Part shown: piece by piece, positions 1 to 64,000 of the stretch
Layout: each line of letters opens with the position of its first letter
How positions within the stretch are numbered: position 1 is the first letter of the stretch
Source: Actinomycetes bacterium
GTDB lineage: Bacteria > Actinomycetota > Acidimicrobiia > Acidimicrobiales > Ilumatobacteraceae
NCBI GenBank assembly: GCA_025360105.1
Contig: JANYCT010000039.1
Location: forward strand, 1-64,000
DNA length: 64,000 nucleotides
Reading direction: 5' to 3'
Notes under the pieces: generated by a model
What the model saw: only the letters and a program-made list of their open reading frames with translations
What the model was told of the DNA's origin: nothing
Database searches by the model: none
Position numbers and translations under genes: made by a program

Positions 1-1
1 G

Positions 2-85
2 TGTCGAAGGGGGGACTTGAACCCCCACGGGATTTCTCCCACTAGCACCTCAAGCTAGCGCGTATACCTATTCCGCCACTTCGAC
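2..85 (-). tRNA. tRNA-Leu (anticodon GAG)
   Basis: On the minus strand the sequence folds as a class II tRNA. The 7-bp acceptor stem is GTCGAAG/CTTCGAC, with discriminator A at position 2. The anticodon stem CTAGC/GCTAG closes a 7-nt loop TTGAGGT with anticodon GAG. A long variable arm (GGGAGAAATCCC) is typical of leucine tRNAs, and the T loop is GGTTCAAGTCC. Whether CCA is encoded cannot be seen, because only one base remains before the window edge. It lies just downstream of secG. Confidence 0.95.
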
Positions 86-114
86 GTGTTGGAGACTCTG
101 ACGATACCGCAGCG

Positions 115-357
115 CTAGCTGCGCACCAACAGGAATCCGAGGGCAACCACGGTCATCACCCAGACCAGCACCAGTACGGTGGTGATTCGGGTCAAGTTGC
201 GTTCGGCCGATGTGGAACCGAGCGCCGCGCCACCGCCACCACCGAACATGTCCGACAGGCCGCCACCGCGACCGCTGTGCATGAGAATGCCTGCGATCAT
301 GCCGAACATCGACAAGACGTTGATACCGATCGTTACATACAAGACGAAGTCACGCAC
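115..357 (-). CDS. secG: Protein-export membrane protein SecG
   Basis: 80 aa, the usual SecG size. It is the small non-essential subunit of the SecYEG translocon in the cytoplasmic membrane. The sequence shows two hydrophobic segments (about residues 5-25 and 57-77) separated by a Gly-rich loop with the family's SDMFGGG and GSTSAERNLTR-like motif. The start is GTG. In most actinobacteria secG directly follows tpiA. Here it lies 27 bp downstream of oppF, with the whole opp operon between it and tpiA, so it may be co-transcribed with the transporter. No terminator is visible between it and the following tRNA. Confidence 0.93.
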   Translation of the reverse strand: MRDFVLYVTIGINVLSMFGMIAGILMHSGRGGGLSDMFGGGGGAALGSTSAERNLTRITTVLVLVWVMTVVALGFLLVRS

Positions 358-384
358 GGTTCACGATGCTATCGGGGTAGAGCT

Positions 385-1449
385 CTAACGGTTCATCGTG
401 GGAGCGGCGACCTGCACCACCTCGGCAAAGTGACACGCAACGTTGTGACCCTGACCGCGCTCAACAAGCAGTGGCTCGTCGACCGCGCAAATGGCTTGCA
501 CCTTTGGGCAGCGTGTTCGGAAACGACATCCGCTCGGCGGATTCACCGGCGACGGCACGTCGCCCTGCAGCACCACGCGGTGTCGCGCTCGTTCGGTGAT
601 CGGGTCAGGCATCGGCACCGATGACAGCAACGCCTGCGTGTATGGGTGCGATGGCGTGTTATAGACCTCGTCACGCGTGCCGATCTCCACGATCTTGCCG
701 AGATACATCACGGCGACGCGATCCGAGATATGACGCACCACCGATAGATCGTGCGCTACAAAAAGATACGTGAGACCAAGCCGTTGCTGCAGGTCCTCGA
801 GCAGGTTCACCACGCCCGCCTGCACCGACACGTCGAGCGCCGACACCGGTTCATCGAGCATGATCATCTTCGGCTCCAGAGCCAGAGCGCGGGCAATGCC
901 GATGCGTTGACGCTGGCCTCCGGAGAACTCGTGCGGATACCGGTTGCCATGCTCGGGATTCAGGCCTACCTCACGCAACAGGTCGGCGACCCGCGTGCGT
1001 GCGTCGTTCGCGGACATGCCATGAATCTTGAGCGGCTCGGCGATGGTCTCGTTCACCTGCATGCGCGGGTTCAGCGACGCAAACGGATCCTGGAACACCA
1101 TCCCGAGGTTGGCGCGGTACGGACGCATCGCTCGACGCGACAAACCAACGAGCTCCTTGCCATCAAACACAACTGAACCCGATGTCGGCGGCTGGAGCTG
1201 CAGGATGGCGCGACCTGCTGTGGATTTGCCGCAACCCGACTCACCCACCAAGCCGAGCGTCTGCCCGGCCTGAATCTCGAAGCTGATCCCCGACACCGCC
1301 TGCACCTCAGCGATGGTGCGTCGAAAAATACCGCCACCACGAACCGGGAAGGTCTTGACCAGATCGCGAACGACGAGCAACGGAGGCGTCGTTGATTCGG
1401 AAGTACCCACGGCGTGTGTGCCACCCACTGGATCGATGGTGTCGCTCAT
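385..1449 (-). CDS. oppF: Oligopeptide/dipeptide ABC transporter ATP-binding protein (OppF/DppF-like)
   Basis: 354 aa cytoplasmic ATPase subunit. The Walker A is GESGCGKST, followed by a Q-loop ([14 protein letters not shown]), the signature [10 protein letters not shown], the Walker B MIMLDEP and an H-loop (FVAHDLSVV). A C-terminal oligopeptide-transporter domain carries the Cys cluster CRFRTRCP...C typical of the family. ATG at 1449 was chosen because it overlaps the oppD stop as ATGA, implying translational coupling; a longer frame upstream lies inside oppD. It is the last opp gene and is followed closely by secG. The exact substrate (oligo- or dipeptide, or another small solute) cannot be read from the sequence. 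Confidence 0.93.
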
Positions 1450-2465
1450 TTCCGAGCCCCTTCGAACAGCTTCAGGGGTTCGGGCATCGCGTTGAGAGCG
1501 TCCACATGATGACAGGCCGACACATGGCCTTCGCTGATTTCCACCTGCGGCGGTTCCACGGTCTCGCACGTGTTATCGGCCAATGGACAACGAGGCGAGA
1601 ACGGACACCCAGCGGGCAGATTGAGCATCGATGGCGGAGCCCCACCGATGGGCTTGAGACGACCCTGCGTGCCCGAGTGCGACGGCAACGAACCGAGCAG
1701 GCCGATGCTGTAGGGCATTCGCGGGTGATAGAAAATATCATCGGCGGTGCCCGTCTCGACCACCTTGCCGGCATACATCACCAGCATGCGGTCCGTGATC
1801 CCGGCGACCACGCCGAGATCATGGGTGATCAGGATGATGGCAGCGTTCAAGTTGTCCTTCAACTTGATCAACATCTCCAGAATCTGTGCCTGCACCGTCA
1901 CATCAAGCGCTGTTGTGGGTTCGTCAGCGATCAACACGTCGGGATTGTTCGCGATGGCCATTGCGATCATCGCACGTTGCCGCATACCACCGGAGAACTC
2001 ATGCGGATAGTTGTCGACGCGCGATGCGGCCTGCGGGATACCGACCGTATCGAGCAACTCGATCGAGCGAGCTCGCGCCTGTTTGCTGTTCAGATCCTCG
2101 TGTGCCCGCACGGCCTCGGCTAACTGCCAGCCAACCCGGTACACGGGATTCATCGCCGTCATTGGATCTTGAAACACCATGGCGATCTTCTTGCCGCGAA
2201 TCGCGCGCATCGCCTTGCGCTTGATCCCCACAAGTTCTTGATCACGAAACCGAATCGAGCCCGTCACGTTGGCAGAGCTGGGCAGCAGACCCATGATCGC
2301 CATTGAGGTAACCGACTTTCCACATCCGCTTTCGCCGACGATGCCGAGCACATCACGCGGACGAACCTCGAACGACACGCCGCGGACAGCTTTGACCACG
2401 CCATCTTCGGTAGGGAACTCCACCGACAAGTCCTTGACGCTCAAAATCGGATCGACGGCGCTCAT
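1446..2465 (-). CDS. oppD: Oligopeptide/dipeptide ABC transporter ATP-binding protein (OppD/DppD-like)
   Basis: 339 aa ATPase paired with OppF. The Walker A is GESGCGKSV, with a Q-loop in [12 protein letters not shown], the signature [10 protein letters not shown], the Walker B VLIADEP and an H-loop (LITHDLGVV). The C-terminal CPFSPRCP...C cluster is the usual oppD tail. The start at 2465 gives [10 protein letters not shown] and overlaps the oppC stop as ATGA. About 33 further in-frame residues upstream are rejected because they lie within oppC and look non-coding. OppD and OppF form the heterodimeric motor for the OppB/OppC permease. Confidence 0.93.
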
Positions 2466-3445
2466 GCGCGAACTCGGTTCTGCTTTGGGTCGAACGCGTC
2501 GCGCAGACCATCGCCGATGAAGTTGACGGTCAACGAGATGAGGCACAGCATGAGCACCGGCCACCAGAACTCGTTGGGGTATGTGGTGGCCTTACTCTTG
2601 CCGACCTCGATGATCTTGCCGAGGGAGGTGTCGGGCGGCTTCACGCCAAGACCCAGGAATGACAGTGCCGCCTCGGCAAGCACCGCGCCGCCAACGGCGA
2701 GCGTTGCATTCACGATGATTGGACCGAGGGTATTAGGCATGATGTGTTTGAAGATGATGCGTGGCGACGAGGCACCCACGGATCGCGCTGCCTCCACGAA
2801 TTCCTTCTCGCGCAGCGACAAGAACTCACCGCGAATGACGCGCGCAATGCCCATCCATCCGAACAGGGCCAGGAACAGCGCAAGCCACAACCAGGTGGAA
2901 CCCTTCACGTTGCGCTGCAACGCGGCTACCGCAGCGAGATACGGGATCACGAGCATGAGATCGGTGAACCGCATCAGCGCGCTGTCAGTGAAACCTCGGA
3001 AGTAACCCGAGATCGCCCCGACGACCACGCCGATGGTCACGCTCACGACCATCACGACCAGCGCGATGCGAATGGAGTACTGCGTGCCGCGCATCACCTG
3101 TGCGAGAACGTCGTAGCCCTTGCTGATACCAAACGGATGCTCCCACGAGGGTCGAATCCAGTCCTTGTTCGCGCCCGGCGGCTTCTTCAGCACTTGGTCG
3201 TACTTGTATTTCCAAAAGAGTGGACCGACAAACGCGAACACCATCAGCAAGAAGAACACGACCAAGCTGATCATCGCCGGCTTGTGGTGGGTGAAGCGTC
3301 GCCAAATCGTCTTCCATTGGCTGCGCTGCTCGACCGTGAATTCTCGTTCGGCTGGGGTACCGGGCAGTTCGCCATCCGCAAGCGGAGGCTCAGGCAGTGT
3401 CGCCATCCCGATCTGGTCGACAGGGCTGGCATCGGAGGGAAGCAT
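2462..3445 (-). CDS. oppC: Peptide ABC transporter permease (OppC/DppC-like)
   Basis: About 327 aa inner-membrane permease. The N-terminal cytoplasmic segment is Pro/Glu-rich. The first TM is near residues 55-75, followed by a periplasmic-type loop and a BPD_transp_1 domain with about five TMs. The EAA motif (EAARSVGASSPRIIFKHIMPN) contacts the ATPases. The start is uncertain: ATG 3445 begins just after the oppB stop, while TTG 3457 or an ATG further upstream would overlap oppB; none has a clear ribosome binding site. It is coupled to oppD by an ATGA overlap. Confidence 0.9.
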   Translation of the reverse strand: MLPSDASPVDQIGMATLPEPPLADGELPGTPAEREFTVEQRSQWKTIWRRFTHHKPAMISLVVFFLLMVFAFVGPLFWKYKYDQVLKKPPGANKDWIRPSWEHPFGISKGYDVLAQVMRGTQYSIRIALVVMVVSVTIGVVVGAISGYFRGFTDSALMRFTDLMLVIPYLAAVAALQRNVKGSTWLWLALFLALFGWMGIARVIRGEFLSLREKEFVEAARSVGASSPRIIFKHIMPNTLGPIIVNATLAVGGAVLAEAALSFLGLGVKPPDTSLGKIIEVGKSKATTYPNEFWWPVLMLCLISLTVNFIGDGLRDAFDPKQNRVRA

Positions 3446-3449
3446 GGGC

Positions 3450-4460
3450 TCAGTCAAGACGGATCCTCGGATCAAGGAAGGCGTAGAGGATGTCGGCAAT
3501 CAAGTTGAAAGCGATGACCGCAACGGCAGTGACGAAGAACCAACACAGAAGCAGGTTGGGGTCGATCTTGGTAATCGACTCCACCAGCACACGACCCATG
3601 CCGTGCCATTCGAAGATGGTCTCGGTCAGAATGGCACCGCCGATCAGGGCTCCGAAGTCGAGCGAGATCACCGTGACCACTGTCATCAGCGCGTTACGGA
3701 ACGCGTGCTTCAGAATGACGCGTCGCTCGCTGAGCCCTTTGGATCGGGCAGTGCGGACATAGTCGGCGTTGAGTGTTTCGAGCATCGAGGCTCGCGAGAA
3801 ACGTGCGTAGCCGGCAAACGAGATGAGTACTAGCGTCAGCGTGGGCAACAGAGCGTGCGACAAGAAGTCGGTGGTTGCCGGGATGAAGCCGCAGTTGTAG
3901 GGCTTGCTCGGCGTACAGAAATTGGGGGTGCCTTCGCCAATGGTTTTGATCAGCGGATCGTCGGCTCGACCGATCCAGCGATTCAAGCGAATGGCGAGCA
4001 CGTACTTCAGGAACGAGCCCACCGCGAGAACGGGTAAAGAGTAGAGCAGAAACGCTCCGGTTGTGGCCGTGTAGTCGAACCAGGAGTACTGCTTAACTGC
4101 AGAGATCACCCCGATCGTCACGCCGATGAGCACCGAAAGAATCTCGGCGAACAACACCAGTCGTAGGGTCACCCCCAGCGCACGCGAGACCTCGTCCCAC
4201 ACGGGTTGGTTCTTGATGGTCTTGCCAAAGTCGCCGTGGATCGCTTTCGTGAGCCACGACACGTAGCGCTCGACGGGCGGCTTGTCGAGCCCGAGTTGAT
4301 GCTCGCGCAACGCAATGGTTGCGGCGGGAGTGGGCGGCTGCTTGGTGCGCAGGTCCTCGAGTGGGTCGCCCGTGTTGATGACGAGAATGAAAGCAACGAT
4401 CGACGCGAGAAACAGCAGCGGGATCGAAACCAGAATCCGTCGAATGATGAAGGAAAGCAC
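3450..4460 (-). CDS. oppB: Peptide ABC transporter permease (OppB/DppB-like)
   Basis: 336 aa. It starts MLSFIIRRILVSIPLLFLAS, the typical OppB N-terminus with TM1. A periplasmic loop and a BPD_transp_1 domain follow, with the EAA loop around ARSKGLSERRVILKHAFRNA. An insertion with two Cys residues (about residues 180-190, FCTPSKPYNCG) lies in an extracytoplasmic loop and could form a disulphide. It forms the membrane channel with OppC. It is separated from upstream oppA by a 108-bp gap that contains a very strong hairpin. Confidence 0.92.
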   Translation of the reverse strand: MLSFIIRRILVSIPLLFLASIVAFILVINTGDPLEDLRTKQPPTPAATIALREHQLGLDKPPVERYVSWLTKAIHGDFGKTIKNQPVWDEVSRALGVTLRLVLFAEILSVLIGVTIGVISAVKQYSWFDYTATTGAFLLYSLPVLAVGSFLKYVLAIRLNRWIGRADDPLIKTIGEGTPNFCTPSKPYNCGFIPATTDFLSHALLPTLTLVLISFAGYARFSRASMLETLNADYVRTARSKGLSERRVILKHAFRNALMTVVTVISLDFGALIGGAILTETIFEWHGMGRVLVESITKIDPNLLLCWFFVTAVAVIAFNLIADILYAFLDPRIRLD

Positions 4461-4501
4461 CCGCCTGCCTTTCAGATGCTGCGGAACAACTGGACTGTAA
4501 T

Positions 4502-4541
4502 CGATGTCGGGGTACCGGAGAACTCCGGTACCCCGACATCG
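4502..4541 (-). terminator. Strong intra-operon hairpin between oppA and oppB
   Basis: A perfect inverted repeat has arms 4502-4520 and 4523-4541 (CGATGTCGGGGTACCGGAG and its complement) and only an AA between them, so the innermost pairs must open to form a loop. It lies 28 bp after the oppA stop and 41 bp before the oppB start. There is no T-run, so it fits a partial terminator or an mRNA 3'-end stabiliser that yields more binding protein than permease, as is known for many ABC operons. That role is inference. Confidence 0.8.
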
Positions 4542-4568
4542 TCATTCACAGTGACGAGAGCGGATTGC

Positions 4569-6383
4569 TCAGCTCACAGTCCAAACATTTGCATTCCAGG
4601 TCAAACCTGACGGGCCGTTGAACGACGGACCCGCCAGCTTCGGCGACCATGCCGGCATTTCCGCCAACTGGAACAGCGGGATCGTCCACACGTCATCGAG
4701 GATGGCGGCGTCGATCTTCTTCATGAGGTCGAGACGCTTGGTCTCGTCGAGCTCGCTATTGGCCTGCTTGTACAGGTCGGTCACGTTCTGGTTCACGTAG
4801 CCCTGGTAGTTACCGCCACCATCGATGGAGTAGATACCGGTGGCTGCCGAGAGCAGGGGGTTGCCGACCCACGCGAACAAGGCAACATCGAAGTCACTCT
4901 TTGGCAGGCGCTCCGCGTTGAACTTGGTGTCGCTGTCCTCGGCGATGTTGAAACCGGCTTGCTTGCACGACGCAATGGTGTTCTGCACAGTGTCCGAACG
5001 ACGCTGGATGCCCTTGTGGCTGATCTTGAAGGTCAGCTGCTGGCCACCCTTGGCGTAGAACCCATCACTGCCCATAACCCAGCCAGCACCTTCGAGAAGC
5101 TTCTTCGATGCGGCAACATCAAACGTGCCGTACTTGCTGAAGCGATCCTCATAGCCTTTTTGCTGCGGCATGAAGATGACAGAGTTGAGCGGCTTCGCAT
5201 CAGGGTTGATCGGTGCGATCAATTTGTCGATGATGTCCTGACGGTCGACGCAAGCGGCGAATGCCGCACGAACGGCCTTGTCGGCAAAGATCGGGTTCTT
5301 GACGTTCATGTCGTAGTGCTCGTACACGAGGCCCGACGCAGGCGAAAACTTCACATTCTTGGCGGCAGCCAACGTGGCTGCGACACCAGGGTCAGCCTGA
5401 GGCTGGATCGCCTGAATTTCACCATTCTCCAATGCTGCGGCCTGAGCCGACGCATCGGTGATCGTCTGCAGCGTGAGGGTTTCGAGGTTGCCGGGGGTGC
5501 CCCAGAACTTCTCGTTCTTCACGAGGGTGATGCCCTTGTCAGGAGTGTATGTACCAACGCGATACTGGGCACCGGAGAGGGCAACGGCAGGATCCCAACC
5601 GTTGAAGCCGGTGTTCCAGAACTTGCCGATCTTTTCGATCTCGGGCGAGTCGGTGGTGGCATCAACCTTGGTGATGTCGGCAACGCCGGTCTTGGTCTCG
5701 ATGATGTGCGCTGGCACGAAGTTTCCGAACAGACCCTTCCAGTCGGCGAATGGGGTGTCATACACGGTGGTGACGGTCTTGCCGCCATCCGAGCACGTGA
5801 CCGACTTGATCTGCTCGTAGCCGCTGGTGCCCGCCGCATCGAACACAGGAAGCGTCTCAGGAAGTTTCTGGCCGTCCTTGTCGGTAGCACCGGGACCCGT
5901 GAAATCAGGGTTCTTCACAGTGACTTTGCCGTTCTGCGACATATAGGCGAGGTAAAAGTCCTTGCAGTCAATGGCAACGCCATCGCTCCATACGGCTTTC
6001 GGATTGATCTTGTACACGATGGTCTGCGGAGCGCTCGAGGTGACCTCGGCCGACTGCAGCAAGTCCTTCGACAACACGTAGCTCAGCTTGTCGTCGATAA
6101 TGAACGAGCCAGGTTGCAGCATGTTCAAAACGACCGTGTTTGCGAATGAGTTCGCAGTCGAAGTCGAGTTGTTGTAGTTGACGCCTTCTTCTTCTTGGGC
6201 GTAGATCGCCTCGCCACCAGCTTTACCAGCGACGGCGGTATCGGCCGTGCTGGCACCGGTGGTGCCACCGGTGCTTGGTGCTGTTGTGCCATTGGGTGTC
6301 TTGCTGCTTGAGCTACATGCGCCTGCAACAAGAGCAAGCCCAAGAGCGAGTGCAGCGACTTGGCTGCGCTTTGAAATGCTCAC
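4569..6383 (-). CDS. oppA: Peptide ABC transporter substrate-binding lipoprotein (SBP family 5, OppA-like)
   Basis: 604 aa. The start is GTG 6383, preceded at good spacing by AGGAGG; about 20 in-frame codons upstream are rejected. A lipoprotein signal peptide ends in the lipobox LVAGAC with a following Ser run, then a Thr/Ser/Gly-rich linker (about residues 28-55). The body is an SBP_bac_5 fold: conserved blocks include the region around AVWSDG (near residue 130), the YEHYDMN segment and VRAAFAACVDR. It captures peptides outside the membrane and delivers them to OppBC. It is the first and probably most highly expressed gene of oppABCDF. Confidence 0.93.
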   Translation of the reverse strand: MSISKRSQVAALALGLALVAGACSSSSKTPNGTTAPSTGGTTGASTADTAVAGKAGGEAIYAQEEEGVNYNNSTSTANSFANTVVLNMLQPGSFIIDDKLSYVLSKDLLQSAEVTSSAPQTIVYKINPKAVWSDGVAIDCKDFYLAYMSQNGKVTVKNPDFTGPGATDKDGQKLPETLPVFDAAGTSGYEQIKSVTCSDGGKTVTTVYDTPFADWKGLFGNFVPAHIIETKTGVADITKVDATTDSPEIEKIGKFWNTGFNGWDPAVALSGAQYRVGTYTPDKGITLVKNEKFWGTPGNLETLTLQTITDASAQAAALENGEIQAIQPQADPGVAATLAAAKNVKFSPASGLVYEHYDMNVKNPIFADKAVRAAFAACVDRQDIIDKLIAPINPDAKPLNSVIFMPQQKGYEDRFSKYGTFDVAASKKLLEGAGWVMGSDGFYAKGGQQLTFKISHKGIQRRSDTVQNTIASCKQAGFNIAEDSDTKFNAERLPKSDFDVALFAWVGNPLLSAATGIYSIDGGGNYQGYVNQNVTDLYKQANSELDETKRLDLMKKIDAAILDDVWTIPLFQLAEMPAWSPKLAGPSFNGPSGLTWNANVWTVS

Positions 6384-6469
6384 GTAGGTTCCTCCTGAGG
6401 GTTCGGGAGGGAAGGAATTCACCACGAGGTGGCGGGCCGGCACAACGACGAACCGAGGTCCGGCCTGTA

Positions 6470-6498
6470 CCCGTATTGTCCTCCCCGATCAATACGGG
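6470..6498. promoter_or_regulatory. Inverted repeat upstream of oppA
   Basis: Perfect 9-bp arms CCCGTATTG (6470-6478) and CAATACGGG (6490-6498) flank an 11-nt spacer. They lie in the 232-bp gap between the tpiA stop and the oppA start, about 87 bp upstream of oppA on the minus strand. There is no T-run, so a regulator operator for the opp operon is more likely than a tpiA terminator, though either is possible. Nothing else distinctive is visible in this gap. Confidence 0.45.
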
Positions 6499-6615
6499 AT
6501 TCCACACCGTATCAGTCGCTTCACACGCGGGTCGGTCAAGTGTTCCAAAAAGTAAAGACGTCTGGCGCGTCCGTTCCAGACGACTGCTGCGCGGAACCGA
6601 ATCTGTTGATCAGAG

Positions 6616-7395
6616 TCAGTGGTTACGGAACTGAACAATGCGCGCAAACTCGTCGGGATCGAGACTGGCGCCGCCTACGAGCGCTCCGTCGATGTCGTCG
6701 TGTGCCATCAGCTCAGCAATGTTGGCCGCCTTCACAGACCCGCCGTACTGAATGCGCACCGAATTGGCTGCGGCAGCACCGACAATCTCGCCGACGCAAC
6801 GCCGGATCGATGCGCACACCGTCTGTGCATCGTCGGACGAGGCGGTGAGTCCGGTACCGATCGCCCAAATCGGCTCGTACGCGATGACCATAGAGGCAAC
6901 CTTGTCACCGGCCCCGCCGGCGATGCCTGCACGAACTTGGCCGAGTACTTTCGATTCGGTATCGCCGGCTTCGCGCTCGGCCAACGTCTCGCCAACGCAC
7001 ATGATCGGCGTCATTCCGTGACGCTGAATGGCCTCGACCTTCTTGGCCACGACCTCATCGGTCTCGCCGAACAGTTCGCGTCGTTCGCTGTGGCCACAGA
7101 TCACGTACTGCACGCCGAGCTTGGCCAGAAACACTGGCGATACCTCGCCGGTGAAGGCACCCTTGTCCTCCCAGTGGCAGTTCTGCGCTCCCAGGGCATA
7201 GTGCAACTCGTCGGCCTCGATAAGGGTCTGGATACTACGGATGTCGGTGAATGGAGGATGAATGACAACGTCGACCACGGCTACGTCGTCCTTGCCGACC
7301 AGATACGACAACTTCTGCACACTCTGAATGGCCTCGAAGTGGTTGTTGTTCATCTTCCAGTTGGCACTGATGATGGGTCGACGATCAGACGGCAT
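6616..7395 (-). CDS. tpiA: Triosephosphate isomerase
   Basis: 259 aa, the family's normal size. It interconverts dihydroxyacetone phosphate and glyceraldehyde 3-phosphate. The N-terminal ISANWKMN carries the catalytic Lys (residue 14), CGHSERRELFGE carries the catalytic His, AYEPIWAIGTG the catalytic Glu, and IQYGGSVK plus GALVGGASL bind phosphate. ATG 7395 was chosen; it overlaps the pgk stop by 11 bp. The much longer open frame upstream only runs antiparallel-in-frame through pgk. It is the last gene of gap-pgk-tpiA. Confidence 0.96.
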   Translation of the reverse strand: MPSDRRPIISANWKMNNNHFEAIQSVQKLSYLVGKDDVAVVDVVIHPPFTDIRSIQTLIEADELHYALGAQNCHWEDKGAFTGEVSPVFLAKLGVQYVICGHSERRELFGETDEVVAKKVEAIQRHGMTPIMCVGETLAEREAGDTESKVLGQVRAGIAGGAGDKVASMVIAYEPIWAIGTGLTASSDDAQTVCASIRRCVGEIVGAAAANSVRIQYGGSVKAANIAELMAHDDIDGALVGGASLDPDEFARIVQFRNH

Positions 7396-8488
7396 TGGGT
7401 GCGCTCCTGAGTGCAGCGAGACCGGGCAGGTCACCGAGTTCAAGCAATTCCAACGCCGCGCCGCCACCGGTGGACACATGATCGACTTCGTCGTCGAGAC
7501 CGAACTGGGCGAGCGCAGCGGCGGAGTCTCCCCCGCCAACCACGGTAAAGGCTTTGGTGTCGGCCATAGCGTGAGCAACCGTGCGGGTGCCAGCCGCGAA
7601 ACGGTCGTCTTCGAACATTCCCATGGGACCGTTCCAGAACACGGTGCGCGCTTCCATGATGATGTCGGTGAACGCCGCTGCGGAGCCGGGGCCGATGTCG
7701 AACCCCTTTGCGCCATCGGGGAGCCGGGTGCCCCACGTGGAATACGTTCCCTGCGCATCGACACCAGTGATGTCCTCGGGCAGGTGAATGGTCTTGCCCG
7801 ACGCAAGCAGTCGCTTACACGTCTCGAGTTGTTCGGGTTCCCACAACGAATCGCCGATCGGCTTGCCTTGCGCAGCAAAGAACGTGAAGCACATTGCGCC
7901 ACCGATCACCAGTGCATCAACCGTGTTCAACAATGCTTCGACGACTCCGAGCTTGTCGGAGATCTTTGCGCCGCCGAGCACCGCGACGAACGGACGCTTG
8001 GGATGATTGCGCAGGCCGAGCAGCACCTCGACCTCTTTCTGCAACAGAAGCCCCATCGCCGATGGCAAGGTCTTGGGCGGGCCAACGATCGACGCGTGCG
8101 CGCGATGCGCCGCGCCGAAAGCATCGTTCACGTACAGGTCGATGCCAGCGACCAGGTTGGCTACGAACGCCGGATCGTTGCCCTCTTCGCCGGGGTGGAA
8201 GCGAAGGTTCTCCATCAGGTCCGCACCTGGGGCCAACTCGGTCAGGCGTTCACGCACGGGAGCCATGCTGTACGTCGGCTCGGGACGGCCCTTCGGCCGA
8301 CCGAGATGGCTCGCACACACAACACTTGCGCCGCGGTCAGTGAGCCAGTTAAGGGTGGGCAGCGCGGCTCGAATGCGAAAATCGTCGGTGATCTCGCCGT
8401 TCTCCATCGGAACGTTGAAGTCGGTTCGCACCAGCACACGTTTGCCTCGGACATCGCCGAGGTCGTCGAGAACCGGGATATGTTTCAT
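7385..8488 (-). CDS. pgk: Phosphoglycerate kinase
   Basis: 367 aa, slightly shorter than the usual 390-400. It catalyses ADP-dependent substrate-level phosphorylation from 1,3-bisphosphoglycerate. The N-terminal RTDFNVPMENG, the SHLGRPKG motif, LMENLRFHPGE, the YVNDAFGAAHR segment and the C-terminal VVGGGDSAAAL are all recognisable. The start at 8488 (MKHIPVLDD) overlaps the gap stop as TGATG; the in-frame extension upstream reads through gap and is rejected. Genes gap, pgk and tpiA form a tightly coupled operon. Confidence 0.96.
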   Translation of the reverse strand: MKHIPVLDDLGDVRGKRVLVRTDFNVPMENGEITDDFRIRAALPTLNWLTDRGASVVCASHLGRPKGRPEPTYSMAPVRERLTELAPGADLMENLRFHPGEEGNDPAFVANLVAGIDLYVNDAFGAAHRAHASIVGPPKTLPSAMGLLLQKEVEVLLGLRNHPKRPFVAVLGGAKISDKLGVVEALLNTVDALVIGGAMCFTFFAAQGKPIGDSLWEPEQLETCKRLLASGKTIHLPEDITGVDAQGTYSTWGTRLPDGAKGFDIGPGSAAAFTDIIMEARTVFWNGPMGMFEDDRFAAGTRTVAHAMADTKAFTVVGGGDSAAALAQFGLDDEVDHVSTGGGAALELLELGDLPGLAALRSAPNAV

Positions 8489-9540
8489 CAGCGCTTCTTG
8501 GCGGCTGCCTTCTTCGAAGCCGACGCTGCCTTCTTCATTTCCTTGGCGGTGTACAGGGTGAGGTCGACCAAGCGGTTGCTGTAGCCCCACTCGTTGTCGT
8601 ACCAACCGAGTACTTTCACCAAGTTGCCCATGCTCATCGTGAGGCCGGAGTCGTACACGCAGCTGTGCGGATCGGTGACGATGTCGCTGGAGACGATGGG
8701 GTCCTCGGTGTACTTGAGCACACCCTTCAGCGGGCCGCGGGCGGCAGCCGCTTTGTAGGCTGCGTTGATTTCGGCCACGGTTGCGGCCTTCTTGAGGTTG
8801 CCGGTGAAGTCGGTGATCGATCCGGTGGGCACCGGCACGCGTAACGCAGTGCCATCGAGGCGACCCTTCATGCCGGCCATCACCAAGCTCGTGGCGCGGG
8901 CCGCACCAGTGCTAGAGGGCACGATGTTGATCGCGGCGGCACGGGCGCGACGCAGGTCGCTGTGTGGGCCATCGACCAGGTTCTGATCGCCGGTGTATGC
9001 GTGCACGGTGGTCATCAAGCCGTTCTCGATTCCGAACGCGTCGTCGAGCACCTTGATGAGTGGAACGAGACAGTTGGTGGTGCAGCTCGCGTTCGAGATG
9101 ACGTGATGCTTGGCCGGATCGAAGTCGGTGTGGTTCACGCCGTACACGAATGTTGCATCTGCACCGTTCGATGGCGCGCTCACGATGACGAGCGGGGCCC
9201 CACCGTCGAGGTGTAGCGCAGCCTTCGGGCGATCGGTGAAGAAGCCAGTGGACTCGATGACGACGTCGACGCCGAGGTCGCCCCACGGCAGCTCGTTCGG
9301 GTTGCGCACCTGCAGCACCTGGAGGGTGTCACCGTCGACGCTGATGCCGTCCTTCACTGCTTTGATGCTGTTGGGCAACTGACCAACGAGCGAGTCGTAC
9401 TTGAGAAGGTGCGCCATGGTCGCGAGCGAACCGAGATCGTTCACCGCCACGAAATCGATGTCGACGTCGCGAGCTTTTGCAGCGCGGAAGAAGTTGCGGC
9501 CGATACGGCCAAATCCATTGATACCTACACGAACCGTCAT
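8488..9540 (-). CDS. gap: Glyceraldehyde-3-phosphate dehydrogenase, type I
   Basis: 350 aa. It oxidatively phosphorylates glyceraldehyde 3-phosphate. The N-terminal Rossmann motif is GINGFGRIGRN, and the catalytic Cys153 lies in SNASCTTNCL. WYDNEWGYSNR near the C-terminus is the family signature. The AVND motif with an acidic residue suggests NAD use. An unusual Lys/Ala-rich tail of about 18 residues (ending KKAAAKKR) follows the conserved end of the fold. An AAAGGA sequence lies upstream of the ATG. It is first gene of gap-pgk-tpiA and lies 80 bp after rapZ. Confidence 0.96.
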   Translation of the reverse strand: MTVRVGINGFGRIGRNFFRAAKARDVDIDFVAVNDLGSLATMAHLLKYDSLVGQLPNSIKAVKDGISVDGDTLQVLQVRNPNELPWGDLGVDVVIESTGFFTDRPKAALHLDGGAPLVIVSAPSNGADATFVYGVNHTDFDPAKHHVISNASCTTNCLVPLIKVLDDAFGIENGLMTTVHAYTGDQNLVDGPHSDLRRARAAAINIVPSSTGAARATSLVMAGMKGRLDGTALRVPVPTGSITDFTGNLKKAATVAEINAAYKAAAARGPLKGVLKYTEDPIVSSDIVTDPHSCVYDSGLTMSMGNLVKVLGWYDNEWGYSNRLVDLTLYTAKEMKKAASASKKAAAKKR

Positions 9541-9620
9541 GACAGACGTGTCCTTTCACGAAGGGGGACTGCACTGTGACCTTAGTTGCTCTGCCACCTC
9601 ACCGACGAGAACGTGTGCGG

Positions 9621-10484
9621 TCACGGCTTATCGCGGTGGGTGACGCGCGGGTGATAGCCCTGGTGTCGCATCCACGTGGCGAGTTCCTCGGTGATCGCCA
9701 CGGAGCGGTGCTGACCACCCGTGCAACCGATCGCGATTGAGAGGTAGCTCTTGCCCTCTCCTGCATAGGCCGGCAGCAACAGTTCGAGCAGGTGTTCGAA
9801 CCGATCGAGGAACTCCGCCGTGGCGGGCTGTTGCATCACGTAGGTGCGTACGGGCTCGTCGAGCCCGGTGAGCGGACGCAGGTCTTCGATCCAGTGCGGG
9901 TTCGGTAGGAAGCGAACGTCGATGACGAGATCGACATCGAGCGGGATGCCCTGTTTGAACCCGAAGCTCGTGATTGCGGTGTGCATCGCCGCACCCGCGG
10001 AATCATTCGTGAACGCATCGGTAATGCGTGCCTTGAGTTGGTGCACGCTCAACGTCGTTGTGTCGATGATCAAGTCCGACTCGGCCTTCACTGGTTCGAG
10101 CAATGAACGCTCGCGTTCGATCGCCACGGTCATCGACGCGGCGCCATCGTCGAGCGGATGCTTGCGCCGCGTGCTGCCGTAACGTTTCACCAATTCGGGT
10201 GTTCCAGCCTCGAGGAAGAGAACACGCACACGATGACCCTTGGTGCGCAGTTGGCGGATCTCGTTGACGACATCGGCCTGATCCGCAGTGGGTCCTACTA
10301 CGACGCCCAACTGCTGGATGCCCGACCCTGAGCCAGCACCGGAACCGACGCCGAGGTCGATGATCTTGTCCATCAGCGTGACGGGCAGATTGTCGACCAC
10401 GAACCAGCCCATGTCCTCGAGGAAATCAGCCGCGTTCGAGCGCCCCGCGCCAGAAAGCCCCGTGATGACGAGAATGTCAGCCAT
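9621..10484 (-). CDS. rapZ: RNase adapter / nucleotide-binding protein RapZ (YvcJ family)
   Basis: 287 aa P-loop protein. The Walker A is GLSGAGRS (residues 9-16, with the Arg common in actinobacterial members), followed by the family's WFVVDNLPV. The C-terminal domain contains GCTGGQHRSVAI, which binds a phosphate-rich ligand in characterised homologues. In proteobacteria RapZ controls GlmZ/glmS and amino-sugar synthesis; the actinobacterial role is less clear. Genes yvcK and whiA usually follow rapZ, but here gap follows after 136 bp without either. Confidence 0.94.
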   Translation of the reverse strand: MADILVITGLSGAGRSNAADFLEDMGWFVVDNLPVTLMDKIIDLGVGSGAGSGSGIQQLGVVVGPTADQADVVNEIRQLRTKGHRVRVLFLEAGTPELVKRYGSTRRKHPLDDGAASMTVAIERERSLLEPVKAESDLIIDTTTLSVHQLKARITDAFTNDSAGAAMHTAITSFGFKQGIPLDVDLVIDVRFLPNPHWIEDLRPLTGLDEPVRTYVMQQPATAEFLDRFEHLLELLLPAYAGEGKSYLSIAIGCTGGQHRSVAITEELATWMRHQGYHPRVTHRDKP

Positions 10485-10502
10485 CGCGCCGAATGGTAGT
10501 GG

Positions 10503-11243
10503 TCATCGCTTGCACGTGCGTAGATACAACAAACGGGGAATTGTCGCGGCCGCCTCGTACTCGGATGCCCTCGCCAGGAAACCGGGCGGCGGGGCGGGCT
10601 CGACCATGCGCTCGAGGAAGAGGCCGTTATCCGCCAACGCGTTGAGATAGCGGCTGAGCGGACGGTGGATGAACGGGATGAACACGTCCTTCTCCACCTC
10701 CTCGATCGTTTCGTCCTCGATGAGGTAAGGGCCGATGCGCCAATACTGTTCAGGCGGGTCGAGCACCTGATCGTCGATCCACCCGCTGTTCGGCGTCTGC
10801 AGCAACGGGTGGTTAAGGAAGAAGCAGAACCGTCCTCCCGGCTCGAGTACGCGGGCAACTTCGGCGATGGCGTCGTCGACATCACGGATGTGCTCGAAGA
10901 CAAGACACGCGACCACCGCATCGAACGATGCGTCAGGAAACGGCAGCGCCGCTGCACCGGATCGCACGAACCCTGCTCCCCCGCCGCGCTGATGGGCCAC
11001 CTTCACCTGATTCCACGTGGGATCGAGTCCGATGACGCGATGCGCCCCCAGCTGTACAGCGAGCCGGCTCACCTGTCCATCGCCACAACCAACGTCGAGC
11101 ACCCGCTTCGCATCGGCCAACTCGGCAGCGGCGAGCGGAAGGATCTGCTCTTCGTACTCAGGGTCGGCCCCGTCGGTGAAACCATCGATCCACCACTCAG
11201 CGTGTGTTTCCCACAGGTCGTCGTCGCCAGGTTGGTGGGCCAT
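10503..11243 (-). CDS. Class I SAM-dependent methyltransferase
   Basis: 246 aa. Motif I is VLDVGCGDGQVSR, the acidic loop ends in GLDP, motif post-I includes ALPFPDASFD, and VLEPGGRFCFFL forms strand 5, so this is a Methyltransf_11-type Rossmann fold. An insertion or cap with many aromatic residues (YWRIGPYLIEDE) follows and resembles ubiquinone/menaquinone-type or small-molecule methyltransferases. The substrate is unknown. It ends 18 bp before the rapZ start, so the two are probably co-transcribed. Its 5' end is divergent from the oxidoreductase gene at 11309. Confidence 0.85.
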   Translation of the reverse strand: MAHQPGDDDLWETHAEWWIDGFTDGADPEYEEQILPLAAAELADAKRVLDVGCGDGQVSRLAVQLGAHRVIGLDPTWNQVKVAHQRGGGAGFVRSGAAALPFPDASFDAVVACLVFEHIRDVDDAIAEVARVLEPGGRFCFFLNHPLLQTPNSGWIDDQVLDPPEQYWRIGPYLIEDETIEEVEKDVFIPFIHRPLSRYLNALADNGLFLERMVEPAPPPGFLARASEYEAAATIPRLLYLRTCKR

Positions 11244-11308
11244 GGCGTCAGGCTACGACCAAAGCTCGCAGCCCCACGTTCTCCGTATGCCCCCGTTACG
11301 GTCAGGGG

Positions 11309-12217
11309 ATGAAGTTCTCGATCTGGCCATCATTCGACCGACCATGGACGGAGCTGCTCGAGCTCGCCCGTTACGCCGAGCGCACCGGTTGGCACGCGCT
11401 GTGGAGCGCCGATCATTTCATGCCCCAGACCGACGACAACACAGTCGGCAATGGGCCTGCCCTTGAATGTTGGAGTGTGCTCGCCGGCATTGCCGCCGCC
11501 GTTCCGCGCATCCGACTTACCTCGATGGTGTCACCGCTGACCATTCACCATCCGGTGGTGTTGGCCAAACGTGCCACCACGGTGGATCACATCAGCAACG
11601 GGCGCGTCGTGTTGGGCATCGGTGCCGGATGGCAGATGAACGAACATGGCGCGTACGGCTTTGAGCTCCCAGCGGCCGGCGAGCGCGTCACGCGGTTCGC
11701 CGAGGGCGTCGAGGTCATCCACCGCCTCCTCCACCAACCGCGAACCGATCTGGCCGGCTCCTATTACATCCTCACGAACGCGCCGTTCGAACCCAAGCCC
11801 ATTCAGGAGGTGCTTCCGATTCTGGTCGGCACCGGCAGCCCACGCATGATGCGCATTACGGCACGCTGGGCCGACGAATGGAACACGTGGGGCGACCCCG
11901 CTCAGGTACGCGAGCGCACGACGCTGTTCGCGAAGGCCTGCGAGCGTGAGGGCCGCGACATGGCCAGCGTTCGCCGCTCCGCGCAAGCCATGGTTTTCCT
12001 GACCGACAACGATGCCGCACGCGACCGACTCCGCGAGATCGCTCCAGCTGGCCGCTCGCTCGTCGGCGCGCCCAGCGAGCTGATCGACCTCATCGGCGAA
12101 TACGTGCAACAGGGTGTGCACGAGTTCGCGGTGCCGGACTTCACTCTGGGCGGAAGTGCCGAGGAACGGATGCACGCACTCGAAAGGATCCACGCCGAGG
12201 TGCTGTCCGCGTTCTGA
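11309..12217 (+). CDS. LLM-class F420-dependent oxidoreductase
   Basis: 302 aa with a luciferase-like monooxygenase TIM barrel. Visible blocks are SADHFMP, LTSMVSPLTIHHPVVLAKRA, the HISNGRVVLGIGAGW motif and PILVGTGSPRMMRI. The start is ATG 11309 after AGGGG. Such proteins use reduced F420 (some use FMN) for redox of unknown small molecules and are numerous in actinobacteria. Its TGA directly abuts the uvrC stop on the other strand, forming TGATCA with no space for a terminator between them. Confidence 0.9.
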   Translation: MKFSIWPSFDRPWTELLELARYAERTGWHALWSADHFMPQTDDNTVGNGPALECWSVLAGIAAAVPRIRLTSMVSPLTIHHPVVLAKRATTVDHISNGRVVLGIGAGWQMNEHGAYGFELPAAGERVTRFAEGVEVIHRLLHQPRTDLAGSYYILTNAPFEPKPIQEVLPILVGTGSPRMMRITARWADEWNTWGDPAQVRERTTLFAKACEREGRDMASVRRSAQAMVFLTDNDAARDRLREIAPAGRSLVGAPSELIDLIGEYVQQGVHEFAVPDFTLGGSAEERMHALERIHAEVLSAF

Positions 12218-14113
12218 TCAGGACTCCGGCTCGGACGACTCGCTGCCGGGCGAATGGAACTTTGCGTACACGGCCTCGGCTACGGCATCGGGCAACCACG
12301 TGAGTGACTTCAACGTTTCCAATGACGCCTTCTTCACGGCGTTGACCCCGCCAAGTTCTTTGGCGAGCCGCGTCTTGCGGGTGTCGCCGAGCCCGGCGAT
12401 GTCGTCGAGCGAACTCTTGGTCATCCGCTTGCCGCGCAACTCGCGGTGGAAGCTGTTGGCAAACCGATGCGCCTCGTCGCGGATGCGTTGGAGCATGAAG
12501 AGCGCTTCGCTGCCTCGTGGCACATTGACCGGCAAGCTGCTGCCGGGCATGTAGACCTCTTCGAATCGTTTCGCGAGCGACGCGATCGGAATCTCGTCTT
12601 CGAGGCCCAACGCCTTGACCACACGTTCGGCAACAGCGAGTTGCCCCTTGCCTCCGTCAACGAGCAGGAGTTGCGGTGGGTACGCGAACTTGCCCGGACG
12701 ATCGCCGCGTTCGTTCACCGGCTGATCGCGCTGTTCGAGATACGCGGTGAGGCGGCGAGTCAACACTTCTTCCATCGCGGCGTAGTCGTCGTTGCCGGCC
12801 ACCGTCTTCACCTTGAAGCGGCGGTACTCGCGTTTGTTCGGCAGGCCATCTTCGAGCACGACCATCGAGCCCACGTAGTCGGTGCCCTGCAAATGCGCCA
12901 TGTCGTAGCACTCAATGCGCAGCGGTGCCTCGGGCAGACCGAGCAGATCCTGCAACTCGGTGAGTGCACGGCTGCGCGTGTTGTGGTCTGCAGCGCGACG
13001 CAGCCGATGGCGAGTGAACTCTTCTTTGGCGTTGCGCGTCACCGTCTCGTGTAGATCGCGCTTGTCGCCGCGCTGGGGAACACGAATCTGCACCCGCGTG
13101 CCGCGCAGGTGGGTGAGCCATTCCTCGTAGGTAGTCAGGTCGTCGGCGTCGACGGGCACGAGTACCTGCTTGGGAATGCCGAGCGGCGGTTCGTCGCCAT
13201 ACATGTGCTCCATGATGCGATCGACGAGGCCTCCGGCGGTGAGGTCTTCGACCTTGTCGATGATGAACCCCTTGCGGCCCACGACCCGACCCTTGCGCAC
13301 GAAGAACACCTGCACCGCAGCTTCGAGTTCGTCGTCGGCGATACCGATGACGTCGATGTCCTCGCTGCGTTCGGCCACCATCTGTTGCTTCTCGATCGCG
13401 CGCTGCACCGCGGCCCAGCGATCGCGCAGCCGCGCAGCCTTTTCGAACTCGAGTTCCTTCGCTGCAGCGCGCATGTCGGATTCGAGACGATCGACGATTT
13501 CGTCGGTGTCACCATCGAGAAAATCGCAGAGCTCGGTGACCTGCTGGAAATACTCGGGGCGGTCGATGTTGCCAACGCAGGGCCCGCTGCATTTCTCAAT
13601 GTGGAACAGCAAGCACGGTCGGCCGAGGCGTTGGTGTTCGTTGAACTTGCCGTTACTGCACGTACGAATGGGGAAGCTGCGCAGCAGAAGGTCGAGCGTG
13701 TCACGAATCGCGTACGCGTGGGCGTACGGTCCGAAGTAGCGCACCCCTTTGCGTTTATGGCCGCGCATCACCAGCGCGCGGGGCCATTCCTCGTCCATCG
13801 TCACCGCGAGGAAGGGATAGCTCTTGTCGTCGCGAAGGCGGATGTTGAATCGCGGCCTGTGCTGTTTGATCAGGCTGTACTCGAGCATCAATGCTTCGAC
13901 CTCGTTGCGCACCTCGATCCACTCCACCGTTTCTGCCGTGGCCACCATTTGCGCAGTACGCACATGCATGTTGCGAGGATCTTGGAAGTAGTTGCTCAGG
14001 CGTTGACGCAAGTTCGACGCCTTGCCCACATAGATGACGCGACCCTCGACATCTTTGAACTGATACGACCCCGGATTCTCGGGGATACTGCCGGCGGGCG
14101 GACGGGTCACCAT
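12218..14113 (-). CDS. uvrC: Excinuclease ABC subunit C
   Basis: 631 aa. It makes both incisions around a lesion marked by UvrB. The GIY-YIG nuclease domain is N-terminal (GSYQFKDVEGRVIYVGKA), with a Cys-rich segment (CSNGKFNEHQRLGRPCLLFHIEKCSGPC), the UvrB-contact UVR motif around residues 200-235, an RNase H-like endonuclease core (IECYDMAHLQGTDYVGSMV, LLVDGGKGQL) and C-terminal helix-hairpin-helix motifs (IAGLGDTRK, LTWLPDAVAEAV). ATG 14113 fits the family N-terminus. It is part of a local uvrC/uvrA/uvrB cluster. Confidence 0.97.
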   Translation of the reverse strand: MVTRPPAGSIPENPGSYQFKDVEGRVIYVGKASNLRQRLSNYFQDPRNMHVRTAQMVATAETVEWIEVRNEVEALMLEYSLIKQHRPRFNIRLRDDKSYPFLAVTMDEEWPRALVMRGHKRKGVRYFGPYAHAYAIRDTLDLLLRSFPIRTCSNGKFNEHQRLGRPCLLFHIEKCSGPCVGNIDRPEYFQQVTELCDFLDGDTDEIVDRLESDMRAAAKELEFEKAARLRDRWAAVQRAIEKQQMVAERSEDIDVIGIADDELEAAVQVFFVRKGRVVGRKGFIIDKVEDLTAGGLVDRIMEHMYGDEPPLGIPKQVLVPVDADDLTTYEEWLTHLRGTRVQIRVPQRGDKRDLHETVTRNAKEEFTRHRLRRAADHNTRSRALTELQDLLGLPEAPLRIECYDMAHLQGTDYVGSMVVLEDGLPNKREYRRFKVKTVAGNDDYAAMEEVLTRRLTAYLEQRDQPVNERGDRPGKFAYPPQLLLVDGGKGQLAVAERVVKALGLEDEIPIASLAKRFEEVYMPGSSLPVNVPRGSEALFMLQRIRDEAHRFANSFHRELRGKRMTKSSLDDIAGLGDTRKTRLAKELGGVNAVKKASLETLKSLTWLPDAVAEAVYAKFHSPGSESSEPES

Positions 14114-14196
14114 GATGTAGCGATCATACGAGGAGCGTGTGACTCCGCATCCGGCTGTCCCGCGAGACAACCGACGGCAACGGTAGGGTTGTGCCG

Positions 14197-15084
14197 ATGG
14201 CAGGTCGCCCCCGGTTCTCGTTCCCGTCCCGTCGCGGCCAGACCGATCCGTGGTTCCGCGTCGGTTCGCTCGACGTCACCACAACCGTGTTGGTCACCGC
14301 ACTGTGCGTCATTTCGCTGTTCGTCTGGTCGGCCAACGCCGAGGCATGGTCACACACGGCGTTGATCGCCAGTGAGGTACGCAGTGGCCAGCTGTGGCGT
14401 TTGTTCACCTGGCCCATCACCAACAGCCTCGCGGGTAACCAAGCCATCTGGAACGTGGTGGCGATTGCGCTGTTCTGGTACTTCGGCAAGGAGGTCGAGA
14501 ACCAGATCGGTCGCGCCAAGTTCGCATGGACGCTCACGTCGATCGCGCTCATCTCCGGCCTCGCCGCCACAGCGCTGAACGTGAACCTGTGGTCCATCCA
14601 TCAGTTCGAGGTAGCGCTCTTCGTCGTGTTCGTCGCTCAACACCCGAAGGCACCGTTCTTCTTCGGTATCCCGGCATGGATCATCGCCGTTGTCTTCGTC
14701 GGCATCGAGATCTTGCAGTACAACGCCGATGGCGCCTATGAACTGATCGTCGTGTTGCTCATCAGCATCGTCACGGCGGTGTGGGCCGTGCGAAGTTTCG
14801 GCATGCTCAACGAGTTGCACTGGCTGCCGCCCATCAAGCTCGGCGGCGGCAAGCCCAAACCCGCCAAGCGCAAGCCGGTGAAGGGTGCCCGGGGCGGCTC
14901 AGCCGGCGCCGTTGTGATCGACGGCGGATGGCCGACCACCCCCACGTACACACCCATGCACGACCAGGCCGAAGTGGATCGCATCCTCGACAAGATCGCC
15001 GTCGTCGGCATGGACGGCCTCACCACCGACGAAAAGAAGCGGCTTAACGAAGCGAGTAAGCGGCTGCGCAAGAAGGGCAACTGA
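14197..15084 (+). CDS. Rhomboid-like membrane protein lacking catalytic residues, with C-terminal DUF6576-like domain
   Basis: About 295 aa; ATG 14197 preferred over GTG 14191 because the upstream TAGGGT then has better spacing. About five to six TM segments lie between residues 25 and 205. The rhomboid landmarks LWRLFTWPITNS and NVVAIALFWYFGKEVENQIG are present, but the expected GxSG catalytic Ser motif is replaced (IHQFEVALFVVF) and the later catalytic His is absent (QYNADGAYEL). So it looks like a pseudoprotease. A basic Pro/Lys linker leads to a short helical tail (EVDRILDKIAVVGMDGLT) like the C-terminal domain found on bacterial rhomboid homologues. It lies between uvrC and uvrA. Confidence 0.8.
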   Translation: MAGRPRFSFPSRRGQTDPWFRVGSLDVTTTVLVTALCVISLFVWSANAEAWSHTALIASEVRSGQLWRLFTWPITNSLAGNQAIWNVVAIALFWYFGKEVENQIGRAKFAWTLTSIALISGLAATALNVNLWSIHQFEVALFVVFVAQHPKAPFFFGIPAWIIAVVFVGIEILQYNADGAYELIVVLLISIVTAVWAVRSFGMLNELHWLPPIKLGGGKPKPAKRKPVKGARGGSAGAVVIDGGWPTTPTYTPMHDQAEVDRILDKIAVVGMDGLTTDEKKRLNEASKRLRKKGN

Positions 15085-15092
15085 CCTCAGGC

Positions 15093-17936
<2,844 letters not shown>

Positions 17937-17970
17937 GTGGCGAACCTATCCAGAAGAAGTGGTCAAGGGG

Positions 17971-19989
17971 TCAGCCCGCATCGCGAAGTTCGCGGCGCAG
18001 GTCGTTGATTTCGTCACGCAGCCGTGCCGCGTATTCGAAGCGCAACTCGACAGAGGCCTCGTGCATTTCTTCCTCGAGGGTGAGGATGAGCCGGGCGAGT
18101 TCTTGTTGGGGAAGTGTCTTGAGCTCGCGTTGCACTTTGTCGCGCTCGCGCTGCTTACGCCGATCCTTGCCGGGCACGGGTGACGACGAGTCGGGTCGCA
18201 GCAACGACAAGATGTCGCCGACGGCTTTGCGAATGGTCTGCGGATTGATGCCGTTTTCGAGGTTGTATGCAATCTGGCGCTCGCGACGGCGCTGCGTTTC
18301 TTCGATGGCCTTGGTCATCGAGTTGGTGATTCGATCGGCGTACATGATGACCTGACCATCCACGTTTCGCGCGGCGCGGCCCATCGTCTGGATGAGCGAT
18401 GTCTCGCTGCGCAGGAAGCCCTCTTTGTCGGCATCGAGAATGGCGACGAGCGATACCTCGGGCAGGTCGAGACCTTCCCTCAACAGGTTGATACCCACAA
18501 GGGCATCGAACTCGCCGAGACGCAGCCCGCGCAGGGTCTCGATGCGCTGGATGGTATCGATGTTGCTGTGTAGGTAGCGCACGCGCAGGCCCTGTTCCAG
18601 CAGGTACTCGGTGAGATCCTCGGCCATCTTCTTGGTGAGCGTGGTGATGAGCACGCGGTCGCCCTGCGCCACACGCGCGTTCACGTTCTCGATGAGGTCG
18701 TCGATCTGGCCCTTGGTGGGCTTGACGATGACCTCGGGATCGATGAGGCCGGTGGGTCGCACGATCTGCTCGACGACTCGCTGCGATACCTTCAGTTCGT
18801 AGGCCGACGGCGTTGCAGACAGGAAGACACATTGCGGTATTCGTTCCAGGACCTCTTCGAATCGCAGTGGCCGGTTGTCGCGCGCGCTCGGCAAACGAAA
18901 GCCGTGTTCCACGAGTTGGTCCTTACGACTCAGGTCACCCATGTATTGGCCATGCAACTGCGGCACCGCAACGTGGCTCTCGTCGATGACCAACAGGAAG
19001 TCGTCGGGGAAGTAGTCGATGAGCGTGAACGGGGGCTCGCCGTGCGTGCGACCATCGATATGCATGGAGTAGTTCTCGATGCCGTTGCAGTACCCAACCT
19101 CTTGGATCATCTCGAGGTCGTATTGCGTACGCATTCGTAACCGCTGCGCCTCGAGCAACTTGCCTTCGGTCTCGAACTGGGCGAGGCGCGTTTGCAGCTC
19201 GGCTTCGATGCCGATGACGGCTTTGCGCATGCGCTCGTCGCCCGCCACATAGTGCGTGGCCGGGAAGATCATCACCTGGGTCATCTCGCTGAGCTGCTCG
19301 CCGGTGAGTGGGTCGATGACCGTGATGCGATCAACGGTGTCGCCGAACATCTCGATGCGCAGCACGGTCTCGTCGTAGGACGGATGGATCTCGATGGTGT
19401 CGCCACGCACCCGAAACTTGCCACGGCCGAGCGCAATGTCGTTGCGGTCGAATTGCAGATCGACAAGCCGGCGCAAGATGCTGCGCTGGTCGTAGTCGAC
19501 ACCGGTATGCAGTTCGAGCAACTGACCCTTGTATTCCTCGGGGTTACCCATGCCGTAGATGCAACTCACCGACGCGACCACAATGGTGTCGCGGCGGGTG
19601 AGCAACGCCGCCGTTGCACTGTGGCGCAGGCGATCGATCTCGTCGTTGATCGACGAGTCCTTTTCGATGTAGGTATCGCTGGACGCGATGTACGCCTCGG
19701 GCTGGTAGTAGTCGTAGTAGCTGACGAAGTACTCGACCCGGTTCTCGGGGAAGAACTCGCGCATCTCCTGCGCCAACTGCGCGGCGAGCGATTTGTTGGG
19801 CGCCAAAATGAGAGTCGGCTTCTGCACCTTCTCGATGGTCCATGCAATGGTGGCCGATTTACCCGAGCCGGTGATGCCGAGCAGCGTCTGGAAACGAAGC
19901 CCCGTCTCGATGCCCTCGCTCAATTGGGCAATGGCCTTTGGCTGATCGCCCGCAGGCGCAAAGTCTGAGACAACTTTGAAGGGAATCAC
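17971..19989 (-). CDS. uvrB: Excinuclease ABC subunit B
   Basis: 672 aa. It is the helicase-like damage-verification subunit. Walker A is GITGSGKSA, with the beta-hairpin region around [14 protein letters not shown], the DEXX box [11 protein letters not shown], helicase motifs in [17 protein letters not shown] and GRAARN, and a C-terminal UVR motif ([20 protein letters not shown]) that contacts UvrC. Length and all motifs are normal. The order coaE-uvrB-uvrA is conserved with mycobacteria, where a few genes intervene. Confidence 0.98.
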
Positions 19990-20053
19990 CCGGTCAGTGT
20001 ATCAGCGAACACATGTTCGCTATCGGTATTCCTGCCGCTGGGGGGTGGCGCAC

Positions 20054-20722
20054 CTACGGCAGGCCCTTGCCGTCGCTTGCGGGCGCCGGCTCCACCGGAT
20101 CGGCGAGGCGGGCGTCGTCGGGAGCGACTGGTGCCAGACTCTGCATCCACGACCACAGAGCTGACAGTTGGGCCATCAACGCGTCGCGATCACCCGAGTT
20201 GTCGATCACAAAATCCGCCTTGTCCAAGCGTTCGTCGCGAGTGGCCTGACGGGCGATGCGGGCTCGCGCGTCGGCTTCGTCCATACCCCGGAACGTGACC
20301 AGCCGCTCGACTGCGACCTCGATGGGTGTATCGACCACGGCCACGCCTGCGATCGGATAGCGCGTGTTCTCGATCAGCAGCGGAACATCGAGTACCACGA
20401 CGTGGTCAGTGTGGAGATGGTCGCGAATACGGCCACGGATGGCTCCGCCGACCACGGGGTGAACAATCGCGTTCAGCTCCTTGAGGATCTCTGGATCGGG
20501 GAACACGATGGCGGCGAGCGCAAGCCGATCGAGTGATCCATCGGCGGCGACGATGTCGTTCCCGAAGCGCTCGACAATCGCGTTGAACACCGGCGCTCCG
20601 GGTTGTTGTAACTCTTTGGTCATCGCGTCGGCGTCGATAATCACGGCCCCGAACTCGGCGAGACCTGCCGACACGGTCGACTTCCCCGATCCAATGCCAC
20701 CGGTGAGACCCACAACGATCAT
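20054..20722 (-). CDS. coaE: Dephospho-CoA kinase
   Basis: 222 aa. It phosphorylates the 3'-hydroxyl of dephospho-CoA, the last step of CoA synthesis. P-loop GGIGSGKS (residues 8-15), the DADAMTKELQQPG substrate motif, HPVVGGAIR and VVLDVPLLIE are visible. Start ATG 20722 gives MIVVGLTGG; about 50 in-frame residues upstream overlap the divergent kinase gene and are rejected. It has a short acidic/Pro-rich C-terminal tail. It lies 64 bp before uvrB. Confidence 0.96.
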   Translation of the reverse strand: MIVVGLTGGIGSGKSTVSAGLAEFGAVIIDADAMTKELQQPGAPVFNAIVERFGNDIVAADGSLDRLALAAIVFPDPEILKELNAIVHPVVGGAIRGRIRDHLHTDHVVVLDVPLLIENTRYPIAGVAVVDTPIEVAVERLVTFRGMDEADARARIARQATRDERLDKADFVIDNSGDRDALMAQLSALWSWMQSLAPVAPDDARLADPVEPAPASDGKGLP

Positions 20723-20761
20723 GCGACGACGGTAGCAAGCCGCACCGCTACCATCACGAAC

Positions 20762-22513
20762 GTGAGCCACGAAGCCGCCGAGAGCGAACCGTTGTCGTGG
20801 CCGCTGGTCGAACGAAGGCGCAACCCGCCGGAATCTGGCGCACCCGACGAACGCACCGTGCGGCCTCGTCACGCCACGCCTGAATCCGTCAGCAGCATCG
20901 CGGCCGCACCGCTACTCCCATTCCGAATCGCCGCGCTGGTCGGGGCAATCATTCGAGGGGCCGAGTTCTACACCCGATCAAACTGGTCGTTGTTGGTCGC
21001 CACCGCCGTCGTTGCGGCATACACCGTCTTCGTGATAGCTCGACCCATCGCGTACCACAACGACAGCCGCACCCGATTGCGGGTAGTCGTCGAGCTTGCC
21101 TTGGTGACGAGCGCAGTGCTCGTCACCGGCGGCTGGGCATCGCCACTCGCGCTCTGCCTGGTGCCCACGTGCATGCTTGCCGGATTCGTGGGTGGCACCC
21201 TGTTCAGCGCCCAAGTCGGGCTGGGCGCCACTGTCATAGTCACGCTGCAGTACCTGAAGAGCGCCGGCGCGCATCAGGGTCTTCGTGACGCGGGCTTGTG
21301 GCTCGGCCTGCTGTTACTCGTGGCCGTCACCAGCGGCCTGTCACACCGCGCGTCGCTCGACTCGGCCCGCCATCAGCAGGCTGCACTCGATCGGGTCGGG
21401 CGCTTGGCGGAAGCCAACGCGCTGCTGTTCTCATTGCAACGTGTGGCGCAGACGTTACCCGCTTCGTTGGACCTCCAGGACGTCCTCAATTCCACGGTCG
21501 CTCGGGTTCAATCGCTTATCGACCACAGCATGTTGACGATTCTGCTGTACAGCGACGTCACCAGCAGGCTCGAACCGGCACGGATTCAGGGATACTCGGT
21601 CACCGCCACATCACTTCGCGATGGCCTGCCCGAAACGGTGCACGAAGCGTTGCGCGCACCCAAGACGGTGCGTCGCGACGAACTCGACCCGATCGGCGGA
21701 CTCGGCCCACACGCACGCTCCGGGCTCTACGCCGCGTTACGCGCCCGCGGCGCAGTGATCGGGATTATCGCAGTCGAGTCGCTCGAGCCGTCGCACTTCG
21801 GACCACAACAAGCAGAGATTCTGCATGGCCTTGCGGAACCGTTCGGGATCGCTATCGACAACGCCCGGTTGTTCCAGCGGCTGCGAATCGTGTCGGCCGA
21901 CGAGGAACGAAATCGCATTGCTCGCGATATCCACGATCACATCGGATCATCACTCGCGTTCTTGGGTTTCGAGCTCGACCGCGCTCTCGGAGCCACCGCG
22001 CGTGGCGAGTCGGTGGAGGCCACCCTCAGGGAACTTCGTGATGAGGTCACCAACATGATCGGCGACGTTCGCGAAACCCTCTACGACCTTCGTTCCGACG
22101 TTTCCGAAATGCAGGACCTGACATCGACTCTGCAGCAGTTCATCAATCGGCTCCAAAGCCGCAGTGGATTGACGATCACCTTCGCATGTGATCGGCACGA
22201 TCGCCTCACGATTGCCCAAGAACGCGAGATCTGGCACATCGCAAGAGAGGCGCTGATCAACGTAGAGCGCCACTCCCAGGCGAAGCACGTGTCGGTCACG
22301 TGGACTTCCACGCCGGCTCATGCGGTCCTCACCATCAGCGACGACGGCATCGGTCTCACCGAGCAATCAGGCCGCCTCGACTCATACGGCATGGTTGGCA
22401 TGCGTGAGCGCGCGACAAGTATCGGTGCCCAACTGACGACTGAATCCTCGCCGAACGGTACCGTGGTTCGCGTCGGGCTCCGACAGCCTCAGGGGGCAGC
22501 ACAATGGGATTGA
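20762..22513 (+). CDS. Sensor histidine kinase, NarL/DesK-type (HisKA_3) with membrane and GAF domains
   Basis: 583 aa with a GTG start. Residues 1-55 are polar. About six TM segments (residues 57-195) form a membrane input module. A short coiled coil leads into a GAF domain (about residues 225-385). The HisKA_3 phosphoacceptor is in DEERNRIARDIHDHIGSS, and the HATPase domain shows HIAREALINVERHS (N box) and ISDDGIGL (G box), with MRERA near the end. It overlaps the following response regulator gene by 10 bp, so the pair is co-expressed. The signal is unknown. It sits between coaE and rpsA, which are neighbours in mycobacteria. Confidence 0.92.
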   Translation: MSHEAAESEPLSWPLVERRRNPPESGAPDERTVRPRHATPESVSSIAAAPLLPFRIAALVGAIIRGAEFYTRSNWSLLVATAVVAAYTVFVIARPIAYHNDSRTRLRVVVELALVTSAVLVTGGWASPLALCLVPTCMLAGFVGGTLFSAQVGLGATVIVTLQYLKSAGAHQGLRDAGLWLGLLLLVAVTSGLSHRASLDSARHQQAALDRVGRLAEANALLFSLQRVAQTLPASLDLQDVLNSTVARVQSLIDHSMLTILLYSDVTSRLEPARIQGYSVTATSLRDGLPETVHEALRAPKTVRRDELDPIGGLGPHARSGLYAALRARGAVIGIIAVESLEPSHFGPQQAEILHGLAEPFGIAIDNARLFQRLRIVSADEERNRIARDIHDHIGSSLAFLGFELDRALGATARGESVEATLRELRDEVTNMIGDVRETLYDLRSDVSEMQDLTSTLQQFINRLQSRSGLTITFACDRHDRLTIAQEREIWHIAREALINVERHSQAKHVSVTWTSTPAHAVLTISDDGIGLTEQSGRLDSYGMVGMRERATSIGAQLTTESSPNGTVVRVGLRQPQGAAQWD

Positions 22514-23139
22514 CCGCACTACTCGTGGACGACCACACCATGCTGCGTCAGGGCCTTCGACGCGGCCTGGAGGCCGAGGGCATCCGGGTGGTCGGCGAAG
22601 CTGGCGACGGTGAGACCGGAGTTCGGCTCGCGCTCGAGCTTCGACCCGATGTCGTTCTGATGGACGTGTCGATGCCCAACGTCGATGGGATCGAGGCGTC
22701 CCGTCGCATCCTCAGGGCCGATGGCCGTCAGAAGGTGATCATCTTGACCATGCACATGGATCGCACCATCATCAACTCGGCGTTGCGAGCCGGCGTGTCT
22801 GGCTATCTCACCAAGGACTGCTCAATGACAGAGGTCGTGGAAGCCATCCGTCTTGCCACCAACGGCGACACCGTGCTCTCCAAGAACCTCGCCGCGCTGA
22901 TGCTCAACGCGGCGCGTGGCGTGGAATCCGACCCCGAGGTCATCATCTCGCCGCGCGAGGAAGAGGTCCTGCAACTCGTGGTCGACGGCCTCGGCACCAC
23001 CGAGATCGCAACGCGACTGTTCATCAGCCAAAAGACAGTGAAGAACCACCTCGCCTCCATTTATGACAAGCTCGACGCGCGCGACCGGACGCAAGCAGTA
23101 CTGACCGCCGTCCGTATGGGAATTGTCCGCATCAAGTGA
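22504..23139 (+). CDS. Response regulator, NarL/FixJ family (REC + LuxR-type HTH)
   Basis: 211 aa. The receiver domain has the phosphoacceptor Asp in VVLMDVSMPNVDG (about residue 54), an acidic pair at LVDDH and the conserved Lys in YLTKDC. The C-terminal LuxR HTH is recognisable by ISPREEEVLQLVVDG and LFISQKTVKNHLASIYDKL. It is the cognate DNA-binding partner of the kinase just upstream, whose stop it overlaps. Targets are unknown. Confidence 0.94.
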   Translation: MGLTALLVDDHTMLRQGLRRGLEAEGIRVVGEAGDGETGVRLALELRPDVVLMDVSMPNVDGIEASRRILRADGRQKVIILTMHMDRTIINSALRAGVSGYLTKDCSMTEVVEAIRLATNGDTVLSKNLAALMLNAARGVESDPEVIISPREEEVLQLVVDGLGTTEIATRLFISQKTVKNHLASIYDKLDARDRTQAVLTAVRMGIVRIK

Positions 23140-23151
23140 ACCCGGGTGCGA

Positions 23152-23179
23152 CAATGGGGCCGGTTGCCCGACCCCATTG
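23152..23179. terminator. Hairpin between convergent response regulator and rpsA
   Basis: Arms CAATGGGG (23152-23159) and CCCCATTG (23172-23179) flank a 12-nt GC-rich loop 12 bp after the response regulator stop. It is probably a terminator for the two-component operon and could also act for rpsA from the other side. No T-run follows. Confidence 0.55.
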
Positions 23180-23235
23180 ATCCACGCCTTGTTGCCCAGC
23201 GCTTTGGCTGAGTGAACGCTGACGCCCACTGGCTG

Positions 23236-24606
23236 TCAGACCTCTTCGGTGACAGGCTCCTCGGCGACGGCTTCGTCAGCTACCGGTTCGGTCTCCACAT
23301 CGATGGCCGTCTCTGACGCACCGTCAGCAGACTCGGGCCCTCCGCCGTTTTCCTGGTAGTACTCGGCCCATGCGGCTTCGCGCTCGACGTCGTCGGCGCC
23401 GACAGCCCAGTTGCCGTGCTCGTCCATCTCGAAGTGCTGACGGTATTCCTCGGCCAATTCGCCACCTTCGGCAGCCTGCTTGATCGACAGGCTGATGCGG
23501 CGGCGGGCGAGGTCGAGATCGATGATCTTGACCCACAGCTCTTCGCCAGGGGTGACGACCTGCTCGGGTGAGTCGACGTGATGGGCGCTCATCTCGCTGA
23601 TGTGCACCAGGCCTTCGATGCCCTCGCCCACCTGTGCGAACGCGCCGAACGGCACGAGCTTGGTGATGCGGCCATACACCAGCTGGCCCACTTCGTGACT
23701 GTTCGCAAAGATTTGCCACGGGTCCTGCTGAGTGGCTTTGAGCGACAGGCTGATGCGCTCGCGGTCGAAGTCGACATCGAGCACCTGCACGGTAACGGGA
23801 TCGCCGACGGCAACCACCGCACCCGGGTGATCGACATGCTTCCACGACAATTCGCTGACGTGGATGAGACCGTCCATGCCACCGAGATCGACGAACGCAC
23901 CGAAGCTGACGACGCTGCTGACCACACCGCTGCGGATCTCGCCGGGCTTGAGGTTGGTGAGGAACTCGTCGCGAGCTTCCTTCTGCGTCTCTTCCAAGTA
24001 GGCGCGTCGGCTGAGCACGACGTTGTTGCGGTTCTTATCGAGCTCGATGATCTTGGCCTGCACCATCTTGCCCACGTAGGGCTGAAGGTCGCGAACACGA
24101 CGCAGCTCGACCAGCGATGCGGGCAGGAAGCCGCGCAGACCGATGTCGACGATGAGACCACCCTTGACGACTTCGATGACGAGACCTTCGACCATGCCAT
24201 CGGCTTCCTTGAGCTTTTCGATGTTGCCCCAAGCACGCTCGTACTGCGCCCGCTTCTTCGAGAGCAGCAGTCGCCCCTCTTTGTCTTCCTTCTGCAGAAC
24301 GAGCGCTTCGACCTTTTCGCCGAGCTTGACGATCTCGTGCGGGTTGACGTCGTTGCGGATGCTGAGTTCGCGGGCGAGGATGACGCCCTCGCTCTTGTAA
24401 CCAATGTCCAACAGGACTTCGTCACGGTCGATCTTCACCACGGTGCCGTGGACTAACTGGCCATCTTCGACTTCTACGAGAGTGCCAGCAATTGCGTCGG
24501 CGAAAGACATGCCGAGATCATCGGAGATGACCTGGCGGGGGGTGTAATTGCCCTCTTCATCAAAGGTGCCAAAGGCAGATGAGGTGGCGGTCGAGGTATC
24601 GGACAA
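23236..24606 (-). CDS. rpsA: 30S ribosomal protein S1
   Basis: About 456 aa with four S1 RNA-binding repeats. Repeats begin near GQLVHGTVVKIDRDEVLLDIG, GMVEGLVIEVVKGGLIVDIG, GEIRSGVVSSVVSFGAFVDLG and GQLVYGRITKLVPFGAFAQVG. An acidic C-terminal tail rich in Glu/Ala/Val follows. S1 delivers mRNAs to the 30S subunit. The start is uncertain. TTG 24606 gives MSDTSTATSSAFG and lies downstream of a plausible promoter and leader hairpin; a GTG at 24690 would add 28 poorly protein-like residues. Neither has a clear Shine-Dalgarno sequence. Confidence 0.93.
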   Translation of the reverse strand: MSDTSTATSSAFGTFDEEGNYTPRQVISDDLGMSFADAIAGTLVEVEDGQLVHGTVVKIDRDEVLLDIGYKSEGVILARELSIRNDVNPHEIVKLGEKVEALVLQKEDKEGRLLLSKKRAQYERAWGNIEKLKEADGMVEGLVIEVVKGGLIVDIGLRGFLPASLVELRRVRDLQPYVGKMVQAKIIELDKNRNNVVLSRRAYLEETQKEARDEFLTNLKPGEIRSGVVSSVVSFGAFVDLGGMDGLIHVSELSWKHVDHPGAVVAVGDPVTVQVLDVDFDRERISLSLKATQQDPWQIFANSHEVGQLVYGRITKLVPFGAFAQVGEGIEGLVHISEMSAHHVDSPEQVVTPGEELWVKIIDLDLARRRISLSIKQAAEGGELAEEYRQHFEMDEHGNWAVGADDVEREAAWAEYYQENGGGPESADGASETAIDVETEPVADEAVAEEPVTEEV

Positions 24607-24647
24607 GGAGGTATTCGCTTTCAGAGGTGGATAGGGAAGATGGTCAG

Positions 24648-24664
24648 CGACCGCGAGGCGGTCG
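24648..24664 (-). promoter_or_regulatory. Leader hairpin upstream of rpsA
   Basis: A perfect 7-bp stem (CGACCGC/GCGGTCG) closes a 3-nt loop, about 42 bp upstream of the proposed TTG start of rpsA. S1 is autoregulated through its own leader in other bacteria, so a translational operator is conceivable. Alternatively it ends transcription of the methyltransferase gene upstream. Confidence 0.35.
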
Positions 24665-24677
24665 TGGCACCTCGGCG

Positions 24678-24706
24678 ATGTTATCAGCACGCTGGGGATT
24701 CGTCAC
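24678..24706 (-). promoter_or_regulatory. Possible rpsA promoter
   Basis: On the minus strand GTGACG (24701-24706), a 17-bp spacer and TAACAT (24678-24683) resemble a sigma-70-type promoter, each box matching four of six consensus bases. Initiation would fall near 24670, downstream of GTG 24690, which favours the shorter rpsA start. This is pattern matching only. Confidence 0.3.
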
Positions 24707-25431
24707 CAGGGGCGGGTGGCGAGCACCAGGAACTCCGGCGACTCCGTGGAGGGTGGATCAAAGCCGTATCTGCCGGGCTCGACGCTGCAGATCGAATCGA
24801 CCGACAGACCCACCGTAGCGAGCACTAGCCGCAACTCGCGCGGCGTGTAGCAGCCTGTCCAGAGATCCACCTCGGCGGCTTGCCCCGCCGGGTTGCGTAC
24901 CTCGGTTCGTTCGCGATTCACCCCGGTGTCGGCGTCGAAGCTGGCTGCTTCGTGGTACTTCACGGCGAAGTAGGCGTTGAACGCACTGAGCGCCAGACGC
25001 CCGCCCGGCCGGAGCGCACGGGCCATCCCCGCCAACACCGACACATCGTCGCCGTTTGCCGTCATCAGACCGAACGCTCCCTGACAGAGGCAGATCACAG
25101 CGTCGAACTCGCCGTCGAACGGCATCGACCGCGCGTCGAGGCGCTCGAACGTGGCGTCTGGTAACGCTGCCGCGGAGGCCAAGTCGATGAATGCCTGGCT
25201 GATGTCGATGCCGTGCACGGTGACGCCGCGGCGAGCGAGTTCGAGCGCGTGCCGGCCCGGACCGCAACCCACATCGAGCACGCGCGTGCCTGGATGCAAA
25301 CCGAGAGCGACGACGAGATGATCGATCTCTTGAACGGTTCCCTTTGTGAACGAATAGCGCAGGTATGCCGGACCCATGTGCTGCGCAAGGGGCTCGAACC
25401 AGTGCCCCTCGACTGATGGCCCAGGATCCAT
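24703..25431 (-). CDS. Class I SAM-dependent methyltransferase
   Basis: 242 aa. Motif I is VLDVGCGPGRHALEL, then GIDISQAFID, FDAVICLCQGAFG and LRPGGRLALSAFNAYFAVKYHE. It resembles the Methyltransf_25/31 group. The N-terminal WFEPLAQHMGPAYLRYSFTKGT is characteristic of a conserved actinobacterial subfamily often found by polA; the substrate is unknown. The ATG lies 3 bp after the polA stop, so it is in the polA transcript. It separates polA from rpsA, which are adjacent in mycobacteria. Confidence 0.86.
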   Translation of the reverse strand: MDPGPSVEGHWFEPLAQHMGPAYLRYSFTKGTVQEIDHLVVALGLHPGTRVLDVGCGPGRHALELARRGVTVHGIDISQAFIDLASAAALPDATFERLDARSMPFDGEFDAVICLCQGAFGLMTANGDDVSVLAGMARALRPGGRLALSAFNAYFAVKYHEAASFDADTGVNRERTEVRNPAGQAAEVDLWTGCYTPRELRLVLATVGLSVDSICSVEPGRYGFDPPSTESPEFLVLATRPW

Positions 25432-25433
25432 CG

Positions 25434-28094
25434 TCAGCCCTTGGCAGCGGCCCAGCTCTGGCCCCAGCTCACGTTGACCTCGAGCGCTACGTCGAGCTGC
25501 GCTGCGTTGCGCATGATGTCGATGATCAGCGGACCGACGACCTCGCGCTCGGCCGAGGGCACCTCGACGAGCACTTCGTCATGCACCTGCAGGATCACCT
25601 GACTCACGTGGCCGCCCTGCTCGAGTGCTTCGTCGATACGCACGAGCGCCACCTTGAACACGTCGGCCGCAAGGCCTTGAATGCCGGCGTTCATGGCCTG
25701 ACGCTCGCCGGCCTGGCGGATGCGAAAGTTCGAGTTACTCAATTCCGGGATGGGACGGCGTCGCCCGAACAGCGTCTCGGTGAACCCACGCTCGCGGGCC
25801 TCTTTGACGGTGGCATCCATGTATGCGCGCACTTTGGGGAACGCCTCGAAGTACGCGTTGAGGATGACCGATGCTTCATCGGTGGCGATGCCGAGTCGCT
25901 GGCCGAGGCCATAAGCCTCCATGCCGTAGGCGAGACCGTACGACACCATCTTCGCCTTCGAGCGCTGATCCAACGTGACCTCGGCTGGATCCACGTTGAA
26001 CACGCGGGCGGCGGTGGCGTTGTGGATGTCCTGTCCGCTCGCGAACGCATGGATCAGCCCCGGGTCGGCAGCGAGATGCGCGATGCAGCGAAGCTCGATC
26101 TGGTTGTAGTCGGCTACCAACAGCACGCAACCAGGGCCCGGGATGAAGGCCTTGCGAAACTGGCGACCCTCTTCAGATCTGACTGGGATGTTGTGCAGGT
26201 TCGGCTGGTCGCTGCTGAGTCGGCCCGTGCGGGCCACCGTTTGATTAAAGGTCGCATGAATTCGACCATCGGCAGCGACCTCGTTGAGCAGCCCCTCGCC
26301 ATAGGTGCTGCGCAGCTTTTCGACCTCGCGGTACAACATCAGCGGGTCGATGAACTCGGGCCACTGATCGCGCAACTTCTCCAGCGTTGCCGCGTCGGTG
26401 GAGAAACCCGTCTTGGTCTTCTTGCCCGGCGCCAGGCCTCGCTCGGTGTAGAGGATCTCGCGCAACTGCACGGGCGAGTTGATGTTGAAGGGGCGACCAA
26501 CGACTTCTTGCAGCACGCCGGCCAGACGCTGCGCCTCGGTGGACAGGCGGTTGCCCAGATGACGCAGCTCGTCGGCGTCGACCGCGATCCCGACGTGTTC
26601 CATCTTGGCGAGAATGCGCACCAGTGGGTTCTCGATGGACGCATATAGATCGCCCATACCTTGAAACTCGAGTGCATCGTGCAACGCATCTGCCAGACGC
26701 GAAACAGCCAGCGCTTCGCGCGCTGCGCGCTTGGGCTCATCGACACCGCTGTCACCGAAGTCGAGTTGCCCTCGCGCTCCCGGCTCGTCGGGAGGGAATC
26801 GGAACGCTGTGTACTTCTCGAGCAGATCGGCTACGGCGTATCGCGACTCAGACGGGTCGATCAGGTACGCCGCGATCGCGGTATCGAGCGTGAGTCCACG
26901 CATGTCGAGACCGTGCCCGAACATCCATCGCATTGCGGCCTTCACGTTGTGGCCCCGCACATTGGGATGCGACGTCAGCGCGGCACCAACTGCAGTGTCA
27001 CCCAGATGATCGACCGGAATCCAGACGCACTCGGCGGCATCGGCATCGAGCACGATGCCGAGCCCAAGAAGTTCTCCACGGCCCGGCTCGCCGAGCCATT
27101 GCGCCGCAATGTCGAGGCGGGGCAGTCGCTGCAGGATCGCCAAGGATTCTTGCGCCGACACGCTGACGAACAGTTCTGCTTCGAGCACCTCGGCGGACTG
27201 CACCGCGGCGCCGGTGAGGCCGATGGAGGCGAGTGCGTCGTTGAGACGATCGAGCAGCGAACGGAACTCGAGGAACTCGAACAGGCGCTGCACCTCGTCG
27301 GTATGCGGCGTGAAGCCGAGCGCGTCGTAATCAACCTCGATAGGCGCGTCGCAGCGCACCACCATGAGCTCGTGGTTCAACCGCGCGAGCGCCTCGTTCT
27401 GGATCAGTGATTCCTTCAGCTTCGGCGTCTGCTGATCGACGTTGGCGAAGATGCCGTCGAGGTTGCCATACGTGGTGATGAGCTTGGCCGCAGTCTTTTC
27501 GCCTACACCCGGCACGCCCGGCAGGTTGTCGCTGCTGTCGCCACGTAACGCCGCGTACTCCGGGTACTGAGCCGGGGTGACACCGGTCTTTTCGAAGATG
27601 CCAGCTTCGTCGTACAACGCGTACTCGCTGACGCCGCGCTTGTTGTAGAGCACGCGTACGTGCGGGTCGCTCACGAGCTGATAGCTATCGCGATCGCCGG
27701 TAACGATGATGACGTCGTCGCCTCGCTCCCTTATCTGCTGGGCCACAGTGCCGATGATGTCGTCGGCCTCAAAACCGACCAGATCGATGGCAGTTACATC
27801 GAGCGCGGCGAGCACTTCGCGCACCAGCCCCATTTGCTGGCGAAGAATATCGGGGGCGGCCTCACGCTGGGCTTTGTACTGCGGATTGGCGTAGTGACGG
27901 AACGTCGGCTCAGGGCGGTCGAATGCCACCAGCACGCCATCGGGCTTGTGCTCCTTGACGAGGTTGATGAACATCGAGGTGAACCCAAACACGGCGTTGG
28001 TGACCTGTCCGCTGGCCGTAGCCATGTCGGTAGGCAGCGCGTAGAAGGCTCGATACGTCAACGAGTTGCCGTCGAGAACTAAGAGTTTGGCCAC
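25434..28094 (-). CDS. polA: DNA polymerase I
   Basis: About 886 aa. It fills gaps in excision repair and removes RNA primers. The N-terminal 5'-3' exonuclease/flap domain spans residues 1-290 (LLVLDGNSLTYRAFYALP, GFEADDIIGT, GDSSDNLPGVPGVGEKTA). The middle 3'-5' exonuclease-like domain lacks the D-x-E metal motif, so proofreading is probably absent. The polymerase domain has motif A VADYNQIELR, motif B RSKAKMVSYGLAYG and motif C LQVHDEVLVEV. Tyr719 in motif B replaces the Phe of E. coli Pol I. GTG 28094 was chosen because it fits the family N-terminus and starts just after the upstream regulator gene. Confidence 0.97.
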   Translation of the reverse strand: MAKLLVLDGNSLTYRAFYALPTDMATASGQVTNAVFGFTSMFINLVKEHKPDGVLVAFDRPEPTFRHYANPQYKAQREAAPDILRQQMGLVREVLAALDVTAIDLVGFEADDIIGTVAQQIRERGDDVIIVTGDRDSYQLVSDPHVRVLYNKRGVSEYALYDEAGIFEKTGVTPAQYPEYAALRGDSSDNLPGVPGVGEKTAAKLITTYGNLDGIFANVDQQTPKLKESLIQNEALARLNHELMVVRCDAPIEVDYDALGFTPHTDEVQRLFEFLEFRSLLDRLNDALASIGLTGAAVQSAEVLEAELFVSVSAQESLAILQRLPRLDIAAQWLGEPGRGELLGLGIVLDADAAECVWIPVDHLGDTAVGAALTSHPNVRGHNVKAAMRWMFGHGLDMRGLTLDTAIAAYLIDPSESRYAVADLLEKYTAFRFPPDEPGARGQLDFGDSGVDEPKRAAREALAVSRLADALHDALEFQGMGDLYASIENPLVRILAKMEHVGIAVDADELRHLGNRLSTEAQRLAGVLQEVVGRPFNINSPVQLREILYTERGLAPGKKTKTGFSTDAATLEKLRDQWPEFIDPLMLYREVEKLRSTYGEGLLNEVAADGRIHATFNQTVARTGRLSSDQPNLHNIPVRSEEGRQFRKAFIPGPGCVLLVADYNQIELRCIAHLAADPGLIHAFASGQDIHNATAARVFNVDPAEVTLDQRSKAKMVSYGLAYGMEAYGLGQRLGIATDEASVILNAYFEAFPKVRAYMDATVKEARERGFTETLFGRRRPIPELSNSNFRIRQAGERQAMNAGIQGLAADVFKVALVRIDEALEQGGHVSQVILQVHDEVLVEVPSAEREVVGPLIIDIMRNAAQLDVALEVNVSWGQSWAAAKG

Positions 28095-28101
28095 GGAGCG
28101 C

Positions 28102-28677
28102 CTACGGCCGAAGGGTTCCGGCGACGACTCGCTCGGCAACGTCGCGCATGCGTCCGCGCTCGCTCATCGCCGTGCGCTGCAGAAAGGTGAAGGCTTCCTG
28201 CTCTTTGAGTCCGCATTCGTCGGCGAGAATGCCTTTTGCGCGATCGATGATCTTGCGCGACTCGAGCTGCTCGCCCAATGCGTCAACTTCACCGGTGAGT
28301 GACTGCAGTTCGCGGAAGCGGCCGATGGCCACTTCGATGGCCGGGATGAGATCGCTTTTCTGGTAGGGCTTCACGAGGTACGCCAGTGCACCCGAATCAC
28401 GAGCCTGCTCGATGATCTCGCGTTGGCTGAACGCAGTGAGGATCAGCACACCACAAAGGCGCTCGGCGTTGATGAGTGCCGCTGCTGCGAGACCGTCCAT
28501 CCCCGGCATCTTGATGTCGAGGATGGCCAGATCGGGACGCAGCTCACGAACCAGTTCCACGGCCTTGTCGCCGCGGCCGGTCTCGCCAACGACGTCATAG
28601 CCCTCTTCCTCGAGGGTTTCTTTCAGGTCGAGCCGGATAATGGCTTCGTCTTCTGCGATCACCACTCGGATGGTCAC
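28102..28677 (-). CDS. pdtaR: ANTAR-domain response regulator (PdtaR/AmiR-NasT family)
   Basis: 191 aa. The receiver domain carries the acidic pair in IAEDEAIIR, phosphoacceptor Asp in LAILDIKMPGMDG (about residue 53) and Lys in YLVKPYQKSDL. The C-terminal ANTAR domain (SRKIIDRAKGILADECGLKE) binds paired RNA hairpins to antiterminate transcription. The closest known analogue by context is mycobacterial PdtaR, also near polA. No paired PdtaS kinase is in this window. It ends 7 bp before the polA start. Confidence 0.92.
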   Translation of the reverse strand: MTIRVVIAEDEAIIRLDLKETLEEEGYDVVGETGRGDKAVELVRELRPDLAILDIKMPGMDGLAAAALINAERLCGVLILTAFSQREIIEQARDSGALAYLVKPYQKSDLIPAIEVAIGRFRELQSLTGEVDALGEQLESRKIIDRAKGILADECGLKEQEAFTFLQRTAMSERGRMRDVAERVVAGTLRP

Positions 28678-28750
28678 GGCACGGTCCTTTCGGTAGCGGG
28701 CACTCCCGCATCACCATTCAACCACGCGGAAGGCCCAGCGCGAACGTGCG

Positions 28751-29035
28751 TCAACCGAGCATACGGTCGAGCAGCAGATCCTGACGTCGTTCGAGCTCGG
28801 CGATGGACTCCACCACGTGGAGGCGATGTTTGGACATCGCGTCGGCGTGGGCCTGCGCATGGTGATAATCGTGCGAGGCGCCCGGGGTCTCTGACACCAA
28901 TGACCGGATACCCATGTCGTCGGCCTCGTCAGACAGATGCGCAAGTTGCTCATCGATCACGTTGAGTTCCTCGCGGAGCTGACGAAGCCGAGCACTCGCC
29001 TGTTTGAGTCGTCGTTCCACCAACCATGTTCCCAC
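28751..29035 (-). CDS. Small coiled-coil protein of unknown function
   Basis: 94 aa, highly charged, with two predicted heptad-like helices (LVERRLKQASARLRQLREEL and HVVESIAELERRQDLLLDRM) joined by a His/Asp-rich turn. There is no TM segment or Cys. It lies 73 bp upstream of the ANTAR regulator on the same strand and is divergent from furA. I do not recognise a characterised family. The ATG start at 29035 is the first in frame. Confidence 0.65.
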   Translation of the reverse strand: MGTWLVERRLKQASARLRQLREELNVIDEQLAHLSDEADDMGIRSLVSETPGASHDYHHAQAHADAMSKHRLHVVESIAELERRQDLLLDRMLG

Positions 29036-29140
29036 TTCGCCAGTCTACGAACGCGTGCGGTTCTGGTGGTGACTTCCGTGAGATGCATGACGGGCGCACT
29101 GGACTCCCCGTGCCGTCGTGCGCCGAACAAGAGCTGATTA

Positions 29141-29169
29141 TTGACAGAGTCCAGAATGTGTGGTCTGAT
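29141..29169 (+). promoter_or_regulatory. furA promoter and probable FurA operator; transcript likely leaderless
   Basis: TTGACA (29141-29146), a 17-bp spacer and TCTGAT (29164-29169) form a good promoter. The furA GTG at 29177 begins 7 bp after the -10 box, so the mRNA should have no leader. The segment TTGACAGAGTCCAGAA resembles, from memory, the FurA-box sequence described upstream of actinobacterial furA genes, which suggests autorepression. Confidence 0.65.
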
Positions 29170-29176
29170 TCGGCTT

Positions 29177-31868
<2,692 letters not shown>

Positions 31869-31994
31869 TCACCCCGACCTGAGGCGTTCCAACTGAGCCG
31901 GGTCTGCGCCACGTCGTTGGCGCAGACCGCTCGCGCGAATTGAAATGGCGGCCTGCGATGCTGACTTGCAAGGGTCGCACGGCAGACTGGCAGC

Positions 31995-33680
31995 GTGTAC
32001 GACGACTGGGGCATCAGCGACGGCTACTTCGACGTGGCTGGCGATTGGCATGAGACCAGCACGATCACCCGCGACCGCCTGCGCGCCACCATGGGGACGC
32101 CCGAGCCTGGCCCACCGATGTGGTTCGTGCCCGTCGGAGACACCCACAGTCTGTGGGATCCGTGCCGCCTCGTACTCGAGGACGGCACGGTTCTCGGCGA
32201 GATCAACTCCTTGCCCGACGACCTCCCAATCGGGTATCACCGGTTGCATCCACTCGATGACAGTCCGATCACCCACCTCGTCGTGCACCCCGCCACGTGT
32301 CCGCCGGTTCCTTCGATGTGGGGGGTCGCGGCTCAGCTGTATGCACTGTGGAGCCCGAGCTCATGGGGCATTGGCGACCTGGCAGACCTCGCAACGTTGG
32401 CGCTGTCACTTCGCGCCGCCGGTGGCGAGGCGATCCTCAGCAGCCCGCTGCACCAGCCCGCTCCACCGAACCCCCAGGAACACAGTCCGTATTATCCCAG
32501 CAGCCGACGCGCATGGAACCCGATGCTCATCGCACTCGCCGATCCGCCACCGGCGAACATGCGCTGCGAACCCAGCGAGCTCATCAACCGCGATGCCGTC
32601 TGGACAGCAAAGCGTGCCGCGCTCGAGGAGCTGTGCGCGCGTTCCACCTCGCCCACACCCCTGCCGACATCGATCGCGTTGTGGAATGCGTTGTGCGACG
32701 AGTTCGGCCCAGAGTGGCAACAGTGGCCGCCCGACCTGCGGCGTTTTGATCTGGCCGTGTTGGCCGATCGCCTTCGCGACAACCGCGAGTTCGCGCAACG
32801 CGCCGGCTTTCATCAGTGGTGTCAAGACATCATCGGCGAACAGCTTGCGACGGTGCGCGCAAACACCAGCGCGCTGATCGGTGATCTCGCAGTTGGCTTT
32901 GCCCCGAACGGATCCGATGCGTGGGAGTTCCAGGACGTGCTTGCGCTCGATGTGAGAATCGGTGCGCCTCCCGATCCGTTCAACGCACTTGGGCAGGAAT
33001 GGGGCCTTCCGGCGTTCATACCGTGGCGGCTTCGGAACGCGAGGTACGAGCCGTTCATCGCCACATTGCGTGCGGCGTTTCGCAGCGTCGATGGTCTGCG
33101 CATCGATCACGTCATGGGGCTTTTTCGTCAGTATTGGGTGCCTGCGGGTATGCCCGCAGCGGAGGGCGCGTACGTCGTATTCCCCTCCGACGAGTTGCTG
33201 GCCATCGTCTGTCTCGAAGCCACGCGAGCCAGAGCGTTCGTGGTCGGCGAAGACCTTGGCACCGTTGCCGAAGGCGTCCGCGAGACGCTGACCGCACGAG
33301 CCATCGCGGGCACCCGCGTGTTGTGGTTCGAACTCGACCCGCCGACACGCTGGCCGATCGAAACGCTCGCCACCGTGACAACGCACGATCTGCCGACCAT
33401 CGCGGGCGTGTTGGGGGGAACCGACGGCGATACCGAACTGCTCGAGAGACTCCGCGCCGTCACCGACAGCACGGAAGTGAACGAGGTGATCGCGCACATC
33501 CACGCTGCCCTCATTGCCTCGCCGTCGGCGCTTCGTCTGATCTCGTTGGACGATGCGTGTGGCGTCATCGAGCGTCCAAATCGGCCGGGCACGGTTGGTG
33601 GCTCGAACTGGAGACGACGACTTCCTGTGTCGGTCGATGCGATCACGTTCCGAGCCGCACCCGAGGGCGAACATGATTGA
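31995..33680 (+). CDS. malQ: 4-alpha-glucanotransferase (GH77)
   Basis: 561 aa amylomaltase, shorter than E. coli MalQ (about 690). It disproportionates malto-oligosaccharides and links maltose and glycogen metabolism. The GH77 features SSWGIGDLADL, SPYYPSSRRAWNP, the nucleophile Asp in LRIDHVMGLFRQYW, the acid/base Glu in VVGEDLGTV and the third acidic residue in TTHDLPT are present. The GTG start at 31995 begins MYDDWGISDGYFD. It lies 126 bp after katG in a separate unit. Confidence 0.93.
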   Translation: MYDDWGISDGYFDVAGDWHETSTITRDRLRATMGTPEPGPPMWFVPVGDTHSLWDPCRLVLEDGTVLGEINSLPDDLPIGYHRLHPLDDSPITHLVVHPATCPPVPSMWGVAAQLYALWSPSSWGIGDLADLATLALSLRAAGGEAILSSPLHQPAPPNPQEHSPYYPSSRRAWNPMLIALADPPPANMRCEPSELINRDAVWTAKRAALEELCARSTSPTPLPTSIALWNALCDEFGPEWQQWPPDLRRFDLAVLADRLRDNREFAQRAGFHQWCQDIIGEQLATVRANTSALIGDLAVGFAPNGSDAWEFQDVLALDVRIGAPPDPFNALGQEWGLPAFIPWRLRNARYEPFIATLRAAFRSVDGLRIDHVMGLFRQYWVPAGMPAAEGAYVVFPSDELLAIVCLEATRARAFVVGEDLGTVAEGVRETLTARAIAGTRVLWFELDPPTRWPIETLATVTTHDLPTIAGVLGGTDGDTELLERLRAVTDSTEVNEVIAHIHAALIASPSALRLISLDDACGVIERPNRPGTVGGSNWRRRLPVSVDAITFRAAPEGEHD

Positions 33681-34269
33681 ATCCGCGACTCCCGATCCGC
33701 TCACCGGGTCTGCCGCTGGCTCCCCTACGGCGCCTGCGCGATGGTCGGGGCCGACCGCACGCCGGCCGAGCACGACCGCGGACATTCCAGATCCACCGCC
33801 GACGACGACTACAGAGCCGACCGGTTGGTTCAGACGCCATCGCCGGTCGTTCATCGTCTGGTTTGTGGTCGCAGCGGCGCTCGCGTTCCGGTTGTTGTCG
33901 TCAGGTGGAAGCGGACCCGACTTCACCTCGCTCAAGGTGGGAGATTGCCTCGACCTGCCCGATACGGCAACAATCGCCAAGCTCACCACGATCGACTGCA
34001 GCAGGCCACACACGCGCGAGGTCTTTGCAATCGGCGACACGAAGACGACAATCGCGATCAGTGCCACCGGAACGCAAAATCTCGCCGATCCTGAGATCGT
34101 GCGAATCTGCCGCACCGACGTGTCCCCGACGATTCTCACCGCACTTGCGGCGACTGCTGACGCGCAGGCCGGTTACCTGATTGCAGGTAGCCGTACGGGT
34201 CGAGTGGCGTGCGTTGTGGTCACACCCAGCCGCACGAGTTCGCTGATCGCCGAGGCCACGGGTCAGTAG
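33673..34269 (+). CDS. Membrane protein with septum-formation-like extracytoplasmic domain
   Basis: 198 aa; ATG 33673 overlaps the malQ end by 8 bp. Residues 1-55 are Pro/Thr-rich and cytoplasmic. One TM (FIVWFVVAAALAFRLL, near residues 60-77) leads to an outside domain of about 120 residues whose VGDCLDL...TIDCSRPHTREVFAIG block matches the Septum_form type (paired Cys, C-S-x-P-H). Two further Cys (ICRTD, VACVV) could form a second disulphide. Related actinobacterial proteins are poorly characterised. No link with malQ beyond position is evident. Confidence 0.75.
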   Translation: MIESATPDPLTGSAAGSPTAPARWSGPTARRPSTTADIPDPPPTTTTEPTGWFRRHRRSFIVWFVVAAALAFRLLSSGGSGPDFTSLKVGDCLDLPDTATIAKLTTIDCSRPHTREVFAIGDTKTTIAISATGTQNLADPEIVRICRTDVSPTILTALAATADAQAGYLIAGSRTGRVACVVVTPSRTSSLIAEATGQ

Positions 34270-34296
34270 GCCACACGAGTCGCAATGCGGCGATCG

Positions 34297-34379
34297 TGCC
34301 CGAGGTGGGACTCGAACCCACACGTTGTTGCCAACAAAGGATTTTGAGTCCTCCGCGTCTGCCATTCCGCCACTCGGGC
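34297..34379 (-). tRNA. tRNA-Leu (anticodon CAA)
   Basis: On the minus strand the acceptor stem GCCCGAG/CTCGGGC, the anticodon stem GAGGA/TCCTT with loop CTCAAAA (anticodon CAA), a long variable arm (TTGTTGGCAACAA) and the T arm GTGGGTTCGAGTCCCAC form a complete class II tRNA. Discriminator A is at 34297 and CCA is not encoded. It reads UUG codons. Confidence 0.96.
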
Positions 34380-34449
34380 AAGTTGCGACGACAGTGTAAC
34401 CAGTGACCTCGCTCGCTGACACGGTTGATGACACGGCTCGCTCACACGC

Positions 34450-34487
34450 GCAACACTTCCGTGTTGCTACCCGCGGGTAGCAACACG
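34450..34487 (+). promoter_or_regulatory. Perfect palindrome with competing hairpins upstream of the fab operon
   Basis: A 28-bp perfect palindrome spans 34460-34487 (left half CGTGTTGCTACCCG). Its left arm GTGTTGC (34461-34467) can also pair with GCAACAC at 34450-34456 across a TTCC loop. The element starts 98 bp and ends 71 bp upstream of fabD. It may be an operator for a fatty-acid regulator (mycobacterial fab operons are controlled by such sites) or a pair of mutually exclusive leader hairpins. Confidence 0.6.
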
Positions 34488-34557
34488 TGGGGGTAGTCAA
34501 CCGTCTAGCCTCTCGGCCCAAGGGGGAAACCCACACGAGGAGACCGAACACCGAATC

Positions 34558-35733
34558 ATGCTTGCCTTCACCTTCCCCGGCCAGGGTTCACAACGGCCGG
34601 GCATGGGCCGCCCGTGGGCAGATCACGAGAGCTGGGAGCTCGTCGAGGAAGCGTCCGAGTACGCCGACCGCGACGTTGCCCGACTGCTACTCAATGCCGA
34701 CGCGGAAGAGCTTCGCGATACTCGCAATGCACAACTCACCACCTTCGTCTCCAGCCTGATGGTGCTCGACGCGGTCGAGCGTCTCGGCTTCGAACCCAGT
34801 TTCTGCGCAGGTCACAGTCTGGGCGAATACACAGCGCTGACCGCCAGCGGCGCCTTGAGCTTCGAAGACGGAGTCCGCCTGGTCTCCGAACGCGCCGATG
34901 CCATGCATCAGGCCGGACTCGACAATCCGGGAACGATGGCCGCCGTCCTCGGCCTCGACGATGATCAAGTTGAAATTGCCTGTCGCCGCGCCGACAGCGA
35001 TGTGTGGGTCGCCAACTTCAATGCTCCCGGCCAAGTTGTCATTGCCGGTTCGCCCGAAGGCGTTGCCGCCGCCAGCTTGGTCGCCAAAGAGCTCGGCGCC
35101 AAAAAGGTCATGCCCTTGCATGTCAGCGGCGCGTTCCACACGCCGTACATGGCGCCAGCGCGCGATCGTCTCCGTAAAGCCATTGCCGAGGCCAACCCGC
35201 GCGACACAGAGGTACCCGTGGTGTCCAATGTCGATTCCCTGGCACACAACACGGGGCAAGCGTGGGCCAGCCTGTTGTCGGCCCAGCTCAGCAGCCCTGT
35301 CCGCTGGAAGCACTGCCTGCTGAAACTTGCCGAACTGGGCGTCAACGGTTTCGCCGAACTCGGGCCCGGCGGCGTGCTCACCGGCATGGCCAAGCGCACC
35401 GTCGATTCGGCGCGCACGATTTCGGTGTCGACGCCCGAAGACCTCGACAAGCTCATCGATTGGCTCACTACCGGATCGCCGCGAGCAGCGGCGCAATTCG
35501 AGGGCGAGCACCTGTTTGCCGTTGAACGCCTCGTGGTCAGCCCAGCTGCCGGTGTCTTCATGCCACTCGCAAACGTCGCCGATGGCAGCACTATCACCGT
35601 CGGCATGGTGCTGGGCCACATCGGCAACACCGAAGTCCGTTCGCCGTTTGCGGGGATCCTGCAGAGCTACATCGCCGTGCAGGGCGAGCGAATCACGTTG
35701 CGCCAACCCATCGCCTGGCTGAGGACGGTCTGA
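34558..35733 (+). CDS. fabD: Malonyl-CoA:ACP transacylase with C-terminal lipoyl/biotinyl-like barrel
   Basis: 391 aa; usual FabD is about 310. Residues 1-310 are a complete transacylase: FPGQGSQ, nucleophile Ser87 in GHSLGEY, Arg in the GVRLVSERADAM region, His194 in SGAFHTPYM, and the oxyanion GQGS loop. It loads malonyl units onto ACP. Residues about 322-391 form an extra domain (AGVFMPLANVADGSTITVGM, then VRSPFAGILQ and GERITLRQPIAWL) with the beta-barrel pattern of biotinyl/lipoyl domains but without the modified Lys hairpin. It is the first gene of fabD-H-G-acpP-F; fabH follows after 1 bp. Confidence 0.94.
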   Translation: MLAFTFPGQGSQRPGMGRPWADHESWELVEEASEYADRDVARLLLNADAEELRDTRNAQLTTFVSSLMVLDAVERLGFEPSFCAGHSLGEYTALTASGALSFEDGVRLVSERADAMHQAGLDNPGTMAAVLGLDDDQVEIACRRADSDVWVANFNAPGQVVIAGSPEGVAAASLVAKELGAKKVMPLHVSGAFHTPYMAPARDRLRKAIAEANPRDTEVPVVSNVDSLAHNTGQAWASLLSAQLSSPVRWKHCLLKLAELGVNGFAELGPGGVLTGMAKRTVDSARTISVSTPEDLDKLIDWLTTGSPRAAAQFEGEHLFAVERLVVSPAAGVFMPLANVADGSTITVGMVLGHIGNTEVRSPFAGILQSYIAVQGERITLRQPIAWLRTV

Positions 35734-35734
35734 C

Positions 35735-36691
35735 ATGCCCACGATCCCGCAGCGCGTACGCGGCGCCGTCATCACCGGTTGGGGCTCGGCATTGCCCCCG
35801 AAGGTACTCACGAATACTGATCTCGAAGGCATGTTCGAGACCAACGATCAATGGATCATCGATCGGACGGGAATCCACGAACGTCATGTGGGTGGCACGA
35901 CCGCGGGGCTGTCCATCGAGTCCGGACGGCGCGCCCTCGACATGTCAGGGGTCGATCCCGCCGAGATCGATGCGCTGATCCTCGCGACCACCACACCCGA
36001 CCGCACCGTGCCGGCCACGTCGGCCACCGTGCAGCACGAACTCGGTCTGCGTTGCGGTGCCTTTGACGTGAACGCTGCGTGCTCAGGCTTCATGTACGCG
36101 CTCGTCACCGCGCACGGGCTCATCGCAATGGGCGCCAACAAGGTGCTCGTCATTGGCACAGACACGCTGGCGCGCATCACCGATTGGACCGACCGCAACA
36201 CCGCGATCCTCTTCGCCGACGGCTCCGGAGCTGCCGTGCTCGAACATGTGCCTGGCCCCGGACAGTTGCTCGGCTGGGATCTCGATGCCGATGGCAGCGC
36301 CGAGCGCTTCCTTTACGCCGAGGTTGGCGGCTTCATCCAGATGGAGGGCAAGGAAGTCTTCCGCCGCGCGGTGCGCATCATGGTGGACTCCGCAACCAAG
36401 TCGATGAACCATGCCGGCGTGACAGCCGACGACATTGCGCTGGTCGTGCCGCATCAGGCGAACATTCGCATCATCGAGGCAGCGTGCAATCGCCTCGGCG
36501 TCCCGATGGAGCGTGCCGCCACGGTGCTGCACTACACGGGTAACACGTCCTCGGCGTCGATCCCGTTGGCCATGAACGCTGCGCTCGATGCGGGTCGCGT
36601 CAAGGCCGGCGACCTCATCCTGCTCGTTGGTTTCGGCGCCGGTATGACCGCCGCGAGCGCGGTGCTGCGCTGGGGTGGCGACGAGCAATGA
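35735..36691 (+). CDS. fabH: Beta-ketoacyl-ACP synthase III
   Basis: 318 aa. It starts fatty-acid chains by condensing an acyl-CoA with malonyl-ACP. The catalytic triad is visible: Cys in NAACSGFMYAL (about 113), His in VPHQANIRI and Asn in HYTGNTSSAS. GGFIQMEGKEVFRRAV and the C-terminal LLVGFGAGMT glycine loop are typical. Substrate preference (acetyl or branched starters) cannot be told. It overlaps fabG by ATGA. Confidence 0.96.
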   Translation: MPTIPQRVRGAVITGWGSALPPKVLTNTDLEGMFETNDQWIIDRTGIHERHVGGTTAGLSIESGRRALDMSGVDPAEIDALILATTTPDRTVPATSATVQHELGLRCGAFDVNAACSGFMYALVTAHGLIAMGANKVLVIGTDTLARITDWTDRNTAILFADGSGAAVLEHVPGPGQLLGWDLDADGSAERFLYAEVGGFIQMEGKEVFRRAVRIMVDSATKSMNHAGVTADDIALVVPHQANIRIIEAACNRLGVPMERAATVLHYTGNTSSASIPLAMNAALDAGRVKAGDLILLVGFGAGMTAASAVLRWGGDEQ

Positions 36692-37392
36692 GTCGCACCG
36701 TCCTGATCACCGGCGGCTCGAAGGGCATCGGTCTTGCGTGTGCGCATCGCTTTGCCGCGCTCGGCGACAACGTGGTCGTCACCTACAACACCACTCCCCC
36801 TCCCGAGGGCTTCGCGAGCGTCCGCTGCGACGTCACGTCCGTCGGAGATGTCGACTCCGCTTTCGCCTTCGCCGAAGAGCGATTCGGCCCCGTGCAGGTC
36901 TTGGTCTCGAACGCCGGCCTTACCAACGACGGCCTGCTGTTGCGGATGAACGAGCAGGCGTTCACCAGCGTCGTCGACGCCAACCTCACCGCCGCATACC
37001 GTGTTGCCAAACGCGCCACGCAGGGCATGTTGCGCGCCCGTGCAGGGCGGATGATCTTCATGTCATCGGTCGTGGGCCTTCTGGGCTCGGCGGGACAGGC
37101 CAACTACGCGGCGAGCAAGGCAGGGCTGGTGGGCCTTGCCCGTTCCCTTGCGCGCGAGCTCGGTTCGCGTAATATCACCTGCAATGTCGTGGCACCGGGT
37201 CCCGTGGCCACCGACATGACGGCTGCGCTCGGCGAGAAACGTCTCACCGAGCTCACCGAAGCAGTACCGCTCGGACGAATGGCAACGCCAGAGGAAGTCG
37301 CTGGAGTCGTGGTGTTTCTGGCCTCCGACGATGCCGCGTACATCACCGGCGCCGTCATCCCCGTCGATGGCGGCCTCGGCATGGGCCACTAA
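36688..37392 (+). CDS. fabG: 3-oxoacyl-ACP reductase (SDR family)
   Basis: 234 aa NADPH-dependent short-chain dehydrogenase. The cofactor motif is [10 protein letters not shown], the NAG motif is VSNAGLT, and the catalytic Ser-Tyr-Lys is MSSVVG...NYAASKAG. The C-terminal [12 protein letters not shown] is the usual FabG end. It reduces 3-oxoacyl-ACP in the elongation cycle. Its operon position between fabH and acpP supports FabG over other SDRs. Confidence 0.95.
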
Positions 37393-37447
37393 CTCAGCCA
37401 GGCGCCCGTCAACAACATCAACCCATCTCAACCAACCAAGAACAGCA

Positions 37448-37696
37448 ATGGAGAACACAGTGGATCAGGAAAAGTTCGATCGCTTCAAGAAGTGTGCCGT
37501 CGATGTGCTGTCGGTCTCGGCCGATCAGGTCGTGCCCGAGGCCAAGTTCGCCGATGACCTCGATGCCGACAGCCTCGACCTCGTCGAGTTGGTGATGGCG
37601 CTCGAAGAGGAGTTCGGTGTAGAGGTTCCCGAAGAGGAACTCGAAGGCATCGAGACCGTCGGCCAGGCGTACGACCTGGTTGTCGGCAAGCTCTAA
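37448..37696 (+). CDS. acpP: Acyl carrier protein
   Basis: 82 aa, acidic. The phosphopantetheine attachment Ser lies in [20 protein letters not shown] (Ser near residue 42). The ATG at 37448 gives [15 protein letters not shown]; a GTG four codons later is an alternative. An AAGAACAGCAATGG context gives only a weak ribosome binding site. Its TAA overlaps the fabF ATG by one base. It carries all intermediates of the FAS-II cycle encoded around it. Confidence 0.95.
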
Positions 37697-38880
37697 TGCA
37701 AGGGGGTGGACGGCGCGTCGCCATCACCGGCTACGGAGTGGTCGCGCCCTGCGGAATGGGTAGAGCTGCGTTTTGGCAGGGCCTTCTCGGCCCTGCCACG
37801 ACCGGCACCAAATCAATCACGTTTGCCGACTGGGATCCGTCGCCGTACTACGCCAGTCCCAAGGAATCGCGGCGCGCCGACGCGGTAGAACAATTCGCCG
37901 TGGCCTCAGCTGCCGAGGCGTTCGAGCACGCCGGTCGCCCCGACGTCGACCCACGCCGTTTCGGTGTCGTTTACGGCACCGGTATCGGCGGTCTGCGCAC
38001 ACTCGAAGAGCAGGTGGAACTGCGCCTCACCAAAGGAGAGCGCCGAGTCTCACCGTTCCTCGTCCCGATGATGATGGGCAACGCGTCCGGCGCTGCGATC
38101 TCGATGCGCTACGGCCTGCAAGGCCCCAACGAGACCATCTGCACGGCGTGTGCAGCCGCCACGCACGCCATTGGCTACGCGGCCCGCCTGATCACCTGGG
38201 GTCGTTGCGATGCCATGGTCACCGGCGGCTCCGAAGCAGCCGCAACGCTCACCTCGCTCGCAGGCTTCTCTAACATGACCGCGTTGTCCTCCAGCGGGGC
38301 GAGCAAGCCCTTCGACATCACGCGCGACGGTTTCGTGATGGGCGAGGGTTCGGCCACGTTCATCCTCGAAGCTTGGGAGGTCGCGGAAGCTCGCGGCGCC
38401 ACCATCTATGGCGAGATCCTCGGCGCGGCAAGCACCGCCGACGCTCATCACATCACCGCCCCCGCCCCCGGCGGAACCGGAGCCATCCACTGCATGAGCC
38501 TGGCGCTCGACGATGCGGGTCTGTCACCGGCCGACATCCGCCAGATCAACGCGCACGGCACCTCGACCCCGCTCAACGACGCGGCCGAGGCCGAAGCTGT
38601 TCACACCGTGTTCGGCCCGCAGAGCCCACCGATGACCAGCATCAAGGGTGTCACCGGCCATCCGCTCGGTGCTGCCGGCGCGCTCGAGGCTGCAGCCGTG
38701 CTGTTGTCGATGGAGCACAACCTCATTCCCCCCACGGCCGGCACCACGCAACTGTCCGACGACATGCTCGTCGACATCGTCATGGGTCAGCCGCGGGCTT
38801 GGGAGCCAGGCCCGACGATCTCGAACAACTTCGGTTTCGGCGGCCACAACGGCTCGGTCATCATCGGCACCGGCCCCTGA
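37696..38880 (+). CDS. fabF: Beta-ketoacyl-ACP synthase II
   Basis: 394 aa elongating condensing enzyme. Catalytic Cys in TICTACAAATHAIG, His in NAHGTSTPLND and His in KGVTGHPLGAAGA form the expected Cys-His-His triad. GFVMGEGSATFILE and NNFGFGGHNGS near the C-terminus are family features. TAATG overlap with acpP couples their translation. It is the last gene of the operon; no enoyl reductase (fabI) or acetyl-CoA carboxylase gene is nearby. Confidence 0.96.
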   Translation: MQGGGRRVAITGYGVVAPCGMGRAAFWQGLLGPATTGTKSITFADWDPSPYYASPKESRRADAVEQFAVASAAEAFEHAGRPDVDPRRFGVVYGTGIGGLRTLEEQVELRLTKGERRVSPFLVPMMMGNASGAAISMRYGLQGPNETICTACAAATHAIGYAARLITWGRCDAMVTGGSEAAATLTSLAGFSNMTALSSSGASKPFDITRDGFVMGEGSATFILEAWEVAEARGATIYGEILGAASTADAHHITAPAPGGTGAIHCMSLALDDAGLSPADIRQINAHGTSTPLNDAAEAEAVHTVFGPQSPPMTSIKGVTGHPLGAAGALEAAAVLLSMEHNLIPPTAGTTQLSDDMLVDIVMGQPRAWEPGPTISNNFGFGGHNGSVIIGTGP

Positions 38881-38894
38881 CGCCACGCACACCC

Positions 38895-38941
38895 GTCGTG
38901 AATGCTCAGCGCACGTCTACCGTGCGGCCAGCATTCATGAC
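38895..38941. terminator. Bidirectional hairpin between fabF and the convergent hydrolase gene
   Basis: Outer arms 38895-38906 (GTCGTGAATGCT) and 38930-38941 pair with one mismatch. Inner arms GCACG (38911-38915) and CGTGC (38921-38925) extend the stem. It occupies most of the 70-bp gap between two convergent genes, as expected for a shared terminator. There is no T-run. Confidence 0.6.
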
Positions 38942-38950
38942 AGCGGCATG

Positions 38951-39901
38951 TCAACCCAGATCGGCGAGCACACGGCGACAATGCGACATCATCGTCGTTC
39001 CGCCGTGGCCTTCGTCGTCGACGACGATCAGCTCGCTTCCCGGCCACGCCTGATGGATCCTCCACGGTGCGTCGAGCGGGCTGCTCACGTCGAGTCGCCC
39101 GTGGATGAGCCAACCCGGAATGCCTGCCAAGCGGTGGGCGCTGCGGACGATTTCGTCGTCGACAAGCCACGAGTCGTGACGCCAACAGTGCGTCACCTGG
39201 CGAGCGAAGGCAAGGCGAAACCTCGGATCGTCATATCGAGGGTTCGCCGAGGCACCGGGCGTCGTAGCCACGTGGGCATCCTCCCAGCGACACCACGCCA
39301 CGGCCGCTGGCTCATGCACCGCCGGATCAGGGTGCATGAGGAGTTCGTTGTAAGCATCGACCAGACGCATACCGCGCAGCTCGGCGGGGATGTGATCGCG
39401 GAACTGGTGCCATTCGGCGGGAAAGAACCGACCGACATCCACCGTCAACCAATCGATGTCCGCTGACGTGCCTGTACTCACGGCCGCAACAACGACCGCT
39501 GTCACCCGATCGGGGTGCCGCTCGGCGTAGGTGAGACCGAGCACCGATCCCCACGACAAACCGAAGACGATCCATTTGTCGATGCCGAGGTGACGGCGCA
39601 ACTGCTCGATGTCGGCAATGTGGTGGTTCATGTCGATTGCCGCCCAGTTCACGCCGCCGTCGCCCGCGTTGGGCGTGCTCGTGCCAGCCGAACGCTGATC
39701 GAGTAGGACAACACGATGGCGCTCGAGATCGAAGGGTGTTCGCGCCCCAAGCACGCAGCCCGAACCCGGCCCGCCATGCAGGTAGATCACCGGGACACCG
39801 TCGGGCCGGCCGAGTTGTTCGTAGTACAGCATGTGGCCGTCACCCACGTCGAGCATCCCTGCGTCGAACGGCTCGGGAACCTCCGCTGCGTGCACGCTCA
39901 C
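38951..39901 (-). CDS. Proline iminopeptidase-like alpha/beta hydrolase
   Basis: 316 aa. The S33 family features are the oxyanion motif YLHGGPGSG, DQRSAGTS (usually DQRGxGxS), the nucleophile in FGLSWGSVLGL, the acid in HGRLDVSSP and the His in DDEGHGG. Members release N-terminal proline from peptides, though some have other ester or amide substrates. It could complete peptide use after Opp import, but it is not linked to that operon. It is followed on the same strand by no close gene; fabZ lies 15 bp upstream. Confidence 0.88.
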   Translation of the reverse strand: MSVHAAEVPEPFDAGMLDVGDGHMLYYEQLGRPDGVPVIYLHGGPGSGCVLGARTPFDLERHRVVLLDQRSAGTSTPNAGDGGVNWAAIDMNHHIADIEQLRRHLGIDKWIVFGLSWGSVLGLTYAERHPDRVTAVVVAAVSTGTSADIDWLTVDVGRFFPAEWHQFRDHIPAELRGMRLVDAYNELLMHPDPAVHEPAAVAWCRWEDAHVATTPGASANPRYDDPRFRLAFARQVTHCWRHDSWLVDDEIVRSAHRLAGIPGWLIHGRLDVSSPLDAPWRIHQAWPGSELIVVDDEGHGGTTMMSHCRRVLADLG

Positions 39902-39916
39902 GTCGCGCGCCGACCG

Positions 39917-40345
39917 CTACGCGTTGACGAGCACGAACATCAGCTCGCATTCGCACGCGGTTTCACCGTTGAGCAAGGCCTTGCCGGTTCCCTTGCCCGC
40001 GCGAGCGGACATGCGACCCAGCTGCACGGACAACTCGAGCGTGTCTCCGGGCACCACCTGACGGCGAAAGCGAGCACCGTCGAGGCCGCCGAACAACGGG
40101 AGCTTGCCGGCGAAACGCTCGTCGGTCAGCACCGCGATCGCGCCGACTTGGGCAATGGCCTCACACATCAACACGCCGGGCAGCGTGGGGCGGCCAGGGA
40201 AGTGTCCGGCGAAGAACCACTCGTCACCGGCGAGGTGCCACAGGCCGGTGGCGCTGAGGCCCGGCTCGAGGGCCGTGATTTCATCGACGAACAGAAACGG
40301 TGGTCGGTGGGCGATGACGTCGGCGGGCCGTGGAAACGGAGTCAT
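39917..40345 (-). CDS. fabZ: 3-hydroxyacyl-ACP dehydratase FabZ-like
   Basis: 142 aa single hot-dog domain. HRPPFLFVDEI and GHFPGRPTLPGVLMCEAIAQVG carry the catalytic His and Glu. The length fits FabZ. It would dehydrate 3-hydroxyacyl-ACP and so supply the step absent from the nearby fabDHG-acpP-fabF operon, which lies on the other strand 1 kb away. Its ATG overlaps the bcp stop as ATGA, so it is expressed with the peroxiredoxin. Confidence 0.9.
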   Translation of the reverse strand: MTPFPRPADVIAHRPPFLFVDEITALEPGLSATGLWHLAGDEWFFAGHFPGRPTLPGVLMCEAIAQVGAIAVLTDERFAGKLPLFGGLDGARFRRQVVPGDTLELSVQLGRMSARAGKGTGKALLNGETACECELMFVLVNA

Positions 40346-40806
40346 GCTCCGAGCGCCTGGAGCAGCTTGACAGGTGTGTCCTTCGGGCTGATCTTGTACC
40401 AGGCGTTCTCGACCGCGCCATCGGCATCGATGAGGAACGCGGAGCGCTCGATGCCCATGTAGGAGCGACCGTAGTTCTGCTTCTGCTTCCAGACGCCGAA
40501 CGCCTCGGCAAGTTCATGGTCCACGTCGGCGAGCAGCGGATACGGCAGCGAGTTCTTGTCGGCGAACTTCTTTTGCGACGCTGGCTTGTCGGGACTGACA
40601 CCGATGATCTGCGTGCCGCCGACCTGGCCGACGACGTCGCGCAGCGCGCAGGCCTGCTGGGTGCATCCGGGAGTGGACGCCTTTGGGTAGAAAAAGATCA
40701 GCGCTCGCTGGCCGCGCAGACCCGCCCAATCAAATGCAGTTCCGTCCTGATCAAGCAGGTCGGCAACGGGGGCGATATCACCAGGAGTGAGCATGTGCGG
40801 AGACAT
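40342..40806 (-). CDS. bcp: Thioredoxin-dependent peroxiredoxin (Bcp/PrxQ)
   Basis: About 154 aa. The peroxidatic Cys and a resolving Cys five residues on are in STPGCTQQACALRD, the atypical 2-Cys PrxQ arrangement. FFYPKASTPG and GVSPDKPASQKKFADK are typical. It reduces hydroperoxides with thioredoxin. Start ATG 40806 or the in-frame ATG 40794 both fit; the longer upstream frame is rejected as non-coding. It is first of a bcp-fabZ pair. Confidence 0.93.
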   Translation of the reverse strand: MSPHMLTPGDIAPVADLLDQDGTAFDWAGLRGQRALIFFYPKASTPGCTQQACALRDVVGQVGGTQIIGVSPDKPASQKKFADKNSLPYPLLADVDHELAEAFGVWKQKQNYGRSYMGIERSAFLIDADGAVENAWYKISPKDTPVKLLQALGA

Positions 40807-41036
40807 TAGCGCGCCCCGCCGGACGCTCGCGAGAACCACTCCACATGGCTTCGTTGACCGCATCTTTGTTCGAGTTCGATCAACTTCGAACGCGTTCTGT
40901 GGTCTCACTACGAAGCGTGACCAACATTTCCGAATCCTTTTCGGTTGCTTTTCCTTGCGCACGCCGAGCGATCGTGTTAGACATACTCCCGTTGGCAAGG
41001 GGCGATGCTCCTGAATCAGGTGAGGAGGTCAGGAAA

Positions 41037-41066
41037 ATGCGTGGAATTGTTGTTCGTCCTATCTGA
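41037..41066 (+). CDS. Micro-ORF copy 1 (peptide MRGIVVRPI)
   Basis: Nine codons plus TGA, preceded by a strong GAGGAGG Shine-Dalgarno at 41022-41028, 8 bp before ATG. The peptide MRGIVVRPI is identical to that of copy 2, 195 bp downstream. All five nucleotide differences between copies are T/C changes at third codon positions. No plus-strand gene follows for 5 kb, so it is not an ordinary leader peptide. I do not recognise a family. It could be a signalling, toxic or dual-function-RNA peptide. Expression is unproven. Confidence 0.5.
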   Translation: MRGIVVRPI

Positions 41067-41231
41067 AATTCCCACTCTGCGTAGCTTCTTTCCCACAGAG
41101 AGAAAGTTCACGTTCCGTGATTCTCCACGGTGTACCGCAGAGCTTCTCGGTTGACTGCCTCAGCGCTCAGCCATCTGGCCGACAAACCGTCGCCGGAGCC
41201 GTTTGTTCTTGCTTCTTGAAAGGTGCCCACT

Positions 41232-41261
41232 ATGCGTGGAATCGTCGTCCGCCCCATCTGA
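41232..41261 (+). CDS. Micro-ORF copy 2 (peptide MRGIVVRPI)
   Basis: Nine codons plus TGA with GAAAGGTG (41218-41225) 6 bp upstream of ATG. It encodes the same peptide as copy 1. The flanking sequence is not similar between copies, so the identity is confined to the coding part. A perfect 6-bp hairpin with a 3-nt loop follows at 41279-41293 and may end a short transcript. The peptide is cationic with a hydrophobic centre (two Arg, IVV). Confidence 0.5.
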   Translation: MRGIVVRPI

Positions 41262-41446
41262 ATCGTTGTCGTGTAACTCGGTCGCCGCGACCGCAATCGT
41301 CGTGCCGCGTCGTGTTCCAAGACTCCCCACCAAGTCCTCCCGGATCGCCTAGCAGCCTGCCTGCAGGACAATCCGAGCCGCTCGGCCCCATCAAGCGAAG
41401 ATTCGCAACATCCGCAGAGCTGTTTCGTTTGCGTTTAGCGCAGGCG

Positions 41447-41773
41447 TCAGCTCGCTGAGTCCACTCGCGTCTGCCGCTTCAGGCCGTGGCCGAAAAATCC
41501 GCCACGTGGCCGTGCGTGAGCGTGGTAGTGATGGGGGATAGAGCGCATGTTGTCGTCCACGTAGTGGACGAAGTCGAAGTGTGTCGTCACAACCAACCCC
41601 AACTGTTGATGCATGTACTGCTTCACAGCGTCTGGCGGTGACGCGTCGTGCTCACGCCAGACCACCATCGGCACCGAGCACATCTCGCATTCGGCAATCC
41701 AGCACACCTCGTCCTCGTAGAACCAGGACGTGATGCGCGCCGCTTCACACAGATCGCAATCGTTGCTTATCAC
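41447..41773 (-). CDS. Small HIT-like protein with paired CxxC motifs
   Basis: 108 aa. GTG 41773 is chosen because AGAAGGAG precedes it at good spacing; an upstream in-frame extension is rejected. Near the N-terminus CDLC and 20-odd residues later CEMC could bind zinc. The C-terminal part contains HYHAHAR, which fits the histidine-triad pattern H-x-H-x-H, where x is hydrophobic or small. The spacing from the Cys pairs resembles HIT proteins that hydrolyse nucleotide phosphoramidates. VDDNMRSIPHHYHAHARPRGGF looks strongly conserved-type. Function is unassigned. It is downstream of the terminator of the fasciclin gene. Confidence 0.72.
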   Translation of the reverse strand: MISNDCDLCEAARITSWFYEDEVCWIAECEMCSVPMVVWREHDASPPDAVKQYMHQQLGLVVTTHFDFVHYVDDNMRSIPHHYHAHARPRGGFFGHGLKRQTRVDSAS

Positions 41774-41852
41774 GGCACTCCTTCTAGACGACCTCCGCCA
41801 CTCGCGCGCGGATACCCGCACACACGCGCCGAACGGGAACCGGGTCTGCAAC

Positions 41853-41886
41853 GCGAATAAGGGGCCCCGAAGGGCCCCTTATTCGC
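41853..41886 (-). terminator. UUCG-capped terminator hairpin after the fasciclin gene
   Basis: Perfect 15-bp arms 41853-41867 (GCGAATAAGGGGCCC) and 41872-41886 enclose a 4-nt loop. Read on the minus strand the loop is C(UUCG)G, the extra-stable tetraloop. It lies 55 bp after the fasciclin stop and about 80 bp before the HIT-like start. It has no long U-run outside the stem, though the arms include an A/T stretch at the base. Confidence 0.85.
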
Positions 41887-41892
41887 AAGCGA

Positions 41893-41952
41893 CATCACTG
41901 ATTAGAGCTTGGCATCACCGATCAGAGCTTGGCATTACTGATCAGAGCTTGG
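41893..41952. repeat. Three tandem 20-bp repeats covering the 3' end of the fasciclin gene
   Basis: Units 41893-41912, 41913-41932 and 41933-41952 share the pattern CATCACTGATCAGAGCTTGG with one or two changes each. The third unit contains the last codons and TGA of the fasciclin gene (Lys-Leu-stop on the minus strand), and the other two repeat this gene tail beyond the stop. It looks like local duplication by replication slippage. Confidence 0.85.
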
Positions 41953-42511
41953 TGACGTCCACATCGGCGGGAACGAGAACCTTGTCGATCACGTGGATCA
42001 CGCCGTTGCTGGCCATGACATCAGCCGTGGTGACCGTCGCAGCGTCCACCATGACCTTGCCGTCGGCCACCTTGAGCGCAAGGGTGGAACCCTCGACTGA
42101 CTTCACGTCACCGGTCTTCACATCGGCGGCAAGCACCTTGCCCGACACTACGTGGTAGGTAAGGATCTTGGCGAGCGTCTCTTTGTTGGCAGGCAACAGC
42201 AGTTTGTCAACGAGACCGGCCGGCAGGGCTGCAAAGGCAGCGTCGGTTGGCGCAAACACTGTGAAGGGCCCGGGACCCGACAGCGTCTCGGCAAGACCTG
42301 CGGCGGTCACAGCTGCGACCAGGGTCTTGAACGAACCGTTTGCCGAGGCAACCTCGACAATGTTGCCGGTTGTCATCGCGGTAGTGCCATTGGTCATTGC
42401 TGCGGTTGCTGGCGTGGTGGCGGGCGTTGCCGTCTTGCTATCGCTGCCGCATGCAGCGAGGCCCAGCGATGTGACCAACACCGGCACCAGAATGAGGAAT
42501 TTCTTGTTCAC
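41942..42511 (-). CDS. Fasciclin (FAS1) domain lipoprotein
   Basis: 189 aa. GTG 42511 follows AAGGAG at 6 bp. The signal peptide [21 protein letters not shown] ends in a lipobox, then a Thr/Ala-rich linker (about 20-48). One FAS1 domain shows H1 box [17 protein letters not shown], then [11 protein letters not shown] and H2 box [14 protein letters not shown]. It resembles mycobacterial MPT70/MPT83 and is a probable surface adhesion or matrix protein anchored to the membrane by lipid. Confidence 0.92.
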
Positions 42512-42589
42512 GTATAACTCCTTGGGGGTAGGACGCAACAACTGCGTCGCACCTTCTCTACGGAGCCGGCCGTGACCTGGATGAGAAAT

Positions 42590-43363
42590 TTAGTGCTGAA
42601 TTGCTGCGCGCACTTCGGCCACGTAGTCGCCGACCGCTTCAGGTCCGCCATCCATCAGACGGCGAACCACGCTGGCACCCTGAATGACACCGTCGGCGAC
42701 GGTGCACGCTTGGCGGGCCTGCTCGGCGTTCGACACTCCCACGCCCACCAAGACGGGCACATCGGTGATCGCTTTCAGACGTCTCGCAAGTGCGGTGGCC
42801 GACGCCGCCAGCGACGCGCGTTCACCGGTGACGCCAAGCAGCCCCACCGAATAGACGAAGCCCCGCGCCCGGGCAGCGACGCGAGGAAGTCGCTCGTCGG
42901 GAGCGGTCGGCGCAGCCAACATCACGGTCTCGATGCCAGCAGCATCGGCTGCGATGCACCACGGCCCCGACTCTTCGAGCGGCAGATCGGGCACGATCGC
43001 AGCGGAGATTCCGGCGCTCAACAATTGGTACGCGAATCGCTCGTGGCCGGCATGGTGCACGGTGTTGTAGTAGCACATCACGGCAAGCGGAATGCCCACC
43101 TCGAGTTCTCGGGCCTCTTCAAAGATGCTGACGGGCGTCACCCCGGACTCGAGCGCTCGTTGCGAGGCTTCTTGGATGATCGGGCCGTCCATCACCGGAT
43201 CGGAAAACGGGATGCCAATCTCGATTGCGTCAGCACCCGCATCGGCTGCAGCTCGGATGGCCTGCTGCCAGCCGGCGAGTCCGCCGGTGATGTAGGGAAC
43301 CAACAGCTTGCGGCCCGCGTCACGCTTGGCCCGGAACTCGGTCTCCATCCGTCCGAATGTCAT
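42590..43363 (-). CDS. trpA: Tryptophan synthase alpha subunit
   Basis: 257 aa TIM barrel that cleaves indole-3-glycerol phosphate. Catalytic Glu is in GADAIEIGIPFSDPVMDGP, Asp in AAIVPDLPLEES, and VYSVGLLGVTG and VGVGVSNAEQAR are typical. Its ATG 43363 shares one base with the trpB stop, indicating translational coupling. The longer frame upstream lies in trpB. Its indole product is channelled to TrpB. Confidence 0.96.
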   Translation of the reverse strand: MTFGRMETEFRAKRDAGRKLLVPYITGGLAGWQQAIRAAADAGADAIEIGIPFSDPVMDGPIIQEASQRALESGVTPVSIFEEARELEVGIPLAVMCYYNTVHHAGHERFAYQLLSAGISAAIVPDLPLEESGPWCIAADAAGIETVMLAAPTAPDERLPRVAARARGFVYSVGLLGVTGERASLAASATALARRLKAITDVPVLVGVGVSNAEQARQACTVADGVIQGASVVRRLMDGGPEAVGDYVAEVRAAIQH

Positions 43364-44523
43364 CAGCCGAGGATCTCCATCATCTGGGCGACATCTTTGT
43401 CGCCTCGTCCGGAGAGGTTCATGAGCACGACCTTGCCCTGCATCGACGGCGCCTCCCTCGCGATCCACGCCATCGCGTGGGCACACTCGAGTGCAGGAAT
43501 GATGCCCTCCGATCGCGCCATCAACTGGAACGCGTCGATCACCTCGGCATCAGTGACCGTTGGGTACTCGGCCCGACCGATTGAGGCCAGATACGAATGC
43601 TCAGGGCCGACCCCGGGATAATCGAGGCCTGCCGAAATGGAATGCGCTTCTTGCACCTGGCCGTATTCATCCTGCATGAGGTAGCTGCGCATGCCGTGCA
43701 CCACTCCGGGCATGCCACGGCCCACCGCTGCGCCACCGGCGGGTTCGACCCCAATGAGGCGGGCATCAGTGTCGACGAAACCGCTGAAGATGCCCATTGC
43801 ATTCGAGCCACCGCCGACACACGCAACGATGAAGTCGGGGTCGCTACCGCCGAGGAGTTCTCGACACTGTGCGCTGGCTTCATCGCCGATGACCCGGTGG
43901 AACTCGCGAACCATCCACGGGTAGGGGTGAGGACCCATCACCGATCCGAGGCAGTAATACGTCTCGCCCACTGTGGCCACCCAATCGCGCATTGCCTCAT
44001 TGACTGCGTCCTTCAGCGTGCGACTGCCGCTGTGCACAGCCTCGACCTCGGCGCCTAGCAACTTCATCCGGAACACATTGAGGGCCTGGCGCTCGACGTC
44101 GACGGCACCCATGTACACCTTGCACGACATGCCGAGCAGCGCGGCTGCGGTGGCACTGGCCACGCCATGCTGGCCGGCTCCAGTTTCGGCCACGAGACGG
44201 GTCTTGCCCATCCGTTTGGCGAGCAACGCCTGACCGAGCACATTGTTGATCTTGTGCGAACCGGTGTGATTGAGATCTTCGCGCTTGAGGATGAGGCGGA
44301 TACCGAGCTTGCGGCCAAGGTTGTGACACTCGGTGATGATGCTCGGGCGACCGGCGTACTGCTTGAGCAACTGATGCAGCTCCGCGCGGAACAACGGATC
44401 AGCCCATGCCTCACGGAATGCAGCTTCGAGCTCCTGACATGCCGGAACCAGCGTTTCCGGCACGAAACGACCACCAAATTCACCAAAGCGACCCTCTGCG
44501 GAGGGTTCGGCCATGATCGACAC
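43363..44523 (-). CDS. trpB: Tryptophan synthase beta subunit
   Basis: About 386 aa PLP enzyme joining indole and serine. The PLP Lys is in [10 protein letters not shown], the phosphate-binding glycine loop in [12 protein letters not shown], and [14 protein letters not shown] is the N-terminal signature. The start is ambiguous: GTG 44523 has AAAGGA 6 bp upstream; ATG 44538 and ATG 44514 are in frame. It follows trpF by about 30 bp and is coupled to trpA. Confidence 0.96.
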
Positions 44524-44554
44524 AATGTTTCCTTTCATCGGCCCACTGAGTGGG

Positions 44555-45211
44555 CTATTCGTCGTCCATCCAGTCGTAGGGCATCTCGTCGGGCCCCACG
44601 TACTGATCTGGCGCTGCCTGCCGGGCGCGCTCGATAAATGCCTTCACCTTCAGCGCGTCCTTTTTGCCCGGCGACCGTTCGACACCGGTGGACACATCGA
44701 CTCCCCACGGACGCACCCGCTGTACGGCATTGCCCACATTGTCGGGAGTGAGACCGCCGGCGAGGATGATCCGCGGGCCGTCGGGAATGTCGTCCATCAG
44801 CGACCAGTCGAACATCGTGCCGGATCCGGGCGATGAGGCATCGACCAAGATCAGGTCTGTGCCGAATTGGTCGGCCCGACGGGCGTCGGTGGTACCTGCC
44901 GACACGCCCTTGATGACCCAGCGCACCTGCGCTGAAACCTCTGCGACGTCGGCTGGAGACTCATGGCCATGCAGCTGGACTGCGCGAACTCCGGAGCGAT
45001 TGACGATGTCGATCACGCGGCTGGGGTGCTCGTCGCGAAAGACTCCCACCGTAAGGATCTCCGGCGGAAGCCGACGAGTGATGTCGTATACCTGTTGCGC
45101 AGCGATCTGACGAGGGGAGGGCGCGAAAACAAACCCTACTGCGTCTGCGCCCATTGCCACGGCAAACAGCGCGTCGTCTTCGTTGGTGATTCCGCAGATC
45201 TTGACGAACAT
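44555..45211 (-). CDS. trpF: Phosphoribosylanthranilate isomerase
   Basis: 218 aa TIM barrel. [15 protein letters not shown] carries the catalytic Cys, VGVFRD and VQLHGHE are typical, and LILVDA with the catalytic Asp and [16 protein letters not shown] bind phosphate. ATG 45211 was chosen. A short acidic C-terminal tail (PYDWMDDE) extends past the barrel. Part of trpC-F-B-A. Confidence 0.94.
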
Positions 45212-45294
45212 TTCGCTCAGCACCGTACAGCGCACCGCGGAGATTTGCCTGTTTGTATTGCGCTCTTTGCCGGACGAGGCGAACCCGCGGGGCG

Positions 45295-46083
45295 TCAGTG
45301 GGCCGCGCGGAGTTGCCGGAGCGTGTCGACAGGGTCGGGCGAGGTCACCAGCGTCTCTCCGACCAACACTGCGTGATAGCCGGCGAGCTGCAGTTGTCGA
45401 GCGTCGCCAGCACCACGCACCCCACTCTCGGCCACCTTCACGAGACCGTCGGGGATGACCCCCGCCATGCGCAGCGCTCGTTGGTGGTCCACCTGAAACG
45501 TGACAAGATCGCGTTGGTTCACTCCCACCATCCGAGCGCCCGCGGCGAGGGCTGCGTCCAGTTCTGGTTCGTCATGAATCTCGACGAGGACCTCGATGCC
45601 GACCTCGTCTGCCACCGCGTGCATGGTCACGAGTTCGCGTTGGCTGAGCGCGGCGGCGATGAGTAACACGCAATCGGCACCCATCAACCGCGCATCGCAT
45701 ACGTCACGTGAATCGACCGTGAAGTCCTTGCGCAGCACCGGCAACGATACTGCTGCGCGCGCAACGTGCAGGTCGAGGGTCGAGCCACCGAAGAACTCCT
45801 CGTCGGTGAGCACCGACAATGCAGCCGCGCCGCCGGTTTCGTAAAGGCCCGCAAGCACTGCTGGGTCGAGCTCGGCGTTCAGCGCACCCTTTGATGGTGA
45901 GCGACGCTTGATCTCACCGATCACCGCTAACTCGCCCGCCGACACAGCCGAGCGGAGCGAGCCTGCGAACGGGCGCACCGGCGACTGTCGGCTGGCTTGG
46001 TTCACAAGTTCGGCGAGTGATCGTTGATCGGCGGCCGCGACTTCACGATGGCGGTCGAGAATTCGGTCGAGATAGGTAGCCAT
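45295..46083 (-). CDS. trpC: Indole-3-glycerol phosphate synthase
   Basis: 262 aa TIM barrel. GEIKRRSPSKG, LSVLTDEEFFGGS, LRKDFTVD and EVLVEIHDEPEL carry the substrate and catalytic Lys/Glu residues, and VGVNQRDL and VAESGV follow. Start ATG 46083 gives MATYLDRILDRHR. It is the first gene of trpC-F-B-A; trpE, trpG and trpD are not in the window, so the pathway is split. No leader peptide with Trp codons is apparent in the 70 bp upstream. Confidence 0.95.
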   Translation of the reverse strand: MATYLDRILDRHREVAAADQRSLAELVNQASRQSPVRPFAGSLRSAVSAGELAVIGEIKRRSPSKGALNAELDPAVLAGLYETGGAAALSVLTDEEFFGGSTLDLHVARAAVSLPVLRKDFTVDSRDVCDARLMGADCVLLIAAALSQRELVTMHAVADEVGIEVLVEIHDEPELDAALAAGARMVGVNQRDLVTFQVDHQRALRMAGVIPDGLVKVAESGVRGAGDARQLQLAGYHAVLVGETLVTSPDPVDTLRQLRAAH

Positions 46084-46153
46084 GTGCCACATGACGCTAC
46101 CCAAACTGAGCCACCATCTGCTCGACCGTTTCGTCCGGTCGTAGCCTGACCAC

Positions 46154-46888
46154 GTGACTCATGGTCCGAATCCCACGGTCGTCGTTCAACATCCCGTGAT
46201 GCAGATGGGTTGGGAACAGCTCACGTTTGTTCATTGGGCCTATGACCCTGCCGAGGTACAACGTCATCTACCGCCGGGACTCACCGTGCAGACTTTCGAC
46301 GGCCGGGCATGGATTTCACTTGTGCCGTTCGTGATGCGCGTGCAATTCCCGCTTCTCGGCGTGCTGCCATGGTTGTCAGTGTTCCCCGAGACCAACGTTC
46401 GAACCTACGTGACCGCTGCCGACGGAACGGAGGGCATCTGGTTCTTCAGCCTCGACGCTGCGCGTCTCGCTGCAGTGCTCGCCGCCCGCGCGGGTTACCG
46501 ACTCCCGTATATGTGGTCGAAGATGTCTGTCGAGGTCGGCGACGATCGCGCCGAGTATCACTGCGTTCGTCGTTGGCCCGGCCGGCGGGGCGCCCTCAGC
46601 GATGTCAGCGTGAGCATCGGCGAAAAGATTCCACCCGAGGCACTGGATGAACGCGATCACTTCCTCTCTGCTCGCTGGCGCCTCTACAGCCACATGTTCG
46701 GTTCGAGTTGGGGGGCACGCGCCCTCCACGAGCCATGGACCGTGCATCGCGCAAGCTTGGAGCGTTACGACGATCAGCTCATCACCGCTGCGGGCTTGCG
46801 TGCACCGACGGGCGAGCCGATCGTGCAGTACTCCCCCGGTGTCCACGTGCGAGTGAGTCTTCCCTACCGGATTCCGCTACGCACATAA
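46154..46888 (+). CDS. DUF2071 (YqjF-like) family protein
   Basis: 244 aa with a GTG start. WEQLTFVHWAYDPAEVQRHLPPGL, DGRAWISLVPFVM and FPETNVRTYV followed by GIWFFSLDA are the family's conserved blocks, related in fold to acetoacetate decarboxylase-like proteins. The biochemical function is unknown. It is divergent from trpC. Confidence 0.85.
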   Translation: MTHGPNPTVVVQHPVMQMGWEQLTFVHWAYDPAEVQRHLPPGLTVQTFDGRAWISLVPFVMRVQFPLLGVLPWLSVFPETNVRTYVTAADGTEGIWFFSLDAARLAAVLAARAGYRLPYMWSKMSVEVGDDRAEYHCVRRWPGRRGALSDVSVSIGEKIPPEALDERDHFLSARWRLYSHMFGSSWGARALHEPWTVHRASLERYDDQLITAAGLRAPTGEPIVQYSPGVHVRVSLPYRIPLRT

Positions 46889-46934
46889 CCCGCCGCGCAC
46901 GTAAGGAGCCACAGCGGTTGCGCCCGCCAGCGGA

Positions 46935-47252
46935 TCAGAAGCCTTTGCCACCAATGGGTGTAGCGAAGGTGAGCTCGGGACGCCCGGCAAGGAACGGCCT
47001 GATCGCAGGCCCGAGCGCCTTGAAGCCCTCGCTACCCGAGTGGATGCCGAGCGCATCTTGATCCTCGTACATCTCGTACATCCAGAGCACGTCGGCGTCG
47101 GCAGCGTCCTCGTGCAGGATGTAGTAACGCGTACCGGTCTCGCGTGTCGCAGTGTCGAGCGCGCTCTGCATCGCCGCGACGAGCTGCGCCCGTTGGCCAG
47201 GTACTGCGGGAATCTTGGCAATGACGGTTACTTGTGACACGACTGTCTCCAT
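46935..47252 (-). CDS. Antibiotic biosynthesis monooxygenase (ABM) domain protein
   Basis: 105 aa dimeric ferredoxin-like fold. VTVIAKIPAVPGQRAQLV, RYYILHEDAADADVLWMYEMYEDQDALGIHSGSE-type pattern and FLAGRPELTFATPI match the ABM/YgiN group. Such proteins are quinol or small-aromatic oxygenases or haem-binding relatives. ATG 47252 chosen. It is convergent with the DUF2071 gene, 46 bp apart. Confidence 0.85.
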   Translation of the reverse strand: METVVSQVTVIAKIPAVPGQRAQLVAAMQSALDTATRETGTRYYILHEDAADADVLWMYEMYEDQDALGIHSGSEGFKALGPAIRPFLAGRPELTFATPIGGKGF

Positions 47253-47347
47253 GTGGGCGCTCGGGGTGATGCGACTTGGGTGATGCGACACAAGACCGTA
47301 CACAGCGAATGACGTGTTCGTCACGATTGAGGTGCAACGATGTATTG

Positions 47348-48025
47348 ATGCCCAGCGAACAGACGATCATCGTCATCGAGGACGATCCCAACATCGCCGA
47401 TCTGCTCGACACCTATTTGCGCGGCGCAGGTTTTCGCGTGCTGCTCGCCGGCGATGGTGAACGTGGGCTCGATCTGATCTCGCAGCAGTCCCCCGTCTTG
47501 GCGATTCTCGACATCGGTCTCCCCGACATCGACGGCTTCGAGGTGTGTCGGCGCATCCGCTCGAAGAGCGCGATGCCGGTGCTCTTCCTGACGGCCCGCG
47601 ATGGCGAGATCGACAGAGTGCTCGGCCTCGAGCTAGGCGCCGACGACTACGTGACGAAACCGTTCTCGCCGCGCGAGATTGTGGCACGGGTCAAAGCCAT
47701 CCTTCGTCGCGGCCAGCCCGTTGCTTCAGCGGACGCCACGATTATCAGCATCGGCGACGAATTCGACATCGACATATCTCGTCGAGAAGTGCGACTCAAA
47801 GGCCAACCTGTTGCGCTGGCGACCCGGGAGTTCGACCTGATTGCATATCTCGCCACGAATCAGGGCATTGCATTGTCGCGCCAGCAACTCCTCGACGGCG
47901 TGTGGGGTGCAGATTGGTACGGTGACGATCGGACAGTCGATGTGCACGTTCGTCAGCTCCGCAAGAAACTCGGCGACGAGCTGCCCCTCGCGACCGTGTG
48001 GGGCATCGGCTATCGGCTGGGTTAA
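47348..48025 (+). CDS. Response regulator, OmpR/PhoB family
   Basis: 225 aa. Receiver: acidic pair in VIEDDPNIAD, phosphoacceptor Asp in LAILDIGLPDIDG (about residue 52), Lys in DYVTKPFSPREIVAR. The C-terminal winged helix shows LATREFDLIAYLATNQG, RQQLLDGVWGADWYGDDRTVDVHVRQLRKKL-type and WGIGYRLG. No clear ribosome binding site precedes ATG 47348. The paired kinase starts 38 bp downstream. Confidence 0.94.
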   Translation: MPSEQTIIVIEDDPNIADLLDTYLRGAGFRVLLAGDGERGLDLISQQSPVLAILDIGLPDIDGFEVCRRIRSKSAMPVLFLTARDGEIDRVLGLELGADDYVTKPFSPREIVARVKAILRRGQPVASADATIISIGDEFDIDISRREVRLKGQPVALATREFDLIAYLATNQGIALSRQQLLDGVWGADWYGDDRTVDVHVRQLRKKLGDELPLATVWGIGYRLG

Positions 48026-48063
48026 CACTTTCCTCACATGAGCTCTCCACACTGCGATTCTCT

Positions 48064-49440
48064 ATGACCCGTCGGCTGACCATCGTGATCGTGTCGGTGG
48101 TGCTCGCTACGTTGCTGGTGGCGGGAATCGGAACGATCGTGGTGGGCAACCTGCGCGCGCGCCATACCACCGAGGTAGAGCTCCGCAACCAGGCCGTCTC
48201 GATCGCCGCCAGCTTGGATTTGGTGATCGGAAACGACACCGCCAATGTCACGCAGGCAGCCGTCAAGCGGCGCCTCCGCCTGTTCAACGCGTTCCGCAGC
48301 GTATTGAAGCTCGACGGTTTGTCGATCGTCACCCTGCAGAAGAACGGCACCGTCACCGGAGACGCGTTGCCGCCCGGCCTCGACGTCGCAGCGTTGCCCG
48401 TGGCCGAGCTCCAGCAACTCGACGTTGTGTCGGGCAACCGCGGCAACGTCGTGTTCGCCGCCGCTCCAGCCCGCCTACCGAACGGCAGCACCGTGGTGGT
48501 TTTGCTCTCACGCAAAGCCAACTCGGGTTTGTCGGCGTCGCTGCGCACCTTCGTGCTCGCAGCCTTGGCCACACTGGCGTTGGGCGCTGGCGCTGCCATC
48601 ATTCTCGGTCGGCGCCTCACCCGGCCGATCCGTGACGCGAGCGAGGCCACCAAGAACATTGCGCGCGGCCGGCTGTCGACGCGCTTGCCCGAGCCCTCGC
48701 CCCACCACACCGACGAGCTCAGTGATCTCGCTCGAAGTGTGAATGCGATGGCATCCGAGCTCGAGCGCGCCCGCATACTCGAGCAACAGTTCCTTCTGTC
48801 GGTGTCGCACGACTTGCGCACTCCACTCACGTCGATTCGCGGCTACGCGGAAGCCATCAGCGATGGAGCCGGGGACCCGCAGCGCTCGGCAATGGTGATC
48901 CAGAGCGAGGCGCGACGCCTTGAGCGACTTGTTGCCGATCTTCTCGACCTCGCCAAATTGCGGGCGCAGGGTTTTTCGCTGCGCCTCGAACGCATCGATC
49001 TCGTTGCGCTCGCCAAGGTTTCGATCGAGGGATTTCAGCTCGACGCCGGCGAGCGCAATGTGCAGATCGAGCATGTCGGTACCGGCGCGTTGATGATCTC
49101 CGCCGATCACGATCGACTCTCGCAGGTTGCGGCGAACCTCATCGAAAACGCGCTGAAGTACGCCGCCTCGATGGTCACGATCACCACCGCCCAGGATGCC
49201 GCGTGGGCGGTGCTGGCGGTCGATGACAACGGTCCGGGCATTTCGGGCGCCGACCTACCGCATGTGTTCGAGCGGCTCTACGTGGCCCGGCATGCGCCAG
49301 CGCGCAAGGAGAATTCGAGTGGTCTCGGCCTTGCGATCGTGAAAGAACTCGTTGAGGCGATGGGTGGCAACGTGGTCGCGACACAGTCGCCTACCGGTGG
49401 GGCACGATTCGTGGTGCGTTTGCCATTGCTGGCGAACTGA
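48064..49440 (+). CDS. Sensor histidine kinase (HAMP, HisKA, HATPase)
   Basis: 458 aa. TM1 (residues 5-27), an extracytoplasmic sensor of about 130 residues, TM2 (about 165-185) and a HAMP segment (RRLTRPIRDASEATKNI). The phosphoacceptor His is in LSVSHDLRTPLTSIRGYAEA, N box in VAANLIENALKYA, G1 DDNGPGIS and G2 SSGLGLAIVKEL. It partners the regulator upstream. Signal unknown; no heavy-metal or PAS motif seen. Confidence 0.93.
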   Translation: MTRRLTIVIVSVVLATLLVAGIGTIVVGNLRARHTTEVELRNQAVSIAASLDLVIGNDTANVTQAAVKRRLRLFNAFRSVLKLDGLSIVTLQKNGTVTGDALPPGLDVAALPVAELQQLDVVSGNRGNVVFAAAPARLPNGSTVVVLLSRKANSGLSASLRTFVLAALATLALGAGAAIILGRRLTRPIRDASEATKNIARGRLSTRLPEPSPHHTDELSDLARSVNAMASELERARILEQQFLLSVSHDLRTPLTSIRGYAEAISDGAGDPQRSAMVIQSEARRLERLVADLLDLAKLRAQGFSLRLERIDLVALAKVSIEGFQLDAGERNVQIEHVGTGALMISADHDRLSQVAANLIENALKYAASMVTITTAQDAAWAVLAVDDNGPGISGADLPHVFERLYVARHAPARKENSSGLGLAIVKELVEAMGGNVVATQSPTGGARFVVRLPLLAN

Positions 49441-49452
49441 GCCCGCCCGCGG

Positions 49453-50763
49453 TCAGAAGCCGAGACGCTCGCTGATCTCGCTCGTCAACGAGCTGATCGG
49501 AACCCTCGCCTGCTCGGTGGTGTCGCGATCGCGAATGGTGACTGCGTCGTCGTCGAGCGAGTCGAAGTCGACGGTGACACACAGCGGCGTACCGACTTCG
49601 TCCTGACGCCTGTAGCGCCGACCGATCGACTGGGTGTCGTCGTAGTCCACCATGTACCGCTCACCGAGCGTACGGAACACCTGGCGGGCAAGCGGCGCCA
49701 GTGTGTCCTTCTTCGACAACGGCAGCACCGCAACCTTGTAGGGCGCGAGGCGCGGGTGCAGGCGCAAAATGGTACGTGCCTCGCCACCGACTTCGTCCTC
49801 GTCGTAAGCGGCCAACAGGAACGCAGCCATCGTGCGGGTGGCGCCGGCGGCGGGTTCGATGACGAACGGCACATAGCGCTCGTTCGTGGCCTGATCGAAG
49901 TAGTCGAGCTTCTGTCCGCTGTGCTGAGCATGCTGCTTGAGGTCGTAGTCGGTGCGCTGGGCGACGCCTTCGAGCTCGCCCCATCCCCAGGGGAACGCAA
50001 ACTCGATATCGCTCGTGCCCGTGGAGTAGTGGCTCAGTTCGTCGTCGTCATGAGCGCGCATACGCAGCATTGCTGCCGGGATGCCCAACTCGAGGTACCA
50101 GTTCATGCGCTCGTTGCACCAGTACTCGTACCACTTCGGGCCGTCGGCGGGCGGCACGAAGAACTCCATCTCCATCTGCTCGAACTCGCGCGTGCGGAAG
50201 ATGAAGTTGCCGGGTGTGATTTCGTTGCGGAAGCTCTTGCCCACCTGAGCAATACCGAACGGCGGCTTCTTCCGGCTGGTCTGGAGCACATTCGCAAAGT
50301 TGAGGAACATCCCCTGTGCGGTCTCGGGACGAAGGAATACGTCGGCACCGGCACCCTCGATCGGACCGGCCTGCGTCTTGAACATGAGGTTAAACGCGCG
50401 AGCCGCGGTGAACGACCCAGCCGCAGCGCAGTTGGGACACACGTTGGGGTCTTCGAGATGATCCTCGCGGAACCGCTGCTTGCATTTCGTGCAATCCACG
50501 AGCGGATCGGTGAAGTTGGCGAGATGGCCGCTGGCCTCCCACACTTGTGGTGGTGACAGCACCGAAGCATCGATGAGCACGACGTCGTCGCGCTGTTGCA
50601 CCATCGAACGCACCCACGCGTCTTTCACGTTGCGCAGCATCAACGAACCGAGCGGGCCGTAGTCGTAGCTCGAACGGAAACCGCCGTAGATCTCGGCCGA
50701 CGGATAGACGAAGCCGCGTCGCTTGCACAGATTGACAACTTGTTCGAGTTCGGTTGCGGGCAT
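49453..50763 (-). CDS. glyS: Glycyl-tRNA synthetase (alpha2 type)
   Basis: 436 aa class II synthetase charging tRNA-Gly. Motif 1 region includes CKRRGFVYPSAEIYGG, with YDYGPLG; motif 2 FRNEITPGNFIFRTREFEQMEME; motif 3 ends near VIEPAAGATRTM. A CTKC...CPNC zinc site is inserted at about residues 100-125. The C-terminal anticodon-binding domain has APYKVAVLPLSKK. ATG 50763 was chosen. It is convergent with the kinase gene at 48064. Confidence 0.96.
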   Translation of the reverse strand: MPATELEQVVNLCKRRGFVYPSAEIYGGFRSSYDYGPLGSLMLRNVKDAWVRSMVQQRDDVVLIDASVLSPPQVWEASGHLANFTDPLVDCTKCKQRFREDHLEDPNVCPNCAAAGSFTAARAFNLMFKTQAGPIEGAGADVFLRPETAQGMFLNFANVLQTSRKKPPFGIAQVGKSFRNEITPGNFIFRTREFEQMEMEFFVPPADGPKWYEYWCNERMNWYLELGIPAAMLRMRAHDDDELSHYSTGTSDIEFAFPWGWGELEGVAQRTDYDLKQHAQHSGQKLDYFDQATNERYVPFVIEPAAGATRTMAAFLLAAYDEDEVGGEARTILRLHPRLAPYKVAVLPLSKKDTLAPLARQVFRTLGERYMVDYDDTQSIGRRYRRQDEVGTPLCVTVDFDSLDDDAVTIRDRDTTEQARVPISSLTSEISERLGF

Positions 50764-50903
50764 AAGCGTCAAGGTTATGGGCGAGTCACCAAGAGTCACG
50801 AAATGGTTTCGGAAAAGGTGCAAGATGTACGTGAGCACTCGCTTGGCACGAGGTACCAGCCAGAGGCAACAAGCCAACGACGCCCAGCCGTTGAGGGGAC
50901 ACG

Positions 50904-51821
50904 ATGCACAGCAACCGATTCATGACGCTTAGCCAGCGAGCGCGACAGGCTGCGGTCGGCAGCGCCACGTTGGTGGCACTGGTCGTACTCGGCGCGTGCG
51001 GGAACGACACCAAGCTCGGTGGTGCAGGCGCTTCGAGCACGAGTAGCACACCGCCGACCACGTCGGTCGCTACGTCATCGACCGCGCCCGGCGCGGCCAC
51101 AACGGTTCCTGCGACAGCGCCCAACACCGCAGCGCCCAACACCACATCGCCCAACACCACAGCGCCCAAGAGCGCCACGTCCATACCGTCTGCGCCGGCA
51201 TGCGCTGGCCCCACGATCATCCCGGCCGATGCACGGCTCGACCAGCAGATCTCCGGCGATGTTGATGGCGTCAGCGGTACCGACACCGTCACCGTCTATT
51301 CGGCCAGCGATGGCACGCCGCACGTGTTCTTGCAGCGAGCGGCCGGAGGTGGGGCAAGCGATGTTGCCCTGCCGCTCGGGAACGCAGACACAGTGCGCAT
51401 CTCGTTCGAGGATGTTGATCACTCGCTCGGCGCCACGACGCCCGTGCCACTCAGGATTCTTGCCATCGGAGCGGGGCAGGCCGGCAGTGCCTTCGCAACG
51501 TTCCTCGGGGCCGACGACAGCGCGTCGCATTGTCTCCATCAATGGACCCTGTCGGGCAGTCCGTTTGTCTTCACAATCGATCAGCGTGGGCCATACAGCG
51601 GATTGGCGTGTGATGGTGCAGCCGGCAAGATCCACTACTCGCTGCGCAACGCCGACCCCGACGGCTCGGGTCACATCGTGGTCACCGAACGCGAGATCAC
51701 CCACGTGGGTGATGCCGTCACGCTCGTCGACGTGTCAACCGCGACGATCGCCGACAGCCCCGCCGCTCAACACGAGTATGGCGACATACAGAATTGCTCC
51801 ACCCCTCCGATCATGCCCTGA
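50904..51821 (+). CDS. Lipoprotein of unknown function (paralogue 1)
   Basis: 305 aa. Signal peptide with lipobox VVLGAC (Cys near residue 32), then a Thr/Pro/Ala-rich linker to residue 95 containing repeated NTTxP units. The mature domain (about 200 residues) begins ACAGPTIIP and has a GDVDGVSGTDTVTVY motif recalling Asp-rich VCBS/FG-GAP-type calcium loops. It ends EYGDIQNCSTP. It is a paralogue of the gene at 54247: both share C-x-G-(P/V)-T-x-IP, the D-x-DG loop and the GD(I/V)QNC ending. AGGGGA precedes the ATG. Function unknown. Confidence 0.8.
   Translation: MHSNRFMTLSQRARQAAVGSATLVALVVLGACGNDTKLGGAGASSTSSTPPTTSVATSSTAPGAATTVPATAPNTAAPNTTSPNTTAPKSATSIPSAPACAGPTIIPADARLDQQISGDVDGVSGTDTVTVYSASDGTPHVFLQRAAGGGASDVALPLGNADTVRISFEDVDHSLGATTPVPLRILAIGAGQAGSAFATFLGADDSASHCLHQWTLSGSPFVFTIDQRGPYSGLACDGAAGKIHYSLRNADPDGSGHIVVTEREITHVGDAVTLVDVSTATIADSPAAQHEYGDIQNCSTPPIMP
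51117..51170 (+). repeat. 15-bp tandem repeats coding for the lipoprotein linker
   Basis: Three and a half copies of GCGCCCAACACCACA (51117-51131, 51132-51146, 51147-51161, partial to 51170) encode the Ala/Ser-Pro-Asn-Thr-Thr linker. In-frame repeats of this type change copy number easily and would vary linker length. Confidence 0.85.
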
Positions 51822-51849
51822 GGGCACGTTGAAGGGATTTGAGTAGCGA

Positions 51850-52020
51850 TTGCTCACGACGCCTGCTCTGACGAGTCATACCGTCGACATCCTGAACGCA
51901 CAACCGATTCTATGTAGCCCGGACCACGAGACCTCGGTGCTCGATTGGGCCACGCTCCTCGTCGCGATCGCTGCCAGCAGTGGGTTGGCAAGCCGCCGTC
52001 GACGCCGACACTTTCATTGA
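51850..52020 (+). CDS. Possible small membrane-anchored peptide (weak)
   Basis: A TTG-initiated frame of 56 codons fills the gap between the lipoprotein and recO. Its C-terminal half, LDWATLLVAIAASSGLA, is a plausible TM segment followed by a run of five Arg (SRRRRRHFH), giving a cytoplasmic positive end. There is no Shine-Dalgarno sequence and no recognised family. It may be a chance frame. Nothing else is seen in this 240-bp gap. Confidence 0.25.
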   Translation: MLTTPALTSHTVDILNAQPILCSPDHETSVLDWATLLVAIAASSGLASRRRRRHFH

Positions 52021-52061
52021 CTACGCAGGGTGTGTGTGAACGCCACTGGGCGACCCCCGGC

Positions 52062-52781
52062 TCAATGGCGTTCGAACACCGCAACGGAGCGCAACTTGCG
52101 TTCGATGTGATGCTCCACTGCGCGAGTGGCGTGGTTGTTAACCTCGTGTGATGCCTGCGAGACGGGTGCTGCGAGCGCAGCGTTGAGCTGACCGCCCAGG
52201 ATCAGGCGCATCAACTGCAGCGCCTCGGCGCTGATGGGGGCGCCGGATCGACAGTTGCGGCACAGGACACCGCCATGATCCATATCGAAGGCAACGAGAG
52301 CAGCCGTCTCGCCGCAGCGCACGCACACGTCGAGCTCGGGACGAACCCCTTCGAGGGCGAGCAGCTTCCAGAAGAATGCCGGTACCACGAGTGGGGAGTC
52401 ACTGGTCGAAATCGTGCGAAGCGCGCCCACCAGCATCCGATACAGCTGGGGGTTTGGTTCACGGTCCATGGCCATTTGGTCCACCGCCTCGAGAACGGCC
52501 ATACCCTGGGTGATGTGGTCGAGGTCGATCATCAGTGGCGCGACTGAATCGATGGTGTCGACCTGATTGACGATGTCGAGATCGCGTCCCTCGTGGAGCA
52601 GCAGTCGGATGTGACTCATCGGCTCGAGACGCCCACCGAACTTGGATCCGGTCTTTCGAACGCCTTTCGCAACAGCGCGCACCTTGCCGTGTTCCTCGGT
52701 GAGCAACACGATGATCCGATCGGACTCTGCCAGCTTGTAGGTGCGAAGAACTACGCCGGAGTCGCGGTACAGGCGGCTCAA
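52062..52781 (-). CDS. recO: DNA repair protein RecO
   Basis: About 239 aa. An N-terminal OB fold (YRDSGVVLRTYKLAESDRIIVLL, GKVRAVAKGVRK) binds single-stranded DNA, and a C-terminal helical domain has a CVRC...CRNC zinc site. It works with RecR to load RecA. TTG 52781 is chosen because it overlaps the stop of the upstream gene (TTGA). In many actinobacteria recO is followed or preceded by uppS; here a degenerate UppS-like gene takes that place. Confidence 0.93.
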   Translation of the reverse strand: MSRLYRDSGVVLRTYKLAESDRIIVLLTEEHGKVRAVAKGVRKTGSKFGGRLEPMSHIRLLLHEGRDLDIVNQVDTIDSVAPLMIDLDHITQGMAVLEAVDQMAMDREPNPQLYRMLVGALRTISTSDSPLVVPAFFWKLLALEGVRPELDVCVRCGETAALVAFDMDHGGVLCRNCRSGAPISAEALQLMRLILGGQLNAALAAPVSQASHEVNNHATRAVEHHIERKLRSVAVFERH

Positions 52782-53392
52782 TCGATACCGCCAAAGCGGC
52801 GGTGCCGTTGCGCGTAGGCGTTGATGGCGTGTTCGATATGTGCGCCCGACAGGTCGTCCCAACTGGCGTCGATGAAAACGAGCTCGCTATAGGACAACTC
52901 CCACACCAACGATGGCGGAAGCCGTGTGCAGGGTCCGAGAATGACGGTGAGGTCCGGCTCGGTGGGGGCAGGGGCCATCAGCACTCCGGCAAGTGCGGCC
53001 TCGTCGATGACCGCAACCGACGCATCGCGAAGCTGATCGATGGCGCCGAGGAACCTACCGTGACCATCGGGCATGGGGTCGACGATGACGGTGCATCGTT
53101 CGTGGAGATCAACGAGTCGGTGGACAGCGCCACCAGCCGAACCCGCGGGACGCGCAATGAGGTCGGGCGGCACCGTCGCGGGCGCCACAGCACCGAGTTC
53201 GTACGGGCGAAGCGTCAACCACATTGCGCCGGCCGCGGCGGCAAAACGGGCCAGGTCAGCTCGGCGCTGGGCCCATCGCTCGTCACCGAGGGCGTCCCAC
53301 TCGGCCAGCGTTCCGGCGACCACGAGCACGTGGCGAAGTACCGACGCATCGCGTTCAGCGGACTCCGCCGGGTCTGTTCGCTTCTTCGCCAC
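52778..53392 (-). CDS. Degenerate UppS-like protein (probable pseudoenzyme)
   Basis: 204 aa. The C-terminus ELSYSELVFIDASWDDLSG...QRHRRFGGID closely follows the end of undecaprenyl diphosphate synthases (YSEL-F-D--W-DF, then RRFGG). The N-terminal HVLVVAGTLAEWDALG aligns with the HVAxIMDGNGRWA block but has lost the catalytic Asp and the GNGRW motif; GAMWLTLRPYEL matches the following strand. It is shorter than UppS (about 240). It may have a regulatory or partner role with the intact UppS encoded divergently 76 bp away. Inference rests on motif reading. Confidence 0.6.
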   Translation of the reverse strand: MAKKRTDPAESAERDASVLRHVLVVAGTLAEWDALGDERWAQRRADLARFAAAAGAMWLTLRPYELGAVAPATVPPDLIARPAGSAGGAVHRLVDLHERCTVIVDPMPDGHGRFLGAIDQLRDASVAVIDEAALAGVLMAPAPTEPDLTVILGPCTRLPPSLVWELSYSELVFIDASWDDLSGAHIEHAINAYAQRHRRFGGID

Positions 53393-53468
53393 GGCCCAAT
53401 TCTCTCACGGCAGACCCGCTCGGAACCGCATGGACGGGCCCCGCCGAGATCGCTAACGTGACCGTGCC

Positions 53469-54176
53469 GTGACACCCACCACATCGCCTTCGAACCAAGC
53501 ACCGGAGTCCGGGCGCAACGGCGTGCACGTTGCGTGCATCATGGACGGCAACGGTCGATGGGCAAAAGCCCGCGGCCTGCCTCGTACAGCAGGCCATACC
53601 GAGGGCGAGGAGAACCTTGCTCGCGTGGTGCGTGTCGCCGTGAAACGCAACATTGGCTGGCTGACGGCCTTCGGATTCAGCACCGAGAACTGGGTGCGGC
53701 CGCGCACCGAAGTGCGTCATATCCTCGGCCTGCACGAGAAGCTGTTCGGACGCGTTGCCGAGCTCAACGACCTCAACGTAAGAATCCAGTGGATCGGCCG
53801 ACCATTCGACTCTCCTGACGCGCGAACTCCCAAATACGTGCAACGCGCGATCAAAAAAGCCATCGCCGACACAGCGGACAACACGGGAATGACCCTCACG
53901 ATTGCGTTCGACTACGGCAGTCGTGCTGAGCTTGCGCGTGCTGCGCAGCAGATCATCGCCGACGGGGTCCCGGCGACGACAGAAGCTGTCCGGCAACGGC
54001 TCTACCTACCCGACCTTCCATCTGTCGACGTGCTGGTGCGAACCTCGGGCGAGATGCGTATTTCCAACTTCCTGCTCTGGCAGATCCCCGGCAGCAAGGT
54101 GTATTTCACCGAGAAGGCATGGCCAGATTTCGATGAGCACGAACTCGATTCTGCGTTGTCGCTGCTCGATCGTTGA
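53469..54176 (+). CDS. uppS: Undecaprenyl/decaprenyl diphosphate synthase (cis-prenyltransferase)
   Basis: 235 aa. MDGNGRWAKARGLPRTAGH with the catalytic Asp, FGFSTENWVRP, and the C-terminal VLVRTSGEMRISNFLLWQ and WPDFDEHEL are present. It builds the C50-C55 lipid carrier for cell-wall synthesis from isopentenyl diphosphate. Start GTG 53469. The final RRFGG seen in most homologues is missing (ends LSLLDR), while the neighbouring UppS-like protein has it. Confidence 0.94.
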   Translation: MTPTTSPSNQAPESGRNGVHVACIMDGNGRWAKARGLPRTAGHTEGEENLARVVRVAVKRNIGWLTAFGFSTENWVRPRTEVRHILGLHEKLFGRVAELNDLNVRIQWIGRPFDSPDARTPKYVQRAIKKAIADTADNTGMTLTIAFDYGSRAELARAAQQIIADGVPATTEAVRQRLYLPDLPSVDVLVRTSGEMRISNFLLWQIPGSKVYFTEKAWPDFDEHELDSALSLLDR

Positions 54177-54246
54177 TCGAGAAGTCACCGCCGACCGGAT
54201 CGCTGGCATTAGCGTCTCGGTACCACCCCCAGCAGAACGGCCGCTC

Positions 54247-55080
54247 GTGCTTACGACCCTCAACTCCACAACCACTCGATCGGTTGTTGCATTCGTTCTG
54301 GGAATGGCGATGATGTCTAGCGCATGCTCGAGCAGTTCCGCGAGTAAGGCGGGCAGCACCATCGCCAGTTCTGCGTCGACGAGCACGTCGAGCAGTACTC
54401 CGCCCGCCGCTGCGGCCACGACCGCAGCTACGGCACCACCCGCCACGGCCCCGGCCACAACCACTACTGCGACCGCTGCGTGCGTTGGTGTGACCTCGAT
54501 ACCGGCCGGCCAGAACCAGTTCGGCTCGGTCAGCAGTGATCTCGATGCCGACGGCACGGCCGACACGGCCACGGCGTGGCAGGACAGCAACGGAGTCAGC
54601 CACGTCTTTGTGGCTCTGGGCAACGGTACATCGAGCGACATTGGCCTGGCCACGGGCTACTACGCGCTGAATACGAACCTCACCATCGAGGACTATTTCT
54701 ACGACGGCACCGATGCTGTTCGTCCGCTGGTGATCATGGCAACTTCGAAGTACAACGCAACGTCCGGCGGCGGCGAGTTCCTGCAGATCTATCCGGGCAC
54801 CGGTTGCATTGCCGAGTGGGGCGACACCTCCGAGCCGTTCGCGTTCAACATCGATTCGATGAACGGTCTCACGTGCTACGGCGGCAAGCCAGCCGGCCCG
54901 GCTTCGTACACCACGGTTCAGTCGGTAGCCAAGGCCGGGGGTGGGTTCACGGTCACAGAAACAGCGATTGGCCTCAAGAACTTCAATGTCACACGCACGG
55001 TCGTGATGACCACCGAGGTCGCCGACGCAACGGGTTTGGGCGATGTCCAGAACTGCCTGCAGCCCAAGATCCTCGGCTGA
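54247..55080 (+). CDS. Lipoprotein of unknown function (paralogue 2)
   Basis: 277 aa. GTG 54247 gives a signal peptide ending MAMMSSAC with a Ser run, then a Ser/Thr/Ala/Pro linker (about 32-80). The mature domain opens CVGVTSIP, has a DLDADGTADTATAW Asp-rich loop and ends GDVQNCLQPKILG, matching the lipoprotein at 50904 in layout and motifs. Aromatic stretch YYALNTN...IEDYFYDG is distinct. No ribosome binding site is obvious. The stop abuts the DinG-like start, so these may be co-transcribed. Confidence 0.78.
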   Translation: MLTTLNSTTTRSVVAFVLGMAMMSSACSSSSASKAGSTIASSASTSTSSSTPPAAAATTAATAPPATAPATTTTATAACVGVTSIPAGQNQFGSVSSDLDADGTADTATAWQDSNGVSHVFVALGNGTSSDIGLATGYYALNTNLTIEDYFYDGTDAVRPLVIMATSKYNATSGGGEFLQIYPGTGCIAEWGDTSEPFAFNIDSMNGLTCYGGKPAGPASYTTVQSVAKAGGGFTVTETAIGLKNFNVTRTVVMTTEVADATGLGDVQNCLQPKILG

Positions 55081-56982
55081 GTGAGCCAGAACGTCGCCAC
55101 CGCGCTCGCCCTCGTCACCGCCGCATTGCCGGCGGCCGAGGAGCGACTCGGCCAACAACAGATGGCTCGTGCGGTCGCTACTGCAATCGAGTCGAAGAGG
55201 CACCTGGTCGTGCAGGCGGGTACGGGTACGGGCAAGACAATGGGATACCTGGTGCCTGCGATACTCACCGGACAGCGAGTGATGGTGACTACAGCGACCA
55301 AAGCGCTTCAGGATCAGCTCGCATCGAAGGACCTCCCGTTTCTGGCCGAGCACCTTGGGGTGCCGTTCGACTGGGCGATCCTGAAGGGCCGCAGCAACTA
55401 CATATGCCTCCAGCGTGTGCGCGAGGTGCAGGCCACCGACAACGGCCAATTGGAGATCGCCGAGCTTGCGCCCACAGTGCGCTTGGAGGTGAAGAAGCTC
55501 AGCGAGTGGTCGGGAACCACGGGTTCCGGTGACGTCGCCGAACTCGACTGGTTGCCGAGCGACAAGGCATGGCAGTCGGTCTCGGTGAGTAGCGACGAAT
55601 GCCCGGGCGCCGCCCGCTGTCCGATGGGTCAGCCCTGTTTTGCCGAAGCAGCACGCCAACGCGCAGCCAACGCCGACGTGATCGTTGTCAACACATACCT
55701 CTATGGACTCCACGTTGCGAGTGGCGGCGTGCTGTTGCCCGAGCACGACGTCGTCATCGTCGACGAGGCCCACTCGTTAGAAGACATCATGAGCGACACC
55801 GTCGGTGTGTCGATCGGCAGCGGCCGGTTCACGAGTCTGATGATCACGCTCAAACGCATCCTCGATGATCCTGCGATGCTGGGCTCGGTTGCGGACTCAG
55901 GCGTCGCGCTGCGTGAATCGTTGGTGCCCTATGTCGGAAAACGTCTGCCGACGCCATTTCCGCCAGCCATCACCGATGCGCTCATCAACGGACGCATGCG
56001 CATCGACACCGCGCAAGCTGCGCTGCGCGCGATCGATACCGATGTCGAGGATGCCAAGCAACGCAAGCTCCGCGCGCAAACTCAGGCGACCCGGCTGATG
56101 GACCACATCGACACGGCTATTGGCACTCACGATGGATATGTCGCCTTCGTGTCCGGCGGTGCGGACACGCCCCGGCTCGAGATCGCCCCACTCGACGTCG
56201 GACCCACGCTGCGGACGGGCGTCTGGGACAAGCACACAGCGATTCTCACGAGTGCAACGATCCCCGCTTCGCTGTCGGATCGAATTGGCCTGCCCGCTGA
56301 ACTGGTGGATCTGCTCGACGTGGGGAGCCCGTTCGACTACGAGCACAATGCGATGCTCTACTGCGCGCGCCACCTTCCCCCGCCCAACTCCCCGGAGTTC
56401 GCTGCCGCCATGCACGACGAACTGGTCGCGCTGATCACGGCTGCCGGCGGGCGCACGCTTGCGTTGTTCACGTCGTGGAAGGCGATGGAAGCCGCAGCCG
56501 TTGCGGTGCGCGCCCGAGTGCCCTTCGCAGTGATGACCCAACGCGATCTGCCCAAGACCGCGTTGGTGAAGGCATTCAGCGAGGACGAGAACTCGTGCCT
56601 GTTCGCGACTGCAGGATTCTTCCAAGGTGTCGACATTCCTGGGCGGACGCTCTCATTGGTGACCATCGACCGCCTGCCATTTCCGCGACCCGACAATCCG
56701 TTGCTCTCCGCCCGCAAGGATCTGCTCGGCGAGAAGGCATTCGCGCAGATCGATCTGCCCCGAGCAGCCACGTTGTTGGCGCAGGCCACCGGTCGGCTCA
56801 TTCGCACTGCCACCGATCGCGGCGTCGTCGCCGTCATGGATCAACGCCTCACCAAGGCGAGATACAGCTGGGATATCGTCCGGGCGCTCCCCCCGATGAA
56901 GCGCACGCGCACCCGCAGCGAGGTGGAGGTCTTCCTGCGTGAGATCACGCAAGCAGGCGATACCCCAGACCACGAACGGTAA
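55081..56982 (+). CDS. dinG: DinG-family ATP-dependent DNA helicase
   Basis: 633 aa XPD/DinG superfamily 2 helicase. Walker A QAGTGTGKTMGY, motif Ia TATKALQDQL, the iron-sulphur cluster Cys set (NYICLQR, then ECPGAARCPMGQPC), DEAH box VDEAHSLED, and C-terminal motifs including LFATAGFFQGVDIPG and QATGRLIR. It unwinds 5'-3' and resolves D-loops, R-loops or G-quadruplexes in homologues. GTG start lies directly after the lipoprotein stop. Its 3' end overlaps the convergent response regulator by 38 bp. Confidence 0.92.
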   Translation: MSQNVATALALVTAALPAAEERLGQQQMARAVATAIESKRHLVVQAGTGTGKTMGYLVPAILTGQRVMVTTATKALQDQLASKDLPFLAEHLGVPFDWAILKGRSNYICLQRVREVQATDNGQLEIAELAPTVRLEVKKLSEWSGTTGSGDVAELDWLPSDKAWQSVSVSSDECPGAARCPMGQPCFAEAARQRAANADVIVVNTYLYGLHVASGGVLLPEHDVVIVDEAHSLEDIMSDTVGVSIGSGRFTSLMITLKRILDDPAMLGSVADSGVALRESLVPYVGKRLPTPFPPAITDALINGRMRIDTAQAALRAIDTDVEDAKQRKLRAQTQATRLMDHIDTAIGTHDGYVAFVSGGADTPRLEIAPLDVGPTLRTGVWDKHTAILTSATIPASLSDRIGLPAELVDLLDVGSPFDYEHNAMLYCARHLPPPNSPEFAAAMHDELVALITAAGGRTLALFTSWKAMEAAAVAVRARVPFAVMTQRDLPKTALVKAFSEDENSCLFATAGFFQGVDIPGRTLSLVTIDRLPFPRPDNPLLSARKDLLGEKAFAQIDLPRAATLLAQATGRLIRTATDRGVVAVMDQRLTKARYSWDIVRALPPMKRTRTRSEVEVFLREITQAGDTPDHER

Positions 56983-57631
56983 TGAGCAGCTTGGGATCGT
57001 CCGGCTGGTCCTCGATCTTCAGTCGCAGTCGGCGTACATGTGCATCGACGAGTCGGCTGTCGCCGAGGTACTCATAGCCCCACACCCGCTCGAGCAATTG
57101 ATCGCGTGACAGCACTGCCCCGGCGTGCTCGGCGAACTCGCACATGAGCCGGAACTCGGTTTTGGTGAGGCTCAGCTCGACGCCGCGCTTGAGCACGATC
57201 CCCTGCTCGTGGCGGACATCGACATCGCCGAAGCGGCTCGCGCGACCGCTCACCGCCGGCGTCTCGTGCAATTGCACACGACGCAGCTGCGCTCGGATAC
57301 GCGCCGCGAGTTCCTTCGGTACGACCGGTTTGGTGACGTAGTCGTCGGCGCCCGCTTCGAGACCAACGACGAGGTCGTGCGTATCGGTCTGGGCCGTGAC
57401 GATGATGATCGGCACGATGCTCTTGGCGCGGATCGCCCTGCAGACCTCGAACCCCGACATATCCGGAAGGCGCAGGTCAAGCAGTACAAGGTCGGGTTCG
57501 CGCTCGGCAAATGCGGCCAGACCCGAGCGCCCGTCGGGCGCCTCGCGAACCTCGTATCCCTCGTCCTCGAGTGCTAAACGCAACGCCAAACGGATGGAAT
57601 CATCGTCTTCAACGAACAACAAGGAGTACAC
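56945..57631 (-). CDS. Response regulator, OmpR/PhoB family (MtrA-like position)
   Basis: 228 aa. Receiver: FVEDDDSIRLAL, phosphoacceptor Asp in LVLLDLRLPDMSG, Lys in DYVTKPVVPKELAAR. Winged helix: LTKTEFRLMCEFAEHAG, LLERVWGYEYLGDSRLVDAHV and VRGLGYRLL, all close to MtrA/PhoP-type regulators. GTG start. It is divergent from the STAS gene and the kinase at 58299, which is probably its partner. The 3' end runs 38 bp into the dinG tail. Confidence 0.93.
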   Translation of the reverse strand: MYSLLFVEDDDSIRLALRLALEDEGYEVREAPDGRSGLAAFAEREPDLVLLDLRLPDMSGFEVCRAIRAKSIVPIIIVTAQTDTHDLVVGLEAGADDYVTKPVVPKELAARIRAQLRRVQLHETPAVSGRASRFGDVDVRHEQGIVLKRGVELSLTKTEFRLMCEFAEHAGAVLSRDQLLERVWGYEYLGDSRLVDAHVRRLRLKIEDQPDDPKLLITVRGLGYRLLA

Positions 57632-57641
57632 GGTCCACCAA

Positions 57642-57680
57642 TTCTGTTACAGAAATCGCACGAGCCGGGCGACGGCTCGT
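57642..57680. promoter_or_regulatory. Two palindromes in the divergent promoter region
   Basis: TTCTGTTACAGAA (57642-57654) and ACGAGCC/GGCTCGT (57660-57666 and 57674-57680) sit just upstream of the response regulator start. They are plausible operator sites, perhaps for autoregulation of the divergent regulator/STAS-kinase region. Binding is not shown. Confidence 0.4.
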
Positions 57681-57771
57681 CACACACCTACACCATCATG
57701 ACAGGTGTTCACGCTGCTTCGGTGGGGCACCTTCCTCCCCCTGGTGCCTCACCGGCAGCGAGAAACAATCA

Positions 57772-57782
57772 CCCCCCCCCCC
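57772..57782. repeat. Homopolymeric C11 tract
   Basis: Eleven consecutive C in the 240-bp gap between the response regulator and the STAS gene, 90 bp upstream of the latter. Such tracts slip during replication and can switch promoter spacing. It may also be a sequencing-length uncertainty. The rest of the gap holds only the palindromes noted separately. Confidence 0.9.
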
Positions 57783-57871
57783 AATGAAATCAGCGGGCAC
57801 ACGTTTCAACACGTGAAGTAGCAACGCTCGGCTTCCCGAGTTCCTTTCGACTGATGCTGGAGGTATTGCAG

Positions 57872-58228
57872 ATGCTTTCTCCCGTTTTGTGTTCCCGCAC
57901 CGAGCCAACGCTCGGGGCAGTGATTCTCACGGTGTCCGGTCCGCTCACCACCACTGACCACATCGCTGGCCTGCAGTACGCCCTCAGCGCCGTGCCCCGT
58001 GGGTTCAGTCTCATCATCGAAATGGATGAGATGACCACATTGTCCACCGCCGGACTTCGGGGTCTACGCGAGCTGGCCAACACCGCAATCCACGAAGGTG
58101 TGCGGCTGATCATTGTCAGTGAGTCCCTCGACGTGCGAGCCAACCTGATCCTGAGCGATCTCGACTCATTGGCTCCGATTCTGCACAACCTGGCCCAAGC
58201 GCGTCAGATCGTGGCTGCCGCGGCGTGA
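57872..58228 (+). CDS. STAS-domain protein (anti-sigma factor antagonist-like)
   Basis: 118 aa. ATG 57872 has GGAGG 8 bp upstream and is preferred over ATG 57854. The fold begins TLGAVILTVSGPL, with MDEMTTLSTAGLRGLREL at the phosphorylation-loop position (Ser/Thr available), then LIIVSESLDV. STAS proteins bind anti-sigma kinases in partner-switching cascades. No anti-sigma factor or phosphatase is adjacent. It precedes the kinase gene by 70 bp. Confidence 0.82.
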   Translation: MLSPVLCSRTEPTLGAVILTVSGPLTTTDHIAGLQYALSAVPRGFSLIIEMDEMTTLSTAGLRGLRELANTAIHEGVRLIIVSESLDVRANLILSDLDSLAPILHNLAQARQIVAAAA

Positions 58229-58298
58229 CCAGCAACGGGTGAGCCCTGCTCGCTCACACCGTCAAACATGGGCGTGCGAAATCGGCAACACTGACGGG

Positions 58299-59690
58299 GT
58301 GGCACGAGTGAAGCAACCAAGACGGACGCTCAGCCTGCGTACGCGCCTCACGCTGTTCCTCAGTCTCACCGCGCTCATTGCCTCGCTCGCGCTCACATTG
58401 CTGACCTATACCGCAGCACGCAACTATCTGCTCGACCAACGCTCGTCGGTCGCGCGGGTGCAGACCTTTGCCAACGCCAAGGCCGCCCGCGACGAACTCC
58501 GACTCGGCAACACCGACCTCGGGCGATTCATCACCAGCATTCGCACCGACGAAAACGGGTTCGCCCTACTGTTTGTCGGGCAGACCTCGTATCCCCAAAA
58601 GGTGCAGTTCCCCAAGGAGTCGCTCCCCGCAGATCTGTTGAACCAGGTGCTCGATGGCGAGACGGGCCAGCAGCGTTTCGAACTCGACGGCAAGCCATAC
58701 CTCGCGGTGGGCGTGAGCATCCGCGAGTCCGACGCGAATTACTTCGAAGCGTTTCCGCTTGCAACGACCGACCGAGTCCTACGTGTGATCGGCACCGCGC
58801 TGCTCGTGGGTTCGGGAATCATCACTCTGCTCGCCGCCGCGCTCGGTTGGTGGACCAGCCGCCGACTCCTCAAGCCCGTGAGCCGAGTCGCCGCTGCCGC
58901 GGGCGGCATCGCCTCGGGCGGGCTCGACACGCGGCTCGCACCGGAAAGTGACCCCGAGCTGAATCGCCTTGCGCAGTCGTTCAACGAAATGGCCGATGCC
59001 GTTCAGACTCGAATCGAACGTGAAGCGCGCTTCGCCTCCGATGTCAGCCATGAGTTGCGGTCACCGATCACCGCCCTCAGCGCTGCGGTCGAGGTGCTCG
59101 ATGCCCGCCGGGTCGATCTGCCGGAACGGACGCAGCAGGCCCTCGACGTGGTGGTGAATCAGGTTCGTCGCTTCGATCAGATGGTGATGGATCTGCTCGA
59201 ACTCTCGCGACTCGAGGCTGGCGTGACCGATCTACACGCCGAAGAACTCCGCCTCGATGACATTGTGCCGCGCATCGCGCTGCGCTACGGGTTTGGTGAC
59301 GTTCCCATCGAGGTCCACCCGAGCGCACGCAAGAACGTGTGGATCGACAAGCTCCGCTTGGAACGCATCTTGGCCAACTTGCTCGACAATGCGCGCGAGC
59401 ACGGTGGCGGTCCAACGCGGGTGAGCATCGAGCCCGACCACACCCGCGGACTGCTGTTGGCCGTCGAGGACGCGGGCCCCGGTGTGGCGCGCAGCGAACG
59501 CCAACGGATCTTCGAGCGCTTCGCGCGGGGCACCGCGGCGCGACATCGGGTCGGCACGGGACTCGGGCTTGCGCTGGTCGCTGAACACGCGCACGCGCTC
59601 GGCGGCGAAGCATGGGTCGAAGACCGAATCGGGGGTGGCGCCAGGTTCGTGGTGCGCTTCCCGCTTGACCGACCGGGGGTCGACATATGA
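58299..59690 (+). CDS. Sensor histidine kinase (MtrB-like position)
   Basis: 463 aa; GTG 58299 chosen. TM1 (about residues 15-38), extracytoplasmic sensor to about 165, TM2 (about 167-190), HAMP, then HisKA with ASDVSHELRSPITALSAAVEV and HATPase (LANLLDNAREHGG, EDAGPGV, GTGLGLALVAEHA). The ATGA overlap with an LpqB-like lipoprotein gene mirrors mtrB-lpqB in mycobacteria. Cognate regulator is probably the divergent gene at 56945. Confidence 0.92.
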   Translation: MARVKQPRRTLSLRTRLTLFLSLTALIASLALTLLTYTAARNYLLDQRSSVARVQTFANAKAARDELRLGNTDLGRFITSIRTDENGFALLFVGQTSYPQKVQFPKESLPADLLNQVLDGETGQQRFELDGKPYLAVGVSIRESDANYFEAFPLATTDRVLRVIGTALLVGSGIITLLAAALGWWTSRRLLKPVSRVAAAAGGIASGGLDTRLAPESDPELNRLAQSFNEMADAVQTRIEREARFASDVSHELRSPITALSAAVEVLDARRVDLPERTQQALDVVVNQVRRFDQMVMDLLELSRLEAGVTDLHAEELRLDDIVPRIALRYGFGDVPIEVHPSARKNVWIDKLRLERILANLLDNAREHGGGPTRVSIEPDHTRGLLLAVEDAGPGVARSERQRIFERFARGTAARHRVGTGLGLALVAEHAHALGGEAWVEDRIGGGARFVVRFPLDRPGVDI

Positions 59691-60367
59691 AACGAGCGTT
59701 GCTGCTCACCTGCTGTCTTGGAATCGCCGTCTTCGCGGTGGCGTGTGGCGTGCCGAGTTCCGGCAAGTTCACCGGTATCGACAAAGCGAACATTCCATTT
59801 GGTCTGTCGGAGACCACAACCAGCACGACGACCAGCACCACGATCGCAATGGAGAGCACCACGACGGTTGCTGTGCCGGCCACCACGATCGCCACCGAGC
59901 CGGTGTCGTTGTACTTCGTCGCGGGTACCCAAGTGGTGAGTGTTAGCCAATATCTACCGCGTCCGGTGTCGATCGTCCAGACCATGGCCGTGCTCGAAGC
60001 AGGTCCACCCCGCGAATTCGGCCTGGGTCTGCGCACTGCGATTCCAACGGGTGTCGTCAGCCGAATCACGCTGTCCGGTGGAGTCGTCACCGTCGACTTG
60101 CCGCCGACGTTCTTCAAGGACATGGCGCCACAGGACCAGCGCCTCGCAATCGCCCAGATCGTGCTGACGCTCACCGATCAGCGCGGGGTCGGCCAGATCA
60201 CGTTCACCCAGAACGGTCTGCCGATCTCTGTGCTTCGCGGCGGCGGCGACCTCACCCAACCGGGTCAGCTCCTTGTGAGCGCTGACTACTCACAGCTCTT
60301 GAGCAGCACGAGCGCAGCAAACACGTTGCCAACAGCTCCTGTGACGGCCACAACCACGGCTCCCTGA
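59687..60367 (+). CDS. GerMN-domain lipoprotein (LpqB-like)
   Basis: 226 aa. Signal peptide with lipobox FAVAC, Thr/Ser linker (about 42-70), then one GerMN-type domain (VSLYFVAGTQVVSVSQYL, MAVLEAGPP, SRITLSGGVVTVDLP, QRLAIAQIVLTLTDQRGVGQITF) and a Thr/Ala-rich tail. LpqB in mycobacteria has two GerMN-like units plus a propeller and modulates MtrB; here only the GerMN part is present. ATGA overlap with the kinase indicates coupling. Confidence 0.82.
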   Translation: MKRALLLTCCLGIAVFAVACGVPSSGKFTGIDKANIPFGLSETTTSTTTSTTIAMESTTTVAVPATTIATEPVSLYFVAGTQVVSVSQYLPRPVSIVQTMAVLEAGPPREFGLGLRTAIPTGVVSRITLSGGVVTVDLPPTFFKDMAPQDQRLAIAQIVLTLTDQRGVGQITFTQNGLPISVLRGGGDLTQPGQLLVSADYSQLLSSTSAANTLPTAPVTATTTAP

Positions 60368-60405
60368 ACAGACCATGTCGCACACGCCAAGACTCCAGCG
60401 CCGTT

Positions 60406-61245
60406 TCAGTAGCCGAGACGCTCAACGCGCTCAGGGCGACGTTGCCAATCCTTGTCGACTTTGACGAACAACTCCAGATAGGTGTCCTCGGGGAGTTGTG
60501 CTCTGGCTCGAACACCCACCTCTTTGAGGATGGCACCGTGTTTGCCGATGACCATGCCCTTTTGGCTCTCGCGCTCGACGATGATCTCGCAACGAACACG
60601 CTTGCCCTCCCACTCGGTGACCCGGGTTGCGATGGAATAGGGCAGTTCGTCCTCGAAGATGGCGAGTAACTGCTCGCGCACCAGTTCGGCGATCCATGTG
60701 GCTTCCTCGACATCGCTGGCTGTTTCGATGGGGTAATACATCGGGCCCTCGGGCAGCAACGTGACGAGATGATCGATGAGTTCGGGCACGCCCTCGCCGG
60801 TGAGCGCCGACACCGGGAAGTAGGCCGATGCGTCGAGGCCACTGGCACGCACGAGTTGCTTCAGCACCGCCTGCTTCGACGCGGCGTCGACCTTGTTGAC
60901 GATGATGATGGCCTTCTTCGCATCGATGCGGCTCGCCACCCATTCGTCGCCCTTGCCGAAAGGCATGGTCGCATCGATAACGAGACACACGACATCGACG
61001 TCTTCGGCTGATTCGAGCGCGGTTGCGTTGACGCGCTTGCCGAGCGCGGTGACGGGCTTATGCAGACCCGGCGTGTCGACGAACACCAGTTGCGCGTCGG
61101 GCCGATTGAGGATGCCACGGATGCGCGTGCGCGTGGTTTGGGGCTTGTCGCTGACAATGCTCACCTTCTGCCCGCACACCGCATTCAGCAGCGTGCTCTT
61201 GCCCACATTGGGGCGTCCGACGAAGGTGATGAAGCCAGATTTCAT
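60406..61245 (-). CDS. era: GTPase Era
   Basis: 279 aa. G1 GRPNVGKST, G2 in KPQTTRTRIRG, G3 DTPG, G4 NKVD, and G5 near VSALTGEGV. The C-terminal KH domain has GMVIGKHGAILKEVG. Era binds the 3' end of 16S rRNA and aids 30S maturation. It is often beside recO and ybeY; recO here is 8 kb away on the same strand, with uppS and the two-component genes between. Confidence 0.96.
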   Translation of the reverse strand: MKSGFITFVGRPNVGKSTLLNAVCGQKVSIVSDKPQTTRTRIRGILNRPDAQLVFVDTPGLHKPVTALGKRVNATALESAEDVDVVCLVIDATMPFGKGDEWVASRIDAKKAIIIVNKVDAASKQAVLKQLVRASGLDASAYFPVSALTGEGVPELIDHLVTLLPEGPMYYPIETASDVEEATWIAELVREQLLAIFEDELPYSIATRVTEWEGKRVRCEIIVERESQKGMVIGKHGAILKEVGVRARAQLPEDTYLELFVKVDKDWQRRPERVERLGY

Positions 61246-61315
61246 GTGATCTGCAGGTTACCGGCGCGGGTCGATGCTTCGGTTTGAGCGCGAACGCGAT
61301 AGGCCGTGCCGACTG

Positions 61316-62986
61316 CTACACCTGGCTGTCGCGGCCCGCCCAGAACGGAGCACGCAGTTCGCGCTTGAGCAACTTGCCGCTGCCGGTCTTGGGCAGTTCG
61401 TCGGTGAACGACAGTGAGCGAGGAACCTTGTAGCCCGCCAGGTGCTCGCGTGCATAGGCGCTCACCTGCGTCTCGTCGAGCCCAGAACCCTCGCGTGCCA
61501 CGACGACGGCGTGCACGGTCTCACCCCATTCGTCACTGGGGATGCCAAACACCGCCGCTTCGTAGATATCGGGGTGCGCCTCAAGGGCTGCCTCGATCTC
61601 GGCCGGATAGATGTTCATGCCACCGGAGATAATCATGTCCTTCTTGCGATCGCAGATATAGATGAAGCCCTCGTCGTCGCGGTAGGCGATGTCGCCCACG
61701 GTCTGAAAGCCGTGCTTCTGATCGGCCTCGAACTTGTCGTGTTGCTTGTAGTAGTCGGCAAACACGCTGGGACTCTTCACGAACAACTCGCCAGTGTGAT
61801 GCGGCCCGACTCCAGTGACCTCGTTGCCGTCGTCGTCGAACAACTTCACCTCGACCATCGGCGACGGCTTTCCGCATGAACCGGGTTTGCGTAACTGATC
61901 CTCTGGCCGCAGGATGCAGTTGACCCCCAACTCAGTGCTGCCATAGACCTCCCACAGCGAGTCGCCGGGGAAGTCGGCGAGATACATCTGCTTGAGCGCG
62001 AAGCTCCACGGAGCGGCGTTCGCGATCATGCGCTTCATCGACGACGTGTCGTACTGAGCCTTCACGTCTCCAGGCAACGCGCAGATCATGCGGATGGGGG
62101 TTGGCGCGCTGAACGTAGAGGTCACCTTGTGCGTAGAGACGATACGCAACCAGTCCTCCGGCGCAAATTTGCGTTGCAACACCACCGTTTGACCAAGTGC
62201 TTGTGCCATGCCCATGAAACCGCCGGGGCCCGAGTGGTACAGCGGGCCGGTTGGCAGGTACACGTCGTCGCTGTTGTAACCGACGAATGCGACCATTGCG
62301 CCCGACTGCTCGGCGTTACCGCCACCGCGACGCAGCGCGCCCTTCGGCTTACCGGTGGTTCCACTGGTGTAGATCATCGTGGCACCCGCCTCGGTGGCCG
62401 CTGGGATCTCGGGCTCGCGGGCGCTCGCGGTGGCCATCAAGATGTCGGCACTCTCCATGCCCTCTGGCGCAGCACCGTCGAACACGAGAATGTGCTGCAC
62501 CTGCGGGATGGATTCGCGAATGCGCTCGAATGTGCCGGCGAACTCGGCATCGACGTAGACAATGGTGGCGTCGCAGTGATCGGTGACGTAGGCCGCTTCC
62601 TCGTCGGAAAGCCTGTAGTTCAACGGCACGGCAGTCACGCCGAGCTTGCGTGCGGCGTTGACCATGGTGACCAAACCGATGGAGTTCTGACCACACCAGA
62701 CGACCTTGGTCTCGGGCGGCCGGGCACCGAACGCAATCAGGACGTTGGCGAGACGGTTGGCCTGATCGTTCAGTTCGGCGTATGTGAGCGTGGTGATCTT
62801 GCCGCCCGCGCGATCGTCGATGACGGCCGCCTTGTCAGGCTGGATCTGCGCGTAGACGGTGAGGAAGTCGGGCATGTGCCCGTTCATAGCATGCAGGGCG
62901 AGGCCACTCGCATCCCGAGCCATAGTGGAGAGCACTACGGGGATGTCGAACAGGCTTCGTACACGATCGAACAGGGACCGGCTCAT
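61316..62986 (-). CDS. Acyl-CoA synthetase / AMP-dependent ligase
   Basis: 556 aa ANL superfamily. P-loop MIYTSGTTGKPKGALRR, A5 EVYGSTELG, A7 GDIAYRDDEGFIYICDRKKDM, A8 ISGGMNIYPAEIEAAL, and the C-terminal catalytic Lys in KTGSGKLLKRELR. It activates a carboxylic acid (probably a fatty or aromatic acid) to its CoA thioester. ATG 62986 chosen; its extension upstream overlaps the divergent MaoC gene. Substrate not determinable. Confidence 0.92.
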   Translation of the reverse strand: MSRSLFDRVRSLFDIPVVLSTMARDASGLALHAMNGHMPDFLTVYAQIQPDKAAVIDDRAGGKITTLTYAELNDQANRLANVLIAFGARPPETKVVWCGQNSIGLVTMVNAARKLGVTAVPLNYRLSDEEAAYVTDHCDATIVYVDAEFAGTFERIRESIPQVQHILVFDGAAPEGMESADILMATASAREPEIPAATEAGATMIYTSGTTGKPKGALRRGGGNAEQSGAMVAFVGYNSDDVYLPTGPLYHSGPGGFMGMAQALGQTVVLQRKFAPEDWLRIVSTHKVTSTFSAPTPIRMICALPGDVKAQYDTSSMKRMIANAAPWSFALKQMYLADFPGDSLWEVYGSTELGVNCILRPEDQLRKPGSCGKPSPMVEVKLFDDDGNEVTGVGPHHTGELFVKSPSVFADYYKQHDKFEADQKHGFQTVGDIAYRDDEGFIYICDRKKDMIISGGMNIYPAEIEAALEAHPDIYEAAVFGIPSDEWGETVHAVVVAREGSGLDETQVSAYAREHLAGYKVPRSLSFTDELPKTGSGKLLKRELRAPFWAGRDSQV

Positions 62987-63062
62987 GGCTGCACAGTATC
63001 GGCCGACCCAGCCGCGACGCTCGTTTGCAACTGGCACGCGTTCACCTGCAACACTTTCGGGT

Positions 63063-63524
63063 ATGACAGTACGAGTGATCGACGGCATCGACGGCATCAA
63101 GGCGCTCATCGGCGAACACCTTGGGTACAGCCCCTACTTTGAGGTCACGCAGGAACGCGTGAACCTGTTCGCCGACGCCACCGGCGACCACCAGTGGATC
63201 CACATCGACGTCGAACGCGCGAAGAAGGAAAGCCCGTTCGGCGGGCCCATCGCCCACGGCTATCTCACCCTCTCCCTCGGGCCGGTGCTGTACCCGCAGG
63301 TGGTGCAGATCCGTGGCTTTTCGATGGGCGTGAACTACGGCGCGAACAAGATCCGCTTCATGTCGCCCGTGCCCGTTGGCGCCAATCTGCGCCTCGGCGT
63401 GAAGCTACTCGCGGTCGACGACATCGCCGGCGGCATACAGAGCACGATGGAGTTCACCTTCGAAGTCGAGGGCAACCCCAAGCCGGCGTGCGTCGCCGAG
63501 ATCATTTTCCGCAGCTACGTCTGA
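63063..63524 (+). CDS. MaoC-family (R)-specific enoyl-CoA hydratase-like dehydratase
   Basis: 153 aa hot-dog fold. FADATGDHQWIHIDVERAKK carries the catalytic Asp and His of the hydratase 2 motif, and SPFGGPIAHGYLTLSL follows. Members hydrate enoyl-CoA or dehydrate 3-hydroxyacyl-CoA. It is divergent from the acyl-CoA synthetase (76 bp apart), so the two may share regulation and serve one lipid or aromatic pathway. Confidence 0.9.
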   Translation: MTVRVIDGIDGIKALIGEHLGYSPYFEVTQERVNLFADATGDHQWIHIDVERAKKESPFGGPIAHGYLTLSLGPVLYPQVVQIRGFSMGVNYGANKIRFMSPVPVGANLRLGVKLLAVDDIAGGIQSTMEFTFEVEGNPKPACVAEIIFRSYV

Positions 63525-63551
63525 GCTGAACCACGTTCGGGCGAGCACGTT

Positions 63552-64000
63552 TCAGCGGAAGTTCGGCATCACCTGGGTGGCGAACAACTCCATTGACGTG
63601 GTCTCGGGGTAGTCGCTGCACCACGGGATGAACCCGCGACACCCGAGCGCGATGTACGCAGCGATCTTCTCGCTCACCTGTTCGGGCGTACCCACCAAGT
63701 TTCCCGCGCGCCATGACTCGAACGGCTCACCATTGAGGCTCTTGCTGCCGGCCGCCACGATTTCCGCCTCAGTCTCACGCATGAACAACTCGGGCGACCA
63801 GGTTTTGCGAATGGTTTCTTCGTCACGGCCTACGGCAGCGCAATGGCCCTTGAGGATTTCTCGCTTTCGAGCCCACTCTTCGGGCTTGCCTCCCCAGTTG
63901 CTTGCATCGGCATGCTGGGCCACCACGCGCAACGTGAGCTGCTCTCCCCCACCACCGATCCAGATCGGCGGATGCGGTTGCTGCAGTGGCTTGGGGTCGC
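63552..64000 (-). CDS. LLM-class F420-dependent oxidoreductase, C-terminal part
   Basis: At least 149 residues; the 5' end lies beyond the window. The visible part reads PLQQPHPPIWIGGGGEQLTLRVV-type, the product-side motif of the luciferase-like family, then WARKREILKGHCAAVGRD, VGTPEQVSEKIAAYIALGCRGF and the C-terminal LFATQVMPNF. An internal ATG would give a shorter start but is not the true one. It is convergent with the MaoC gene, 27 bp away. Confidence 0.88.
   Translation of the reverse strand, partial: DPKPLQQPHPPIWIGGGGEQLTLRVVAQHADASNWGGKPEEWARKREILKGHCAAVGRDEETIRKTWSPELFMRETEAEIVAAGSKSLNGEPFESWRAGNLVGTPEQVSEKIAAYIALGCRGFIPWCSDYPETTSMELFATQVMPNFR

Follow-up and report, generated by a model that had tools for sequence, protein, structure and literature searches.

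To our knowledge, no annotation cut-off is low enough to admit genes of 7-10 codons, and only very few of these have been proven. The closest kind to the family described here is the leaderless communication peptide (LCP) of Firmicutes, in particular SIP, which acts with RopB-type receptors and is encoded by a stand-alone ultrasmall ORF of 24 bp, giving 8 residues (PMC10518010). The LCP genes adjoin a gene encoding a receptor of the RRNPP family (PMC10518010). The likeness lies in the lack of a signal sequence and a cleavage site, in a gene that annotation misses, and in a peptide code that varies by species. On the other hand, neither an RRNPP-family cytosolic receptor nor any other regulator adjoins the array in the window (the whole stretch of 64,000 nucleotides that was analysed), the family copies often occur in tandem, and the host is an actinomycetote. 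Further, the family peptides are basic, whereas the SIP peptides are strongly hydrophobic.

Among the shortest known genes is also mccA, the 7-codon microcin C precursor, whose length is thought to favour reiterative translation, since one ribosome can reiteratively translate ORFs of 2-8 codons (PMC6495379). Such translation would suit the family micro-ORFs, but mccA is clustered with modification enzymes, and nothing MccB-like was found near the window array. Leader peptides and attenuator uORFs share with the family the very short ORF, the strong ribosome site, and the conserved C-terminal end; however, the family ORF ends at a convergent gene, with no sense gene downstream. Dual-function small RNAs are similar in being short autonomous intergenic transcripts with a tiny ORF, whereas here it is the ORF that is conserved, with no sign of RNA structure in the folding of the window segments or in Rfam, and no leader conservation beyond the genus. 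Finally, type I toxins are also encoded by small intergenic genes in tandem copies, but the family peptides, basic and 7-10 residues long, have no membrane-spanning hydrophobic stretch.

Two MRGIVVRPI micro-ORFs in the window

The array and its neighbours consist of the following features, in coordinates of the window.

40345-40794, minus strand: divergent neighbour, a Bcp/PrxQ-type thiol peroxidase; context outside the unit, not beside the array in several species
40955-40983, plus strand: putative array promoter TTGCGC-N17-TAGACA, from reading of the sequence and the sister alignment; weak, with no call in the consensus scan
41022-41028, plus strand: Shine-Dalgarno sequence GAGGAGG of micro-ORF 1; relatives keep GAGGAGG or AGGAGG
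41037-41066, plus strand: micro-ORF 1, ATGCGTGGAATTGTTGTTCGTCCTATCTGA (array unit 1), MRGIVVRPI-TGA; orthologous in G298, G303, G304, G305, and G299
41073-41083: degenerate box CACTCTGCGTA; the next box lies 36 bp further, likewise in G298, G299, and G300
about 41099-41130, plus strand: vestige of the middle unit, GAAAG and CAC-N5-GTG without a start codon, from the sister alignment; G299 and G300 have intact counterparts at this place, ORF 2 and copy A, respectively
41109-41119: palindromic box CACGTTCCGTG, CAC-N5-GTG
41218-41223, plus strand: Shine-Dalgarno sequence GAAAGG of micro-ORF 2; the motif is common to most family members
41228-41238: palindromic box CACTATGCGTG, overlapping the start of micro-ORF 2
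41232-41261, plus strand: micro-ORF 2, ATGCGTGGAATCGTCGTCCGCCCCATCTGA (array unit 3), MRGIVVRPI-TGA; orthologue of G300 copy B and of a start-less relic in G298
41450-41773, minus strand: convergent neighbour, an uncharacterised Cys/His-rich protein; context, beside every micro-ORF with a checkable flank

The original prediction stated that the two ORFs encode the same peptide, end with TGA, and possess a Shine-Dalgarno sequence each, which is borne out by the coordinates and the sequence; in both cases, 8 nt separate the Shine-Dalgarno sequence from its ATG. The copies are the only two exact coding matches to MRGIVVRPI in the 3.9 Mb genome. They differ at five positions, all of them third-position T/C differences without an amino-acid change, as had been claimed; the probability that five random substitutions in the ORF would all be silent is low (P ~0.001). 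The absence of a plus-strand gene downstream was confirmed as well, while the spacer, given as 640 bp, measures 655 bp (40795-41449). The flanks of the ORFs had been described as unrelated, and this did not wholly hold: the alignment with sister species reveals an older tandem array, of which the two ORFs and a vestige between them are what is left. According to the gap alignment, the ancestral array had about three units. The window retains units 1 and 3, unit 2 being a start-less relic; G299 has kept units 1 and 2 in intact form, and G300 units 2 and 3. In one of the sister species (L003, about 6080-6140), a short tandem repeat TTACGGGTTATGAG adjoins the array.

A micro-ORF family at one chromosomal site

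Relatives within the genus of the window were sought with a degenerate pattern for MRGIVVRPI, and then with a few mismatches permitted. The pattern matched MRGIVVRPI in G298, and the mismatch search yielded MRGILVRPC twice in G300, MRGIVRKPI in G303, and MRGIVMKPI in G305. G304 has a copy with a GTG start, and two tandem copies of MRGLIVRPC were seen in G299 upon inspection of the syntenic gap by hand. Of the nine genomes in the genus, seven have the peptide or a clear variant at this location, an outcome opposite to the refuting condition set for the original prediction (absence from related genomes together with non-synonymous change). Two kinds of matches elsewhere were rejected: MRGIVLRPA in G337 (L011), a member of another genus, lies antisense within a luciferase-like gene and was ascribed to chance, and none of the three-mismatch matches in G319, G351, G380, G426, G463, and G167 keeps the motif. 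A pattern search in viral contigs gave no match.

For other genera, the Cys/His-rich gene served as an anchor, and the retrieved gaps were scanned for Shine-Dalgarno-led ORFs. The peptides found are M[NSTI]GRPI[RK][RH]PC in genus g8 (for instance, MNGRPIRRPC), MHYVRPC in g2, MNLTKPC, three in tandem, in g184, MRSPINRPF in g180, and MKPIVRAY, MKRFGSRPQ, and MSKRTTNRPQ in g188. The peptides of g4, namely MFIVKGIR, MFIVKYAR, MFSYKLR, M[WI]KVIG[AG]VK, and MHRVIGGVK, have no [RK]Px end. The number of tandem copies in the family reaches three. In total, by a hand tally that includes later finds, micro-ORFs of 7-10 codons occupy the same site on the same strand in 41 genomes (the window and 40 others) of eight genera of one family; the genomes compared are mostly draft assemblies, many of them in many contigs. 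Rfam, at both gathering and relaxed thresholds, has no match for the window array, and no description of the micro-ORF family was found in Pfam, NCBIfam, or the literature (mainly open papers), so that the earlier remark that no such family had been described stands as far as these sources reach. The two window copies thus belong to a family of 7-10-codon genes that had not been recognised before and that selection has maintained at a single chromosomal spot in at least 41 related actinobacterial species.

A Shine-Dalgarno-led ORF of 7-10 codons is present in 35 of the 37 syntenic gaps that are about 190 bp or longer. In 100 shuffles preserving the dinucleotide content, the mean was 0.93 and the highest value 4, although the gaps are not 37 independent events, since many come from closely related species. 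The [RK]-P-x-stop end occurs in 28 of the gap ORFs and in none of the shuffles, and Asp or Glu occurs in no family peptide, as opposed to 40 of the 97 shuffled ORFs; since the family was partly recognised by these features, the shuffle comparison is descriptive as regards the motif, while counting ORFs of 7-10 codons irrespective of sequence is less affected. Outside the family, an ORF of this kind occurs at only two of the 87 loci with the same gene, none has the [RK]Px motif, and no recurring micro-ORF was found in this gap.

The pattern of substitutions indicates that the peptide itself is under purifying selection. Pairwise comparison of the 12 distinct ORF sequences from g8 yields 202 differences at the third codon position, 56 at the first, and 66 at the second. 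The balance is weaker in g1 (155 at the third position versus 110 at the first and 54 at the second) because of genuine replacements between species, for instance, V-to-M and R-to-K. In both genera, the changes are silent or conservative, including R-to-K through CGC-to-AAG. Tandem copies in four genomes (G000, G299, G300, and G427) encode identical peptides within each genome, and 11 of 11 differences between them are silent (joint P ~7e-7 in a crude random-substitution model); gene conversion between the copies could contribute to this silent-only divergence. The peptide varies between genomes and species, but never between copies in one genome, and in most genera its [RK]Px C-terminus is better conserved than the N-terminus. 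The earlier suggestion of selection on the peptide is thus upheld by the variants at the same site in related genomes, where the change is mostly silent or conservative, and from this selection we infer that the micro-ORFs are translated.

The order at the site in the family is FabZ/Bcp, the gap, and the Cys/His-rich gene, with the micro-ORF on the strand opposite to its neighbours. In the genus of the window, the micro-ORFs are flanked by Bcp and the Cys/His-rich gene, except for G300, where FabZ stands in place of Bcp. The next gene is convergent at every syntenic locus, with no sense gene downstream anywhere, and the micro-ORF stop is often located 2-30 nt from the stop of the convergent gene or beyond it; in several species, it lies 2-5 nt from the end of this gene or overlaps it. 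A classical leader peptide is therefore unlikely, and the dismissal of this role in the original prediction is supported, as neighbours are found on the other strand only. The window neighbourhood comprises FabG, ACP, FabF, a hydrolase, FabZ, Bcp, the Cys/His-rich protein, fasciclin, and Trp enzymes; no receptor, exporter, modifying enzyme, or immunity gene was found among the tested window neighbours.

The Cys/His-rich protein has the motif CxxC...CxxC...DHYHAHARPR and no match in Pfam or NCBIfam. Its HxHxH motif may point to zinc binding; its predicted structure is too poor to use (mean pLDDT 45). The gene is present in 81 of 222 genomes of the family and 107 of 296 genomes of the order. In genera g9 and g189, its distance to the other neighbour is 0-40 bp, which leaves no room for a micro-ORF unit. 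Since the micro-ORF is absent from many family members, including whole genera with nearly contiguous neighbours, its peptide must be dispensable.

Several side observations were made at these loci. The long gap between Bcp and the Cys/His-rich gene in L062 (G425) contains no micro-ORF but, by eye, what seem to be genes for a toxin of the PIN type and an antitoxin of the AbrB type. In the window (40780-40810, minus strand), the Bcp start seems to lie a few bases past a TANNNT hexamer, so that its mRNA may be leaderless. Genus g8 (for instance, L088 and L094) has a possible hairpin before the ribosome site, CUGUU-CCUC-AACAG or CUGUC-CCUC-GACAG, and a second one across the stop codon, UUGCUG-N4-CAGCAA; these hairpins show apparent compensatory change and are lineage-specific.

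The CAC-N5-GTG promoter element

The gaps contain 48 occurrences of CAC-N5-GTG versus 3.9 expected, a 12-fold excess that other spacings do not approach. Neither the remainder of the window nor the loci outside the family showed enrichment. In most genera, a TTGCAA-type hexamer is followed by YCAC-N5-GTG-N-TANNNT, the palindrome abutting the -10 hexamer and the hexamers being 19 bp apart. A MerR-type arrangement was considered in view of the 19-bp spacer and set aside, since the palindrome is not centred between the hexamers but adjoins the -10 one. Genus g8 has two boxes at a distance of 52-53 bp, and in the genus of the window the box stands away from the -10 hexamer or overlaps the ORF starts. 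The possibility that CTACG-NN-GCGTG is a general genomic element was rejected, as this sequence showed no enrichment above its control.

A search with the promoter pattern in 27 genome assemblies produced 11 matches, ten of them at the micro-ORF locus. These matches exposed three new micro-ORFs, encoding MRTKPTGRPC (G500), MRGLVRPI (G501), and MYYVKPC (G401). G501 belongs to a genus other than that of the window; its MRGLVRPI is close to MRGIVVRPI. No other independent check supports the family as strongly as the new micro-ORFs obtained in this way.

Possible roles of the micropeptides

At the sequence level, the comparison establishes the ORF family and its conserved site, the promoter element unique to it, the selection on amino acids, and the agreement of tandem copies in their peptide. 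As the copies agree within a genome and the peptides vary between genomes, we favour an autonomous gene for an ultrasmall, leaderless basic peptide acting in trans, and would give this reading an even chance. The micro-ORF would be transcribed from its own promoter into a short monocistronic RNA, under the control of a dedicated regulator binding CAC-N5-GTG. Strong ribosome sites would drive translation, with the yield increased by tandem copies and probably by repeated re-initiation on so short an ORF. The RNA and the product, a basic leaderless peptide of 7-10 residues with the [R/K]-P-x end in most species, would both accumulate. A partner specific to the species would recognise the peptide, which would most likely serve as a signal, either inside the cell or after export. 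Identity within a genome and difference between genomes suggest that the peptide must match this partner.

Since the C-terminus is the best kept part of the peptide in most genera, the main rival is nascent-chain arrest, in which the ribosome would stall at [R/K]-P-x-stop and control its own RNA in cis, the free peptide having no function. The controlled step would be the stability of the RNA, the translation of the following copy, or read-through antisense to the convergent gene, towards which the RNA would head; a penultimate proline before the stop codon is a plausible context for slow termination. Such arrest is nevertheless unlikely: a sense target is found downstream in no genome, stops within 5 nt of the convergent stop in several species leave no room for an attenuator, the g4 peptides lack the motif, and cis action does not need identical peptides in tandem copies. 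Rather improbable, in our opinion, is a dual-function small RNA that would act by base-pairing with targets as well as encode a tiny peptide, although the transcript is likely to be short and autonomous, and a hairpin-like 5' segment before ORF 1 is, by eye, common to sister species. The window segments fold no better than shuffles and match nothing in Rfam, and the ORF with its ribosome site persists from genus to genus, whereas the 5' leader does not, so that a function of the RNA would be secondary at best. Nothing was found in support of this role or of the toxic peptide that the original prediction had also entertained.

We give little credence to a peptide antibiotic or a self-acting translation inhibitor, that is, a microcin C-like precursor or an Arg/Pro-rich peptide acting on the ribosome. 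Microcin C precursors are indeed 7-codon genes (PMC6495379), and the family peptides are basic and mostly contain Arg-Pro; however, the tested neighbours include no modifying enzyme, exporter, or immunity gene, and the locus is a fixed chromosomal one, not a mobile cluster. It is very improbable that the DNA itself matters, as a protein-binding array of CAC-N5-GTG boxes with incidental ORFs. The box is repeated and strongly enriched, stands 52-53 bp apart in g8, overlaps some ORF starts, and survives in start-less vestiges, but such an array would leave unexplained the silent-only divergence, the R-to-K replacements, the Shine-Dalgarno sequences, and the [RK]Px endings absent in shuffles. While a single nine-codon ORF is weak evidence, chance or a recent functionless duplication can hardly account for the recurrence at one site throughout the family, far above shuffles, or for the success of the blind prediction from the promoter.

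If the trans-acting micropeptide is the correct reading, the family may, as we propose tentatively, represent a new class of peptide regulators in Actinobacteria. These would be single-locus tandem genes of 7-10 codons, in which the finished peptide is the product, lineage-specific and matched to a partner (a receptor, the ribosome, or a regulator), and a dedicated regulator binds CAC-N5-GTG. Comparative genomics alone has led to a family of 7-10-codon genes in 41 species and to a promoter element that predicts new members. The combination of a syntenic gap, a Shine-Dalgarno sequence, and silent divergence of tandem copies provides a recipe for finding further families, and peptide chemistry and genetics have an exact target in this locus. 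Should the peptide prove to be a signal, leaderless peptide signalling would reach beyond the Firmicutes.
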